Program-made: the position numbers and the translations under genes
NCBI RefSeq assembly: GCF_019320115.1
Contig: NC_089591.1
Location: 60,315,702-60,379,701, forward strand
From: Miscanthus floridulus
Taxonomy: Eukaryota; Streptophyta; Magnoliopsida; Poales; Poaceae
Length of the DNA stretch: 64,000 bases
Reading direction: 5' to 3'
In this document: piece after piece, positions 1 to 64,000 of the stretch
Position numbering within the stretch: the first letter of the stretch is position 1
Layout: each line of letters opens with the position of its first letter
The notes under the pieces: model-generated
Databases searched by the model: none
What the model saw: the letters and a program-made list of their open reading frames with translations, nothing else
Told to the model about the DNA's origin: nothing

Positions 1-205
1 GCAGGGGGAGGAGAGCAGGCCAATGATGAGAAGAGGAGGCCGCCGGATTTCGGTGGGAGGCTCCGTCGAGGGTATATAATGAGTTGGGGATTCGGCTCGG
101 CTAAACCAGGGGGAGGAGGGGAAAAAAATACAGCTCCGCTTGGCTTACACGAAGGTCTTTAAAAGCTTCTTAAAATTAATTGTTAAAATAATAGTTATAT
201 TATAT

Positions 206-898
206 CAATCAAGCGAATACAATAAATAAATAGCTATATTCTATCGTTTTTAATGATTTTTAATAATTATTATATAGCTTTCTAAAACTGGAAAATCGGA
301 CGGGAAAGGGAAAACCACGCCGCAGACAGATTGCACTAGCCATTGGCTATGGTGATTAAGGCTTAAATCCAATCGAGCCAATCCTATACACCACTAGCAA
401 TAGGCAACAGGAAGCATCAGCATGGTCGACATTGTCGGTGGTGCACGTCCACGGGGAAAGTCCCCCCGTTTTGCCAATAATATGGGCGCTCTGTCCGTAC
501 TGATCGGATGAAGATAACAGATAATGCCTATCAGCTCCGGCGTTCCCCCGTTTTGCCATCTCCCGAGTCACCCCCATTGCCGCTTTTTCAGTGCTGAGCG
601 ACACGAAACAAAGACGCCCTTCCGGTAGCGTGCACTTGTGCTGAAGTGTTCCCAGTGGGCCACTGCTGCCTCTGCTCACCTTTTGCAACGTGTGTCCCGT
701 CCATTATCTCGAACCGAGATCGCATACTTTAATTTCAAAAGAAACAATATACTCACTTCATTTATTTTTTCCAGAAAAAAAGTATAGAAACTATATTGCA
801 ACTCTTGAACTTATCAGCAATGTCTTATCAGTCATGGTATATTATTTTTCTCTCAAAAAAATCAGCTAACACTACTTTTTAGCCTGGCTTTTCAGCGA
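206..898. repeat. Direct duplication, copy 1
   Basis: This block recurs at 3048-4346. The shared parts are an AT-rich start (CAATCAAGCGAATACAATAA), a middle ending in CCACGCCGCAGACAGATTGC, and a tail running through CCCGTCCATTATCTCGAACC. Copy 1 has about 250 bp (roughly 352-605) that copy 2 lacks. Copy 2 has an 881-bp foldback element that copy 1 lacks. No coding function was recognised in either copy. Confidence 0.8.
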
Positions 899-2596
899 AG
901 CGAACAAGGTGTATAGGTTAAATCAAACTATTTATAGTTTGTTCAAGTATGTAAATAGTATCAATAATTCTAACAATCTACTTCGCGACTAATCTAATGA
1001 CACATATTTAACATTATAAATATTTCTATTTGTTTTTGACAGAGAACTGGTTCTGTCCGCTTGAACTTAGCAGCCTGATTTATCAGTTATGGTACAATGT
1101 TTTTCTCTCGCAACAAAACAACATCAGCCACCGTAAAAATTATCAACCAACTAGTATTTTTTTTTTTGCAGAATTTGCTTGCCACGAATGGAGCCTTATA
1201 ATCATTCCCTGTACGTACAATCATGACTCTTTTGTTATCTTCTTGCCTCGTTATATATTATTATCATTTCAGTGACTGTGAGGGTATGACCGCGACTGCC
1301 ACGGGCACAAGCAGACGAGCAATCCGTTCGCCGCATCATCAGATCAGATAGTAACAAAAATGTGGGGCTCGCACGGCTGGTGTGTGGCTCCCCGCATTGT
1401 CATTTTGTCAAAACTTACGCCCACAAGATTTGACGCTGGAAACGTTGGGAGAAATAGAATACGGGCACGTACTAATACGGCGGCCAGATAGGCTCACAGG
1501 ATCACAAGTGAGCTGTCGCGGTCAGTGGCGAAGAGTCCCCTGACCAATCAGGCACCGTCTTCCACAAACCAGTGTGCCGCCACTGTCCACTGGCACCACA
1601 CGGACGACGGGAAAACCCAAGCAGAACCGCCTAGTGAAAACTAGGGGTCTGGCCGGGGTCCAAGCAAAGTAGACCGTGTCCAGCCATCAGGATGGCCGAT
1701 GGCATTGGCGCATTGCCAGTGGCCGCGCGCCTCCGTGCCGTGCCGGCCCCGCCCGCGTTCCCTGCTCGGATCCGAGAAACCGCATGTGCGCGCGCCTTTG
1801 GCAGCGGACCGCCGATCCGTTCCGCGTCTCGCGTGGCCGGCGACACAAGCACGCCATCGTTCGAAGCAAAAGCTGCAACCGTTGCTCGAATGGTCAAACG
1901 GCCACCTATGCGAAGTCACACACGCGGCAGATTCGCGTGGCCTTCAGTCAGAGCGTCAGACGGCCACCGGCTCCCCGCGCGGACCACCAGATCACAGCGC
2001 GGTGGTTGCCTCGCGGGTCACGGGCTCGCTCCTTGTCTTGTTTAATCTGCCGAGCCCGCCACCACGTCTAGTTTAAGCGCGGCGAGGTACGGTGCCTGCC
2101 GCGTGCGGCGTGCGGCGTGCGTCCTTCGTCGCCGTCGCGGATAGAGATAACCGTTGGTTAGGCCCTTGCGCGGTTGCGCCTGTGGCGGTCTCATCCGGTC
2201 GGGCGTTCGTGGCGTGATAAGATATGGGGGCGCGCTGCCCTGCCCCGCGGCCCGCGCAGGAGCAAATATTGGCCCTGGGTCCGGTCGTTGCGGAGAGAGC
2301 CCACAGGGCGCGTCGCGACCTGCCGCGTCCCGCAATCCGCCACGCCGACGGTGGGCGGAGGCCACACCTGCCACTGCCAGGCGACGGTGGAAGGAAGGCT
2401 GGGAGTTCGGTCATGTGATCGAAATCGCCCTGCCGGCTTTGCCCTGATCCTGGCGCCGACGCACGTTTAGCACCCGCCGGCAGCGGGCGCGGAGGGAGGG
2501 CTCCTGTTTAATCGCTCCACAGTTGCGTGCATTTATGTGGGGATACTGTTGCAGGTTGGATGGCGCTACCAGCTGGGTTCGGGCAATCACAACAGC
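899..2596. other. Intergenic DNA with GC-rich island
   Basis: The first part (899-1290) is AT-rich and carries MITE-like pieces (CAGCGAAGCGAAC, TTTTTCTCTC). The stretch 1620-2510 is strongly GC-rich and CpG-rich, like a plant promoter or first-exon island. Several overlapping open frames exist in it on both strands. None shows a recognisable domain, codon bias or splice context, so no gene is called. Confidence 0.5.
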
Positions 2597-2599
2597 TAA

Positions 2600-2887
2600 G
2601 TGGGTGTTTGGTTGCCTCATCATCGACACATATATGAAGTATAGACTAATTATATAGTTTGTGACTAATTTACGAGATCAATCTTTTAAGTCTAATTAGT
2701 TTATGATTTGACAATGCGGTGCTACAGTAAACATATGTTAATAATGGATTAATTAGGCTTAAAAAATTCGTCTCGTGGAGTATTGACGGATTGTGTAATT
2801 TGTTTTTTTTTATTAGTATCCGAACACCCCATGCAACATCCTCCCGACATACCTCCTAAATTTTAGTCACCGGATCCAAACACCACC
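2600..2887. mobile_element. Tourist-like MITE (288 bp)
   Basis: The terminal inverted repeats are GTGGGTGTTTGG and the complement of CCAAACACCACC. The element is flanked by TAA on both sides (2597-2599 and 2888-2890), the target duplication typical of PIF/Harbinger MITEs. The inside contains AATTAGGCTTAAAAAATTCG and TCTCGTGGAGT, shared with the degenerate copy near 6535-6895. No ORF is present. Confidence 0.8.
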
Positions 2888-2915
2888 TAAGGCGATGGGA
2901 CCATTAATCAATGTC

Positions 2916-3027
2916 ACGTTCGTTTGGCCAATAAGCCATAGCTAAAAGGACTGTTGGTTGATTTGTTGAAAGAGAAAAATATTATTCTTTGACTAAAAAA
3001 ATACGGCTTATAAGCCAAGCGAACAGG
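2916..3027. mobile_element. Small MITE with TTCGTTTGG/CCAAGCGAAC ends
   Basis: The left end GTTCGTTTGGCCAATAAGCC is nearly the reverse complement of the right end GGCTTATAAGCCAAGCGAAC. This is a common grass MITE type. A clear target duplication was not found, so the superfamily is left open. Related fragments occur near 840-905 and 42290-42420. Confidence 0.6.
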
Positions 3028-3047
3028 GAATAGGACAGCATTGAAAC

Positions 3048-4346
3048 CAATCAAGCGAATACAATAAATAAATAGCTATATTTTATCGTTTTAAATGATT
3101 TTTAATAATTATTATATAGCTTTCTAAAACTGGAAAATCGGACAGCGGGAAAGGGAAAAGGGAAAAGGAAAAAGTCTACTTAACCCCCCACCTATCAACT
3201 ATGGTCTACTTCACCCCCCCAAACTATAAAACCGTCTATTTTACCCCCCCTGAACTTTTCAAAACCGTCTATTTTACCCCCTGGGCGGTTTTCGACGGTT
3301 GTTTTGCTACAGTAACGGTTGTTTTACCTTTTCCTTTTTATTTATTTTCGCTGAATCTTTGAAAAATCATAGTAAATCACAGAAAAATTATAAAATGGGA
3401 AATCTAATTTTATTGGACTCCACATGAGTAGATCTACACAATGAACATATAATATGATATGCTTTAGTACAAAATTTTTGTTGTAGTTTTAGATTAATTA
3501 GAAAATCCAATTTTGTCTGTAATTAATTGGAACAATTCATAGCTGTAGCTTCTGTGGTCCAATTATGGTGAAAATTTTATGGTAGGCTAATTATTGTATG
3601 CTTGAACTATAGTAAAAATTTCGTACTCATTGGACTATGTATAACTTAGTTATAGATAAATTCCAATTAATTACAGATAAAATTAGATTTTCCAATTAAT
3701 CTAAAGGTACAGCAAAACATTTGTACTAAAGCATACCACATTATATGTTAACTATGTAGATCTACTCATGTGGAGTCCAACAAAATTGGATTTTCCATTT
3801 TATGATTTTTCTATGATTTACTATGATTTTTTAAAGATTCAGCGAAAATAAATAAATAAAAAGGCGAAACCACCGTAACTGTAGCAGACCATCGTTACTG
3901 TAGCAACCACCGTCGAAACCCCTTCGGACGGTAAAATAGACGGTTTTGAAAAGTTCAGGGGAATAAAATAGGTGATTTTATAGTTTGAGGAGTAAAATAG
4001 ATCATGGTTGATAGGTGAGGGGTTAAAGAAGATTTTTTCCAAAGGGAAAACCACGCCGCAGACAGATTGCACTAGCCATTGGCTATGGTGACAAAGACGC
4101 CCCTAGTCTTCCGATAGTGTGCACTTGTGTTAGAGTGTTCGCCAGTGGACCACTGCTGCCTCTGCTCTCCTTTTGCAACGTGTGTCCCGTCCATTATCTC
4201 GAACCGAGATCGCATACTTTAATTTCAAAAGAAACAATATACTCACTTCATTTTTTTTTCAGAAAAAAAGTATAAAAACTATATTGCAACTCTTGAACTT
4301 ATCAGTATGTCTTCAGCTAACCGTACTTTTTAGTCTGACTTTTCAG
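3048..4346. repeat. Direct duplication, copy 2
   Basis: This is the second copy of the block at 206-898. It is interrupted by the foldback element 3160-4040 and lacks about 250 bp of copy 1. It ends in the same TTTTAGYCTGRCTTTTCAGCG sequence. Divergence is modest, with small indels in the poly-T and poly-A runs. Confidence 0.8.
3160..4040. mobile_element. Foldback (long-TIR) transposon, 881 bp
   Basis: Almost the whole element is one inverted repeat. Arms of about 400 bp run from GGAAAAAGTCTACTTAACCC on the left to the complement of GGGGTTAAAGAAGATTTTTTCC on the right, with a short central spacer near 3560-3650. It is flanked by a perfect 10-bp direct repeat AAAGGGAAAA (3150-3159 and 4041-4050). 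Copy 1 of the surrounding duplication has this 10-mer once (305-314), which is the empty site. The length of the duplication fits a Mutator-type transposase. The element has no coding capacity. Confidence 0.88.
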
Positions 4347-4680
4347 CGATACAAACTAAACGCAGATGCAAACATAAGACCGCCCATTGTTTGTAGCGTC
4401 TGCCTGTGGATTACACGTTCGCCAAAGCTAGGGTCTCAGATCTTGACAAGTGACAATTGACATGCCCCAAGGGATTTACTGTGGGATTTAAAGGTTTGTC
4501 CGTAACCAAGAAATTCTGTTGTACTAACAAGTGGCCCAATTCTTAGGTGCAGCCGTAGATCACATGTAGCCAGAATGCAACACAATCCTGAGTTCGGCCC
4601 ACGTATGATAGATACTAATCAGATGAATCTCCGAAAAAAAATGTATATATATCTCAAGCATATATTGAAAGTGGCCATAA

Positions 4681-5027
4681 GAGCACCCGCAGTGGAGGGT
4701 CCTAGGCCAGGTCGACGCGCATCAGACCTGCATCTATATACTGTAGCATCGGTTCTATATAGACCCAGCGTCCATCCATCGAACCGGCTCCCATGAAATA
4801 AAATACTCTTTTCTTTCCTATCATCTTCTCTCTCTAGATGAGACAGGTACCTGCTGAGTCCGGTGGGTGGCCGGGTGTAAGCGTGAAAAGGTGGGGCTGC
4901 CGATATTTTAATATACTATGGGCCCGCTTAAAAATACAACCCTAGTTCTATACATTGTGACCAAATTAACAGGGAACGTCACATCATTTTATAGACACAG
5001 GGTTGATTCTATACACCGCGGATGCTC
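4681..5027. mobile_element. Tourist-like MITE (347 bp)
   Basis: The ends are GAGCACCCGCAGTGG and the complement of CCGCGGATGCTC, flanked by TAA on each side (4678-4680 and 5028-5030). This is the common grass PIF/Harbinger MITE pattern. No ORF is present. Confidence 0.8.
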
Positions 5028-5213
5028 TAAGGAACGATGTCTAGAGTCTATCGACTGTACAACTCTGTTATACGGTTTCAACACATGATTTTTTTATCTG
5101 TAGGATAAAGATCCAATGGCCTTCAGTATTTTTCTAACTTTGGCCTCCAGACTTCTTCTACCTTCAGACCTTGGCCCTGCTGCCGCCACCACCGTCCACC
5201 GCCCCACCCTTGG

Positions 5214-5690
5214 GATTTTTTTTAATTTTAACACTTTTTTGAAAACTAATTTTAAATCTAACATGGTCGGGTTTTTTTTAAACTAACACTTTTGGCCGCG
5301 CCTATTGCCCTGGCGCGGCCAAATGCCTGTGCCGCGCCATGCATGGTGGCGCGGCAGCGGGCTTACGTGGCGGCGACCGGAATCGCTGACCGGTGACGTG
5401 GGAGGGCTCTGCCGCGCCATCAATCTTGGCGCGGCAGTGCCGCGCCCTGATCCGTGGCGTGGCAGAGCCGAATAAACCCCCCGTCGCGTCCCGCGTCCGC
5501 CAGTGGTCGAGCAGCCATCGTTGCCCGAGCAGCGCAGCAAGGCCCCCTGGCCGCCGCGCCCACGTCCGGCCGCACCAGCCCGCCGCCGAGCACGTCGGCC
5601 GCCGCGGCCGCGTCCGCCCGCGCCAGCCAGCTAGCCGCCGAGCACGGTACGGCCGCCGTGCTCGCACGCCGGCGTGCCACCCCCTCCGGC
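5214..5690 (+). repeat. MULE left terminal inverted repeat
   Basis: GC-rich, with repeated GGCGCGGC(A/C) words. It pairs with 37340-37816. A block containing CCAGTGGTCGAGCAGCCATC is present only here. Open frames that cross this region are by-products of its base composition. Confidence 0.8.
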
Positions 5691-6534
5691 CACGCACAGC
5701 GGCTGCCCGCCGAGGCCTGCCGAATTTTTTACTTTTAGCCCCTTTTTTTAAAGTTTTTCACAAATACGCCCCCGACAGAAAGATTTCAGAATCTGAACCT
5801 TTTGCTCGGCGCCAGCGTCTCTAGGGCCGAGATCTTAGGCTCGACGCTGACGTGGCAGGCAGCTCTGCATCATAGACACTGACGCCGAGCTCGGCGCCAT
5901 GCTCTATGGCGCCGAGGTACCGAAATGTTAATTCGAGATCCATCTGAGAGGACGGTTGCTCTGACTTCTGATCCCTAGTTTCTATTCTATCATAAGCCTA
6001 AAGGTGTAGTGGCCACCGGTACGTTGCTACTTGCTACGGAGTACACATAGACAGAACCATTGCATTAATATACACATCGCATTAATATACACATCATATC
6101 GGTTGTCAATTGTGAGATCATGCTGACGATCAATATATGATATATTGATCGTCAGTCTGTGTCGGGATCGCTCCGTAGTTCCTATGTAGAGATAGAATCC
6201 ACAGACACGGTTGTTGACGATCAATAAAACACGCACGAACAAGAACACGGACGGCGCGGGATGCGCACGTCGCGATGTCGACCCTAGGCTGCAGCTGAGT
6301 AGCTGACGGTGGCGGGGCCGGGCCACCGCGACGGCCTGTGACGGGATCGCTCCGCAGCTCCCAAAATTGGTGTCGGCGAAATTGGTGGATGCTAGTATTG
6401 CATAATCAAACACAGGCAACGCAGCTACTACTATATATATATAGCTAGTGCAAAGGTGTGCATATTCTATTGGGCGATGTACTTGTACGTACCATACCTG
6501 GCTACGCAGGTCGTTTAGCCAACAAGTTTCCGTC

Positions 6535-6895
6535 CTAAAACTTTACATGTTGAATATATGGACAGAGTATTAAATATAGACTAAAAATAATTAATTACAC
6601 AGAATACGACTAATTTACGAGATAAATCTTTTAAGCCTAATTATGACATGATTTGATAATAAAATGCTACAATAACATATGTGTTAATGATGTGTTAATT
6701 AGGCTTAATAAATTCGTCTCGTGGTTTACTGACAGATTCTGTAATTTATTTTATTAATTAGGCTTAATAAATTCATCTCGTGGTTTACTGATGGATTCTG
6801 TAATTTGTTTTTTATTAGTATCCGAACACCCCATACGACACTCCATATAACATCTGATGTGGCCATCTAAAACTTTACGCCCAAAACTAAACCAG
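6535..6895. repeat. Degenerate MITE remnant with internal duplication
   Basis: It resembles the MITE at 2600-2887 (ATTTACGAGATAAATCTTTTAAGC, AGTATCCGAACACCCCAT). The sub-block ATTAGGCTTAATAAATTCRTCTCGTGG is repeated in tandem at about 6697 and 6756. The ends are eroded. Confidence 0.6.
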
Positions 6896-7128
6896 GCCTT
6901 AATCAAATGGGTGGTAGGATCATGGGCAGATCTTGACGAGTGCGTGTTCCTTGCTGACGCATCCCGCACCGTGTCTGTGGATTCTACTCCTACATAGGCC
7001 TTAATCAAACCAGGCTACTAACGCATCCGCACCATCCGTGTTCCTGTTCGTGCGTGTTTTATTGATCGCCAACAACCGTGTCTGTAGATTCTACTCCTAC
7101 ATAGGAACAGCGGAGCGATCTCCGGTGC

Positions 7129-7135
<7 letters not shown>

Positions 7136-7211
<76 letters not shown>

Positions 7212-7471
7212 AGAGGCTATTCAGTAGCCGGCTACAAAATAAGTTATTCTGTAGCCACCTCCATTTACTATAATTTTATATACTAATTTACTATAATATA
7301 AATACATGTTTACGATAGTTGGGTTACTATAACACATGGGGATATTTACCATAACGTTATATTAAACCACTTAGTAAGGAGTTACTATAATCTCGTAAAA
7401 TAACATAGTAATTATCGTAACTCAAAGTGGCTACAGAATAAGTTATTCTGTAGCCAGCTACAGGATAGTAG

Positions 7472-7549
<78 letters not shown>

Positions 7550-7809
7550 AGAGGCTATTCAGTAGCCGGCTACAAAATAAATTATTCTGTAGCCACCTCC
7601 ATTTACTATAATTTTATATACTAATTTACCATAATGTCAATACATATTTACGATAGTTGGGTTACTATAATACATGAGGATATTTACCATAACATTATAT
7701 TAAACCACTTAGTAAGGAGTTACTATAATCTCGTAAATTAACATAGTAATTATCATAACTCAAAGTGGCTACAGAATAAGTTATTCTGTAGCCAGCTACA
7801 GGATAGTAG

Positions 7810-7895
<86 letters not shown>
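7136..7895. repeat. Three (TA)n tracts separating two copies of a 267-bp MITE
   Basis: TA tracts of about 70-80 bp lie at 7136-7208, 7475-7546 and 7813-7895. Between them are two nearly identical units (about 7209-7474 and 7546-7812), each starting GGGAGAGGCTATTCAGTAGC and ending CAGCTACAGGATAGTAGTTC. Each unit has imperfect inverted ends of about 50 bp. Insertion into TA microsatellites recalls the rice Micron family; membership is not established here. Confidence 0.75.
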
Positions 7896-7897
<2 letters not shown>

Positions 7898-8307
7898 ATC
7901 GTCAGCACGATCTCACGATTGACAACCGATATGACGTGTATATTAATGTAATGGTTATGTCTGTGTGTAGCAAGTAGCAACGTACTGATGGCCACTGCAC
8001 CTTTAGGCTTGTGATAGAATAGAAACCAGGGATCAGACGTCTGAGCAACCGTCCTCTCAAATAGATCTCGAAATAACATTTCGCACCTCAGCGCCATAGA
8101 GCATGGCGTCGAGCTCGGCGCCAGCGTCTATGGCGCCGAGCCCAAGATCTTAGCGCCAGGGACGCTGGCGCCGAGACGTGTTAGCTCGGCGCCAGCATCG
8201 ATGGCGCCGAGCTAAGGGTCTAGATTCTAAAATCTTTCCGTCAGGAGCGTATTTGTGAAAAAAAATCAAAAAATGGCTAAAAAGTAAAAAATTCGACCGA
8301 GGCCTGC

Positions 8308-8615
8308 GCCTGCGCCTCCCGACCCGGTCTAGCGCGCTGCAGCGAGGTATTCTCCTAATATAGTTAGTATAGTTAATAAAGTTAGTAAAATTATTAAAGT
8401 ATAGTTAGCATAGTTAGTAAAGTTAGTTAGTTTGGTTAGTATAGGTAATATAGTAAGTTGGTATAGATAGTAAAGTTAGGTAGTTTAGTTAGTACAATTA
8501 TTGAGTCTATTTATAGATTAGATTTAGTCTAATTAGTTGTTGTAGTTAGCCTTATATAGATGTTAATATTAGATTAGTTAGTATAGTTATAGTTAGAATA
8601 TGTATTAATATTACT
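8308..8615 (+). other. MULE 5' leader with TTAGTATAG repeat
   Basis: From about 8345 to 8510 the sequence is a degenerate run of TTAGTA(T/A)AGTTAGT units. It precedes the transposase ATG at 8616 and probably lies in the promoter or 5' leader of the transposase gene. No ORF is present. Confidence 0.5.
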
Positions 8616-9818
8616 ATGGACATTACGTACGACGATTTTAACGACTTGATGAAGTTTCTTGAAATGCTTTTGCAGATGGATTGTTGTGTTAGAGTTTTAT
8701 ATGGAGGAAGTGTTAGGAGAGAAGATGGTATGTTTGAGGATATGGAAGAAGAATTGGAATGGTTTGATGAACCTCCTAGCTTCAACGACCTTTGTGTCCG
8801 TTTGAATACAAAGTTTGGCGGTAATTTCACACTAAAGGGGAGGTTTGATACTGAGAAGACTAGGGCACACTATGTCCTCATGCCCTTGCGCGCCCCTGCT
8901 CACTGGTCCCGCTACACTAGAGTTCTTCAAGGTTTCAATGTGCCCATGGCTGAGGTGGTGGTAGGGAATGGGTACAGGATGCAGGGTGTTCAGGACGGCC
9001 TGTCCATTGATGATTTTGGAGGCAATGACCAAGAATTAGGGGTCGAAGGGGGAGCAACTTAGGATAACATGGATTTGGATGGTCAGTTGATGTAGGAGCA
9101 GTTTCATTCAACTGCAGTAGGTTGTATAAGCAATGACTTCGATGTGAATAATTTTGAACGGAAAGAGGAGGAGCAGGAGGAGGAGGATAGGATCGGTGAT
9201 ATAGTTAGCAGTGATTCAGACGATTCTGATGATGACCAAGGAGGTACAGATGCTATGCCAACACCGGCTAATGTCATGCTAGTATCAGTTCATACTATGT
9301 CATTACCAGTACCAACTGAGGGTTTGTATGGTGTCCAGGCTCAGGATAGACTAGTCACAGATTTGGCTGCAGATGATATCCCCTATGATTCATGGGCCAG
9401 AATTAGCGAAGCGCACTAGTATGCTCCACCACCACCTTACACAGTGACTAAGCTTGAGCAACTAAGGTCCAAGAACGTATATTTCAGGGGCGTTCCGAAC
9501 TATAGGGATGTCAGCATGACGGATATGGCAGTTTGTGACACCGGTCTCTAGATGTGTAGGAATTCATTATAAAATCATGAGAAAGAAACCCTTAGAAAGG
9601 GGATGATATTCAACACAATGTCAGAGATAAAACTCTTCCTTTAGGACTATGCTGTGTACCACCATAGGCCGAACACCGTCACTCATTCGGACCAGGAGTT
9701 GAGGTACCACGTGATATGCAAAAATAGTTGTATGTGGAGGTTAAATGCACGAAAGAGAGAGTGATGGCAAGTAGAGGATAACTAAAGTTGTCGGACCCCC
9801 ACATTTGCCTAGACAATA
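8616..9818 (+). pseudogene. MULE (MURA-type) transposase, N-terminal part
   Basis: The ATG at 8616 opens a frame with the N-terminal region seen in plant MULE transposases. An acidic Glu/Asp-rich linker follows (9144-9260), then the DNA-binding region (GMIFNTMSEIKLF, DYAVYHH, WRLNARKRE). In-frame stops occur at 9061, near 9093 and at 9417, and there are more after that. Most sit where CAG would fit the surrounding sense (HxYAPPPP, LxDYAVYHH). A one-base shift occurs before 9790. The gene is cut at 9818 by retrotransposon A and resumes at 31028. Reading across the empty site gives PHICLDN-RGEEYH, so the two halves belong together. Confidence 0.85.
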
Positions 9819-12088
9819 TGAAAGTGTATCTCGCCCTTTAGTGGGTTTTGAATGATTCAATGACAACGTGATTAAAGGAATAACCCGTTGCTAAGTGTGG
9901 ACAGATAATAGGTTATCTCATAGGTACTTAATGAAAGCCAAAATGATGTGTTGTTGTATAAGCTATCTAGTTCAAGCACAAGACAACAATGCAAATGTAA
10001 TTCATGCAAATGCTTATTTATTATGGGATTTTCCGTGTATTATGTGAAAGCAAGCTTGTAAGAATTAATTAAGAGACATAAGGGATTGCATATGGATTGG
10101 TCTCATATTTGAAGCTTGCTAAATTGAAATGAAAAAGATAACAATACATGAATGGATGATTCAACACAAGATGTGACTTGATGGCTTGAGATGGTGAAGA
10201 TAGCAAGGAAAGGTTTCGAGATACTAAACAAGGGTGAAGGGCAAGCGACGGCTTGGCGGCCGAAGAACCTAGCTAGAGTGAAGAAGAAAGTACTTGTATT
10301 TAGTTGAGGTACTAATCAAGCTATGATGTTCATGTTTATGTGGAGGATCAAATCACTATTGGAGTGTTTGATGGAAGTGACTTGATATATTTGGGATTAT
10401 TCAAATTTGATGAATGGAATCAAGTCACATGTTCAAGATGGCTATGCTCAAGTGAAAAGATCTATATCAACATGTTGGCACCCTCACTTGATGAAGATTG
10501 GAATACATGGCTTTGTTTGAAAGAGATCAACTCAAAAGGTTTAACTTCGTTATACTTTCAATTTTAAGTTAATAGGAATGCCGTACTATTAAGAGGGAAG
10601 CATCATGTTGATAGATAATGTTTCATAAGTGCTCAAGCCAACCCATATGAGTTTTGAGTATTTGAGCGACAAAAGAGCTAACTTTATTTTTGCTGGTCTA
10701 GCAATACCGGACGTGATACCGGACGTGTCCGGTATTTACCCAGCAGTGCTAAAACTGTTGTTCTCGGGTTGGTTCATCGGGAGTTCTGACGTAAGTCGGG
10801 AGTTTCGACAGTCGGGAGTCCCAGCATGGGTCAGGAGTTTCAACGTCTCGTACTCTAACTGACTTGGAGGGTTCACTGTCCTGGTCATACCGGACGTGTC
10901 CGGTATGGATGGCCAGAGGCCAATGGCTAATTTTCAAATGCCTTGAGGGTCGGGAGTTCCGACATGAGTCGGGAGTTCCGACGGTCGAAAGTCCCGGCAT
11001 ATGTTGGGAGTTCTGACACCTCGCTTACTTTAACTCAGTTACATGGTTTTCAAATATACTGAGGGTCAGGAGTTCTGACGTGAGTCGGGAGTTCCGACAC
11101 CTCACAACTTCACTGTAACTTAGTTACCGTTGGGGCAGTGTAAGTCATACCGGACGTGTCCGGTATGGCAACGGCTATAAAACGGCTAGTTTTTCAAGGG
11201 GGCTATAAATACCCCCAAGTCTCCACCTTTGGAGGCTGCTGATTCTACTGACATACACACATGTTTTTTAGCCTTGCCAACTCTCCTAAACCCTCTCTTA
11301 GTGAGTGTGTGATACAAATTGCAAAATCCATTTGTGGGTTAAGAGAGAATTTTAAAAAGAGAGCAAGCCACCACTTGAGCACTTATGCATATTATCAATC
11401 TCGTGATTCACATTTGTTACTCTTGGACTCTTCGGTCCTAGACGGTTAGGCGTCGCCGGAGAGCACCCGAGAGATTATGGTGTGCCACGAAAAGTTTGTA
11501 ACGGTCGATTCCGCCGCCTCAAAATCATTTAGTGAAAGGAGGAAAAGGAGTTGGAAAAGATTCTAGCCAGAGTGACCTTTGTGGTACCCTCTAGGCTGAC
11601 CTTCGCTGGGTTGCCCGCAGTCCCCTCAACGGAGAGTAGGACTCGAATGAGTTCGAACTTCGGTAAAATAAATATCGTGTCTCAATTCGTATTTCATTTG
11701 ATATTTGTGTTGCTCCAGCTCTTGTGCTGGTTCTCTGTGAATATTGATATCTCTAGTTGGTACCTGCAGTTTGGTTTGAAGATAGAAATCGAAAGGAGCA
11801 AGTTCAGGGCTGTTCTGCAGAAACCGTGCATACCGGACACGTCCGGTATTAGAGCTCTATGCTGAAAATATTTATTCGCAGTTCTAACTTTGTGTTGTAG
11901 GGTTGTAGCTTCTAGATATATTCTTTATCCCTTATACACTATGTGGCTAACTTGTGAGGGGTGGTATTACTCTTATTTGGAGTTTCCAATTTGGAAACTC
12001 CCTTTACTAATTGTTTCCACATTTAAAGGTGTTAATTTTTAGAAACGCCTATTCACCCTCTCTCTAGGCAGCATCCTAGGTCCTTTCA
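9819..12088 (+). repeat. 5' LTR of element A
   Basis: The LTR runs TGAAAGTGTATC...GGTCCTTTCA. It carries several copies of the dyad ATACCGGACGTGTCCGGTAT (10716-10735, 10887-10906, 11147-11166, and reversed at 11830-11849). It also holds a cluster of GTCGGGAGTTCCGAC-like words (about 10770-11100), immediately upstream of the TATA box near 11201. It differs from the 3' LTR mainly by indels in that cluster. Confidence 0.92.
11195..11215 (+). promoter_or_regulatory. TATA box of element A LTR
   Basis: GGGGGCTATAAATACCCCC is itself a palindrome around a strong TATA box. The same sequence is at about 30138-30156 in the 3' LTR. Transcription would start about 30 bp downstream, setting the U3/R border. 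Confidence 0.7.
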
Positions 12089-12106
12089 ATTGGTATCAGA
12101 GCGAGG
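12089..12106 (+). other. Primer binding site of element A
   Basis: ATTGGTATCAGAGCGAGG lies directly after the 5' LTR. TGGTATCAGAGC is the usual plant copia/gypsy primer site complementary to the 3' end of initiator tRNA-Met. Confidence 0.85.
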
Positions 12107-12140
12107 TTCTCACCTAAAGCTTCACCGCTATGAGAAAAGG

Positions 12141-14112
12141 ATGTCGACGTCTATCAAGTTGGAGCCGGTGCTTCTCCAAAATGATGGTTCAAACTTTCTA
12201 ACTTGGTCAATACATGTACTCAATGCTTTTAGAGATATTAGTCCTCTTGTTGAGCATATTGTGGATGCAAGCATATCTCTTTCTATAGTTGATTGGAGCA
12301 ACTACAAAAATTTATCAAAAGAGGAAGAGATATGCGTGCAACTCAATGCTCAAGCTATTAATATTATTTTGAGTACATTGAGTGTAGAGGTTCAAGATGA
12401 GGCAATCTTCAATGGACAACCACCTCCGGAGAGTGCTCATCTCATTTGGACTAGACTTTTTGATTTATATGGAAAATCCAAATGTGATGATGCATTTGAG
12501 ATCGAGTCAATGGAAAGTATGTCCATTGTGTCTTCATGCAGCGAAGAAGCCTCACAAGACCTCAAGAGTACCGAACCAGAGCAAGAAGTGCAAGCAGCGC
12601 ATGACTTGCTGTCTGCCTACACATATCGGACGTGTCCGGTATGGCTGAGGCAGTAGACCAGCGAGTCGCTATTTGCAATGATGCTCAAGCCCGGTGGCGA
12701 CCAAGTGATGAGTCAACCTTAGTATCTCATGATACTCATCACTTGTGTCTCATGGCTAAGAAAAACAAGAAAAGAGTAACAAGAAAGATCAAGAAAAGGA
12801 GAAAGCACAAGTGGATGATCAAGATGAGAGTGATGTTGAAGTTAAAGACAACTACAACCTTGATCATCTCAACCGCAAAGACAAGTTCATCATCATGAAG
12901 ATAGTTGAAAAGAATGATGAGCTTGAAGAAGAGATTGAGAAGCAAGAGCAATCACTTCAAAAGCAAGAATTGTTTCTCATCTCCAAGATGGAAGAACTAA
13001 TGGCTCTAAGTGAAAGGTATGAAAAATTGTCAATTGAGCATGCTTTAGTTACTAACTCCTCTTCTAGTGTTTCACAACTAGAGAAGGAAAACTTTGAGCT
13101 CAAGGCAAGGCTAGATGAACTATCAAACAAGTATAATGTACTACAAGCAAACTATGTTCATCTAAAGTGCTCTCATGATGAAGTAGTAGAATCAAGCTTC
13201 ATGCTTGAGGTAGCTCATAAGGTTATGATCACCTTAGTAAAATTTTCTCAACCTCTTACACATTCACTCACTAGTACACCATCTCAATTAAATATCTCTT
13301 GTACTAATGAGTGTGCTCCTCAAGCAAGCCAAACTTCGATTGAGCTAAATCTTAGAGAAAACATAGAGCTCAAAGAAGAAGTGTAAAGATTAAAGAAAGA
13401 TGTGATTCGGTTGAAGGGTAAGGAGAAATCACAACCTTCTCAAGATAACCGTGATAACATGGTGAAGAAGCTTGAGAAGGGTTCAAACCTTGCTTCCTCT
13501 AAAGCCAAACAAAAGAATCACATCTCAAGCAAGGCCAACCCAACTAAGAGCAAGAAACATAGAAAAAGGATGTGCTATGGTTGTGGATTATATGGACATG
13601 AGTGGGCTATGTGTCCACACAAGAGTTGGGCCGACAAGGTTGAGGCCGCCAATCAAAAGGCTTCTACCAAGGAGACCAAGCAAATGAAGAGTGATGGACA
13701 AAGTGCTTGTCTCATGAGCAAGAAATTGGGGCATCCTACCAAGAAATGCCCAATGTACAAAGAGGCAAGAAAGGAAGCTCAAGTTGCAACAAGAAGATGC
13801 TATGGATGCAATGAGATGGGCCATAAGGTTGATAGATGTCCATACAAGCAAAACAAGCATAGAGCAAACAAAGGCCGCATATGCTATGCTTGTAAAAGAA
13901 AGGGGCATCTAAGCTATGAATGCCCAAATGGTAACTCACCTAAGCCGAACACATTTGTTTATAATGATATGCTTAGGAAGACCACAAATGGAGTTAGCAA
14001 AAGCAAGGTGATGTGTTCACCACAAACTAGTGCTAAAGCCATTTGGGTACCTAAGCACTTGTTGACTAACTCAAAAGGACCCAACAAGAGTTGGGTACCA
14101 AAGTGTGCTTAG
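12141..14112 (+). pseudogene. Gag polyprotein of element A
   Basis: The product begins MSTSIKLEPVLLQNDGSNFL and has the copia-type gag fold (NDGSNFLTW...IWTRLFDLYG). A coiled-coil region with EEEIEKQEQSLQKQE follows. Three clear CCHC zinc knuckles come next (CYGCGLYGHEWAMC, CYGCNEMGHKVDRC, CYACKRKGHLSYEC) with one decayed between them (CLMSKKLGHPTKKC). The C-terminus has two WVPK motifs, as in element B. The frame changes around 12640-12750, where a palindromic ATATCGGACGTGTCCGGTAT sits inside the gene. An in-frame TAA occurs at 13384. No protease or pol follows, which marks A as dependent on another element. Confidence 0.8.
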
Positions 14113-15614
14113 GCTAATGATGTAGGTACTTGGTGATGAGATGAAGGCTTTGGGTTGGTTGAGCAAGCAATTTGACAATATCCACTCAATCTATCAACCA
14201 ATTCTTATCATAATTCCTTATATGGTTGACCCGAAGATAATTCAATGATCATATCATATATTTCATCCTCACCATTGGTAACAAGTACCTAAACCTTTTA
14301 GGATAGTCACTTTGTTCGTTTTGTGTTCTCTAGTTCACAAATAGGTACATTTGTGAAATAATGAAAGTGGCTAATTAGATTCAATTAAAAAGAATTTTAC
14401 TTTGCCATATGATGCTTTTAACGACTCTCTAGTAAACCAACTCATGTGTTGAGATGCAAGTTTACAATAAATACTAGAGTTAACCGAAGAATCACAAGCA
14501 GCGAATTAATTGGTTCTGTCCTGCACCTATCGGACGTGTCTGGTATTAATATCGGACGTGTCCGGTATGATCAGGGACAGAAAATAAATGTTTCTATTAT
14601 GAGTATTCCGGACATGTCCAGTATACCTACCGGACGTGTCCGGTATTGCAGCAACCAGAACACAATTGAATTACAACTTAGTCTTTGTTTCATATATTTT
14701 CATATATCCTCAATCTACTCAGAAGCTTGTGGTTTACCAAATCTAAGTGGATAGTGGGCATCTCTTATACTCAAATTTACAATATGGCAAATTATTTGGT
14801 TGTGATTCTAAATAGAAAATTAACTCCCAAACTCTTAATAGAATAAAGTGCTTGTTGAAAGTCATTCAAATTACATGAGGCACTTATTTAGGGGGAGCTA
14901 AGTTTCTATTTTTGCACCATTGTGGACTAACAAATTTATCTAGCATTCTTTGTAGTTCTTTGGATGAAAATGTATCTAACATGATTATTTGGCAATTAAG
15001 GTCAACATAAAGATCATCATGCTATTTATCTTCTTAGTGGTATTATTGTGGGCTCAAGGCAAAGGTATGTGTTTACATACATACATTGTAAGTGCATCTA
15101 AGGCCCTTTATGTGTTAGAATGTGCATTTATGTGACATAGGAGAGATGTTTTTCAAAACCCATAACTAGCATGTGTAGGTGGTGTGAATTTGAAAAACTA
15201 TTTGAATCTTGGTCTTTGTGACCTAGCCTTGTCATGTGTTGATTATAGCTCTCCTTGATTGTTTGATTGGCTAATCACACATGACATGGCTTTCTCAAGT
15301 CCACAATCTACTATGTCTCACTCTATTTGTCTCTCAAGTAAGCAAAATCTTGTATATGCCAAATATTTGGATAAGAGAAAATCATTTTATGGCATTGGAT
15401 AAGAAAAGTGATGATACTCAGTTTGGATCAAGATTATATACCTTTCTGGACTGAGAAATAACAGAAAAGGGGATTGGAAGAGAGAAAACACTTTTTGGAA
15501 TTATTTGGGCCAGCCCGCGTATACCGGACGTATCTGGTATGAGCAGGGCTATAAAACCGAGCATACCCCCAATGGCCCAGACAGGCTTGTCTCCTTCCAA
15601 CCAACCCAGCCGCC
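14113..15614 (+). other. Element A internal spacer
   Basis: Non-coding. It holds further copies of the CCGGACGTGTCCGG dyad (about 14528-14655 and 15518-15540) and a polypurine word AGGGGGAGCTA near 14889. It ends at the target duplication CCGCC (15610-15614) of nested element B. Confidence 0.6.
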
Positions 15615-17433
15615 TAAAAGCTCTAGTTTGGTTTTGGTGAATTGATAAAACCCTAAGTGCTAACCTAGTTTATCAAGTGATCATGAGATAGGTAGCACAC
15701 TCCAAGTGGTGAAGCAAATGAAGATCATAGCATGACGATGATGACACCATGATGATGATCAAGTGCTTGGACTTGGAAAGAAGAAAGAGAAAAACAAAAA
15801 GCTCAAGGCAAAGGTATAAACCATAGGAGCTATTTTGTTTTGGTGATCAAAACACTTAGAGAGTGTGATCACATTTAGGTTTGATAGCCATACTATTAAG
15901 AGGGGTGAAACTCGTATCGAAATGCGGTTATCAAAGTGCCACTAGATGCTCTAACTCATTGCATATGCATTTAGGATCTAGTGGAGTGCTAACACCCTTG
16001 AAAATGTTTATGAAAATATGCTAACACATGTGCGCAAGGTGATACACTTGGTGGTTGGAACATTGGAGCAAGGGTGGAGAAGTTAGAAGTGAAATGGAGT
16101 TGGTCGAAATGATGCTGGCGTCGGTCAACTGACCGGACACTGGGTCACTCTGCGACTGAACGCTGAAAGGCTACGTCCGGTCATGTTGTCGGTCGGCACA
16201 GTGCTTAGGGTTAAGCATCGAACACTGGGCTGTGTCCGGTCAAGCATGATCGGACGCGTTCGGTCGGCAAAATCATGTTTTGGACCCTTACTGTAAACGA
16301 CCGGACGCTGAGGGTCCAGCTTCCGGTCAGCTCTGTCGAAGCATCCGGTCAACTTATCGACCATTGAGATCAAACGTTCACTGTTGAACGCAGGAGACAC
16401 GTGGATGCCATCGGGCGACCGGACGCTGAGGAGCAGCGTCCGGTCGGTTGGACCGGAGCGTCCGATCGGCCCGTGTTATGCCCAGTGAAGGGGTATAACG
16501 GCTCTATTCCGATGGGGCTTCTATTTAAGCCCCATGGCCAGCTATAGCTCAGTATCTTTGGCCATTTTTATTGACATAGCAACCTTGTGAGCTAAGCCAA
16601 AGTACTCCCACTCATCTCCATCATTGATTCATCATTATAGTAAGATTGGGAGTGATCCAAGTGCATTGCTTGAGTGATTGCATCTAGAGGCACTTGGTGT
16701 TCGTGTTTTTGCTGTGGATTTCGCTTGTTACTCTTGGTGGTTGCCGCCACCTAGATAGTTTGGAGCAGCGAGGATCGTTGAGCGGAGGGTGGTGATTGTC
16801 TTCGGCTCCGATCGTGATGATTGTGAGGGGTTCTTGACCTTTCCCCAGCGGAGCGCCAAAAGGTACTCTAGTAGATTGCTCATGGCTTGTGTGATCCTCA
16901 TCTTATGTTGGTTGTGTGGCACCTTATTGAGGGTTTGGCGTGTGAAGCCAATTAGCGCGTGAACCTCCAAGTGAGTGAATCGCCACAACGAGGACTAGCT
17001 TGCCGGCAAGCAAGTGAACCTCGGTAAAAATCATTGTGTTCATCATTGATTCTGAGGTGATTGGTCTTCATTGTTATTCATCCTTGTGATTGATTGGATC
17101 ATTCATCTACATGGCGGTATAACCCTCTTGATCACTCTCCTTACTTTACCGCAAATTAGTTGACAAGATCTTTAGTGTAGCTAGTTGTGAGAGCTTGCTT
17201 GCTTGGTTGGTGTGGCTCTTTAGTTAGTCTTTGAGAGCACACTAACATAGGGTAGTGTCCAAGCTTTTGTATGAATTGACACTATCTAAACTAGAATTGT
17301 GGTAGGTGGCTTGCATTTTGAATAGGCCAGCACAACACTTGCTTCACCTCATAATTGTCTAACCATTTTGTTAAGTGTTGTTATAGAAATTTTATTAGGC
17401 TATTCACCCCCCTCTAGCCATTAGGACCTTTCA
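15615..17433 (+). repeat. 5' LTR of element B
   Basis: It contains many GACCGGACGCTG/CAGCGTCCGGTC words (about 16110-16470), then a TATA-like CTATTTAAGCCCC near 16530. The first dinucleotide is TA instead of TG, as also in the related solo LTR at 44645. Confidence 0.9.
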
Positions 17434-17490
17434 AGTGGTATCGGAGCCGAGGTCACCGTTATTTGAGGCTTAACAACCTTCGGTGTTAAA

Positions 17491-19551
17491 ATGGCTCAAA
17501 TCAACAACACCAAGAAGCCACCCCAATTTGATGGCTCCAACTATCCCTATTGGAAGGCCAAGATGACAACTTATATCAAGTCAATCAATAGGAAGGTTTG
17601 GAAGGTGGTAGAAACAAAAATTGAGATTGAAGATCCGGAGAATCCCACCGCGGTCAAAGAAGTACTTCTCCAAAACAATGACATTGCTCTAAGTGATATT
17701 TATGATGCAATTGATGAAAGAACATTTGAGCAAATCAAGAATATTAAGATGGCTCATGAAGCTTGGAAGAAATTGGAAGAATCATTTGAGGGTACTCAAG
17801 CCGTGAAGGGTGCAAAGGCATATATTCTCAAAAATAAGTTTACAAGCTTCAAGATGAAAGAAGATGAGAGTATGCCGGACATGTTCCATCAGATGGAAGT
17901 GATTTTAAATGATCTCAAGGCACTTGGTGAGAAGATAGAGGACAAGGACTTCTCCAATAAGTTCTTGAGATGTTTGCCCACAAGATTTGGCATGTTGGTC
18001 ACCTTACTAGTGAGGAGCGGTTTGAACACAATGACACCAAACCAAATCTTGGGAGATATTATGACCGATGATGCTTATAGAGATGATGATGAGACGGAAG
18101 AAAAGAGGGAGAAAAAAGATGACAAGAAAGATGACAAGAAGAAGAGCGTGGCATTCAAAGCCACATCATCCAAGGGTAAAGCAAAGCAAGAAACATCAAG
18201 TGAAGAAGATGAATCTTGGGATGATGATGATGATGAAAGGATGGCTCTATTTGTCAAGAGATTTGGCAAGTTCATGGTGAAGAAGGGCTATCGTGCTAGA
18301 AGAAAGAAGTCTTCATTCAAGAACAAAGAAGAGTCAAGAATGTGCTTCAAGTGTGGAAGCAAAGATCATCTTGTTGCTCAATGCCCATACAATAGTGACA
18401 ATGATGATGACAACAAGAAGAATAAGAAGAAGGACAAGAAGGAAAAGAAAGAGAAAAAGGATAAGATGGCCTTCAAGAAGAAGAAGGGTGGTTCATATGT
18501 AGTCACTTAGGATAGTGATGCCTCCTCAAGTGATGATGATGATGATAGTGATGATCACAAGACCACCAAGAAAAAGGTTCTTGCAAGCATTGCCATTAAT
18601 GAGAAGCCTTCTCTCTTTGAATCTTCATCATGTTTCATGGCTAAGGCCACTAAGGTACAATCTTGTGATGATGAAAGTGATGAAGAACATGTTGATGATA
18701 ATGAACATAAAAATGAAAATGATAGTGATAGTGATAATGATGAACCTACTAAGGACAAATTATTTGACATGCTAGAAGATGCTAAAGAACACTTTGACAT
18801 TAAGAGAAGGGAATGCAAGAGCTTGAATAAGGAGGTAAAATCTCTTAAGCAAGCCCTTGATGAGCTCAAAGCAACTCATGAGAAGCTAGAGGAAGTCCAT
18901 GAGAAGCTTGGCAAAGCTCACAAAAAGCTTGAAAAAACTCATTCTTCTTCGCTTAAAGAGCAAAATAAAAAGAAGCATGTTGAAACTTGCAATGTAGGTT
19001 TAACTTGTGATATAATTGATACATCACTATCTATGCCTATCATTATTGCTACTACTAACCCATCTTGTAGCACTTCCACTTCTACCTCATCTAGTAGTGA
19101 TGGTCTCACTTGTGATGCCTCACTAATGGTTGAGAATGAGAACCTCAAGAAGGAGGTCACTGAGCTCACTCACAACCTAGCTAAGGCTTATGGTGGTGAG
19201 GACCACTTGCTTATGTGCTTAGGTAGCCAAAGAGCTTCTCTCTACAAAGAGGGATTGGGCTATACCCCCAAGAAAGGCAAAGCGGCATTTGCTCCTCACA
19301 AGACTAGTTTTGTGAAGAACAATGGTCGGTTTTGCACTAGTTGCAAGCAAGTTAGTTATAAAGAGCAAGAATGCAAAAACAAGAGCAAAAATGCTAATAT
19401 ATCCTACATTAAGCTTGATTCATGCTATATGCTTACTAAGGGTACAAATGGTGTAAAGGCTAAGTTCATTAGTAAACCATGGATGGGCTCAAAGAAGAAA
19501 GCCATTTGGGTACCAAAGAGCCTAGTGACTAACCTTCAAGGACCCAAGTAA
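17491..19551 (+). pseudogene. Gag of element B
   Basis: The product begins MAQINNTKKPPQFDGSNYPY and includes the copia gag (UBN2-like) domain, WKAKMTTYIKS and EDKDFSNKFLRCLP. A Lys/Asp/Glu-rich segment and one CCHC knuckle (CFKCGSKDHLVAQC) follow. An in-frame TAG is at 18508, where CAG fits. The frame then continues through a highly acidic stretch, a coiled-coil region (KSLKQALDELKATHEKLEEV) and a second Cys-rich motif. It ends near 19551 at KAIWVPKSLVTNLQGPK. Pol lies in another frame starting around 19583, so a frameshift separates gag and pol; whether that is original or decay cannot be judged. Confidence 0.85.
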
Positions 19552-19582
19552 GTTTGGGTACCTAAAAAGAATTGATCTTCTT

Positions 19583-22500
19583 TTGGAGGTCAATTACAAA
19601 GCTGGAGGAAGGCATTGGGTTCTTGATAGTGGGTGCACTCAACACATGACCGGTGATGCAAGAATATTTAACTCAATCAACACCAATGGCAATGATGGTT
19701 ATGATAGTATCACATTTGGTGACAATGGCAAAGGCAAGGTCAAAGGGCTTGGTAAGATTGCAATATCCAATGACATGAGCATTTCCAATGTGTTGCTAGT
19801 AGAGAGCTTGAATTTCAATTTGCTATCCATGGCACAATTGTGTGATCTTGGATTCAAATGCATATTTGGGGTAGATGATGTAGAGATCATAAGTGTAGAT
19901 GGCTCTGACTTGATCTTTAAAGGCTTTAGATATGATAATCTATACTTGGTTGATTTCAATGCTAGTGAAGCTAGATTATCTACATGCTTATTCACTAAGT
20001 CTAGCATGGGTTGGTTATGGCATAGAAGGCTTGGTCATGTTGGAATGAAATAATTGAATAGATTGATTAAGCATGACTTAGTTAAAGGCTTGAAAGATGT
20101 TGTGTTTGAAAAGGATAAGCTTTGTAGCTCTTGTCAAGCCGGCAAACAAGTTGGAAACACCAATCCTAAGAAAAGCATGATGAGCACTAGTAAAGCATTT
20201 GAGTTATTGCACATGGATTTGTTTGGGCCAACACAATACACTAGTATCGGTGGAAACAAATATGGATTTATGATAGTGGATGACTACACTAAATACACAT
20301 GGGTATTCTTTCTAGTGGACAAAAATGATGTATTTGCAACATTCAAATCATTTGTTAAAGGCATTCATAATGAATTTGAAACAACCATCAAGAGAGTTAG
20401 AAGTGACAATGGTAGTGAGTTCAAGAATACAAGAATTGATGAGTTGTGTGATGAATTTAGAATTAGACATCAACTCTCGGCCAAGTACACTCCTCAATCA
20501 AATGGCCTTATGGAGAGGAAGAATAGAACACTCATTGATACGACAAGGTCTATGCTTAGTGAGTATAATGTGAGTCAATCATTTTAGGCCGAAGCTATCA
20601 ACACGGCTTGCTATTGTAGCAACCGCCTCTATTGTCATCGATTGAAAGAGAAGACACCATATGAGCTCTTAAATGGTAGAAAGCCCAACATTGCATATTT
20701 TTGGGTCTTTGGTTGCAAATACTATATCTTGAAGAAAGGCACAAGATTGGGCAAGTTTGACAAGAAATGTGATGAATGATTTCTACTTGGTTATTCCACT
20801 ACAAGCAAAGCATATAGAGTTTGGAATTTGGATAGTGGTACTCTTGAGGAAGTTCATGATGTTGAATTTGATGAAACCAAGGGTTCATAAAAAGAGAATG
20901 AGAACTTGAAAGATGTTAGAGGCATTCAACTTTCAAATGTCATGAAGAACATGGATGTTGGTGAATTAAGGCCTAGGCAAGTGAATGATGATGAAGATAA
21001 TCAAGGGCAAGTGCTCTCCAACTCAAATGTGTAAGATGATACAAAATCAAGTTAGTGTAAGTGGATCTCATGATAATGAACAAGATCAAGTGGCTAGTAC
21101 ATCATCTCAACCAAATGATCAAGCAAGTGCAAGCAATCAAGTTCCAATCCTCTAACTAAATAATGTTGCAAGAGATCATCCTTTGGACACTATCATTGGT
21201 GATATTTCAAGAGGTGTACAAACAAGATCAAGATTGGCATCATTTTGTGAACACTTCTCATTTGTGTCATCTATTGAACCAAAGAAGATAGATGAAGCTT
21301 TGAAGGATGTTGATTGGGTCAATGCTATGCATGAAGATCTAAACAACTTCACAAGAAATCAAGTATGGGAGTTGGTAGAAAGACCAAAGGGACACAATGT
21401 GATTGGAACCAAATGGGTTTTTAGAAACAAGCAAGATCAAGATAGGATAGTTGTAAGGAACAAAGCAAGATTGGTAGCACAAGGCTATACATAAGTTGAA
21501 GGTCTTGACTTTGGAGAAACATATGCCCCGGTTGCTAGATTGGAAGCAATAAGAATCTTGCTAGCCTATGCTTGTGCTCACAACATCAAGCTCTATCAAA
21601 TGGATATCAAGAGTGCATTTCTCAATGGCTACATCAATGAAGAAGTATATGTTGAGCAACCTCCCAGTTTTGAAGATGATAAGAAGCCCAACCATATGTA
21701 CAAGTTGAAGAAGGCATTGTATGGCTTGAAGCAAGCACCTAGAGCATGGTATGAGAGATTGAGGGATTTCCTACTCTCTAAAGGGTTCACCATGGGCAAG
21801 GTTGACACCACTCTTTTCATCAAAAAGATTGGAAAAGATCTATTTGTATTGCAAATCTATGTAGATGACATCATATTTGGATCAACAAATCAAGAATTTT
21901 GCGATGAGTTTGGAAAGATGATGGCTAATGAGTTTGAAATGTCCATAATTGGAGAGTGAAGTTACTTCCTTGGTCTTCAAATCAAGCAATTGAAGAATGG
22001 TATATTTGTAAGTCAAGGCAAGTACATCAAGGACATGATTAAGAAGTTTTGCATGATTTATAGCAAAGTCATTAGTACACCAATGGGAACCAATGGCAAC
22101 TTGGATAGTGATGCAAGTGGAAATATGGTGGATCAAAAGTTGTATCGGTCTATAATTGGAAGTCTACTCTATGTGACCGCATCAAGGCCGGATGTCATGT
22201 TTAGTGTATGCATATGTGCAAGATTTCAAGCCTCACCAAGAGAAAGTCATTTGAAGGCTACAAAGAGGATATTGAGGTACTTAAAGCATATACCAAATGT
22301 TGGTTTGTGGTATCCGAAAGGAGCAAAGTTTGAGCTAGTTGGTTACTCTGACTCGGATTATGCGGGATGCAAGGTTGAAAGGAAGAGCACATCGGGCATA
22401 TGTCAATTGTTAGGAAGATCACTTGTTTCATGGTCATCAAAGAAGCAAAATAGTGTTGCATTATCAACCGCTGAAGCCGAATACATATCCGCCGGTAGTT

Positions 22501-22811
22501 GTTGTGCACAAATACTTTGGATGAAGGCCATCTTGAGTGACTTTGGAATCAAGTTCAAGAAAGTACCATTGCTATGTGATAATGAGAGTGAAATCAAGTT
22601 GACAAACAATCCGGTTCAACATGCAAGAACAAAGCACATTGATGTCCGCCACCATTTCATAAGAGATCACCAACAAAAAGGGGACATTTGCATTAAGAGT
22701 GTAGGCACCAAAGATTAACTTGCCGATATATTCACCAAGCCATTGGATGAGAAAAGGTTTTGCATGCTAAGGAATGAGTTGAACATATTGGATTTCTCAA
22801 ATATGTGTTGA
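19583..22811 (+). pseudogene. Pol of element B (PR-INT-RT-RNase H)
   Basis: Domains in copia order. Aspartic protease with DSGCTQHMTGD (about 19625). GAG-pre-integrase to 20053. Integrase core with HMDLFGPT, DDYTKYTWVFFL and SDNGSEFKN (20200-20590). Reverse transcriptase from about 21270 with KWVFRNK, QMDIKSAFLNG and the catalytic YVDD (21860). RNase H with GYSDSDYAGC and STAEAEYIS, then LADIFTKPLDE. Stops at 20051, 20585, 20777, 20887, 21492, 21957 and 22716 break it. Most sit where Gln, Arg or Trp codons are conserved, as expected from C-to-T or G-to-A changes. A frameshift lies near 21030. This copy cannot make a full pol. Confidence 0.9.
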
Positions 22812-23941
22812 TGCACCCCCACTCATATGACATGCCTCTCCTTCGAGCAATCCAAGGTAAAAGTTGATTGGCATGGCATACATCTTTGCTAAGGACATGT
22901 TTAGTGCATCTAGTCATATTTTCAATCTTATTAGGACCTTTCAAGTGGTTCTATTTTATTAGGCTCATTCATGAAAATCAAATGATTTTGATGTCTATAT
23001 GGTATCACTATTGCTTCTATGCTTGACTTAATCTAGTGATGGCATATGACATGTTTATGGGCTTGTAAACCTAGTGTTTAATCTAGAAAATAAACTATAA
23101 GTGTTTAACTCAACATGGTACAAGATAACCCTTATTTGGAGGTGTGAATAAGCTTGTCCTTGGATCAAACCGAGTTAAATATCTTTGAGAAATAATCTAG
23201 ATTAGACCAAATTTGGGAAAATGATCCTCACCACATTGATGGACATTAATAATCTCGACCCTACAAGTAATGTTATCTATATTTAGAACCTTTGTGGTCA
23301 TTGATGACAAAGGGGGTGAGAAACAAAGATAAGGGAAAGAAATATCTTAAAGAGAAAGAAACATATGATATCTTGATATATGACATAGGGGGAGAGATAT
23401 TACAAAGGAAAGGGATCAGCTAAAATTTTGAGCACACAAGTAGGGGGAGCAAGCTCATGAACTTGTATGGTGCATTTGAATGTGCATTTCATATGTTTGC
23501 TTGCATGGCACAAGTAGTAAATTTACACATCCATGCTTGCGTGATGTATGATTAGTTGTAAGATTGAATGATGAAATGAAATCACTAGATAACCTTCATG
23601 TCAAGTATTGTTTCCAAGTGGTATTGAGCTAACCATGGTGCTAAGGATGGTATATTGGTGCACTCCAATTGGTATCACGCTTCAAAGGTCCATCTCTTAT
23701 ACCTTAACATCATATGGTAGACATTGACTCCTATATTTCCTATCTAAGCATATTTGCAAGCTATAATCCAAACTCTTAGCACATATGTAGGGGGAGCAAT
23801 TGCTACCATTTGGGGTTTATGAAACTTGTCCATATCCTTTTACACATGGTAAATATGCTTGGACAAGCAACATGGATTCAATTGAATTTCAATTCATATC
23901 TTTATGTAAAGGTTGTCATCAATTACCAAAAAAGGGGAGAT
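22812..23941 (+). other. Element B 3' spacer with serial polypurine tracts
   Basis: Non-coding. Besides the terminal polypurine tract before the LTR (about 23926-23941), several similar words occur: GACAAAGGGGGTGAG (about 23309), ATAGGGGGAGAG (about 23388), GTAGGGGGAGC (about 23441) and GTAGGGGGAGC (about 23788). Element A has matching words in its own 3' region. Confidence 0.6.
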
Positions 23942-25742
23942 TGAAAGCTCTAGTTTGGTTTTGGTGAATTGATGAAACCCTAAGTGCTAACCTAGTTTAT
24001 CAAGTGATCATGAGATAGGTAGCACACTCCAAGTGGTGAAGCAAATGAAGATCATAGCATGATGATGATGACACCATAATGATGATTAAGTGCTTGGACT
24101 TGGAAAGAAGAAAGAGAAAAACAAAAAGCTCAAGGCAAAGGTATAAACCATATGAGCTATTTTGTTTTGGTGATCAAGACACTTAGAGAGTGTGATCATA
24201 TTTAGGTTTGATAGCCGTACTATTAAAAGGGGTGAAACTCGTATCGGAATGCGGTTATCAAAGTGCCACTAGATGCTCTAACTTATTGCATATGCATTTA
24301 GGATCTAGTGGAGTGCTAACACCCTTGAAAATGTTTATAAAAATATGCTAACACATGTGCACAAGGTGATACACTTGGTGGTTGGCACATTGGAGCAAGG
24401 GTGGAGAAGTTAGAAGTGAAATGGAGTTGGTCGAAATGATGCTGGCGTCGGTCAACTGACCGGACGCTGGGTCACTCTGCGACTGAACGCTGAAAGGCTA
24501 CGTCCGGTCATGTTGTCGGTCGGCACAGTGCTTAGGGTTAAGCATCGAACACTGGGCTGTGTCCGGTCAAGCATGATCGGACGCGTTCGGTCGGCAAAAT
24601 CATGTTTTGGACCCTTACTGTAAACGACCGGACGCTGAGGGTCCAGCTTCCGGTCAGCTCTGTCGAAGCATCCGGTCAACTTATCGACCATTGAGATCAA
24701 ACGTTCACTGTTGAACGTAGGAGACACGTGGACGCCATCGGGCGACTAGACGCTAAGGAGCAGCATCCGGTCAGTTGGACCGGAGCGTCTGGTCAGCCCG
24801 TGTTATGCCCAGTGAAGGGGTATAACGGCTCTATTCCGATGAGGCTTCTATTTAAGCCCCATGGCCGGCTGTAGGTCAACATCTTTGGCCATTTTCATTG
24901 ACATAGCAACCTTGTGAGCTAAGCCAAAGCACTTCCACTCATCTCCATCATTGATTCATCATCATAGTGAGATTGGGAGTGATCCAAGTGCATTGCTTGA
25001 GTGATTGCATCTAGAGACACTTGGTGTTCGTGTTTTTGCTGTGGATTTCGCTTGTTACTCTTGGTGGTTGCCACCACCTAGATGGCTTGGAGCAGCGAGG
25101 ATCGTTGAGCGGAGGGTGGTGATTGTCTCCGGCTCCGATCGTGATGATTGTGAGGGGTTCTTGACCTTTCCCCAGTGGAGCGCCAAAAGGTACTCTAGTA
25201 GATTGCTCATGGCTTGTGTGATCCTCATCTTGTGTTGGTTGTGCGGCACCCTATTGAGGGTTTGGTGTGTGAAGCCAATTAGCGCGTGAACCTCCAAGTG
25301 AGTGAATCGCCACAACGAGAACTAGCTTGCCAGCAAGCAAGTGAACCTCGGTAAAAATCATTGTGTTCATCATTGATTCCAAGGTGATTGGTCTTCATTG
25401 TTATTCATCCTTATGATTGATTGGATCATTCATCTACACGGCGGTATAACCCTCTTGATCACTCTCCTTACTTTACCGCATATTAGTTGACAAGCTCTTT
25501 AGTGTAGCTAGTTGTGAGAGCTTGCTTGCTTGGTTGGTGTGGCTCTTTAGTTAGTCTTTGAGAGCACACTAACATAGGGTAGTGTCCAAGCTTTTGTGTG
25601 AATCGACACTATCTAAACTAGAATTATGGTAGGTGGCTTGCATTTTGAATAGGCTAGCGCAACACTTGCTTCGCCTCATAATTGTCTAACTATTTTGTTA
25701 AGTGTTGTTGTAGAAATTTTATTAGGCTATTAGGACCTTTCA
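23942..25742 (+). repeat. 3' LTR of element B
   Basis: Very similar to the 5' LTR, including the GACCGGACGCTG words and the TATTTAAGCCCC promoter. It lacks about 18 bp (CACCCCCCTCTAGCC and neighbours) close to its 3' end and begins with the canonical TG. Confidence 0.9.
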
Positions 25743-26317
25743 CCGTCATCTTCTTCCTCACCTAGGGCGATCGAGGACTTCACCAAGAAGAAGGAGAGAA
25801 GGAGATCGCATTGGAGAAGGCTTGCATCAAGATTGAAGGCCCAGGGACTTGGATTTCTCATCGCCTTCTCATCTCTCCTCTCAAGGTACCCTAATCATGG
25901 ACCTCGTCTGATCTACATGGTCAATGCATGATTTTGAAATTCCTTCGGTCAATATGCTACATTGGTGATATAGAAGCAATGCCCAAAGCTTGGAATTGAT
26001 CCATGATGGTTTGAATATAGGAACCCTATTTAGGGTTGCTGGACGCCCATATCGGACATGTCCGGTATGCTACCGGACGTGTCCGGTATGGCCCAGCAGA
26101 GCAGGCTCTCCGCTCTCCTTTAATTCAATCCTATCCTAGAATTGTTTGTTAGGCTTAGCTTCTTTTGTATCTACGTTTTGCAAACTTTTTGATAGTTGTA
26201 TGTCAAGATGATTGTAAAACCTTGGATAAAAGAATCTATGTCTAATTACAATTCGAGAATAAGCTATGGGCATGTATCTAAAATTCTATGGAAATCTTTG
26301 GATACAGGACAACAGCC
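25743..26317 (+). other. Element A internal spacer after nested element B
   Basis: Element A resumes here. It contains ATATCGGACATGTCCGGTAT followed by TACCGGACGTGTCCGGTATG (26049-26092). No coding sequence is seen before the ATG at 26318. Confidence 0.5.
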
Positions 26318-28146
26318 ATGAGTGGACAACAGGAGCCGAGGTCCCAGCACAGGCATGATCCAGCACTTGAGAAGTACAAGAAGGCAAGACAGGAAATGCA
26401 TCCTAGATTCAAGCCGACTAGTAGGAGGTCTACTAGGGCTACCTCTAGTGCAGCAGCTTAGTATGTAGAGGGGTCCAGGAGCTCTTCTTCTGACATAGAC
26501 ACTGATGAGTTCAGAGTGGAGTCTAGAGAATAAAGAAAGAGGAAGAGCACTGACAGAGGATCAGATGGTGATAGCTCAGATGAGGAGCAGGAGATTGAGG
26601 AGGAGGAGCTAGTTCCTCCTGTTCAGCACCAGCTTAGTCAGGGTATGCATTATGGACTTCTTGAGACACGTTTGCCCAATGTGCCCTCTTATGTTCCTAG
26701 AGTTGACTACATGGGAATGGGTATGACTAGGAGAGCTAGAGATGAGCGAAGGGTTGATCTGAGGGGCTTACCTAAGGTTCAGTATGATCACCGCTTCCAG
26801 ACAGCTTTTCACCTGGACTTCTACTCTAGTGTGATTCTCACCAGGAACCCAGTTATAGCTAGGTCTTAGTGGGTTGACTGGTAGTACATTATAGAGTTGT
26901 AGAAGGCCTCAGTTGATCATGCCATTGCTATTTGCCAACGCACTAGGGTTTATGAGATCATGGAGTTCCATCATGACTAGAACACAGAGGTAGTAGCTCA
27001 GTTTTATGCTACTCTGTTCATTGAGGAGGATGAGAGGCAGATGCACTGGATGCTTGAGGGTCAGTGGTACAGTGTTGACTATGATGTTTTTGCCACTCAC
27101 CTTGGTTTTCAGAGGATGACCTCCAGAGGGATAGGATCCACACCGAGTAGGTGTTACCTCTTGAGCAGCTCGCCTATATGTATCCACCAGGAGGTGAGAG
27201 AGGAGTAGTGGGGAAGGTTCTAGGTCTTCACCCTATCTACAGATACCTAGATAGGATGTTTAGGAAGACTATTGACTATAAGGGTGGAGACAAGGGCAAC
27301 ATTACTGATTATTCTAGGAACCTACTCCACATGATGGCTCCTGATTCTCAGCCTTTCAGCGTATTTGACTTCATTTGGTCCAAGATCAAGAGTGTGGGAG
27401 AGAGACCCCTCAAGGGCTATGGTTTTGATCCTTATATCATGCATATGATTGAGCAGGTGACAGGGCACACATTCGAGTATGATAAGATTCACAAGGCTCT
27501 AAAGATTGTTGCAGATCTACCTAAGACAGGGTTACCTCCAGCAGGACTAGGAGGAGTAGTAGCAGCACCAGAGGCAGATGCACCTGGGAGTGGTGCACTA
27601 GCAGGAGCTTCACCTCCACCACGTGCTCCTTCATGTTCTACTTCATGCCATGGCAGTCCTCCCTTGCCTATTCATAGGCTTTTCAGCTCCATATTTGGGA
27701 TGTGCTGGGACATCTAGACCCGATAGTAGAAGGAGAGGGAGGCTAGGAGGAAGGACACTCAAACCTTAAAGCAAATTGCTTCTAGGCTTGAGCTTGATCC
27801 TCCTAGGTCTCCACTATCAGATGAGGCAGCTAGTGAGCCTGAGACTGAGGAGCAGCAGCAGGCCAGATACGATAGAGAGTACGCTAAGTTCCTTCAGAGA
27901 CAGCAGCAGCAAGCACCTAAGCACCCTAACACTCTACCACTTCAGGCTTGAGTGCCTACTCACTCTCAGCCATGTCCTAGCACCGCAGATGACTATGCTT
28001 CAGATTGGTGGAGTGACCTGACAGGTGGTGGTGGCTACTACGGCTCTGGTGGCTATGACCCATCTGGTGCGGGTGGTTCTCATCCAGCTGGTGTTTCATG
28101 CTCAGATGACGAGGATGCTGGTCGAGATGATGATGATGATGAGTGA
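26318..28146 (+). pseudogene. Second ORF of element A (plant Transposase_32-like protein)
   Basis: The product begins MSGQQEPRSQHRHDPALEKY. A basic/acidic N-terminal region is followed by a domain resembling the 'putative plant transposon protein' family. Visible segments are VVAQFYATLFIEEDERQMHW, VFATHLGF, LAYMYPPG, GGDKGNITDYSRNLLHMM and YDPYIMHMIEQVT-like text. The C-terminus is Gln-rich, then Gly/Tyr-rich, then a run of Asp. Many TAG codons interrupt it (26459, 26867 and a cluster to 26980, then 27716, 27724). One frameshift lies between about 27110 and 27150. Proteins of this kind occur in gag-only grass retrotransposons; their role is unknown. Confidence 0.65.
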
Positions 28147-28810
28147 TCTCAGCTTTCCATGATAGCTTGTAGCCCCTTTGTCCTTAGTATGTCATTATTG
28201 GACCTTTGTGGTGATAGATGACAAAGGGGGAGAGGGACTGATTAAAGCTTCAGGATAGTTTCATTTGCTTATCTTTATACCTAAAGATATGTACTGCAGG
28301 TTGTAGTTTCTTGTTTTTGAGCTTCATTGATGTATCTTGGATTTGAGATAGATTGTATCTTGTGAGAGATGAGACTTATGCTTTATCTATATATCTCTTA
28401 AGACATGATCTTTATTTATATATTAGTGGCTTGTGGACTTGAGAAAATGTGTAATGAGTGCTATGTGTGAATTACATGTGTTATATTTATTTTCATAAGG
28501 ACTATGCATGCTAGAATGAAAATATTTGATGTGATGCCTTTATATTTATTCTTGTGTGATATATCTTGTCATATGCATCACGGTTTCACTTTGTCACACA
28601 CACATGCACCCCACGAATGCAATGATTTAGGGGGAGTCTCCTATATGTTTTAGTATGTGCAATTGACATTTGAGGTCATTTTGTGAATTCTAATCATAAG
28701 CACATATTAAGGGGGGGCCTCTCATAAATCATTGAACCCAAAAGTTTAAATATTTATATTCTTTTCTAAGCTTTAATTAAGTTGTCATCAATCACCAAAA
28801 AGGGGGAGAT
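28147..28810 (+). other. Element A 3' spacer and polypurine tract
   Basis: It holds CTTTGTGGTGATAGATGACA followed by AAGGGGGAGAG (about 28203-28233), matching CTTTGTGGTCATTGATGACA plus AAGGGGGTGAG in element B. More polypurine words lie at 28630 and 28710. The terminal tract AAAAAGGGGGAGAT (28797-28810) directly precedes the 3' LTR. Confidence 0.75.
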
Positions 28811-31027
28811 TGAAAGTGCATCTAGCTCTTTAGTGGGTTTTGGATGATTCAATGACAACGTGATTAAAGGACTAACCCATTTGCTAAGTGTGGATAGGTA
28901 ATAGGTTATCTCATAGGTACTTAATGAAAGCCAAAATGATGTGTTGTTGTATAAGCTATCTAGTTCAAGCACAAGACAACAATGCAAATGGAATTCATGC
29001 AAAGGCTTATTTATTGTGGGATTTCCGTGTACTATGTGAAAGCAAGCTTGTAAGAATTAATTAATGAGACATAAGGGATTGCATATGGATTGGTCTCATA
29101 TTTGAAGCTTGCTAAATTGAAATGAAAAAGATAACAATACATGAATGGATGATTCAATACAAGATGTGATTTGATGGCTTGAGATGGTGAAGATAGCAAG
29201 GAAAGGCTTCGAGGTACTAAGCAAGGGTGAAGGGCAAGCGATGGCTTGGCGGCCGAAGAACCTAGCTAGGGTGAAGAAGGAAGTACTTGCATTTAGTTGA
29301 GGTACTAATCAAGCTATGATGTTCATGTTTATGTGGAGGATCAAATCACTATTGGAGTGTTTGATGGAAGTGACTTGATACATTTGGGATTATTCAAATT
29401 TGATTAATGGAATCAAGTCACATGCTCAAGATGGCTATGCTCAAGTGAAAAGATCTATATCAACATGTTGGCACCCTCACTTGATGAAGATTGGAATACA
29501 TGGCTTCGTTTGAAAGAGATCAACTCAAAAGGTTTAACTTTGTTATACTTTCAATTTTGAGTTAATAGAAATGCCGTACTATTAAGAGGGATGCATCATG
29601 TTGATAGATAATGTTTCATAAGTGCTCAAGCCAACCCATATGAGTTTTGAGTATTTGAGCGACAAAAGAGCTAACTTTATTTTTGCTGGTCTGGCAATAC
29701 CGGACGTGATACCGGACGTGTTTGGTATTTACCCAGCAGTGCTAAAACTATTGTTCTCAGGTTGGTTCGTCGGGAGTCCCGACATGGGTCGGGAGTTCCG
29801 ATGTCTCGTACTCTAACTGACTTGGAGGGTTCACTGTCTTGGTCATACCGAACGTGTCTGGTATGGATGGCCAGAGGCCAACGGCTAGTTTTCAAATGCC
29901 TTGAGGGTCGGGAGTTTCGACGGTCAGAAGTCCTGGCATATGTTGGGAGTTCTGACACCTTGCTTACTTTGACTCGGTTACATAGTTTTCAAATATACTA
30001 AGTCAGGAGTTCCGATGCCTCACAACTTCACTGTAACTTAGTTACCGTTGGAGCAGTGTAAGTCATACCGGACGTGTCCGGTATGCATACCAAACGTCCG
30101 GTATGGCAACGGCTATAAAATGGCTAGTTTTTCAAGGGGGCTATAAATACCCCCAGGCCTGCACCTTTGGAGGCTGCTGATTCTGCTGACATACACACAC
30201 GTTTTTGAGCCTTGCCAACTCTCCTAAACCCTCTCTTAGCGAGTGTGTGATACAAATTGCAAAATCCATTTGTGGGTTAAGAGAGAATTTGAAAAAGAGA
30301 GCAAGCCACCACTTGAGCACTTGTGCATATTGTCAATCTCGTGATTCACATTTGTTACTCTTGGACTCTTTGGTCCTAGACAGTTAGGCGTCGCCGGAGA
30401 GCACTCAAGAGATTGTGGTGTGCCACGGAAAGTTTGTAACGGTCGATTCCGTCGCCTCAGAATCATTTAGTGGAAGGAGGAAAAGGAGTTGGAAAAGACT
30501 CCAGCTAGAGTGACCTTCATGGTACCCTCTAGGGCTGACCTTTGCTGGGTCGCCCGCAGCCCCCTCAACGGAGAGTAGGACTCGAACGAGTCTAAACTTC
30601 GGTAAAACAAATATCGTGTCTCAATTCGCATTTCATTTGATATTTGTGTTGCTCCAGCTCTTGTGCAAGTTCTCTGTGAGTATTGATATCTCTAGTAGAT
30701 ACCTGCAGTTTGGTTTGAAGATAGAAATCGAAAGGAGCAAGTTCGGGGCTGTTCTGCAGAAACCGTGCATACCGGACACGTCCGGTATTAGAGCTCTGTG
30801 CTGAAAATATTTATTCACAGTTCTAACTTTGTGTTGCAGGGTTGTAGCTTCTAGATATATTCTTTATCCCTTGTACACTGTGTGGCTAACTTGTGAGGGG
30901 TGGTATTACTCTTATTTAGAGTTTCTAATTTGAAAACTCCCTTTACTAATTGTTTCCGCATTTAAAGGTGTTAATTTTCAGAAACGCCTATTCACCCCCC
31001 TTCTAGGCGGCATCCTAGGTCCTTTCA
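28811..31027 (+). repeat. 3' LTR of element A
   Basis: TGAAAGTGCATC...GGTCCTTTCA, flanked on the right by the target duplication CAATA. It carries the same dyads (for example about 29711-29730, 30064-30083 and 30768-30787) and the TATA palindrome near 30138. It has fewer GTCGGGAGTTCCGAC units than the 5' LTR. Confidence 0.92.
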
Positions 31028-32804
31028 CAATAGAGGGGAGGAATATCATCAGTAGCTCACTGCATGTTACCTTGCCCGTCGTATATTGGGGCTCGTTGAT
31101 GACAATAATGACAACTCAGTGTCTTCTTTATAACAGTCCATATCTAGATTCGTTAAGTATGATGTGACGTACAGAAAGGCTTGGCATGCTAAGCAAATTG
31201 CTCTAGTGATTCGATGGGGTACTTGGGAGGAAGCGTACAACGAGGTGCCCCGCATCTTATGTGTAATGCATTACTATAACCCTAGCTTGAAATGGTTTGT
31301 GGACATCGGAGGGATGTTTTTTCAGGACCCATTGATGCATGTCCTCTATCGTGTGTTCTGGTCGTTCGCGCAAATGGAACATGCATTCCAGTTTTGGCGG
31401 CGAGTCGTACTTGTTGATGGCACTTTCCTGATAGGAAAGTACAGGGGCACCTTGATCATGGCTGCTGCTGTTGATTCCGAGGACCAGATAGTACCCATAG
31501 CTTTTGCTTTAGCAGAGGGAGAGAACAATGAATTGTGGTCATGGTTCATGCGGCTTCTACGTGTGCAAGTGCTTGGCCCAACTCGCACTATATGTTTGAT
31601 CTCGGACCGTCACGCAGGGCTTCTTAATGCTGTAGCTGAGCATATAGATGGGTTCCCATCTCTAGTACATAGATGGTGCATGAGACACTTTGCCGCTAAT
31701 TTCTAGCGGTGTCAGCGGAAGCAGGAGGTATGTGATAAGGTAAAGGCTCTATGTTGTGTACGTATAGAGCACCAGTTCAAGGAGATAAAGAGAGAACTAG
31801 ACAAGATAGTAAATGCAGCAGGAAAGGCCTGGTTAGAGGCGTAGATGGAATAGAAGACTTAGTGGGTGTTAGCATATGACGAGGGGGGTTTCAGGTATGG
31901 CAACATGACCACTAACTCCTCGGAGTCCTTCAACCATGTATTCACTGGAGTTCGATCGTTGCCTGTGTCTGGAATTGTTGAGTTATCCTTTCATAAGTGC
32001 AACGAATATTTTGTGAAGAGGTGGGAACTTGCGCAGAGGAATATAGCTGAGCAGGGGCATTTTGGAAAGGCCGGAGCTGAACATTTGAAGGAGGCCGAGG
32101 AATTGGCCAAGCAGCACACCGCCAAGCCGTATGGACCCCGCCGCCATATTTTTAGTGTACGGGGCAAGGGTGGCACAAGCTTGGGCGGCAAACGTTATGG
32201 TGGATGAAACTACCGAGTTGATCTTGAAAAGGTAGAGTGTAGTTGCAATGTCCCTCAGATCATACATGCCCCTTGCTCTCATATGATCACGGTCTGTAGG
32301 GTTCATGGGTACAACTATGAGGATCTGCCATATATGTCACCCTTGTATCTCTATTCAAACACCGTTAGTATTTGGGAGATGAGCTTCGAGCCATACCTTG
32401 ACCCGACACAGTGGCCACCTTATAATGGTTATGACTACGTGTTGCATCTGGATCTAATAAAGGTAGAGAAGGGTAGGAGGAAGAAGAAGCGACTCAAGGG
32501 GGACATGGACGCTATGAGAGGGTACAACGAAGACATGTACGGTGGGGGAGACTTCAACGAGACCCGTGGCAGGAATCTTTGCTCCGTTTGCAAACAATTT
32601 GGTCACAAGGCTAGTCGGCATAGAAGACGAGGGCAGCAGGTGATTTCAAATTGTGTTCGTATTGCATAACAAGTAGTTCAAATTTTGCAATGCTATATAA
32701 TGTTAATCTGAATATTGTTAATTTGAATACTCTAACCCTTTGTTTATCAATTTGAAACAGGATGGCCCCTCCCACGCCGCACCAGCTGTACCCCCTTCTT
32801 GAGG
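31028..32804 (+). pseudogene. MULE (MURA-type) transposase, catalytic and C-terminal part
   Basis: Continuation of the gene cut at 9818. The MULE DDE domain shows VVLVDGTFLIGKYRGTL, LISDRHAGLLNAV and HRWCMRHFAANF. TTNSSESFN and a SWIM zinc finger (CSCNVPQIIHAPCSH) follow, then a CCHC knuckle (CSVCKQFGHKASRH) near 32580-32625. All of 31029-32640 stays in one frame but with stops, for example at 31704 (Trp expected), 31842, 31851 and 32206. A likely GT-AG intron lies at 32641-32760 (CAG/GTGATT to ACAG/GATGG), with a short last exon to about 32804. Inactive copy. Confidence 0.9.
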
Positions 32805-33518
32805 TGGAGTACGATGACCCTCTTCTTCCACCGGACGACGAGGTTTCCAAGAGGCGTTCGAGGGATCTTTACATTCATGGGACTTAGTTCATTACGTCGA
32901 ACTTATGTTGAACGAATATTGTCGTTGAAAACTTGCAGACTCATAAACCAATGAAAATGTTATGTGGCAACTTATCATCCATTTATTTGCTTCATGTTCG
33001 TTTCAACTTGCGCACGGTCGCGGCAGCACTTGTACAACACAGACAACAACTCAATTGAAGTTGTATGTTTCCTTTTCCGTGTCACTCCCACGCCGTGGTC
33101 TATGGCGCGTCACTGATGCATCGTGGACTCTGGCGTGGCAGAACCTGGGCTATAGCGCGACCGAACCAGTGGGCTAAGGCATTGTATTTGAGATAATTTC
33201 ACCCGATTACGTTTGTTTTAGAAATTTTGAACGCATGATACAAACAGATGTGATCACTTAAGATCAATCATGGGTAATCCGAGTACATGATACATGGGTA
33301 CAATACATCAATAGTTTAAATAGAATATAAGACAACACAATGAAATTTCTACTACATAGCTACATTGATCATTAATAAAGCATGGAACTAACAGACGACG
33401 TAATCAAAAACCCTCAGTCAGAAACATACTGAGTAAGCAACTTGTTGTCCGAGTACCAATCCTCAACCACAATCCTATTGTTGTGGCTAAGCTCACCTAC
33501 ATTGCCCTGATCTGTCTT
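32805..33518. other. MULE inter-gene region
   Basis: AT-rich DNA between the converging transposase and GRF genes. It includes a GC-richer patch with CACGCCGTGGTCTATGGCGC (33090-33110). It probably holds both 3' UTRs. No coding region was recognised. Confidence 0.5.
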
Positions 33519-35160
33519 TCACCTGTAGTAAGCGGCCTCTGCTTCATCTACGGCCTCTACGGCCTGAGTGAAGAACACATCGTCATCCTCCTCCGCTTGC
33601 AAGCCCGCATCTGCTAGAGTGATGAGCTCGCTCAGTCTGCTAGTGTCGTCCTCAGCCTCCTCTGCCTGCAAGCCTGCCTCTGCTAGAGCGATGAGCTCGC
33701 TGAGTCTGACAGTGTCGTTCTCATCCTCGTCCCCCTCATCAGACAACACAATCGGTGATTCAACGATGCAACCAGCTCGCTTTTCTGTGCTCATCTAACT
33801 TCTTTTCCTCATACCCTGCATGGGCCACCTCTGCAACATGGTCCTCGCTGCATCCAATCCCTTCATGTATAAAATGCAATCAGTTAGCAATGCGACTATA
33901 TTACATTTAAAATCAGGCAACGAAAAAAGGCTTTCAAGCACTCACTGGCACATAATGAAACAACATGCTCGTTCAAGACCTACATCTATACTTTTGTCTC
34001 CTCCCTTGCCTTCTTCCTTGCCCTCTCCTCCTCTAATGTCATCCGTCTCTCCAATCCCCATTTGACAAGCCCAACATCGATCGGGTTACAAATACCGTGC
34101 TGTCTAGCAAACTCACGCATCTTGTCTTTGTGATGTTTAACAAAAAGGTTGACGTAGTCAGGTCCATATCCCCTCTTTCATGCAATTACTTGCTTCCCCT
34201 TTAGTTCATCCAAGAACTTAGTTTGATCATCATAACATTCCTACCTGCATTTTCTAGTGCTCTGTTCAAATGATAAATTATATCATATATGTCTTAGCAA
34301 AAGAAACAAAATATGATTTCATGGTTACCACAAAATAACCAACCTCATCATAGTCAATCATATGGCCGCAATAATGGCCTATTCCAAGCTCCGAAGGAAC
34401 TAGACCGTAGTTAGATTTAACACCACATTCGCACTTGACTGACGGTGCTTTGTAAATTAACCTTTCTTTCTTCTTTTGCTTTGCTTTTGGAGGTTCTTCG
34501 CACCATTTGTTCTTAGGACCATACAACCACTCCTTGAAATGACACTTCGCCATTGAATACACTTAAATAATGTGATATTAGTACATGACACATATAGCTC
34601 AATATTTCAACACATACACTTTGCACTTACTTCATGCTTGTTTGGACACACAAACTCCAACGTATTGTCAGGGTTTATCATGACTCGGTCTCCGCAATGA
34701 CACAGAGGAGGTTTCTCGAGTCGTCTAACTGCGGCTAAGTGCTTCTCCTTAGCCGTCATTGGAGGGGGGTTAGGGGGAAGTGGAACCCACCGCTCAAAGT
34801 GCTCTCGTGGATGTCGCCCTCTCCACCAAACGTCGAAAAGGAGGTACCTAGGATCAAACTTGTCTGCACCGTCGATCCACTGAAAGAAAAAACACCACTC
34901 ATGGGCCTACACAACAAAATTCCAACAAAATATTAGTAACCTAGTAATACAAATGAAGAAAAAAACATACGGAAACAATTATTTATATTAAAATGACTGC
35001 ATGTGTAGAAACAACGAGCCACTGTGTCCGAATGTCTCGATTGAAACACGTCAGCCGGACGATCATAGTCACAGTTAGGGACAGGGAGTTTAGAAGGGAC
35101 GGGCGCATCTTTGCTAGATTCGTCGGGTACAATTCTCTAGGACGACCCCGTTTTAGCCAT
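33519..35160 (-). pseudogene. MULE-borne GRF-type zinc finger gene (degenerate)
   Basis: Minus-strand split gene converging on the transposase. A plausible start is at 35160 (MAKTGSS), followed by an in-frame TAG. Exon 1 carries CDYDRPADVFQSRHSDTVAR and CFYTCSHFN; exon 2 (about 34631-34879) opens WIDGADKFDPRYL. Together they match the GRF zinc finger pattern (Cys, then FYxC, then a Trp-Ile-Asp end). Exon 2 also has PPLCHCGDRVMINPDNTLEF, a second Cys/His site. Exon 3 (about 34345-34556) encodes MAKCHFKEWLYGPKNKWCEE and CECGVKSNYG...YCGHMIDYDE. Downstream pieces encode an acid/base-rich C-terminus with a duplicated LSELI(A/T)LA(E/D)AGLQAEE. Stops and a splice-phase mismatch indicate decay. Exon limits are approximate. 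Confidence 0.6.
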
Positions 35161-35257
35161 AACTGCTCCCGAAACATGTCTTCCATCTAATAAAATGGTT
35201 TAAATTAAACATCAATCAAAACAACGCAAATTAATGTAAAATATAATCATTTGCAAT

Positions 35258-37146
35258 TGAAAGCTCTAGTTTGGTTTTGGTGAATTGATGAAACCCTAAG
35301 TGCTAACCTAGTTTATCAAGTGATCATGACATAGGTAGCACACTTCAAGTAGAAGAAGCAAATGAAGATCATAACATGACAATGGTGATAGCATGGAGAT
35401 GATCAAGGGCTTAAACTTGAAGAGAAGAAAGAGAAAAACAAAAAGCTCAAGGCAAAGGTATAACTTGTAGGAGCTATTTTGTTTTGGTGATCAAGACACT
35501 TAGAGAGTGTGATCACATTTAGGTTTGATAGCCGTACTATTAAGAGGGATGAAACTCATATCGGAATGCGGTTATCAAAGTGCCACTAGATGCTCTAACT
35601 TATTGCATATGCATTTATGATCTAGTAGAGTGCTAACACCCTTGAAAATATTTGTGAAAATATGCTAACACATGTGTACAAGGTGTTTGCAGGGTTGAGA
35701 TGGGTTCGGCGCTTTTGGAAAAATGAAATGTCTATTTTCTATTGTGTCGGATGCAAAATTCTTAGTGGTTGGCACATTGGAGCAAGGGTGAAGAAGTTAG
35801 AGTTGAAATGGAGTTGGTCGAAATGATGCTGGCGTCGGTCTACTGACCGGACGCTGGGTCACTCAGTGATCGGACGCTGAAGGGCTGCGTCCGGTCAAGC
35901 TGTCAGACGGCATAGTCACTAGGGTTGAGCACCGGACGCTGGTCTGCGTCCGGTCAAGGTGGACCGGACGCGTCCGGTCGGAAAAACATGCCTCGGGGAG
36001 CTTACTGGAAACGATCGGACGCTGGGGCTTCAGCGTCCGGTCAGTTTTGACCGAAGCGTCCGGTCAGCGTCATAACTGTTGGAATCTGACGAACAGCGTT
36101 TGAAGGCGATGACACGTGGCGTCCATCGGGCGACCGGACGCTGAGGGCCAGCATCCGGTCAGTTTGACCGGAGCGTCCGGTCAGAGCGCGTTTTGCCCAG
36201 TGAAGGGGTATAACGGCTCTATTTGATGGGGGCTCTATTTATAGCCCTATGGCCGGCTGTGGCTCACATCTTTGGCCATTTTCATTGACATAGCAACCTT
36301 GTGAGCTAAGCCAAAGCCCTCCCACTCATCTACATCATTGATTCATCATCATAGTGAGATTGGGAGTGATCCAAGTGCATTGCTTGAGTGATTGCATCTA
36401 GAGGCACTTAGTGATTGTGGTTCGCTGCGGATTTTGCTTGTTACTCTTGGTGGTTGCCGCCACCTAGACGGCTTGGAGCAGCGAGGATCGTCGAGCGGAG
36501 GTGGTGATTGTCTCCGGCTCCGATCGTGGTGATTGTGAGGGGTTCTTGACCTTGTCCCCGGCAGAGAGCCAAAAGGTACTTTAGTGAATTGCTCGTGGCT
36601 TGTGTAATCCTTATCTTGTGTTGGTTGTGCGGCACCCTATTGAGGGTTTGGCGTGTGAAGCCAATTAGCACGTGAATCTCCAAGTGAGTGAATCGCCACA
36701 ACGAGGAGTAGCTTGCCGGCAAGCAAGTGAACCTCGGTAAAAATCATTGTGTCCGTCCTTTGATTCCGAGGTGATTGGTCTCCATTGTTATTTATCCTTG
36801 TGATTGATTGGTTCACTCCTCTATACTACGGTATAACTATCCTAATCACTCTCTTTACTTTATCGCAAACTAGTTAACAAGCTCTTTAGTGTAGCTAGTT
36901 TTGAGAGCTTGCTTGCTTGGTTGGTGTGGCTCTTTAGTTAGTCTTTAAGAGCACACTAACATAGGATAGTGTCTTTGCTATTGTGTGAATAGACACTATC
37001 TAAACTAGAATTGTGGTAGGAGGCTTGCATTTTGAGTAGGCTAGCGCAACACTTGTTTCGCCTCATAATTGTCTAACCTTTTGTTAAGTGTTGTTGTAGA
37101 AATTTTATTAGGCTATTCACCCCCCTCTAGCCATTAGGACCTTTCA
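35258..37146 (+). mobile_element. Solo LTR of the element B family
   Basis: A single LTR (1889 bp), TGAAAGCTCTAG...GGACCTTTCA, flanked by a perfect 5-bp target duplication GCAAT (35253-35257 and 37147-37151). No internal region is present, as left by recombination between two LTRs. It has the GACCGGACGCTG array (about 35840-36185), a TATTTATAGCCC promoter, and an extra ~80 bp near 35683-35762 not seen in the LTRs of element B. It lies inside the MULE, downstream of the GRF gene start. Confidence 0.92.
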
Positions 37147-37339
37147 GCAATGCAACTAAAATAATATAACCGACAATTATAGCAACAAAAAAATACATGG
37201 TAAACATACTTCTAACTAAATAATTAACCTTAATATTGACAAAATCAAATTAATATCTTCCTTCAAACCGTAGACCACAGTTCCCAGACATAATTTTTTT
37301 CCTCATAACCTTAACTCACATTCATAATATCCTATCCAC

Positions 37340-37816
37340 CATTTAAACGAAAATAAAATGTGCGTCATTACCTTGAACGAGGACGAGGAGGGAGGGAGGC
37401 GGCCAGAGAATGGAAGGGAATGGAGGGAGGCGGCAATGGAGGGTCGGGCGGGGGGGGGTGGGCTGCCGGCGTTCGTGGCGTGGCGGCCGACGTGCTCGGC
37501 GGCGGGCTGGCGCGGGCGGACGCGGGCGCGGCGGCCAGGCGGCCTTGCTGCTCGGGCAGCGGGACTGGCCGTGGGGGTTTTATTCGGCTCTGCTGCGCCA
37601 CGGATCGGGACGCGGTAGAGCCCTGCCACGTCACCGGTCGCGATTTCGGTCGTCGCCACGTCAGCCCGCTGCCGCGCCACCATGCATGGCGCGGCACAGG
37701 CATTTGGCCGCGCCAGGGCAATAGGCGAAGCCAAAAGTGTTAGTTTTTTTTTTAAAAACCGACCGTGTTAGATTTAAAATTAGTTTCAAAAAAGTGTTAA
37801 AATTAAAAAAAAAATC
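37340..37816 (+). repeat. MULE right terminal inverted repeat
   Basis: Inverted copy of 5214-5690, ending AAAATTAAAAAAAAAATC before the target duplication GCCCTTGG. The conserved core is GCCGCGCCACCATGCATGGC. Open frames here on both strands come from the GC-rich repeat. Confidence 0.82.
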
Positions 37817-37824
37817 GCCCTTGG

Positions 37825-38614
37825 CCGTGGCTACGTCGGCATAAATCACAAGTACCAAAGAGCACGTCTGTGTCAGCATAAATTGCAAATCATGAGAAAC
37901 AAGAAACAATTTTCTTTCTGTGAAAGCACAAGGACAAAATTTGGGGAAGAGGCTCGCCGAAACCCTAGCCACCGCCGCTATCGTCTTTGTCTCTGGTCAG
38001 CACAGATCCAGGAAGAGGAGGAGGTGGAAGAGGAGGCGAAAGAGGAGAAGAAGACCTACCTTGACGGATCCGCCATGGCCGGCGAGCTTGCACGCGGGCG
38101 CAGGGGCCGGGAGGGGATGACGACGGCGGCGCGGGGGCGAGCGCCTAGACTGAGGGAGGGAGCATCGGCACGGGACCTGCCGGGAGGACGCGACGGGTGG
38201 TGGAGCACTCGCGGTCACGGACCAAGCGCGGAAAGGCGTCAAGCGAAGACAAAGAGTCGCGGCCTGGAAAAAAAAAACGGGTGCCGGAACCGGTCAAAAC
38301 AACCGAGTATCCTGTAGCATTTCTCATATTTGTTATATTAATGAGAATAGAACGAGGTTCTCGGCCATCCACGTTACACATTTCAGAGCCTCTAAAGAAT
38401 TGAGAGAATAAAACCAGGCTGGGGTGGACACCAATTCATGCTGCTTTCCTCAAACAATCACAGAATATATATATAATAATCCCATTATCTACAGGCAGAT
38501 ATTATAGAACTGTTCTCCGTATGGCTCAAGTGGTCTCTACATAACCTTTTGATTGAAAGGAAACTGTGCTCAAGAGAAAGAGATCCACTGCGCATTTTAC
38601 CTCTCCAACAAATT
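37825..38614. other. Intergenic DNA with an orphan 5' leader-like block
   Basis: A block on the plus strand reads CTCGCCGAAACCCTAGCCAC followed by CGCC..., typical of cereal 5' UTRs, and then a purine-rich AGGAGGAGGTGGAAG run. The sequence 38050-38270 is GC-rich. No coding exon could be assigned. The 3' UTR of the thioredoxin gene lies at the right end (about 38440-38614). Confidence 0.45.
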
Positions 38615-41600
38615 TTACCTCTCAACAAATTTCTCGATGCATGTGACCAGTGTGCTCTCAGGCACAGCCCCAATAACCGAATCTTTTTTCTCGCCATTCT
38701 TGAATATCATCAGGGTGGGGATGCTCCGGACCCGGTACTGGCTTGCTGTGTCCGGGTTCTCATCTGTGTTGAGCTTGTAGCATTTCAGCTTCCCCTCATA
38801 GTCCTTTGAGAGCTTGCCAACAACTGGATCTATCATTTTGCATGGCCCGCACCATGAAGCCCAGAACTCAACAAGGACAGGAAGCTCGCTCTCAATCACA
38901 AGCGATTGCCATGTTGACTTTGTCACATCTGGGACTACAATTGAACAGTTGAAAATGAGAAAACGTCAAATGATCCATATGTATGGTACCAACAACAAAG
39001 GAAGAAATGTCAAGATATAACAACAAAGATAAAAGAGTTTCATGAGCCATTGAAATAAAATGGCAACAGCATGCAGCTTGTAGGAGAGGTAATTTTCTCA
39101 CTTAGAATTTGTTTTTTTGAAATACTACTGCTAGTGGTACAGTTTAAGGGGCCACTTTATAGTTTATACCGGTGCAACTACAGTCCTAGGCAGAGCAATA
39201 TGATGATTTAGGTATGGCAAGTTTTTTTCATTCTTAACCAACATTACTTCAAATGCTATGCAAAAGCACAAAGAAGTGTTGTTTTTGCAAAGAAAAACTG
39301 AAGTAAGGAAATTAGGTTCTAAAAAGAAAATAGTGTACATGAACCACATTGATTCGAATTAATGATTTGACAAACATGGTAAACCAAACATTGGAACATA
39401 AGGAGATGGATGTATAAATGAAGGTGCTCAAAGTAAGGACAATCTACAAACACCAAATGCCCAAATGGGAGCACGACAGGATATGCTTGTCCCAGTATGA
39501 TGCATCTAAACAGTTAGAATATGCCTCGCTTTGTACAAAAAGCATGTCGCAACTTTGTCATAGTTATTAAAACGAAACAAGAAACAACTTCCCGAGATAC
39601 TATTCAATCATGGCTAAGCAGTAAGCACTGCTGGCTTTAATCTCTCAAATTCTAATTCTCTCAACAACTTTTATGTTAAACCTCAATAGAACCATGGGTA
39701 AAGCAACAAGAGTAAAGGGACTGATAGGAAATGCATTCGATCTTCGCAGTGATTAATAATGTGATACATGACATACATTCTCATCAAATCAAAAGGAGTT
39801 GTGTTTCACACGCCACCATAAGCGAAGAAGGCAATAACAAAATTGGCAAGATAACAAGGGTACATGACCCACGCGAATACATACATAAACCTATTCATTT
39901 AACTACTACCGAACAATTTAGGGCTTATAGTAGCCCAAGTTTGACACTTGTATGATTCCATATTTGGATTATAGCGCCTTTCCACAAAAAGAAATGGGTG
40001 GTCAGCAACATTAGTAATTGTAACATTAAACTATAATACCATAATAAAGCAAGTCACCCATGCGCATGCATGGATCTCTGGATGCACCATAGGAGAACTG
40101 GGGCCATGTTTAGATTGCAAAAAATTTCAACCCGATGAATAGTAGCACTTTCGTCTTATTTGGTAAATATTGTCCAATCGTGGACCAACTAAGCTCAAAA
40201 GATTCATCTCGTGATTTCGAACTAAACTGTGCAATTAGTTATTTTTTTTACCTACATTTAATGCTTCATGCAAGCGGCTAAAAATTGATGTGATGGAGAG
40301 AGAGTGAAAAAACTTAGAATTTGGAGGTGATCTAAACAAGGCCTGGATGGTATTTTAATGCTTTCCCAGCAATAAAGAGTCCAACAACATAAAGGTTGTT
40401 GTCTCCAACACAACACAGGTACTAGATAGTAGATACCCATGTGCTTGACCTTCCCAAGGAAACACAATTACAAATCTACAATTGAACCCAACATGATATG
40501 TGATCCCAATAAGATGTATTTGAACAGTTCAAATATGTCTTGCTTTGTGCAAAAAGTGTGTTGCAACTGTCATAGTTATTAAAAAACCAGAAGCACTCTC
40601 CAAAGCTATTATTCAATCATGGCTATGAAATAAGCATTGCTGGTTTTAGTCTTTGCAAATTTCACTTTAGCAAACAACTTTTATGTTAAACCAATAATTG
40701 TGGATAAAGAAACCACACTAAAGGGACTGATAGGAAAGGCATTCAATTATCCCATGGATTAACAATGTGATACATCCTCATCAAACCAAAGGGTGGTACA
40801 CAATGCCATAACAAATTGACAAAATAAAAAGGGGTACATGACCCACGTGGATCATACATGAATCTATACATTTAAGTATTTAACTAATACCGAACAATTT
40901 AGGACTCCAAAGTTGTATGCTTCCATATTTGATTATAGCATCCCTACTCGACAATATTAGTAATTGTGATACAAACCATAAGAGCTTGTTCGGTTTTGGT
41001 GGGGATTGAAAAGGATTGAGGGGGATTAAATCCCTTACAAGTCAAAAACCCCTCATCCCCTCCAATCCTCTTGGGGAGAGGATTAACCAAACAACTGATA
41101 AAGCAAGTCACCCATGCACATGCATGAATCCCTGGATACACCAAAAGGTGCTTTGTTTGCTGCAGAGGTGAAGGAGACTTCCTCACCTGATTTTCAACAG
41201 TAGGCTTATTACAGAGGGAAAATTGCATGCACCAAAACGGGATGGTGTTTTGGACTTTGCTTTCCCAGCAATAAAGAGTTAAAGAGTCCAGCGACATATC
41301 TGTGTTCCTGCCTCCAACACAACATAGGTACTAAATAGTAAATACACATGTGCTTCATCTTACCAGGGGAACACAATTGCAAATCTGCGATCGAAGCAAA
41401 TGCAAGTAGATATGCTGTCTCTATCACAGGAACGCACTACAAGAATACATGATGGTGCATGCATGAAAAGGTAGACATTCACAAAAACCTAAAAGCACAG
41501 ACGTCAACAGCTGCTTGCGTGGAGTTGCTATCCAGAATGCTGTGCCCTTGGTGTGGTAACCTTTGATCCCCTAGCTAATTCCTGCTAATTACTCCGAATA

Positions 41601-42001
41601 GTTGCCTATACGTAGAGGAGACCACGCAACCTAAACGACACAGGCACACAGCATCATCCTATCATACTTGCCGATTCCTAGAACCAAACATGTAATCGCG
41701 TTCCAAACAACCAAATCTGTGTATCATTTCTACAATTCTACGTACGGAGTAATAATCCTCATACACACGCCACTCGGGTACCTTGGATGGTCGCGTCCTG
41801 GCCTTGGACGGCGCACACTACGGACGCGCCACGGCCCGTGCCCCGTCTGTTCCCGGAGAGGCCGGTAGTCGCGCGGAGCGGCGAGGATTTGACGGTGGAC
41901 GGGATCGCGCAGCAGATGCGGTGCGCGGGGTGGGCAGGTGAGGAGGCGCAGGCGAGTGTAGAGGAGGCGACGGGGACGGGGAAGGCGAGGCCGGCGGCCA
42001 T
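38615..42001 (-). CDS. Chloroplast thioredoxin m-type
   Basis: Two exons on the minus strand, 42001-41782 and 38934-38615, join in phase (G|TC) into 179 codons. The ATG at 42001 sits in CGCCATGGCC. Residues 1 to about 65 form a Ser/Ala/Pro-rich transit peptide. The mature part has [11 protein letters not shown], then [12 protein letters not shown] with the redox WCGPC at residues 101-105, and the cis-proline loop RSIPT. Length and domain are normal for m-type thioredoxins, which reduce disulfides in Calvin-cycle and other stromal enzymes using ferredoxin-thioredoxin reductase. One oddity: the residue before V-R-S-I-P-T is Arg ([10 protein letters not shown]), where Gly is usual. The donor (CAAG/GTACC) and acceptor (TTGTAG/TCCC) are canonical. 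No stop or frameshift was seen, so the gene may be active. Confidence 0.9.
40102..40343. mobile_element. Tourist-like MITE (242 bp) in thioredoxin intron
   Basis: The ends GGCCATGTTTAGATT and the complement of TGATCTAAACAAGGCC are flanked by TGG (40099-40101 and 40344-40346). The 3-bp target duplication and the GGCCTTGTTTAG-type end fit a PIF/Harbinger MITE. It is absent from the second copy of the intron duplication. Confidence 0.75.
40982..41098. mobile_element. Tourist-like MITE (117 bp) in thioredoxin intron
   Basis: The ends GAGCTTGTTCGGTTTTGG and the complement of GGATTAACCAAACAACTGA are flanked by TAA (40979-40981 and 41099-41101). The matching place in the first intron copy (ACCATAATAAAGC, near 40040) is uninterrupted. 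Confidence 0.78.
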
Positions 42002-43571
42002 GGCGATCCGCGACGGGGACGGGGGGAGAGTTCGAGGAGGCAACGGAAGGTGGGGGCACGTTTTTGTTGCGGTGCGGGTGCGGCCGTGCGAGTGCGATGC
42101 GACGAAAGGGAGACAGGCGGGGAACGGGAGGGAAAGAAAAGCATGTGGGCTAGCCGGCTAGTAGTTCCGAGAGGTGGGACTTGGGCCGGGCCGGGACGGC
42201 ACGGCACGAGCCTCTCGTGCTTCGTTCCACTTTGGGTCCTGCCCTCTAGGCACGGGAGACGTCGGGCCGTGCTGATATGTATGCCCTATTCGCTTCGGTT
42301 ATAATTCGTACTCTTTTTTTTTTTTTTGTCTTTTTAGTTAGAACAGTATTTTTCTCTCACAACAAATTAGTCGAAACAGTATTTCTGTTTGTTTTTTCAA
42401 CGAAGCGAACGGAGCCATAGCACGATAAATCTTTTCTTCGGCCCAAGCACGGTCCGTGGCATGCCGGCACGACCCGAGCATGGCCCTCATAATGTATCTA
42501 CTAGTTTTTTTTCGCTCGTGATATAAAATATATATATATATATATTGTGTGTATTATTTTAATAAATTTTTTAAGTATTTTCATAATCTATTCAAGGATT
42601 AGATGAGATAGTATAGCAAATGTTAAAAAATTGTATTGTATAGTTGTAGAAGTATCTACGTGCCATGCCGGTCCAAACATAGCCCAAAATACGGGCCGGA
42701 CCATGTAGCCCGCCGTGTCGAGATCCTGAGCATGGCACGGCCCTCGTGTGCGTGTCATACCGACGTGACCCAAAATATTTCGTGCCGTGCCTTACTTCGG
42801 GTCGTGTCAAAAAAACGACCATGACCCGCCCTTAGACGGCACGGCCTAAATCCCAGCTCCCGTAGTTCCGATCCAGCCAGTTCCCCTGTGGTGCGGCGCG
42901 GCGGTGTCACCTTGACCTCGCCCTCGCGCAGCGACTGGGGGCCACGCTGATGGCAACTTGACGATGAGCCCGTTGCTCGGATTTTGCTAAACAAGTATGG
43001 CACGACAAAACGCCTGCAATGGCTCGTTTTCGGGTTCGGAACAACGAAACTGAAATCGTGTGTTCCTTGCACCTGCAGCCGCCCCGTTAGGCCAGGCACA
43101 AGCCGCACACCAACCAGTTGAGGCGCGCCGCGCGAAGAGGATGCCGGCACCTCAACCTTGCCAAGCTTGGCTGAGGTTTTCAGCGTTCAGAACAAGTCAG
43201 ATAGCATTCGCACTCACAAACTCAAGACTAGAACGTTTTATTTGTGTGTATTTCGAACATCTGCACTGCTAGCCTAGTAGTGCCAAAAACCCCGTCGCCG
43301 TGCACATCAGCACATCTACTGGTACTTAAAAACCTAGCAGCAAATAATGTTATTACGATTCAGAGTAGTGTGCTGAATGTATTTCTGGCAGTTGATACTG
43401 CAATGGCTGCAATTGTACTAGCATCCAACTCAATGATGAATCTTTACAGCATGTTTACTGTACTTGCATCCAGCTCAATGATGAATCTTTACAACGTGTT
43501 TCTTTACAAGCTTCATTCATCAGATTATTCCAAATTTGAACTCCATAAATGGTAAGGCTTCTACATCCCTG
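42002..43571. other. Region between thioredoxin and beta-xylosidase genes
   Basis: 42002-42250 is GC-rich and probably holds the thioredoxin promoter and 5' UTR. A MITE-like piece lies at 42290-42420 (ends CGCTTCGGTT/AACGAAGCGAACGG). From 42430 to 42850 the words GGCACGGCC, GTGCCGTGCC and GGGTCGTGTC recur, like a GC-rich grass repeat. Around 43416-43502 a block of about 43 bp (GCATCCAACTCAATGATGAATC...) is repeated in tandem, within what may be the beta-xylosidase 3' UTR. No coding gene is supported. Confidence 0.5.
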
Positions 43572-44344
43572 TCAGAGTTCAACGAATAATTCGAACTCTT
43601 GATCACCCACCGTTAGAACATGGGCGCCCAATAACAGTACCCTTTTGCCTTCAGGATTGGCTGCGCTCATATGCTTGCAAGGGTCCACGATAATCTCCAC
43701 ATTGGATGCACTGCCAGCCGCCGTGTGGACACGCTCAAAGCCAACCAGCTGTTTTATAGGAAAGGTCGGAACGCTTGATTTCGATCTCGCAAACCGAAGA
43801 ACAGCATGACTCCCATCCATGCTACCATGATTCGAAACAGCAACGTGAACAGAGAAAGTTAGAGCTTCACATGACGCAATATCTTCAGTTTTCACGAAGT
43901 ATAGTCCATCCCTCCTTATGTATGCAGGCTTTCTACCGAGAGGAAATTATGTATTTGGCACTGAAATAAATCGGTCTTTTATATTTGGCACTAGAAAAAT
44001 TAAACTTCCTTAATTAGCACCAACTTGAATTTTTCTTCTATAAATGGCACTGCCGTCCATTTGATGTACTAACGGTGTCAAGTAACAGCTAAAATGTCAT
44101 GTCTACCCTTCCATGTAGTAGCAATATATAGTGCCAGATAGAAAAAGAAAAACTGAATATGTTGTCAAATAAAGAAAGCATAAATATCACAAATATATTT
44201 GTGAATTAAAACATGGCATTTTGATAATTGATGAGTGCAAACAAAATAATCAATAATTTCAAATACTAAGATAAGAACACGTACAAAAAATAATAAATAA
44301 ATTTTAGGCATAAGTTTACATCGTAGATCGTACAGAATTAGGAG

Positions 44345-47103
44345 CGGTGCCAGCCCTAGGGGTAGGGCACGAGGTGCGATGGCCAAGGGCCCAAGCGGAG
44401 GAGGGGCCCAAACCCAGGTATATAAACCGTCAGGTCCTATAGTCCATTAGACATTAACAAACTAATGAGAAGAGAGACATAGAACTAACTAAGTGGTCCA
44501 AAAAGACAACATCGGTATTTCTTTTCTAGTTTCCTTTCTCCACGGCCCTCGGGTAGAGAGGAGGCGAGAAGTCACGCTGCACACAATACACTCTGATCGT
44601 GAGTTCGCGACGTGCGCCTTACACACGCGGAGCTGGCGAGCCGCTAAAAGCTCTAGTTTGGTTTTGGTGAATTGATGAAACCCTAAGTGCTAACCTAGTT
44701 TATCAAGTGATCATGAGATATGTAGCATATTCCAAGTGGTGAAGCAAATGAAGATCATGACATGATGATGGTGATGCCATGGTGATGATCAAGTGCTTGG
44801 ACTTGAAAAGAAGAAAGAGAAAAATAAAAGGCTCAAGACAAAGATATAAATAGTATGAGCTATTTTGTTTTAGTGATCAAGACACTTAGAGAATATGATC
44901 ACATTTAGGTTCGATAGCCGTACTATTAAGAGAAGTGAAACTCGTATCGAAATACGGTTGTCAAAGTGCCACTAGATGCTCTAACTCATTGCATATGCAT
45001 TTAGGATCAAGTGGAGTGCTAACACCCTTGAAAAATATTTATGAAAATATGCTAACACATGTGCAAAAAGTGATATACTTGGTGGTTGGCACATTTGAGC
45101 AAGGGTTAGAAACTTCACCGACGGAGTGTCCGCCCGCAGAGTGCGGACAGTCCAACGGTGCCACCGACGTCCTAAACTTAAGTGAATGTGGTCATTGTAA
45201 GTGATCGGATGCTGGTCTCTGAAGGACCGGCACGTCCGGTCAGTAGCAGCAGAAGAAGCGCAACGTCAGTCGTCGACCAAATGCTGGCTGGCTGCGTCCG
45301 GTCACACTGACATGGTCATGCACAAGGGAAACGCCAAGTGACCGGACGCTGGGTGTGTCCGGTCGAGTATGACCGGACGTGTCCGGTCGTGAAAAATCGT
45401 CTCTGGATGCTTACTGGAAACGACCGGACGCTGAGGTCCAGCGTCCGGTCACTTTGAGCTGCTGCGTCCGGTCGTCACTTGACCGTTGAGATCGGGCGAT
45501 CAATATTTGAAGAGAAGGGACACGTGGCACGCATCGCGTGACTGGACGCTGAGGTCCAACGTCCGATCAATATGACCGGAGCGTCCGGTCACCCCGTGTT
45601 GTGTCAAGTGAAGGGGTACAACGACTCTATTTCGTGAGGGCTTCTATTTAAGCCCTATAGTCGGCTCAAGCTCACTTTTTTGGCTATTTACATTGATATA
45701 GCAACCTTATGAGCTTAGCCAAAGCCCTCCCACTCATCTTTATCATAGATTCAACATCTTTATAAGATTGGGAGAGAATCCAAGTGCATTGCTTGAGTGT
45801 TTGCATCTATAAGCACTTGGTGTTCGTGTTTCGCTGCGGGATTCGCTTGTTACTCTTGGTGGCGGGTGGTTGCCGCCACCTAGATGGCTTGGAGCAGCGA
45901 GGATCGTCGAGCGAAGGTTGGTGATTGTCTCCGGCTCCGATCGTGGTGATTGTGAGGGGTTCTTGACCTTTCCCCGGTGGACAGCCAAAATATACTCTAG
46001 TGGATTGCTCGTGGCTTGTGTGATCCTCATCTTGTGTTGGTTGTGCGGCACAGGGTTTGGCGTGTGATACCAATTAGCGCGTGAACCTCCAAGTGAGTGA
46101 ATCACCACAACGAGGACTAGTTTGCCGGCAAGCAAGTGAACCTCGGTAAAAAATCATTGTGTCATCATTTGATTCCGAGGTGATTGGTCTTTATTGGTAT
46201 TCATTCTTGTGATTGATTGACTCCTTTCTCAACACGACGATATAAATAAATTGCTCACTCTCTTTACTTTACCATAAACTAGTTGCCAAGCTCTTTAGTG
46301 TAGCTAGTTGTGAGAGCTTGTTAGTTTGGTTAGTGTGGCTCTTTAGTTAGCCTTTGAGAGCACATTAACTTAGTGTAGTGTCATAGTTTTTGTGTGGATA
46401 GAAACTATATAAACTAGAATTGTGGTAGGTGGCTTGCTATTTTAGTAGGCTAGCGCAACACTTGCTTCGCCTCATAATTATCTAACCGGTTTGTTAAGTG
46501 TTGTTGTAGAAATTTTTAATAGGCTATTCACCCCCTCTAGCCATTAGGACCTTTCAGCCGCGCTGCCATGAAGAGTTAGACTACCGGAGACATGGATACG
46601 GCGCATGAGGATGGCGACCAGGCAGGGCTCCACGACGATGACATCTTGATTCTTGGCTTCTTACGAATTACGATCACCGGTCAGTTGTTTAGGCTCAATG
46701 TATTTTTTTCTTTTTATTTTTAATCCAAATTAATTATCTGTATAGTATTCCAGACTTCTAGTACTTTGTACCCATAGAGTTATATTTTTCTTCTAATTTA
46801 TGTGTTAGAATTTTAGAATATTACCTAAGAAACATTTGTCATGGGTGAGAAAAGAAAACGAATATATTACTTTTTTAATCTACATTGTTCCTCGATAATT
46901 ATCATACATCTACAAATATATTGTTTAATCTATATTGTTCCTCGATAATTATCAGACATGTTAAATTAAAAATATGTTATTGAATTTTCTTTCATTTTGT
47001 AAGTAAAATTAGTGCCTATATATTATCAGATCTTATACATGGTCAAGCGAGGCCGTTGAGACGAGATCGCCGGAGGGCCCTTAAAATCCTTGGACCGGCA
47101 CTG
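44345..47103. mobile_element. hAT-type non-autonomous element
   Basis: A perfect 8-bp target duplication ATTAGGAG lies at 44337-44344 and 47104-47111. The inverted ends are CGGTGCCAGCCCTAGG and CAGTGCCGGTCCAAGG (right end, complement). Eight-bp duplications and CAGTGCCGG-type ends are typical of hAT. Without the nested solo LTR it is about 840 bp, AT-rich and without a transposase. Confidence 0.82.
44645..46556 (+). mobile_element. Solo LTR of the element B family inside the hAT element
   Basis: 1912 bp, TAAAAGCTCTAG...GGACCTTTCA, with a perfect target duplication GCCGC (44640-44644 and 46557-46561). It contains the clearest hairpin of the family, GACCGGACGCTG with CAGCGTCCGGTC (about 45422-45450), and a TATTTAAGCCCT promoter near 45650. 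It begins TA instead of TG, like the 5' LTR of element B. Confidence 0.9.
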
Positions 47104-47171
47104 ATTAGGAGTAACTTGGAAAGAGCCTATTCTACTTTTCCGCCGGCGTGACGCCCAAACACTATCGTCGT

Positions 47172-48603
47172 TGTAAGGAAAATGAACCCTAGGTCCATTT
47201 ACTTTGGATTTCGGTGTTTGATGACCAACACAACCAAATTGGACTAATGAATTTGTAAGTGTTTGTTTTGTAGTTCAATAGGGTGCAAGACGTGACTTGG
47301 ATAAAGACGACGTGATGATCAGATGATCAACACCACAAGCAAGACCTCAGGAGCACAAGAAAAGACCCAAGGTATCAAGCAAAGTCTAAGCATGAAGATA
47401 AGAACCAAGTCGCACGAAAGATCGCGAAGAAACGAGCTCACAGAAGCGATCGGACGCTGGACCGGACGCTGGAGGAAAGTGACCGGACGCTGACGAAAAG
47501 CGACCGGACGCTCCGATCAGAGGCTCGGCAACAGCAGTAGCGACCGAACACTAGACCGAACGCTGGTGGCAAACCGACCGGATGCAGGACAGCAGCGTCC
47601 GATTGAGTATAGAGAGGTTCCAGAGCGATGAACTTTCGACCAGACACATCCGGTGGCAAGTGACCGGACACTGGCAGTGTTTGATTAGTTATTCGTGGCT
47701 CCAACGGTCGGAACGACCGGACACGTCTGGTCAAGACGTGATCAGCGTCCGGTCAGTAGCAGAAAAGTGGGACTTCATCTCCAACGGCTACTTTATCAGT
47801 GGGGCTTATAAATACAACCCTCAACCGGCCATTTGTGACGTGTGGAGCTGAGAAAACATATCAAGGGTGTTGATATACCATTTTAGTGATCTCCACTTGC
47901 ATAGTGCTTAGTGTTTCATTAGGTGAGTAGCGTAGGTGCTTTGCGAAGTGCTTAGGTTGATTAGACCACCGCTTATGCGCTTGCTCTAGGTTTAGGCCTA
48001 GTGTTTAGTGAGGTTTACATACCTCTTACCACTCGGTACTTGCGAGCACCATTGTTGTATATCGGAGGGGCTTGTAGTCTTGTGAAATCACACCAACCGC
48101 GTTTGTGGCGTGGCCGCCACCGTGTACCGGAGCGAACAAGACCCGTGGTGTTTCAGCCGAAAGCTTGATAGTGAAGACGGCGGGGAGCATCCGGGAGAGG
48201 CTTACCGGAAGGCACGTCGGAGACCCACTTGCGCGTGGGGAAGGCCCGAGGCTATCCACGGAGTTACCCGACCGGGAGCTTAGCCCTTGCGAGGGATTCT
48301 TTGCGAGGGGCTCCAACGAGGACTAGGGAAAAGCTTGCGCGCTTCTCGATACCTCGGTAAAAATATCGGAGTCATCGACGGGAGTTTGCATATCTCTACC
48401 TTACTCTTTAGCTTCCGCATTTACATTATTTGTATTACTTCTTTTGCGGTAGAGATAGCAACACACTAGTAAAACCGTAGTTGCACATTAGATAGTTTAT
48501 ATTTTGCATAGGTTTTGCTAGATTTAGAAAAAGAGGCCATAGTTTAGAGTTAGAATTTTAAGTTGCGTAATTTACCCCCTCTTAGACGTCACGGTTCTCT
48601 ACA
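47172..48603 (+). mobile_element. Solo LTR of a third retrotransposon family
   Basis: 1432 bp, TGTAAGGAAAATGAACCC...GTCACGGTTCTCTACA, flanked by GTCGT/GTCAT (47167-47171 and 48604-48608, one transition). It has an array of GACCGGACGCTGG words (47450-47760) upstream of CTTATAAATACAACCC (about 47805), the likely TATA box. No internal region is present. The family is unknown to me. Confidence 0.75.
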
Positions 48604-49631
48604 GTCATCACGGCCGGCCGACGTGCTAACTCCACAGAGGTACTGTGCTGCGTCGTCTGCGTGCGTGTACACTGGCCAGCGCGCTGTTGGGACCATCGCT
48701 TCTCGGCCGGATGCTCCTGCACGGCGGTGAGCTCTTCACCATGCCGGAGGGGTGGGTGCAGATAACCACCATCGGTGGGTACGACTTCATGCTGCAAATC
48801 TTCGTCATCGGCGTGAAGACGGACCTGGGCATGATCGTCAAGTCCAGCAAGAAGGCCGTGGCCATCGCCTTCTTCGGCACCATCACGCCGCACCTGGCCA
48901 TGTACGTTGCCGGCGCCGTGCTCAAGCCGCGCGTGCCGGTGGCGTGGAAGGCCACCTCCATGCTCACCAACCTCAACGTGTGGTGGTCGCTCTCGGTCTT
49001 CATCGTCGTGTGCTGCATGTTTGAGGACCTCAATCTGCTCTCCTCCAAGCTCTGTCGCCTCGCCATGTCCGCTGCGCTCATCGATGACTTGGCCAACTTC
49101 TCCATCGCGGGCGTCACGTCTTACCTCCTGGCGCCATCCCCTCGGAGAAGATCCAGTCGGGCGGCCCGTTTTGGGAGCCGACGGGCGAGGACGCCCCGCG
49201 GCCTGTGCGGGGGAAGAAGCTGCACGCGCCAGTTCGGCCTTTGCCTCCTCCGCGACGTGAGCTGGCCGGCGCGAAGCTAGGCGAGGGCGCCCCGTTGCCT
49301 CCACTACGCCACATCGGGCTGCCGGAGGGCGCGGCTGCCCCAACGCCACCGCGCCGTGTCGGACCTCCAGCGGGCACGGGCACCCCGCGTCCACCGCTGC
49401 GCGATCTGCAACCGGCGGCCGCGGCCGCCCCGCATCCTCCGCGTGGGGCCGTGGGGGCGTGCGTGGCCGGCCCTGGCCGCCGCCGGCCGATCCCTCCTCC
49501 GCCTCTGCCTGCGTGACACGGCGCATGCGAGTAACCAAGGGGCAGGGGTATTTTGGTCTCCCTCGAAACGAACTGAAAAGTTGAACACAGTCAATTAACA
49601 GATGCCTGGTCGAAATGGACGGTAGTGCCAT
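48582..49631 (-). CDS. Hypothetical 349-codon frame starting in the element's TIR, antisense to the CHX fragment
   Basis: The ATG at 49631 lies within the right inverted end (ATGGCACTACCGTCCATTTC). The frame runs without a stop through the GC-rich cargo, antisense to the CHX fragment, and ends inside the neighbouring solo LTR. The product is Arg/Pro/His-rich with loose repeats (GRPRPP, GQPRPPAAR) and no known domain. Its length may only reflect high GC content. It is listed because Mutator ends can drive transcription inwards. Probably not a real protein. Confidence 0.2.
   Translation of the reverse strand: MALPSISTRHLLIDCVQLFSSFRGRPKYPCPLVTRMRRVTQAEAEEGSAGGGQGRPRTPPRPHAEDAGRPRPPVADRAAVDAGCPCPLEVRHGAVALGQPRPPAARCGVVEATGRPRLASRRPAHVAEEAKAELARAASSPAQAAGRPRPSAPKTGRPTGSSPRGWRQEVRRDARDGEVGQVIDERSGHGEATELGGEQIEVLKHAAHDDEDRERPPHVEVGEHGGGLPRHRHARLEHGAGNVHGQVRRDGAEEGDGHGLLAGLDDHAQVRLHADDEDLQHEVVPTDGGYLHPPLRHGEELTAVQEHPAEKRWSQQRAGQCTRTQTTQHSTSVELARRPAVMTVENRDV
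48635..49165 (+). pseudogene. Captured CHX cation/H+ antiporter fragment
   Basis: The plus strand encodes an internal part of a plant CHX-type Na+(K+)/H+ exchanger: LGPSLLGR, LFTMPEGWVQITTIGGYDFM, LQIFVIGVKTDLGMIVKS, AVAIAFFGTITPHLAM and TNLNVWWSLSVFIVVCCM. It ends near AGVTSYLLA, and one base out of frame the text resumes as PSEKIQS around 49140-49165. Only a membrane-domain piece is present, with no start, no C-terminal domain and a frameshift. Lying between Mutator-type ends, it is best read as a gene fragment captured by the element. It begins just after a solo LTR, so the left part of the capture may have been altered. Confidence 0.8.
49166..49560. other. GC-rich cargo of the Pack-MULE-like element
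   Basis: High-GC sequence with imperfect repeats (CCACTACGCCACATCGGGCTGCC, CCACCGCGCCGTGTCGGACCTCC and CCACCGCTGCGCGATCTGCA types, about 57 bp apart). The origin was not recognised. A minus-strand open frame crosses it (see the separate entry). Confidence 0.5.
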
Positions 49632-51230
49632 TTAGAAAAGAAAATTGCAATTTGGTGCTATATAAGAAAGTTCGATCTTTTTAGTGCCAAATATGAAAGA
49701 CTGATTTGTTTCAATGCCAAATACATAATTCTCTCCTCTACTAATAATGTTTTGATGAACGTGACACGGTGGTCTTCTTTGGAGCCGACAAGATGCTATA
49801 TGAATATTTGGAGTAACTTAAACCATATCCAAAACCATACACTACATCTCCAGTGTAAAAACGATATGTTCTCCCAGGGTAACCACGTGAAGGGTCAGCT
49901 CTCATGTTCATATCAGTCATCGGAATAGCAGTAAAGGATTCGGGATACCAAGTTATAGGCAGCTTTCCTCCTGTTATTACAGCACCCACTAGATTAGTCC
50001 AGCGGCCACCACGAATTTTTCATTGCAGTAGTCATATTTTAAGAGGTTACTCACTCACCTGGGTTGTACTCTCCAAAAAGAATTTCTGGAAGGACTTGTC
50101 CACCAACCTCGCCAGGATATCCGAGCCAAAGAATGCTTGCAATTCGTGGATCTTGCTTTGCAAATGAAACATCAACAGGACCACCACCCCAGAGAACCAA
50201 CACAAGGGGCTTCTTCGCTACACTAGCAATGGCATGTATTAGGCTCATCTGCTTGCCTGGAAGTAGAAGGCTCACTCTATCGAAGTCTTCATGCTCTTCT
50301 GTCAGGTTCAAGCCAGCAACTACAACAACAATATCGGCTCTTTTAGCTGCTTCAATAGCTTCGATAAAACAAATCTGTTGAGTTGCACAACACATCCTTG
50401 CATCCAGCAGCAAAGGTTGTTTGTGTAGCATAGGCTTGAATGCCCTTGAGGAAGGTCGTAGGATTCCAGGGTACACCTGAATAAAGTGAATATAATGTTA
50501 AAATGCATGCAAAATAATAAGTTAAGCAAATGTTCATTTGAGGCAGTGGTGTGAAACCTGTATAGTCTCCACCCATCGCATAAGCGTCATTTGCGGATGG
50601 TCCAATGGTGGCAACATGTCTAACTTCGCTTCTCTTCAGAGGCAAAAAACTATGGTCATTCTTCAAAAGGACAGCACCCTGCCTTACAGCTTCTGCTGCA
50701 AGCTCTCCATGCTCTTTCATGCACACATTGTTGGGTCCTAGTTGAGTGAACCATTCGTTGTTGGGCTTATCAAATATTCCAAGACGCAATTGAGCAGAGA
50801 ATAGATTAAAAAGGGCACGGTCGATATCTTGTTCTTGAACCTTTCCCTTCTCAACTGCTGACTTAGTATGCCGAACTAGGAAAGAACCACAGTTGATATC
50901 CATTCCTTCAAAAAAATGGCAGATGACGTTCTAAGAAATTTAGTTTGACAAGACATCGAAACCTCCGAACAGCAAGGTTCTCAAGGAATCACTGGAAACA
51001 GAAAGGAGAAGCCTCAAAGCGGAACAAGTATGTAAATATCTTTGCAGTATTGGGGGTTACCAAAGTCCAAAACAAGGCTTACATCAGTTGGACTTGACTA
51101 CCATTTTTCCTACATACTCATAGTATCTACTTTTGAGATGCTAGATTTGACTGCCCTAAAAAAATGCTAGATTTGACTGAGAAGCCACTTCTAATCTACA
51201 AAGAGAAACAAATCACGTGTTTCTCAGTAA

Positions 51231-51358
51231 GGGGCCGTTCGTTTATACCGTTCCCGGTCTTCACTGGTCAGGAACAGTTCCCGTGCTATAGAAAATAGTG
51301 AAGAAACGGAGAGAGCAGGAATAGATCTGGCCAGGAATTATTGTAACCGAACGAGGCC
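51231..51358. mobile_element. Tourist-like MITE (128 bp) in beta-xylosidase intron 3
   Basis: The ends GGGGCCGTTCGTTTATA and the complement of TTGTAACCGAACGAGGCC are flanked by TAA (51228-51230 and 51359-51361). It lies just downstream (in gene sense) of exon 3 and does not disturb the splice sites. Confidence 0.82.
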
Positions 51359-52752
51359 TAAGAGAGAAGGCTTGAGGATACTAACCTGCCTTAAGAACAA
51401 TTGCTATTGAATCTTCGCCTGATTTAGTGTATGTCTGGTTTTCATGAATAATTGCCACAGCATCACAATCAGATGTAATATACCTTGAGAGAATCAAATG
51501 AACACGGTAAACAAAAATGGAAATGCTGGATTTGGTGGTTCATATAATGAAATTCCTTGTCGTTCCTGAAATATTCTGTGGTCCAGGTCTCAACAGAGGC
51601 AAATTCAGAGGAAGAACAAGTAGCATACCCCTGGAAGCCCCATTCATCCCTGGTCTTCTGCAGAAGATCTTTGTGAGCACACATAGGCACACCATTGACC
51701 TGGTTATATGCACACATCAAGCAGCTAGCACGAGCCTCCTGGATGCAGGTCTTGAAAGGCGGCTGGTATGTGTCTTCCAAATCTTGTGCATTTACCTGCC
51801 AGCAGTGGATTACAATCCCGACTTGCAAAGAAATATGGTGATTCCAAGGCTGTACTTCGACTTTGGAACTGAGCATATATATTTCTAAGCAGCAGAGTAT
51901 ATGAAGAGAGAGATTTTGAATTTTTTTTTTCAGTTCAGTTTACCACGAACATCTTAACGCGTCCTGGAGCAGAACATGTCAGTGTTTCTCTATATGCATG
52001 AGCCAAGATAAGATTGGCTGGTGGGTGTGCTATCTACCGAACTTCTTTAATCAAGATTATACAAGTTCAGAGAAATGAAGAGACGTGAATGTGTTCACCT
52101 TAGCATTGAAGGTCTACCTCGAGAAGCCTTCCCATTTCTCCATGTCATACGCTGTATAGTGCTTGCAGCACGCAGAGAGCCTAATTCTACCGTCCTTCCC
52201 CTGCTCCCCCTGGAACCCCTTGACATACTCGAGGGAGTACGCGGCGGCGACAGCGGGGTCCTCCCCGGACGTCTCCTGTCCGCGGCCCCACCTTGGGTCT
52301 CGGAAGATGTTGATGTTGGGCGCCCAGTACGTGAGGCCGGCCTGGCCGGCGCTGTGCATGCCGAGGGCCTCCGTCGCGACGGCCTCGGCGACGGCGCGCC
52401 ACAGCGAGCGGTTGAAGGCGGCGGTGGACAGGATGACCTGCGGGAAGGTGGTGGCGGCGTGGACGGGGCCCGAGGAGAAGTTGACCCCGGGCCCGTTGTC
52501 GGCGAGGCCGTGGAGCGACTCGGACCACCACTGGTAGGGCGGGATGCCCAGGCGCGGGACCCCGCCCGCCGTGTTGGACAGCTGCGCGATCTTCTCGTCC
52601 AGGGTGAGCAGCGAGACGAGCGCGCGCGCGCGGGCCGGGATGGAGAGCGACGCGTCGCAGAACGGGTAGGCGCTGGCCGAGTAAGGCGACACGCACGGGC
52701 GCGCGGCGGCGCCGGCGCAGCAGGCGAGGAGGCGGAGGAGGGCGAGAAGCAT

Positions 52753-53423
52753 GGCGAACAAGGCCTTAATCTATGGCTCTCTAGTTAAAGGGAAATCGTG
52801 ATGCTGCCGTGTAATCACACTTTGAGTCGTCGTATTCACATGTATAGTGCAATTCTTAATCCCTAATGCGGCTTGATAGTTTGATGGCTTATATGAGCCC
52901 AATCTACAGACTCGATGAAGCGGGCAAGCTCTAAATACAAGATAGTTATTGTGGGCTTTGTTCCAACCTTGCAAGTTCCACGAGCGATCATCAACGGCAT
53001 TGCTGATAGCACACCTCCAACCTTAGAGTTGAATTCTTCCGTTTAAAAAACAAAACTCAAATCATATTGACCTACACAAGGGTTTACAACGAAAAACCAG
53101 CAGCAGTTGCTACAATAAGTAATTAAGCATCTCTACCACCAACAACTTGCTCAAAATATGTGCTTCAACAACAAAACAATCGACCACGGCAAAAACCTTA
53201 ATAAAGAGGGAAAAACCAATCACCACCAAGTCCCATAAAGACAGTCCTAAATTCATCACTAACCTGAGAAGATCAGACGACAACATATCCTTTAGATTGG
53301 ATAGGACACAAAAGGTCCTTTTTGCTTCCATGAATTATTGTCGTGGTTTTAATTTCTCACCTCTAACTCTAAAACTGAGCAAACTGACTCTCAACCCTAA
53401 ATAAAGTTTAAGTTACCGCCTTC
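52753..53423. other. Upstream region of the beta-xylosidase gene
   Basis: AT-rich DNA between the xylosidase ATG and the gypsy LTR. It should hold the promoter, but no clear TATA box or element could be assigned. Only about 670 bp separate the start codon from the retrotransposon. Confidence 0.5.
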
Positions 53424-56400
53424 TGTGACAGAACCGACCAATTATACGAAATTAAGTAAGAAAATCATCCACCAGAGCAGACGATTGACAAACTTAAGCC
53501 CGTATAACCCGGTAGTCCGTGAAATTACGAAGGATTTTAAACCAACTCGTGTCCCAGCCATGATCGTAATAAGTTTAGCGGTCACCATCACATATTACAT
53601 AAAAGTTCGCAATCTCAAATACATCAGAGTTTCAACATAGTTATTACAAACCAGTTCGAATGAAAGTAGCGGAAGTCTTTTGTTCAAATCACACACACAC
53701 GCAGAGTTGAAATATAGTGCCAGCGGATGATCATCTCCAACAAAAGCATCAGATGAGACGTAAGGAATGACCATGCCCATGGTCCTAAGCATCACCCATC
53801 GCAGGATAAAGGCAGTTGATACAGTAGCCGTAATACATCTGCCCATCTGCAACAAGTGGGAATAAAACCCTGAGTACTAGAAGGTACTCAGCCAGACTTA
53901 CCCGACATAACCGAAAATAAATGACACCAAGGATTATGAAGAGCTTTATAGTAGGGTAGCTGACTCATTTGCAAAAAGAAGCATTTTTAGCATTTCAAGA
54001 ACCTTTCTAAAAGCATTATTGCCAAGTTAATTATTATTAACCTGTCAACTAGATTTGCACCTATGCTAGAGTAAACATGTGATTAAGCAGATAATGATAA
54101 CCAATGATCATTAAACAACTTCCATACTGTCATTTTCATTATAACTATCCAAGTGTTCCATAACATTTACTACGATGAAGTAACTCAAGTCAAGTGCTCA
54201 CTATCCAGGAGCAATGGCGATTCGAATCGATTCCTAACCAGCTGGTGATTTATTCCTTACACAAACCTCACTCACCCGCTAAAGTGAGATATTGATCACC
54301 GAATCAACTTTCCAGGAATCTCGAGTTTGCCAGGAACCACATGTACCCGGGGGCCGACCGACTGCACTTTGGTCTTATCATCCCGCCCCCGTGTCCTACC
54401 ACACCTGCTCCGGTACAGTGCGTTGCGGGCAATCAACTCGGCCCGAAAAATCTCCCAGCTTCGTGGTCGGAAGGTACTTTATCCGGCCAGCTAAATGTAA
54501 GGCATGCGTTCAACATGACTCGAGGCCCAACAACGGTCGGTCCTTAGTCGACACAGACGGAAACACTACAGTCCAAAACTCTGCAAGTCTCCGTCCGGTC
54601 TCAACTTCATTTAACACTTAGTTATACCATGACTTCATAGTCATCCAAGCAGATCCAGGTAACCACCTATAGCTCGCAGGTGACAGGAAATCACCCGACT
54701 TCTACCGGTCTAAGCCAGCTAAGCATTGACTCGACTGCGGATACCAGGGTAACAAGGATATAGTATAACAAAGGTAAGCAAGGTATAATGCAGCAACGGT
54801 TGCAAACAACTCCTGAACGTAATGCATCAATTTAAAGTAAAGTATTTAATTAAATAATTGCAAACCGGGAGAAAAATGCTCCGGGGCTTGCCTCTCTCGA
54901 AGGAGCTCGGACGGTGATCAGGGCACTCCGGAAGTTCCTCAACGTCCTCCTCGTCGGCTTCTGGCACTTCCTGCTGCTGCACCTCGAGCTGCTCCTCGGG
55001 TATGACGACTGGGTTCTCGGTTTGCGATCCTGTATGATGCAATGCGCGTAAGTGATTATGAAAATGGTGCATCGAAGGAGATGGATGCAATGGATAGTTT
55101 TAAATGCAAGGTAGTCAACATCATCCAAGAACTATACTACAAGCACATGTCATCTACTGCATTCTCTTCTACTACTAATATGTTAAGTTAACCTATCTTA
55201 TGAAATGCTTCAAAGATACACCAAAGCTTTACTACTTTCTTAATCACACTTAAAGCAACACTTGCTTAAACCCTAATTAATAATAGGTTTGAATAGCAAC
55301 CTATATTTTTGATGCTCCTAAAAATCTGAGAAAATTACAGTAGCACAATACTACCCTAAACCGACTACCATAAACATTTCATGGCATTTGGATAAGTAAA
55401 CTATCCTACACAAAAATGACAAGCTATAGCATAAAAAATGAGCATGAAATTACTTTGTACTATGAAAAGTGTCAAACAACAGAATTAGTATTTTTCCTAG
55501 GTTCTTAATAGCATATAATGACTGTACAAAAATTACCACATGCATGTTTTATACAAAGTTTGCTCTCTAGCAAAAATAACAAAAATCAGCTATAAAAGGG
55601 ACTTGAACTACACCTCAAAAATTTTCCACAACACATGCATGAAACATATTTTTCCTAGGAAGTACATTACATAATAAGATTAACAAACTTGGAATCATAT
55701 TTTTATGAAGCCTATAGATTTTTCTACATATTTTTCAAGTTATCAGCAATATTCATGATTAAATAAAATCCTACAGAAAAGTATTTCAAAAATGGCATGC
55801 AAAAATTTTCCCTAGTAGATCTGATGATAAGGAACCTAGCAAAATTTGTTTCAACAAATTTGGAGCAAGTTTGATCATCCAAACATTTTTCAAACCATTT
55901 CAGATTTCAAATAATAAAGAATAAATGGAAATCAAATCATTTAAACGTTACTGGGCCAGCCCGTGGAAACGAACTGGCCCACGGCCACAATCGGCCTGCT
56001 CAGTCCGAGCGAAGGGGCGAGCGGCGGCCTGGCTCGGGGCTCGGCCCAAGCCAGCCTAGCCCAGCTCGGCCGGGCAAAGGCCACGCCACTGCGGCTGGGC
56101 CCCGCGGTTCAGAGACCCAGTGGCAGGGGAGGTGCTCGGCCACGACGGTTCTTGCCGCCGGTGAACTTGCCGGCGGTGAGGTCACCACCGGAGGTTCCTC
56201 GAGACAAGGTGGACCTAACGGTACCCCTACCACGGCCAGTGGAGCTCGGGAGCAAGCTCACCGGCGTCCATGGCGGCATGGTGGTGCGGCACAACGCCGA
56301 CCGGCCAGCTCCGGCTGAGAGGTGGCACGAGGAGTGGCTGGCGAGCTCTACCACGTCAGTGCGGTGCTGGTGCGTGCAGAAAAAGGGAGGTAGGTGAGGC

Positions 56401-57520
56401 GGAGAGGCGAGTCCCAGGGAGCGCAGCATTCCGGCGAGGCGGAGCTCACCCGGTGAGCGATTGGCGAGGAAGGGGAGCTCCCCAAGGCTTACCGAGGCGA
56501 GCCTGGGGTGCGCGAGGTGATGGCGGGGCTGTAGGCGAGACGGAGTGGTCGCCGGCGAGCTGTAGTGGCCGGGCGAGCGAGCTCCGGCAAGGCGCGGAGT
56601 GCGGTGGCGATGGCGGGCGCGCGCGCTGCTGCTGTCCGAGAGAGAGACGAAGGGAGGAGCAGGAAATGAGATGCCGGGCGAGCTCTGTGGCAGCTTAAGC
56701 AGTGGCCAGCAGCGCCAGAGCTGCCGCGGCGCGTGGATGCGGTGTCAGGCCGCCGTCGACGGGTGGCGCCACGCGGCGGGCAAACCCTGACGCGGTCGAG
56801 GGTGTGGCGCGGCGACGGGCGCGGCGCACGCGAAGCAGGCCGGACGAGCGAGCCAGCGCGGGAGCTGGGCCGAGGCGGGACACGCGCGGCAGGCGGGGAC
56901 GCGTGGGTCGGCGCGCGAGGTGGGTTCGCTGGCGCGCTGGGCCGGCTTCGGCCGTGGGCCAGAAGCGAGGCGGCGGCCCGCGAAGGAGGAAAAACATTTT
57001 TCAAATAAATTTTTTTTCAAGGAATTTAAATGCCATCTTTCAAATATTATTTTGAGCAAGAAAATGACCTCTTTTGAAAATGTACCAAAAATAAAAGTTG
57101 CTTAGAATTTAATTCTCTACAACTTTGCTTTTATGACCAAGGTCAAATTCTTTCGAGATTTTGAATTATAAAAATCAAAGTCCACGTTTAGCTCAAAACC
57201 CAAATTTTTGGAATTTATTTTTGAAGCTAAATTTTGAATTAATTTGAATACAAACATTGCTCCAAAAATTGAACTAAACATTGCCAGATGATTTGCAATA
57301 GTAGCCAACAGTTTCTACTTAACTAGCAAGCAAGAATCAGAGCAAAACAACTCTAATAAGTGTATGCATCTTTTACGTTTCACAAACATGTTTCATATGT
57401 TTCGAAGTAATGTTTCAGTTGTTATATGCAAGATTATGCAGGTATGATTAGGATGCTTGATGGTGCACGATATGTATGATTAGCAGTGCCTAAATGTAGG
57501 CATAACACCGGGGTGTTACA
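53424..57520 (-). repeat. 3' LTR of the gypsy element (4.1 kb)
   Basis: The LTR begins (minus strand) TGTAACACCCCGGTGTTATG at 57520 and ends GGTCGGTTCTGTCACA at 53424; TGTAAC and GTCACA are near-inverted ends. A GC-rich block (about 55950-56990) lies in the middle, flanked by AT-rich sequence. Open frames in the GC-rich block look compositional. No coding function is known for this LTR. Confidence 0.8.
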
Positions 57521-57566
57521 GCCCTCCCCCCTTATAAAAATCTCGTCCCGAGATTTGGGTTACGAA

Positions 57567-60500
57567 TCATTTGTTATAAAATTCTTCATAAGCTTTTTGT
57601 AGATACTCTCCTGTTTCCCAAGTTGCATCTCCCTCATCATGATGATCCCACTGTATCTTGTATGTTTTTACCACACTATTCCGAGTAGCACATTCCTTAG
57701 TGTCTAACACCCGTACTGGTTGTTCACGATACACCAAATCTGATTTGAGTTGGATACCTCGAGGTTCTATTCTTTCTTCCGGAACACGCAAACATTTCTT
57801 GAGATGTGATACATGGAAAACTGGGAAAACGGTACTCATTGTCTCAGGTAACTCTAACTTGTAGACTACCGGACCTCTTCGTTCCAAGATCTTGTATGGT
57901 CCTACGAATCTCGCGGCAAGCTTTCTTCGGATTCCAAACCTTTTCTTCTTCATTGGCGTGACTTTTAGATAAACATAGTCACCAACTTCAAACACAAGGG
58001 GTCTCCTTCTTTTGTCTGCATAGCTTTTTTGATGTGATTGGGCAGCTTTCATATTCTGCTGAATAATATGAACTTTCTTCTCGGCTTCTTCTATAAAGTC
58101 AATGCCATAATACCTTCTATCACCAGGCTCGATCCAATTCAATGGTGTTCTACATTTTCTGCCATATAAAGCTTCGAATGGGGCCATCTTGATGCTTTCT
58201 TGATAGCTATTATTATAAGAAAACTCAGCTAACGGTAACCATGACTCCCATGATCCCTTAGAAGACAATACACAGGCTCTCAACATATCCTCCAAAACAG
58301 CATTTACTTGTTCAGTCTGACCATCTGTCTGAGGATGATAAGCGGTACTGCGAATCAAACTAGTTCCTAAGCCTTTGTGTAAATGTTCCCAAAAATGAGC
58401 CGTGAACTGTGAGCCTCTATCAGACACTATGGTCTTTGGTATTCCATGTAACCTCACAATTTCTGCAATATATCTCTCGACATATTGAGGTGGTCGATAA
58501 TCTGTTTTGACAGGCAAGAAATGAGCGGTCTTGGTAAGATGATCCACAATTACCCAAATCGAATCATGTCCTTTTTGAGTAGTGGGCAAACCCGTGATAA
58601 AATCCATGCTGATGTTGTCCCACTTCCAACTAGGGACTGATAAGGGTTGCAACATACCGGCAGGTTTCATGTGAATGGCTTTCACTCGACAACATGTGTC
58701 ACATCTGACAACATATGCTGTAATTTCTTTCTTCATTTTGGTCCACCAATAATGAGATCTTAGTTCTTGATACATCTTACTACTTTCAGGATGGATAGAT
58801 AGCTTAGAAAGGTGAGCTTCATCCATGAGTTTATTCCTAAGCTCTCGATCCTTGGGAACCACAAGACGGTTGTCAAACCACAACACGCCCTGTTCATCCA
58901 CTTTAAAGTGTTGAGACGGCTTTTCTTTTATTTTCTCTTTGATGTGGAATATCCCCTTGTTAGTTTTCTGACCTTCTATTATCTTACTCTCCAAAGAGCA
59001 ACTAATCTGAATACTATGTAACACAGCAGGATGCATTAGATCGAATCCATCTTCAAGTAATGGCTGCACATTCAAGTAATGTGACTTTCTGCTCAAAGCA
59101 TCTGCCACTACATTGGCTTTACCAGGATGATATTGCACATTCAAGTTGTAATCCTTGATCAATTCCAACCATCTATGTTGTCTCATGTTTAGCTCTGGTT
59201 GGGTAAAGATATACTTAAGACTCTTGTGATCCATGAAAATATTGCACACATTACCAAGTAGATAATATCTCCAAATTTTGAGGGCGTGCACAACTACAGC
59301 AAGTTCAAGATCATGTGTTGGATAGTTGACCTCGTGCTTTCAAAACTGTCGTGATGCATAAGCAATGACTCTCCTTTCTTGCATAAGGACACAACCCAAT
59401 TCAGTTTTTGATGCGTCGCAAAACACATCAAATGGTTTCTCAATATCTGGTTGTGCTAGAACCGGAGCAGTGGTCAACAGTTTCCGTAAAGTATGGAAAG
59501 CTGCTTCACACTCTTCTGTCCACACAAATTTATGATCCTTCTGAAGGAGGCTTGTCATTGGTTTGGCGATCTTCGAGAAATCTGGTATAAAGCGACGGTA
59601 ATAACCGGCTAGTCCTAAGAAACTTCTAATCTCAGGAACTGTGGTCGGTGCTTTCCAATTCATAACTTCTTGCACCTTACTTGGATCGACTGAAACTCCA
59701 TTCTCTGATAGAATGTGACCAAGGAAAGGAACTTCCTTCAACCAGAATTCGCATTTGCTAAACTTAGCATACAATTGATGATCTCTAAGTCTGGTCAAGA
59801 CAGTTCTCAGATGCTCTTCATGATCTTTTTCGTTCTCGGAGTACACCAGAATGTCATCGATGAACACTACCACAAACTTATCCAATTCTGGCATGAAAAC
59901 TGTATTCATCAAAAACATAAAGTATGCGGGAGCATTCGTCAAGCCAAAAGACATGACAAGATACTCATACAACCCGTATCTGGTGGAAAATGCAGTTTTC
60001 GGTATATCCTGTGGCCTAATCTTGATCTGATGATAACCGGATCCCAAATCAATTTTTGAGAACACCTTGGCCTTGGATAATTGGTCAAACAGAACATCAA
60101 TATGAGGCAAGGGATATTTATTCTTGATGGTCACAGCGTTGAGTGGCCTATAATCTACGCACATTCTCAACGTGCCCTCTTTCTTTTTCTTCACAAACAA
60201 AGCGGGACATCCCCATTCAGACTTGCTTGGCCGAATAAACCCCTTTTTCGACAAATCTTCTAATTGCTTCTTTAGCTCAGCTAACTCATCTGGAGGCATC
60301 CGATAAGGTCTCCTTGAAATCAGAGCTGTTCCGGAGACTAGCTCAATTCCAAACTCAATCTCCCTATCTGGCGGAAGACCAGGTAGCTCATCCGGAAATA
60401 CGTCTGGGAACTCACACACTACCAGAATCTGATGAATAGGAGTGACTGCCGTAGCACATGTAACACTTATAAGGTCTAATCTTTGAGGCAATTGTACTTG

Positions 60501-62045
60501 GAAAGTACCCTCACCCAAGGGATCCTTAAGGGTAAGTACTCGACTTCCCGTATCTATGACTGCTCCCCAATCTTTCATCCAATTCATCTCTATAATGACA
60601 TCCAAAACTAATCCAGGCATAACTATTAAGTTCACTCGGAACTTCCTGCTACCTAATTCAAGGGTTGCCCCTCGAACCATCTGGTTGGTCAAAACATCAG
60701 CCCCTGCTGAACTTATACGATACCCATAACCCAATTCTGTGCATAGTTGTCCATGTTTCTGTGCAAATGCTTGACTCATAAAAGAATGCGATGATCCAGA
60801 ATCAAATAGAACAACTGCAGGGTTTTCGTTGATAGGAAACTTACCAGCAGTGACGGGCTCTCCCTCTAGAATTTCATCCACCGTTGTACTATGCACTCTA
60901 GCATTATAAGTTTGCTGCTTCTTCTTAGGCGGGTACGGACAAAACCTCGAGAAATGACCGGGTTGATCACAGTTATAGCAGGGTCCTCTTACTGTCCCGG
61001 CAGATCCCACAGCTCCCTTGGAACTGCCTTGCACCGCAGTTGCGGCTGCTTTGTTGGGCTGTACTGCCATCTTGTACGGCTTTTGAGGTCCACAGAAATT
61101 CTGACTTCTTGGCTGAGGTGGCCGGAATCTAGCGCCAGGTGCCGATGGGCGATATGGAGGACGACCTCCCATAGGTGCTCTAGCTTGAGACGGCCCTCCT
61201 TCAAAGGCTCTCTTGCGTGTCTTGGCTATGGTGCTGGCATTGTTATTCTTTTCCTGCTTCAGACAGTCGCTGATGAAGTCATTGAATCTGACGCGGTTGT
61301 TGGTACCAACATGCTTCATCATTTTTGGATTGAGACCCCTCTTAAAGCTGGCTATTCTCTTAGCATCTGTGTCAACCATGTCGGGAGCATAGCGACATAA
61401 GTTGTTGAAAGCATGCAGGTATTGCGTCACGGTCTTGGTACCCTGGTTCAATGCCAGAAACTCTCCCAACTTCATCTCTGTCAGCCCGGGTGGAATATAG
61501 ACTCCACGGAAGGCCTCAGCAAACTCTCTCCAAGAAATTTGAGCATTTGGAGGGAAGGTGGTGCGATGGTGCTTCCACCACATTCCCGCCGGTTCTTACA
61601 ATTGAAGTGCAGCATATTCCATTTTCAGCACCTCAGTCATTCTCAACACATGGAATTTATCTTCCATCGTGTTGATCCATTCCTCAGCATCGAGTGGCTC
61701 TGTTGCTTCCTTGAATACTGGTGGCCTGGTGTCCATGAAATCTTTGAAGCTGCTATATTGGTTCACTCCCATGCCACCACCTTGATTGTTACCACGTTGA
61801 ACGTTGTTGGCGATGGTTCGAAGAAGATCCTCCATGTTCTTCTGAGATTGTTCCGCGTTGCGCTGACTCCCGAGCAGCTGTGCGAGGAACATCTCAGGGG
61901 TAAACGGGGGAGGAGGTGGCAAATGCGGTTCATGGGGAGGTTCATTGTTGTTGCTGTGGTTTCCACCACCACCACCACCACCGGTCTCCGCACCGTTGGC
62001 ACCGGGCTCAGCGGCCTCATACGTGGTTCAGCGAGTGTTTGTCAT
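57567..62045 (-). pseudogene. Gypsy gag-pol polyprotein
   Basis: One frame of 1,493 codons including the terminal stop, from ATG at 62045 to the stop at 57567. Gag has WINTMEDKFHVL and [18 protein letters not shown], then a zinc knuckle [14 protein letters not shown]. The protease has [12 protein letters not shown]. Reverse transcriptase has [19 protein letters not shown]. RNase H has [14 protein letters not shown]. The integrase shows H-H/C-C residues (CDTCCRVK), MDFITGLP and [12 protein letters not shown]. The end [14 protein letters not shown] looks like a chromodomain, which in related elements steers integration to marked chromatin. Only three stops interrupt it: TGA at 62030, TAA at 61598 and TGA at 59342. 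Each fits a single C-to-T change in CGA or CAA, and there are no frameshifts. The copy is inactive but recently so. Confidence 0.92.
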
Positions 62046-62411
62046 CTGCATATTTCAGCAACAAGTACGATTGAGTGACGCTGTAATAATTGCGAGTGAA
62101 GGAAAAATTATGCCATACTGAATTTACTGGAGAGAATAAATTCATACAATAAAAACAGAGGCACAACAATCGCATTCCAATTAAAACAACAACACTTAAT
62201 CGAATTACTTCAACGGCAAACATTGCGTCCATACAATCACATTGCCAGCATACATACACTGGACTTTTTATGCGTTTAGATATCGCATTCGAAAATCAAG
62301 TTCCAACCATATGCCAAGTCTCATACGTTCGAAGCAACACACGATAGATTACATGCCAACAAAAGAAAGGTCATCGCGACAAGACCTAGATACTAACGCA
62401 AAGCAACTAGC
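62046..62411 (-). other. Spacer between the extra ORF and gag-pol
   Basis: AT-rich, with no coding sequence recognised. A second promoter, a splice acceptor or a re-initiation site for gag-pol could lie here; none could be identified with confidence. Confidence 0.4.
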
Positions 62412-63401
62412 CTACTCCTCGGGGCCATCGTCAGGATCGGAGACGTCACCATCGCCCCTAGGTGAAACTGCAGGCTCGTCCTCGTTGTCGTTGTCAACGT
62501 CCATGCCAGCGACATTCGGTGGAGCATATGGGCCAACCCCATTGTAGAGCGTGTGAAACTCCTCGTGCAAGTAGCTGTTGTATTCCTCTAGCTCATCGAC
62601 CCTCTGCAGCAGAAGGTTTCTTGCGTTCCAGGCTTCATTCCTTTCTTGAACCAGCTGTCCAATCATGCGGTCTGCATTGTTGTTGGCTTGAGTTAACGTA
62701 TGCACTCGCTGCATAGCTCTATCACCTCTCTCAACCGCTTGATCTTGCTGTAAGTTCATATCAGCCAACTGCTCCTACAAGCTAGCTATAGCTCGTGCCT
62801 GTCTCTTCTTCTGCTTCTTTCCCTTGAGCTTATCCTCACTACGCAAGCAAGTCAAAGTCCAGTAGGTACTCTCGAGACCCTCATACGCTCTGATGGCGGC
62901 GAACATAGCACTCATTACCTGGTTGTCGCTAGCCTGTCCCTCAGCTGGACCTCTGACCAATGCACTTCCCGGAGGCTGAACCCAAATGGCATCGCAAGGA
63001 TCATCCCTAGGAAAAGTACCAGCTAGAGCTGCTGCAAGCTTACTAGGAAATCTGCTCATAATGTCCCTGATGACACGGAAGGCTGCTCCCTCTGCACCCT
63101 CAGCTGGAGTACGACCCTCAAACTCCAAATGCCAACCATCCCAATCTGGAGCATCACCGAGAGCAGGAACCGTGATCTCCACCACTGCGAGTCCATCCTC
63201 TGCTAACTGGCTCTCATTCCAAGAGTACACCGGCTCTTGACCCTCTGGGTACCCCACATCATGGAGCACTCTCCAAAGCAAAGTTGGCATGCCAAACTCA
63301 CTCAAGAAGGTGTCTGTGGTGCGGTGCTCCCTCAGGGCCAACGGACGTCGAGGTGCTCTTCCTCCGGTGGACTTACAGGCGGTCTGCTTCGTGCGGGCCA
63401 T
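62412..63401 (-). pseudogene. Extra gypsy ORF with histone H3-tail-like N-terminus
   Basis: The ATG at 63401 opens a 330-codon frame (counting the terminal stop), interrupted once by TAG at 62777-62775 (context ASL-stop-EQLADM), where CAG fits a coiled coil. Residues 1-19 are MARTKQTACKSTGGRAPRR. Histone H3 has the same order with Arg for Cys8, Lys for Arg14 and Lys for Arg18; Leu20-Ala21 also match. The middle (TLLWRVLHDVGYPEGQEPVY and onwards) has no histone fold and is unknown to me. It then has a basic stretch (KLKGKKQKKRQAR), a coiled coil (about 62760-62560) and an acidic tail rich in Asp/Glu (DVDNDNEDE). It lies upstream of gag in the same sense, about 370 bp away, as accessory ORFs do. 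The role is unknown; imitation of the H3 tail is my inference. Confidence 0.7.
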
Positions 63402-64000
63402 CTGTAGCAAAAGTTCTCTTATTACCCCAGGGAAACATATTTTAGGTGATACAACTTTTATCAAAATGAGATAATCAATTTATAAGGGGAGGAATGCATG
63501 AGATGAATGAGATGCACAAGTAACATGATGTATGTACGTGCCGTACGTTCTCACAAACTTAGGAAATAATAATTTCTAACGACGAATTCGGTGGCATAAC
63601 AACGATCTCTCAAATACGTAGCTAATACATTCTACACGATATCGTTGTTATATACCTGCAGAAGATTCATTTCAGCCCAATTCCCAATGAATGCATAAAA
63701 GCAGTAAAGTGTTATCTACACGCTCTACACGAATCCCCAGATACGTGTACAATGGTAGTAACTACCCGAACCATCGTCCTATTGACGGCATCGCCTCCAC
63801 CGACGGAAGACCCTTACATGGGACACCTTTGTAAAACATGCGTAGAACATGTAATTACTCCAGCATCATATAAGCATTCACCCTAGATCGGCAGTGTATC
63901 CGATCATGCTCTCACAACTCACACTTACCGAGGCGTAGAGGCAAATGATCCATTCATTACCACTCAAACAAGTGGCACTCATACAATAGCACGCCGTATG
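63402..64000 (-). other. Gypsy 5' untranslated internal region
   Basis: No primer binding site or LTR sequence was recognised up to the edge of the window, and the sequence does not resemble the 3' LTR. It should be leader RNA of the element. Confidence 0.5.

Follow-up and report, generated by a model that had tools for sequence, protein, structure and literature searches.

The upstream reading frame (ORF0) of a very abundant Ty3 chromovirus-like retrotransposon family in Miscanthus floridulus places a histone H3-like peptide at the N-terminus of a non-histone, element-encoded protein, and this tail is conserved at the protein level between two old subfamilies of the element. The tail was probably captured, judging from its DNA, from the first coding exon of a host gene of the H3.3 type with introns, perhaps with the splice acceptor included, and it is apparently kept by selection. 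The sequence evidence suggests that the tail is used to deceive or recruit the host gene-silencing machinery. The reading favored here, with a probability of about 0.5, is that ORF0 is an accessory protein of the family and that its exon-derived tail acts as an anti-silencing decoy.

The element and its upstream reading frame

In the window, the 64,000-nt stretch of DNA analyzed here, the N-terminal part of ORF0 occupies positions 62775–63401 of the minus strand (all window coordinates below refer to this strand) and translates from MARTKQTACKSTGGRAPRRPLA. The H3-like tail comprises codons 1–22 (Met plus H3 residues 1–21; 63336–63401), as seen in the translation, the PDB searches and the copy samples. 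In the window copy, it is identical to H3 at 17 of the 21 residues, the mismatches being residues 8, 14, 18 and 19, just as an earlier note on this DNA had described. The same note took 62775–63401 as the extent of the ORF; these 208 codons are real, but they are truncated by an in-frame TAG (codon 209), and 329 codons are open in 18 of 30 loci (L009–L038, the window's own locus included). Open ORF0s of subfamily B, the second of the two subfamilies, have 307 and 308 codons in two copies. Ahead of the stop lies a basic stretch, KLKGKKQKKRQAR (62793–62831), a possible nuclear localization signal recognized from sequence and alignment, which is present in subfamily A, to which the window copy belongs, and absent from the aligned B copies. 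The remaining frame past the stop (62412–62774) reads, by sequence, as a coiled-coil-like part and an acidic C-terminus.

When the window ORF0 was compared with PDB chains by phmmer, the best E value was 1e-4, and H3 chains and peptides filled the best 60 of 133 rows. A six-sequence ORF0 profile reached H3 at E 7.6e-8, the best 60 of 143 rows being H3 chains, peptides and variants. The likeness to H3 is lost beyond approximately residue 21, and the H3 matches shown in the PDB stop by profile residue 35. Pfam contains no histone family match to ORF0, and no histone fold was found downstream of the tail; the absence of this fold rules out that ORF0 is an H3 gene or pseudogene. Furthermore, searches of Pfam and NCBIfam gave no significant match of any family to ORF0.

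ORF0 is the first ORF downstream of the 5′ LTR and lies upstream of gag, in agreement with the earlier placement, the gag-pol frame beginning at 62045. This frame (57567–62045, 1492 codons, with in-frame stops at codons 6, 150 and 902 in the window copy) contains identified Gag, protease, reverse transcriptase, RNase H and integrase domains. The part of the 3′ LTR alignable to the 5′ LTR is situated at 53423–56914, and the 5′ LTR itself lies just beyond the window, at C12:60379891-60383405. From C12:60383406, the 5′ LTR enters a run of N (an assembly gap), in which its outer end and the target-site duplication fall. The LTR pair shows 42 differences over 3377 aligned sites (K2P 0.0126), which at the grass substitution rate of 1.3e-8 dates the insertion of the window element to about 0.5 million years ago.

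An ORF0 upstream of gag-pol is described in the grass Ty3 elements Retrosat2, RIRE3, RIRE8, FRetro3, Sorsat2, ZMsat2 and Brasat2 (Gao et al. 2012, PMC3485330), where it diverges faster than ORF1 and is without an assigned role in transposition. Hydrolase, acyltransferase or transporter functions are predicted for it in the same paper, and the word "histone" has no occurrence in its main text. The extra upstream ORF is shared with elements of the Retrosat2/RIRE3/RIRE8 type, and so are the long LTRs, which reach or exceed about 3 kb both in Retrosat2, RIRE3 and RIRE8 (PMC3485330) and, by aligned length, here. The LTR 3′ end reads ...TTCTGTCACA, unlike the terminal repeat of Retrosat2/RIRE8, TGTCACACCC...GGGCGTGACA (one end compared), and because the terminal repeat differs, the element belongs to a related lineage and is not Retrosat2 or RIRE8 itself.

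Directly abutting the ORF0 ATG is a 3′ splice-site-like sequence, cttttgctacag (63402–63413), and the AG before the start codon position is present in 20 of 20 copies in each of the two samples described below. A 5′ splice-site-like GTAAGT (63923–63928) is located in the leader. The exact GGTAAGT, some 530 nt upstream of the ORF0 start codon, occurs in 5 of the 6 A copies examined and in 0 of 4 B copies, one of these four having GGTAAG at the aligned place. A second 3′ splice-site-like sequence, ctgaaatatgcag (62046–62058), abuts the gag ATG; CAG occupies this position in 30 of 30 loci, 29 of which have ctgaaatatgcag. AG was a requirement of the pattern used, and no locus failed it. The leader of the window copy is 789 nt long and holds 21 ATGs before ORF0, five of which would still be left upstream after the predicted splicing from the leader donor. 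The leader may be spliced to the AG/ATG, ORF0 then being translated from that ATG, and alternative acceptors could render either ORF0 or gag the first ORF read.

Copies of the tail and their divergence

In the 2.68-Gb genome, a degenerate DNA pattern encoding MARTKQTA is matched exactly at 2142 sites, some of which are necessarily host H3 genes, and its reversed control at 0. Tail-bearing sites are spread over many contigs. Chance likeness, contamination or an assembly artefact is ruled out for practical purposes by this count against the control, by the spread over contigs and by the PDB profile match at E 7.6e-8.

Two samples of 20 copies each were compared. The systematic sample, taken at every fifth position among the first 100 pattern sites, all on contig C1, contains ORF0 at 20 of 20 sites and an H3 gene at 0 of 20, with seven copies of subfamily A and 13 of subfamily B; the pattern dictates the amino acids at its codons 1–8, and the tail-independent sample reads the same. 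The latter was obtained by using the tail-less core of a B copy as the query, and consists of 20 copies spread down the best 150 of 7664 candidates, which were scored. The tail is present in all 20 (older or more distant relatives, possibly tail-less, fall outside these best 150), the ATG is retained in 18, and a stop is found at residue 19 in one. With the whole window ORF0 as the query, every match among the best 150 of 9031 candidates spans residues 1–208. The tail is thus conserved within this genome in copies chosen regardless of it, the point on which the earlier note had made its claim depend, and neither tail-less relatives nor an out-of-frame start, which it had named as counter-evidence, were met among the best-scoring copies.

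The tail reads mostly ARTKQTARKSTGGRAPRRPLA in subfamily A and ARTKQTARKSTGGRAPSRQLA in subfamily B, each identical to H3 1–21 at 18 of 21 residues. K4, R8, K9 and S10 are retained, and Arg replaces Lys at 14 and 18 in both subfamilies, thereby removing two acetylation sites; R17 of H3 is replaced by Ser in most B copies. Arg8 is the commonest residue at its position (24 of the 30 loci L009–L038, 16 of 20 copies in the systematic sample and 19 of 20 in the tail-independent sample), so that the Cys8 of the window represents a decayed Arg codon, as had been supposed. K4, T6, K9, S10 and T11 are invariant in 65 extracted starts, part of which were picked by tail likeness; when both samples of 20 are pooled, K9 is found in 40/40, S10 in 39/40 and T11 in 38/40. 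The older B copy L079 (C1:56322565-56322865) has Lys14 as in H3, possibly the ancestral state and possibly one acquired later. Another B ORF0, at C10:43659223-43659663 (minus strand) near L129, lies inside a 1142-aa open frame, the match including a single TAG; this frame far exceeds the other copies and is possibly read through into an adjoining frame.

These residues bear on a plainer role, in which the tail would merely be a basic peptide, used for nuclear localization or as a nucleic-acid-binding end for packaging. The net charge over the first 30 residues is +7 in both subfamilies, and Arg at K14 and K18 preserves the charge, but the uncharged A1, T3, Q5, T6, S10 and G13 are each present in 20/20 of the tail-independent copies, matching the retention of Arg and Lys. 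Since neutral positions would drift if charge alone mattered, such a role is disfavored and is held to be unlikely.

Outside the tail, the ORF0 body has 48% identity between open A and B copies, and dN over the whole ORF0 is approximately 0.45, with dS of 2.7–2.9 or saturated. For tail codons 2–17, dN is 0.029 and dS is 0.90, the sole non-synonymous change in this estimate being residue 8 of B copies that were themselves found with a Cys8 query. In the majority codons of the same stretch, the subfamilies show seven synonymous and zero non-synonymous differences, and a Fisher test of non-synonymous sites, tail versus body, gives approximately 1e-5 (counts rounded). The seven synonymous differences also rule out recent gene conversion with H3. 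Three results temper this evidence of selection. A second conserved block, EFGMPTLLWRVL (residues about 30–45), equals the tail, with 15 of 16. A McDonald–Kreitman-type test, with post-insertion decay as the neutral reference in 17 of the 20 sampled copies (the older B copies L079, L082 and L084 excluded), does not reach significance in the tail (P 0.18; P 0.37 against all decay) and leans the opposite way in the body, where non-synonymous divergence is in excess (P 0.028). Tail synonymous divergence is also somewhat below that of the body (P 0.08), which may reflect some constraint at the DNA level.

Relation of the tail to host H3 exons

An H3 search of the genome gave 97 matches, and the 5′ ends were compared for nine intron-bearing genes, presumably of the H3.3 type on account of their introns, and 11 intronless genes. 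In the intron-bearing genes, the first coding exon consists of codons 1–24, and the homology of the ORF0 tail stops at codon 22, two codons before the end of that exon. An AG stands directly before the ATG in six of these nine genes: L093–L095 have a clear pyrimidine-rich acceptor, L091–L092 have another possible acceptor just upstream, and in L099 the AG lies in a GA-rich context that is not acceptor-like.

Over the 66 nt of tail DNA, 20 of 20 systematic copies have their nearest match in an intron-bearing gene, all 11 intronless genes being more distant; the sampled copies are related and therefore amount to two or three observations, not twenty. The best match to an intron-bearing H3 gene is 55/66 for subfamily B and 53/66 for subfamily A, and the best codon sharing is rarely reached under random synonymous recoding, a rough null (subfamily B, P 0.0003; subfamily A, P 0.027; an older B copy, P 0.045). 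Because the tail DNA lies nearest to H3.3-type exons, we infer that such an exon was captured. The nearest gene is L099 for A and mostly L092, L095 or L098 for B, and owing to this difference the donor gene is not settled. It had been stated earlier that ORF0 is not simply a captured H3 gene; this holds for the histone fold, which is absent, but the DNA comparison points to the capture of a first exon. Two intronless H3-like genes of the host, L108 (C10:104496110-104496369) and L109 (C16:19988817-19989076), have Arg18, like the ORF0 tail, and match H3 only up to about residue 121–122.

The captured exon might have been useful only as DNA, supplying a splice acceptor and a start codon, with the peptide itself an inert relic. 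The AG kept directly before the ATG, the nearness of the tail DNA to H3.3-type first coding exons and the non-significant McDonald–Kreitman-type test are all compatible with such a relic. It is nevertheless rendered highly improbable by the differences over codons 2–17, seven synonymous and none non-synonymous (Fisher approximately 1e-5), between subfamilies that are 48% identical elsewhere.

Predicted fold and possible roles of ORF0

Residues 36–120 of ORF0 (63042–63296) are predicted, in a single-sequence model with a mean pLDDT of 64, to form the alpha-beta-beta-beta-alpha arrangement of a dsRNA-binding domain (dsRBD); the full P0001 model, with a mean pLDDT of 49, is too poor alone. In Foldseek, the core reached a best E of 0.069 in a mixed list, including DCL4 and other dsRBDs and also ribosome-hibernation factors and unrelated chains, and neither ORF0 model had a match in the PDB at E 0.001 or better. 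The top fold matches, over residues 29–136, are TRBP dsRBD3, Loquacious dsRBD3, Staufen dsRBD5, DRB7.2 and DCL4 dsRBD2. A search of the viral folds in BFVD with the core gave no match at E 0.001 or better and mixed top rows. By sequence, Pfam contains no dsRBD family match to ORF0, and a PDB profile search with the tail-less core gave seven weak matches, no dsRBD among them. Binding of dsRNA usually uses lysines at the start of helix 2; in ORF0, this start reads GRTPAEGAEGAA or GRTAEEAAGRAA, the usual lysines being absent, so that RNA binding of the usual type is unlikely. ORF0 shares the predicted fold with the dsRBDs of TRBP, Loquacious, Staufen, DRB7.2 and DCL4, but differs from them in having no profile match, an acidic domain and none of the usual lysines.

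If the tail acts as an anti-silencing decoy, the initiator Met would be cleaved before Ala, as in H3, to give a free A-R-T-K end, and host H3 readers and writers would bind the tail or methylate its K4 or K9. Candidate partners are the SUVH-type proteins, which are H3K9 methyltransferases, the CMT proteins with their chromodomains, and the SAWADEE domain of SHH1. Such readers and writers would be drawn off the element's chromatin, weakening the silencing of new copies. Simultaneously, the acidic dsRBD-fold domain may serve as a protein-binding module, perhaps for DCL or DRB, and provide a second hold on RNA-directed silencing. In a more tentative and rather doubtful extension, the captured H3.3 exon would have been kept by selection to form the free N-terminal end of a protein with a dsRBD fold, making ORF0 a two-sided anti-silencing factor: a decoy K4me0/K9 tail, non-acetylatable at 14 and 18, for H3K9 and RdDM readers and writers, and a second domain holding DCL or DRB, which together might have helped the spread to about two thousand sites.

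The principal rival to the decoy takes the tail as an internal docking peptide, whose K9, methylated by the host, would be bound by the element's own integrase chromodomain or by a host HP1-like reader, so that ORF0 would travel with the integration complex or shield the chromodomain until integration. Chromodomains bind the K9 region of H3, which is kept in the ORF0 tail, and pol does end in a chromodomain-like segment (57582–57716), as the earlier note had it. The match is weak, with Pfam Chromo at E 0.0063, below the curated cut-off, and the Clr4 chromodomain at E 0.022, and the segment may have lost methyl-lysine binding; moreover, a ligand for K9 only would not require conserved residues 1–6. 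Docking on the integrase chromodomain or a host reader is therefore regarded as unlikely.

Among known systems, the decoy proposed for ORF0 resembles in role VANC of the VANDAL elements, a plant mobile-element anti-silencing protein. Both would be element-encoded proteins set against host silencing, the mode proposed for ORF0 being H3 mimicry, and we know of no shared sequence between them. A few animal viruses are known to mimic histones through short motifs. The C-terminus of influenza A NS1 is H3-like and engages host H3-binding machinery, according to PMC12937675; its likeness to H3 is C-terminal, whereas ORF0 has about 21 residues of the H3 N-terminus in place, probably derived from a host exon. 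SHH1, through its SAWADEE domain, reads H3K9me2 together with unmethylated H3K4 in RNA-directed DNA methylation (PMC7714444), which is the H3 stretch kept in ORF0; it is a host reader and a candidate target, not a relative. In a literature search that covered part of the matching titles and abstract starts, none described a retrotransposon with an H3-like tail; the peptide TKQTARKSTGGRAP was not found in the literature searched. Neither absence extends to print as a whole.

An H3 N-terminus, apparently derived from a host exon, is present at approximately two thousand sites and has been preserved while the remaining protein diverged. A retrotransposon family of this kind would be a strong example from nature of a mobile element that attacks the histone code or turns it to its own use. 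The ORF0 of grass Ty3 elements, so far without a function, gains a testable role, and the question is raised of how the host deals with a possibly abundant H3 decoy during element activity.
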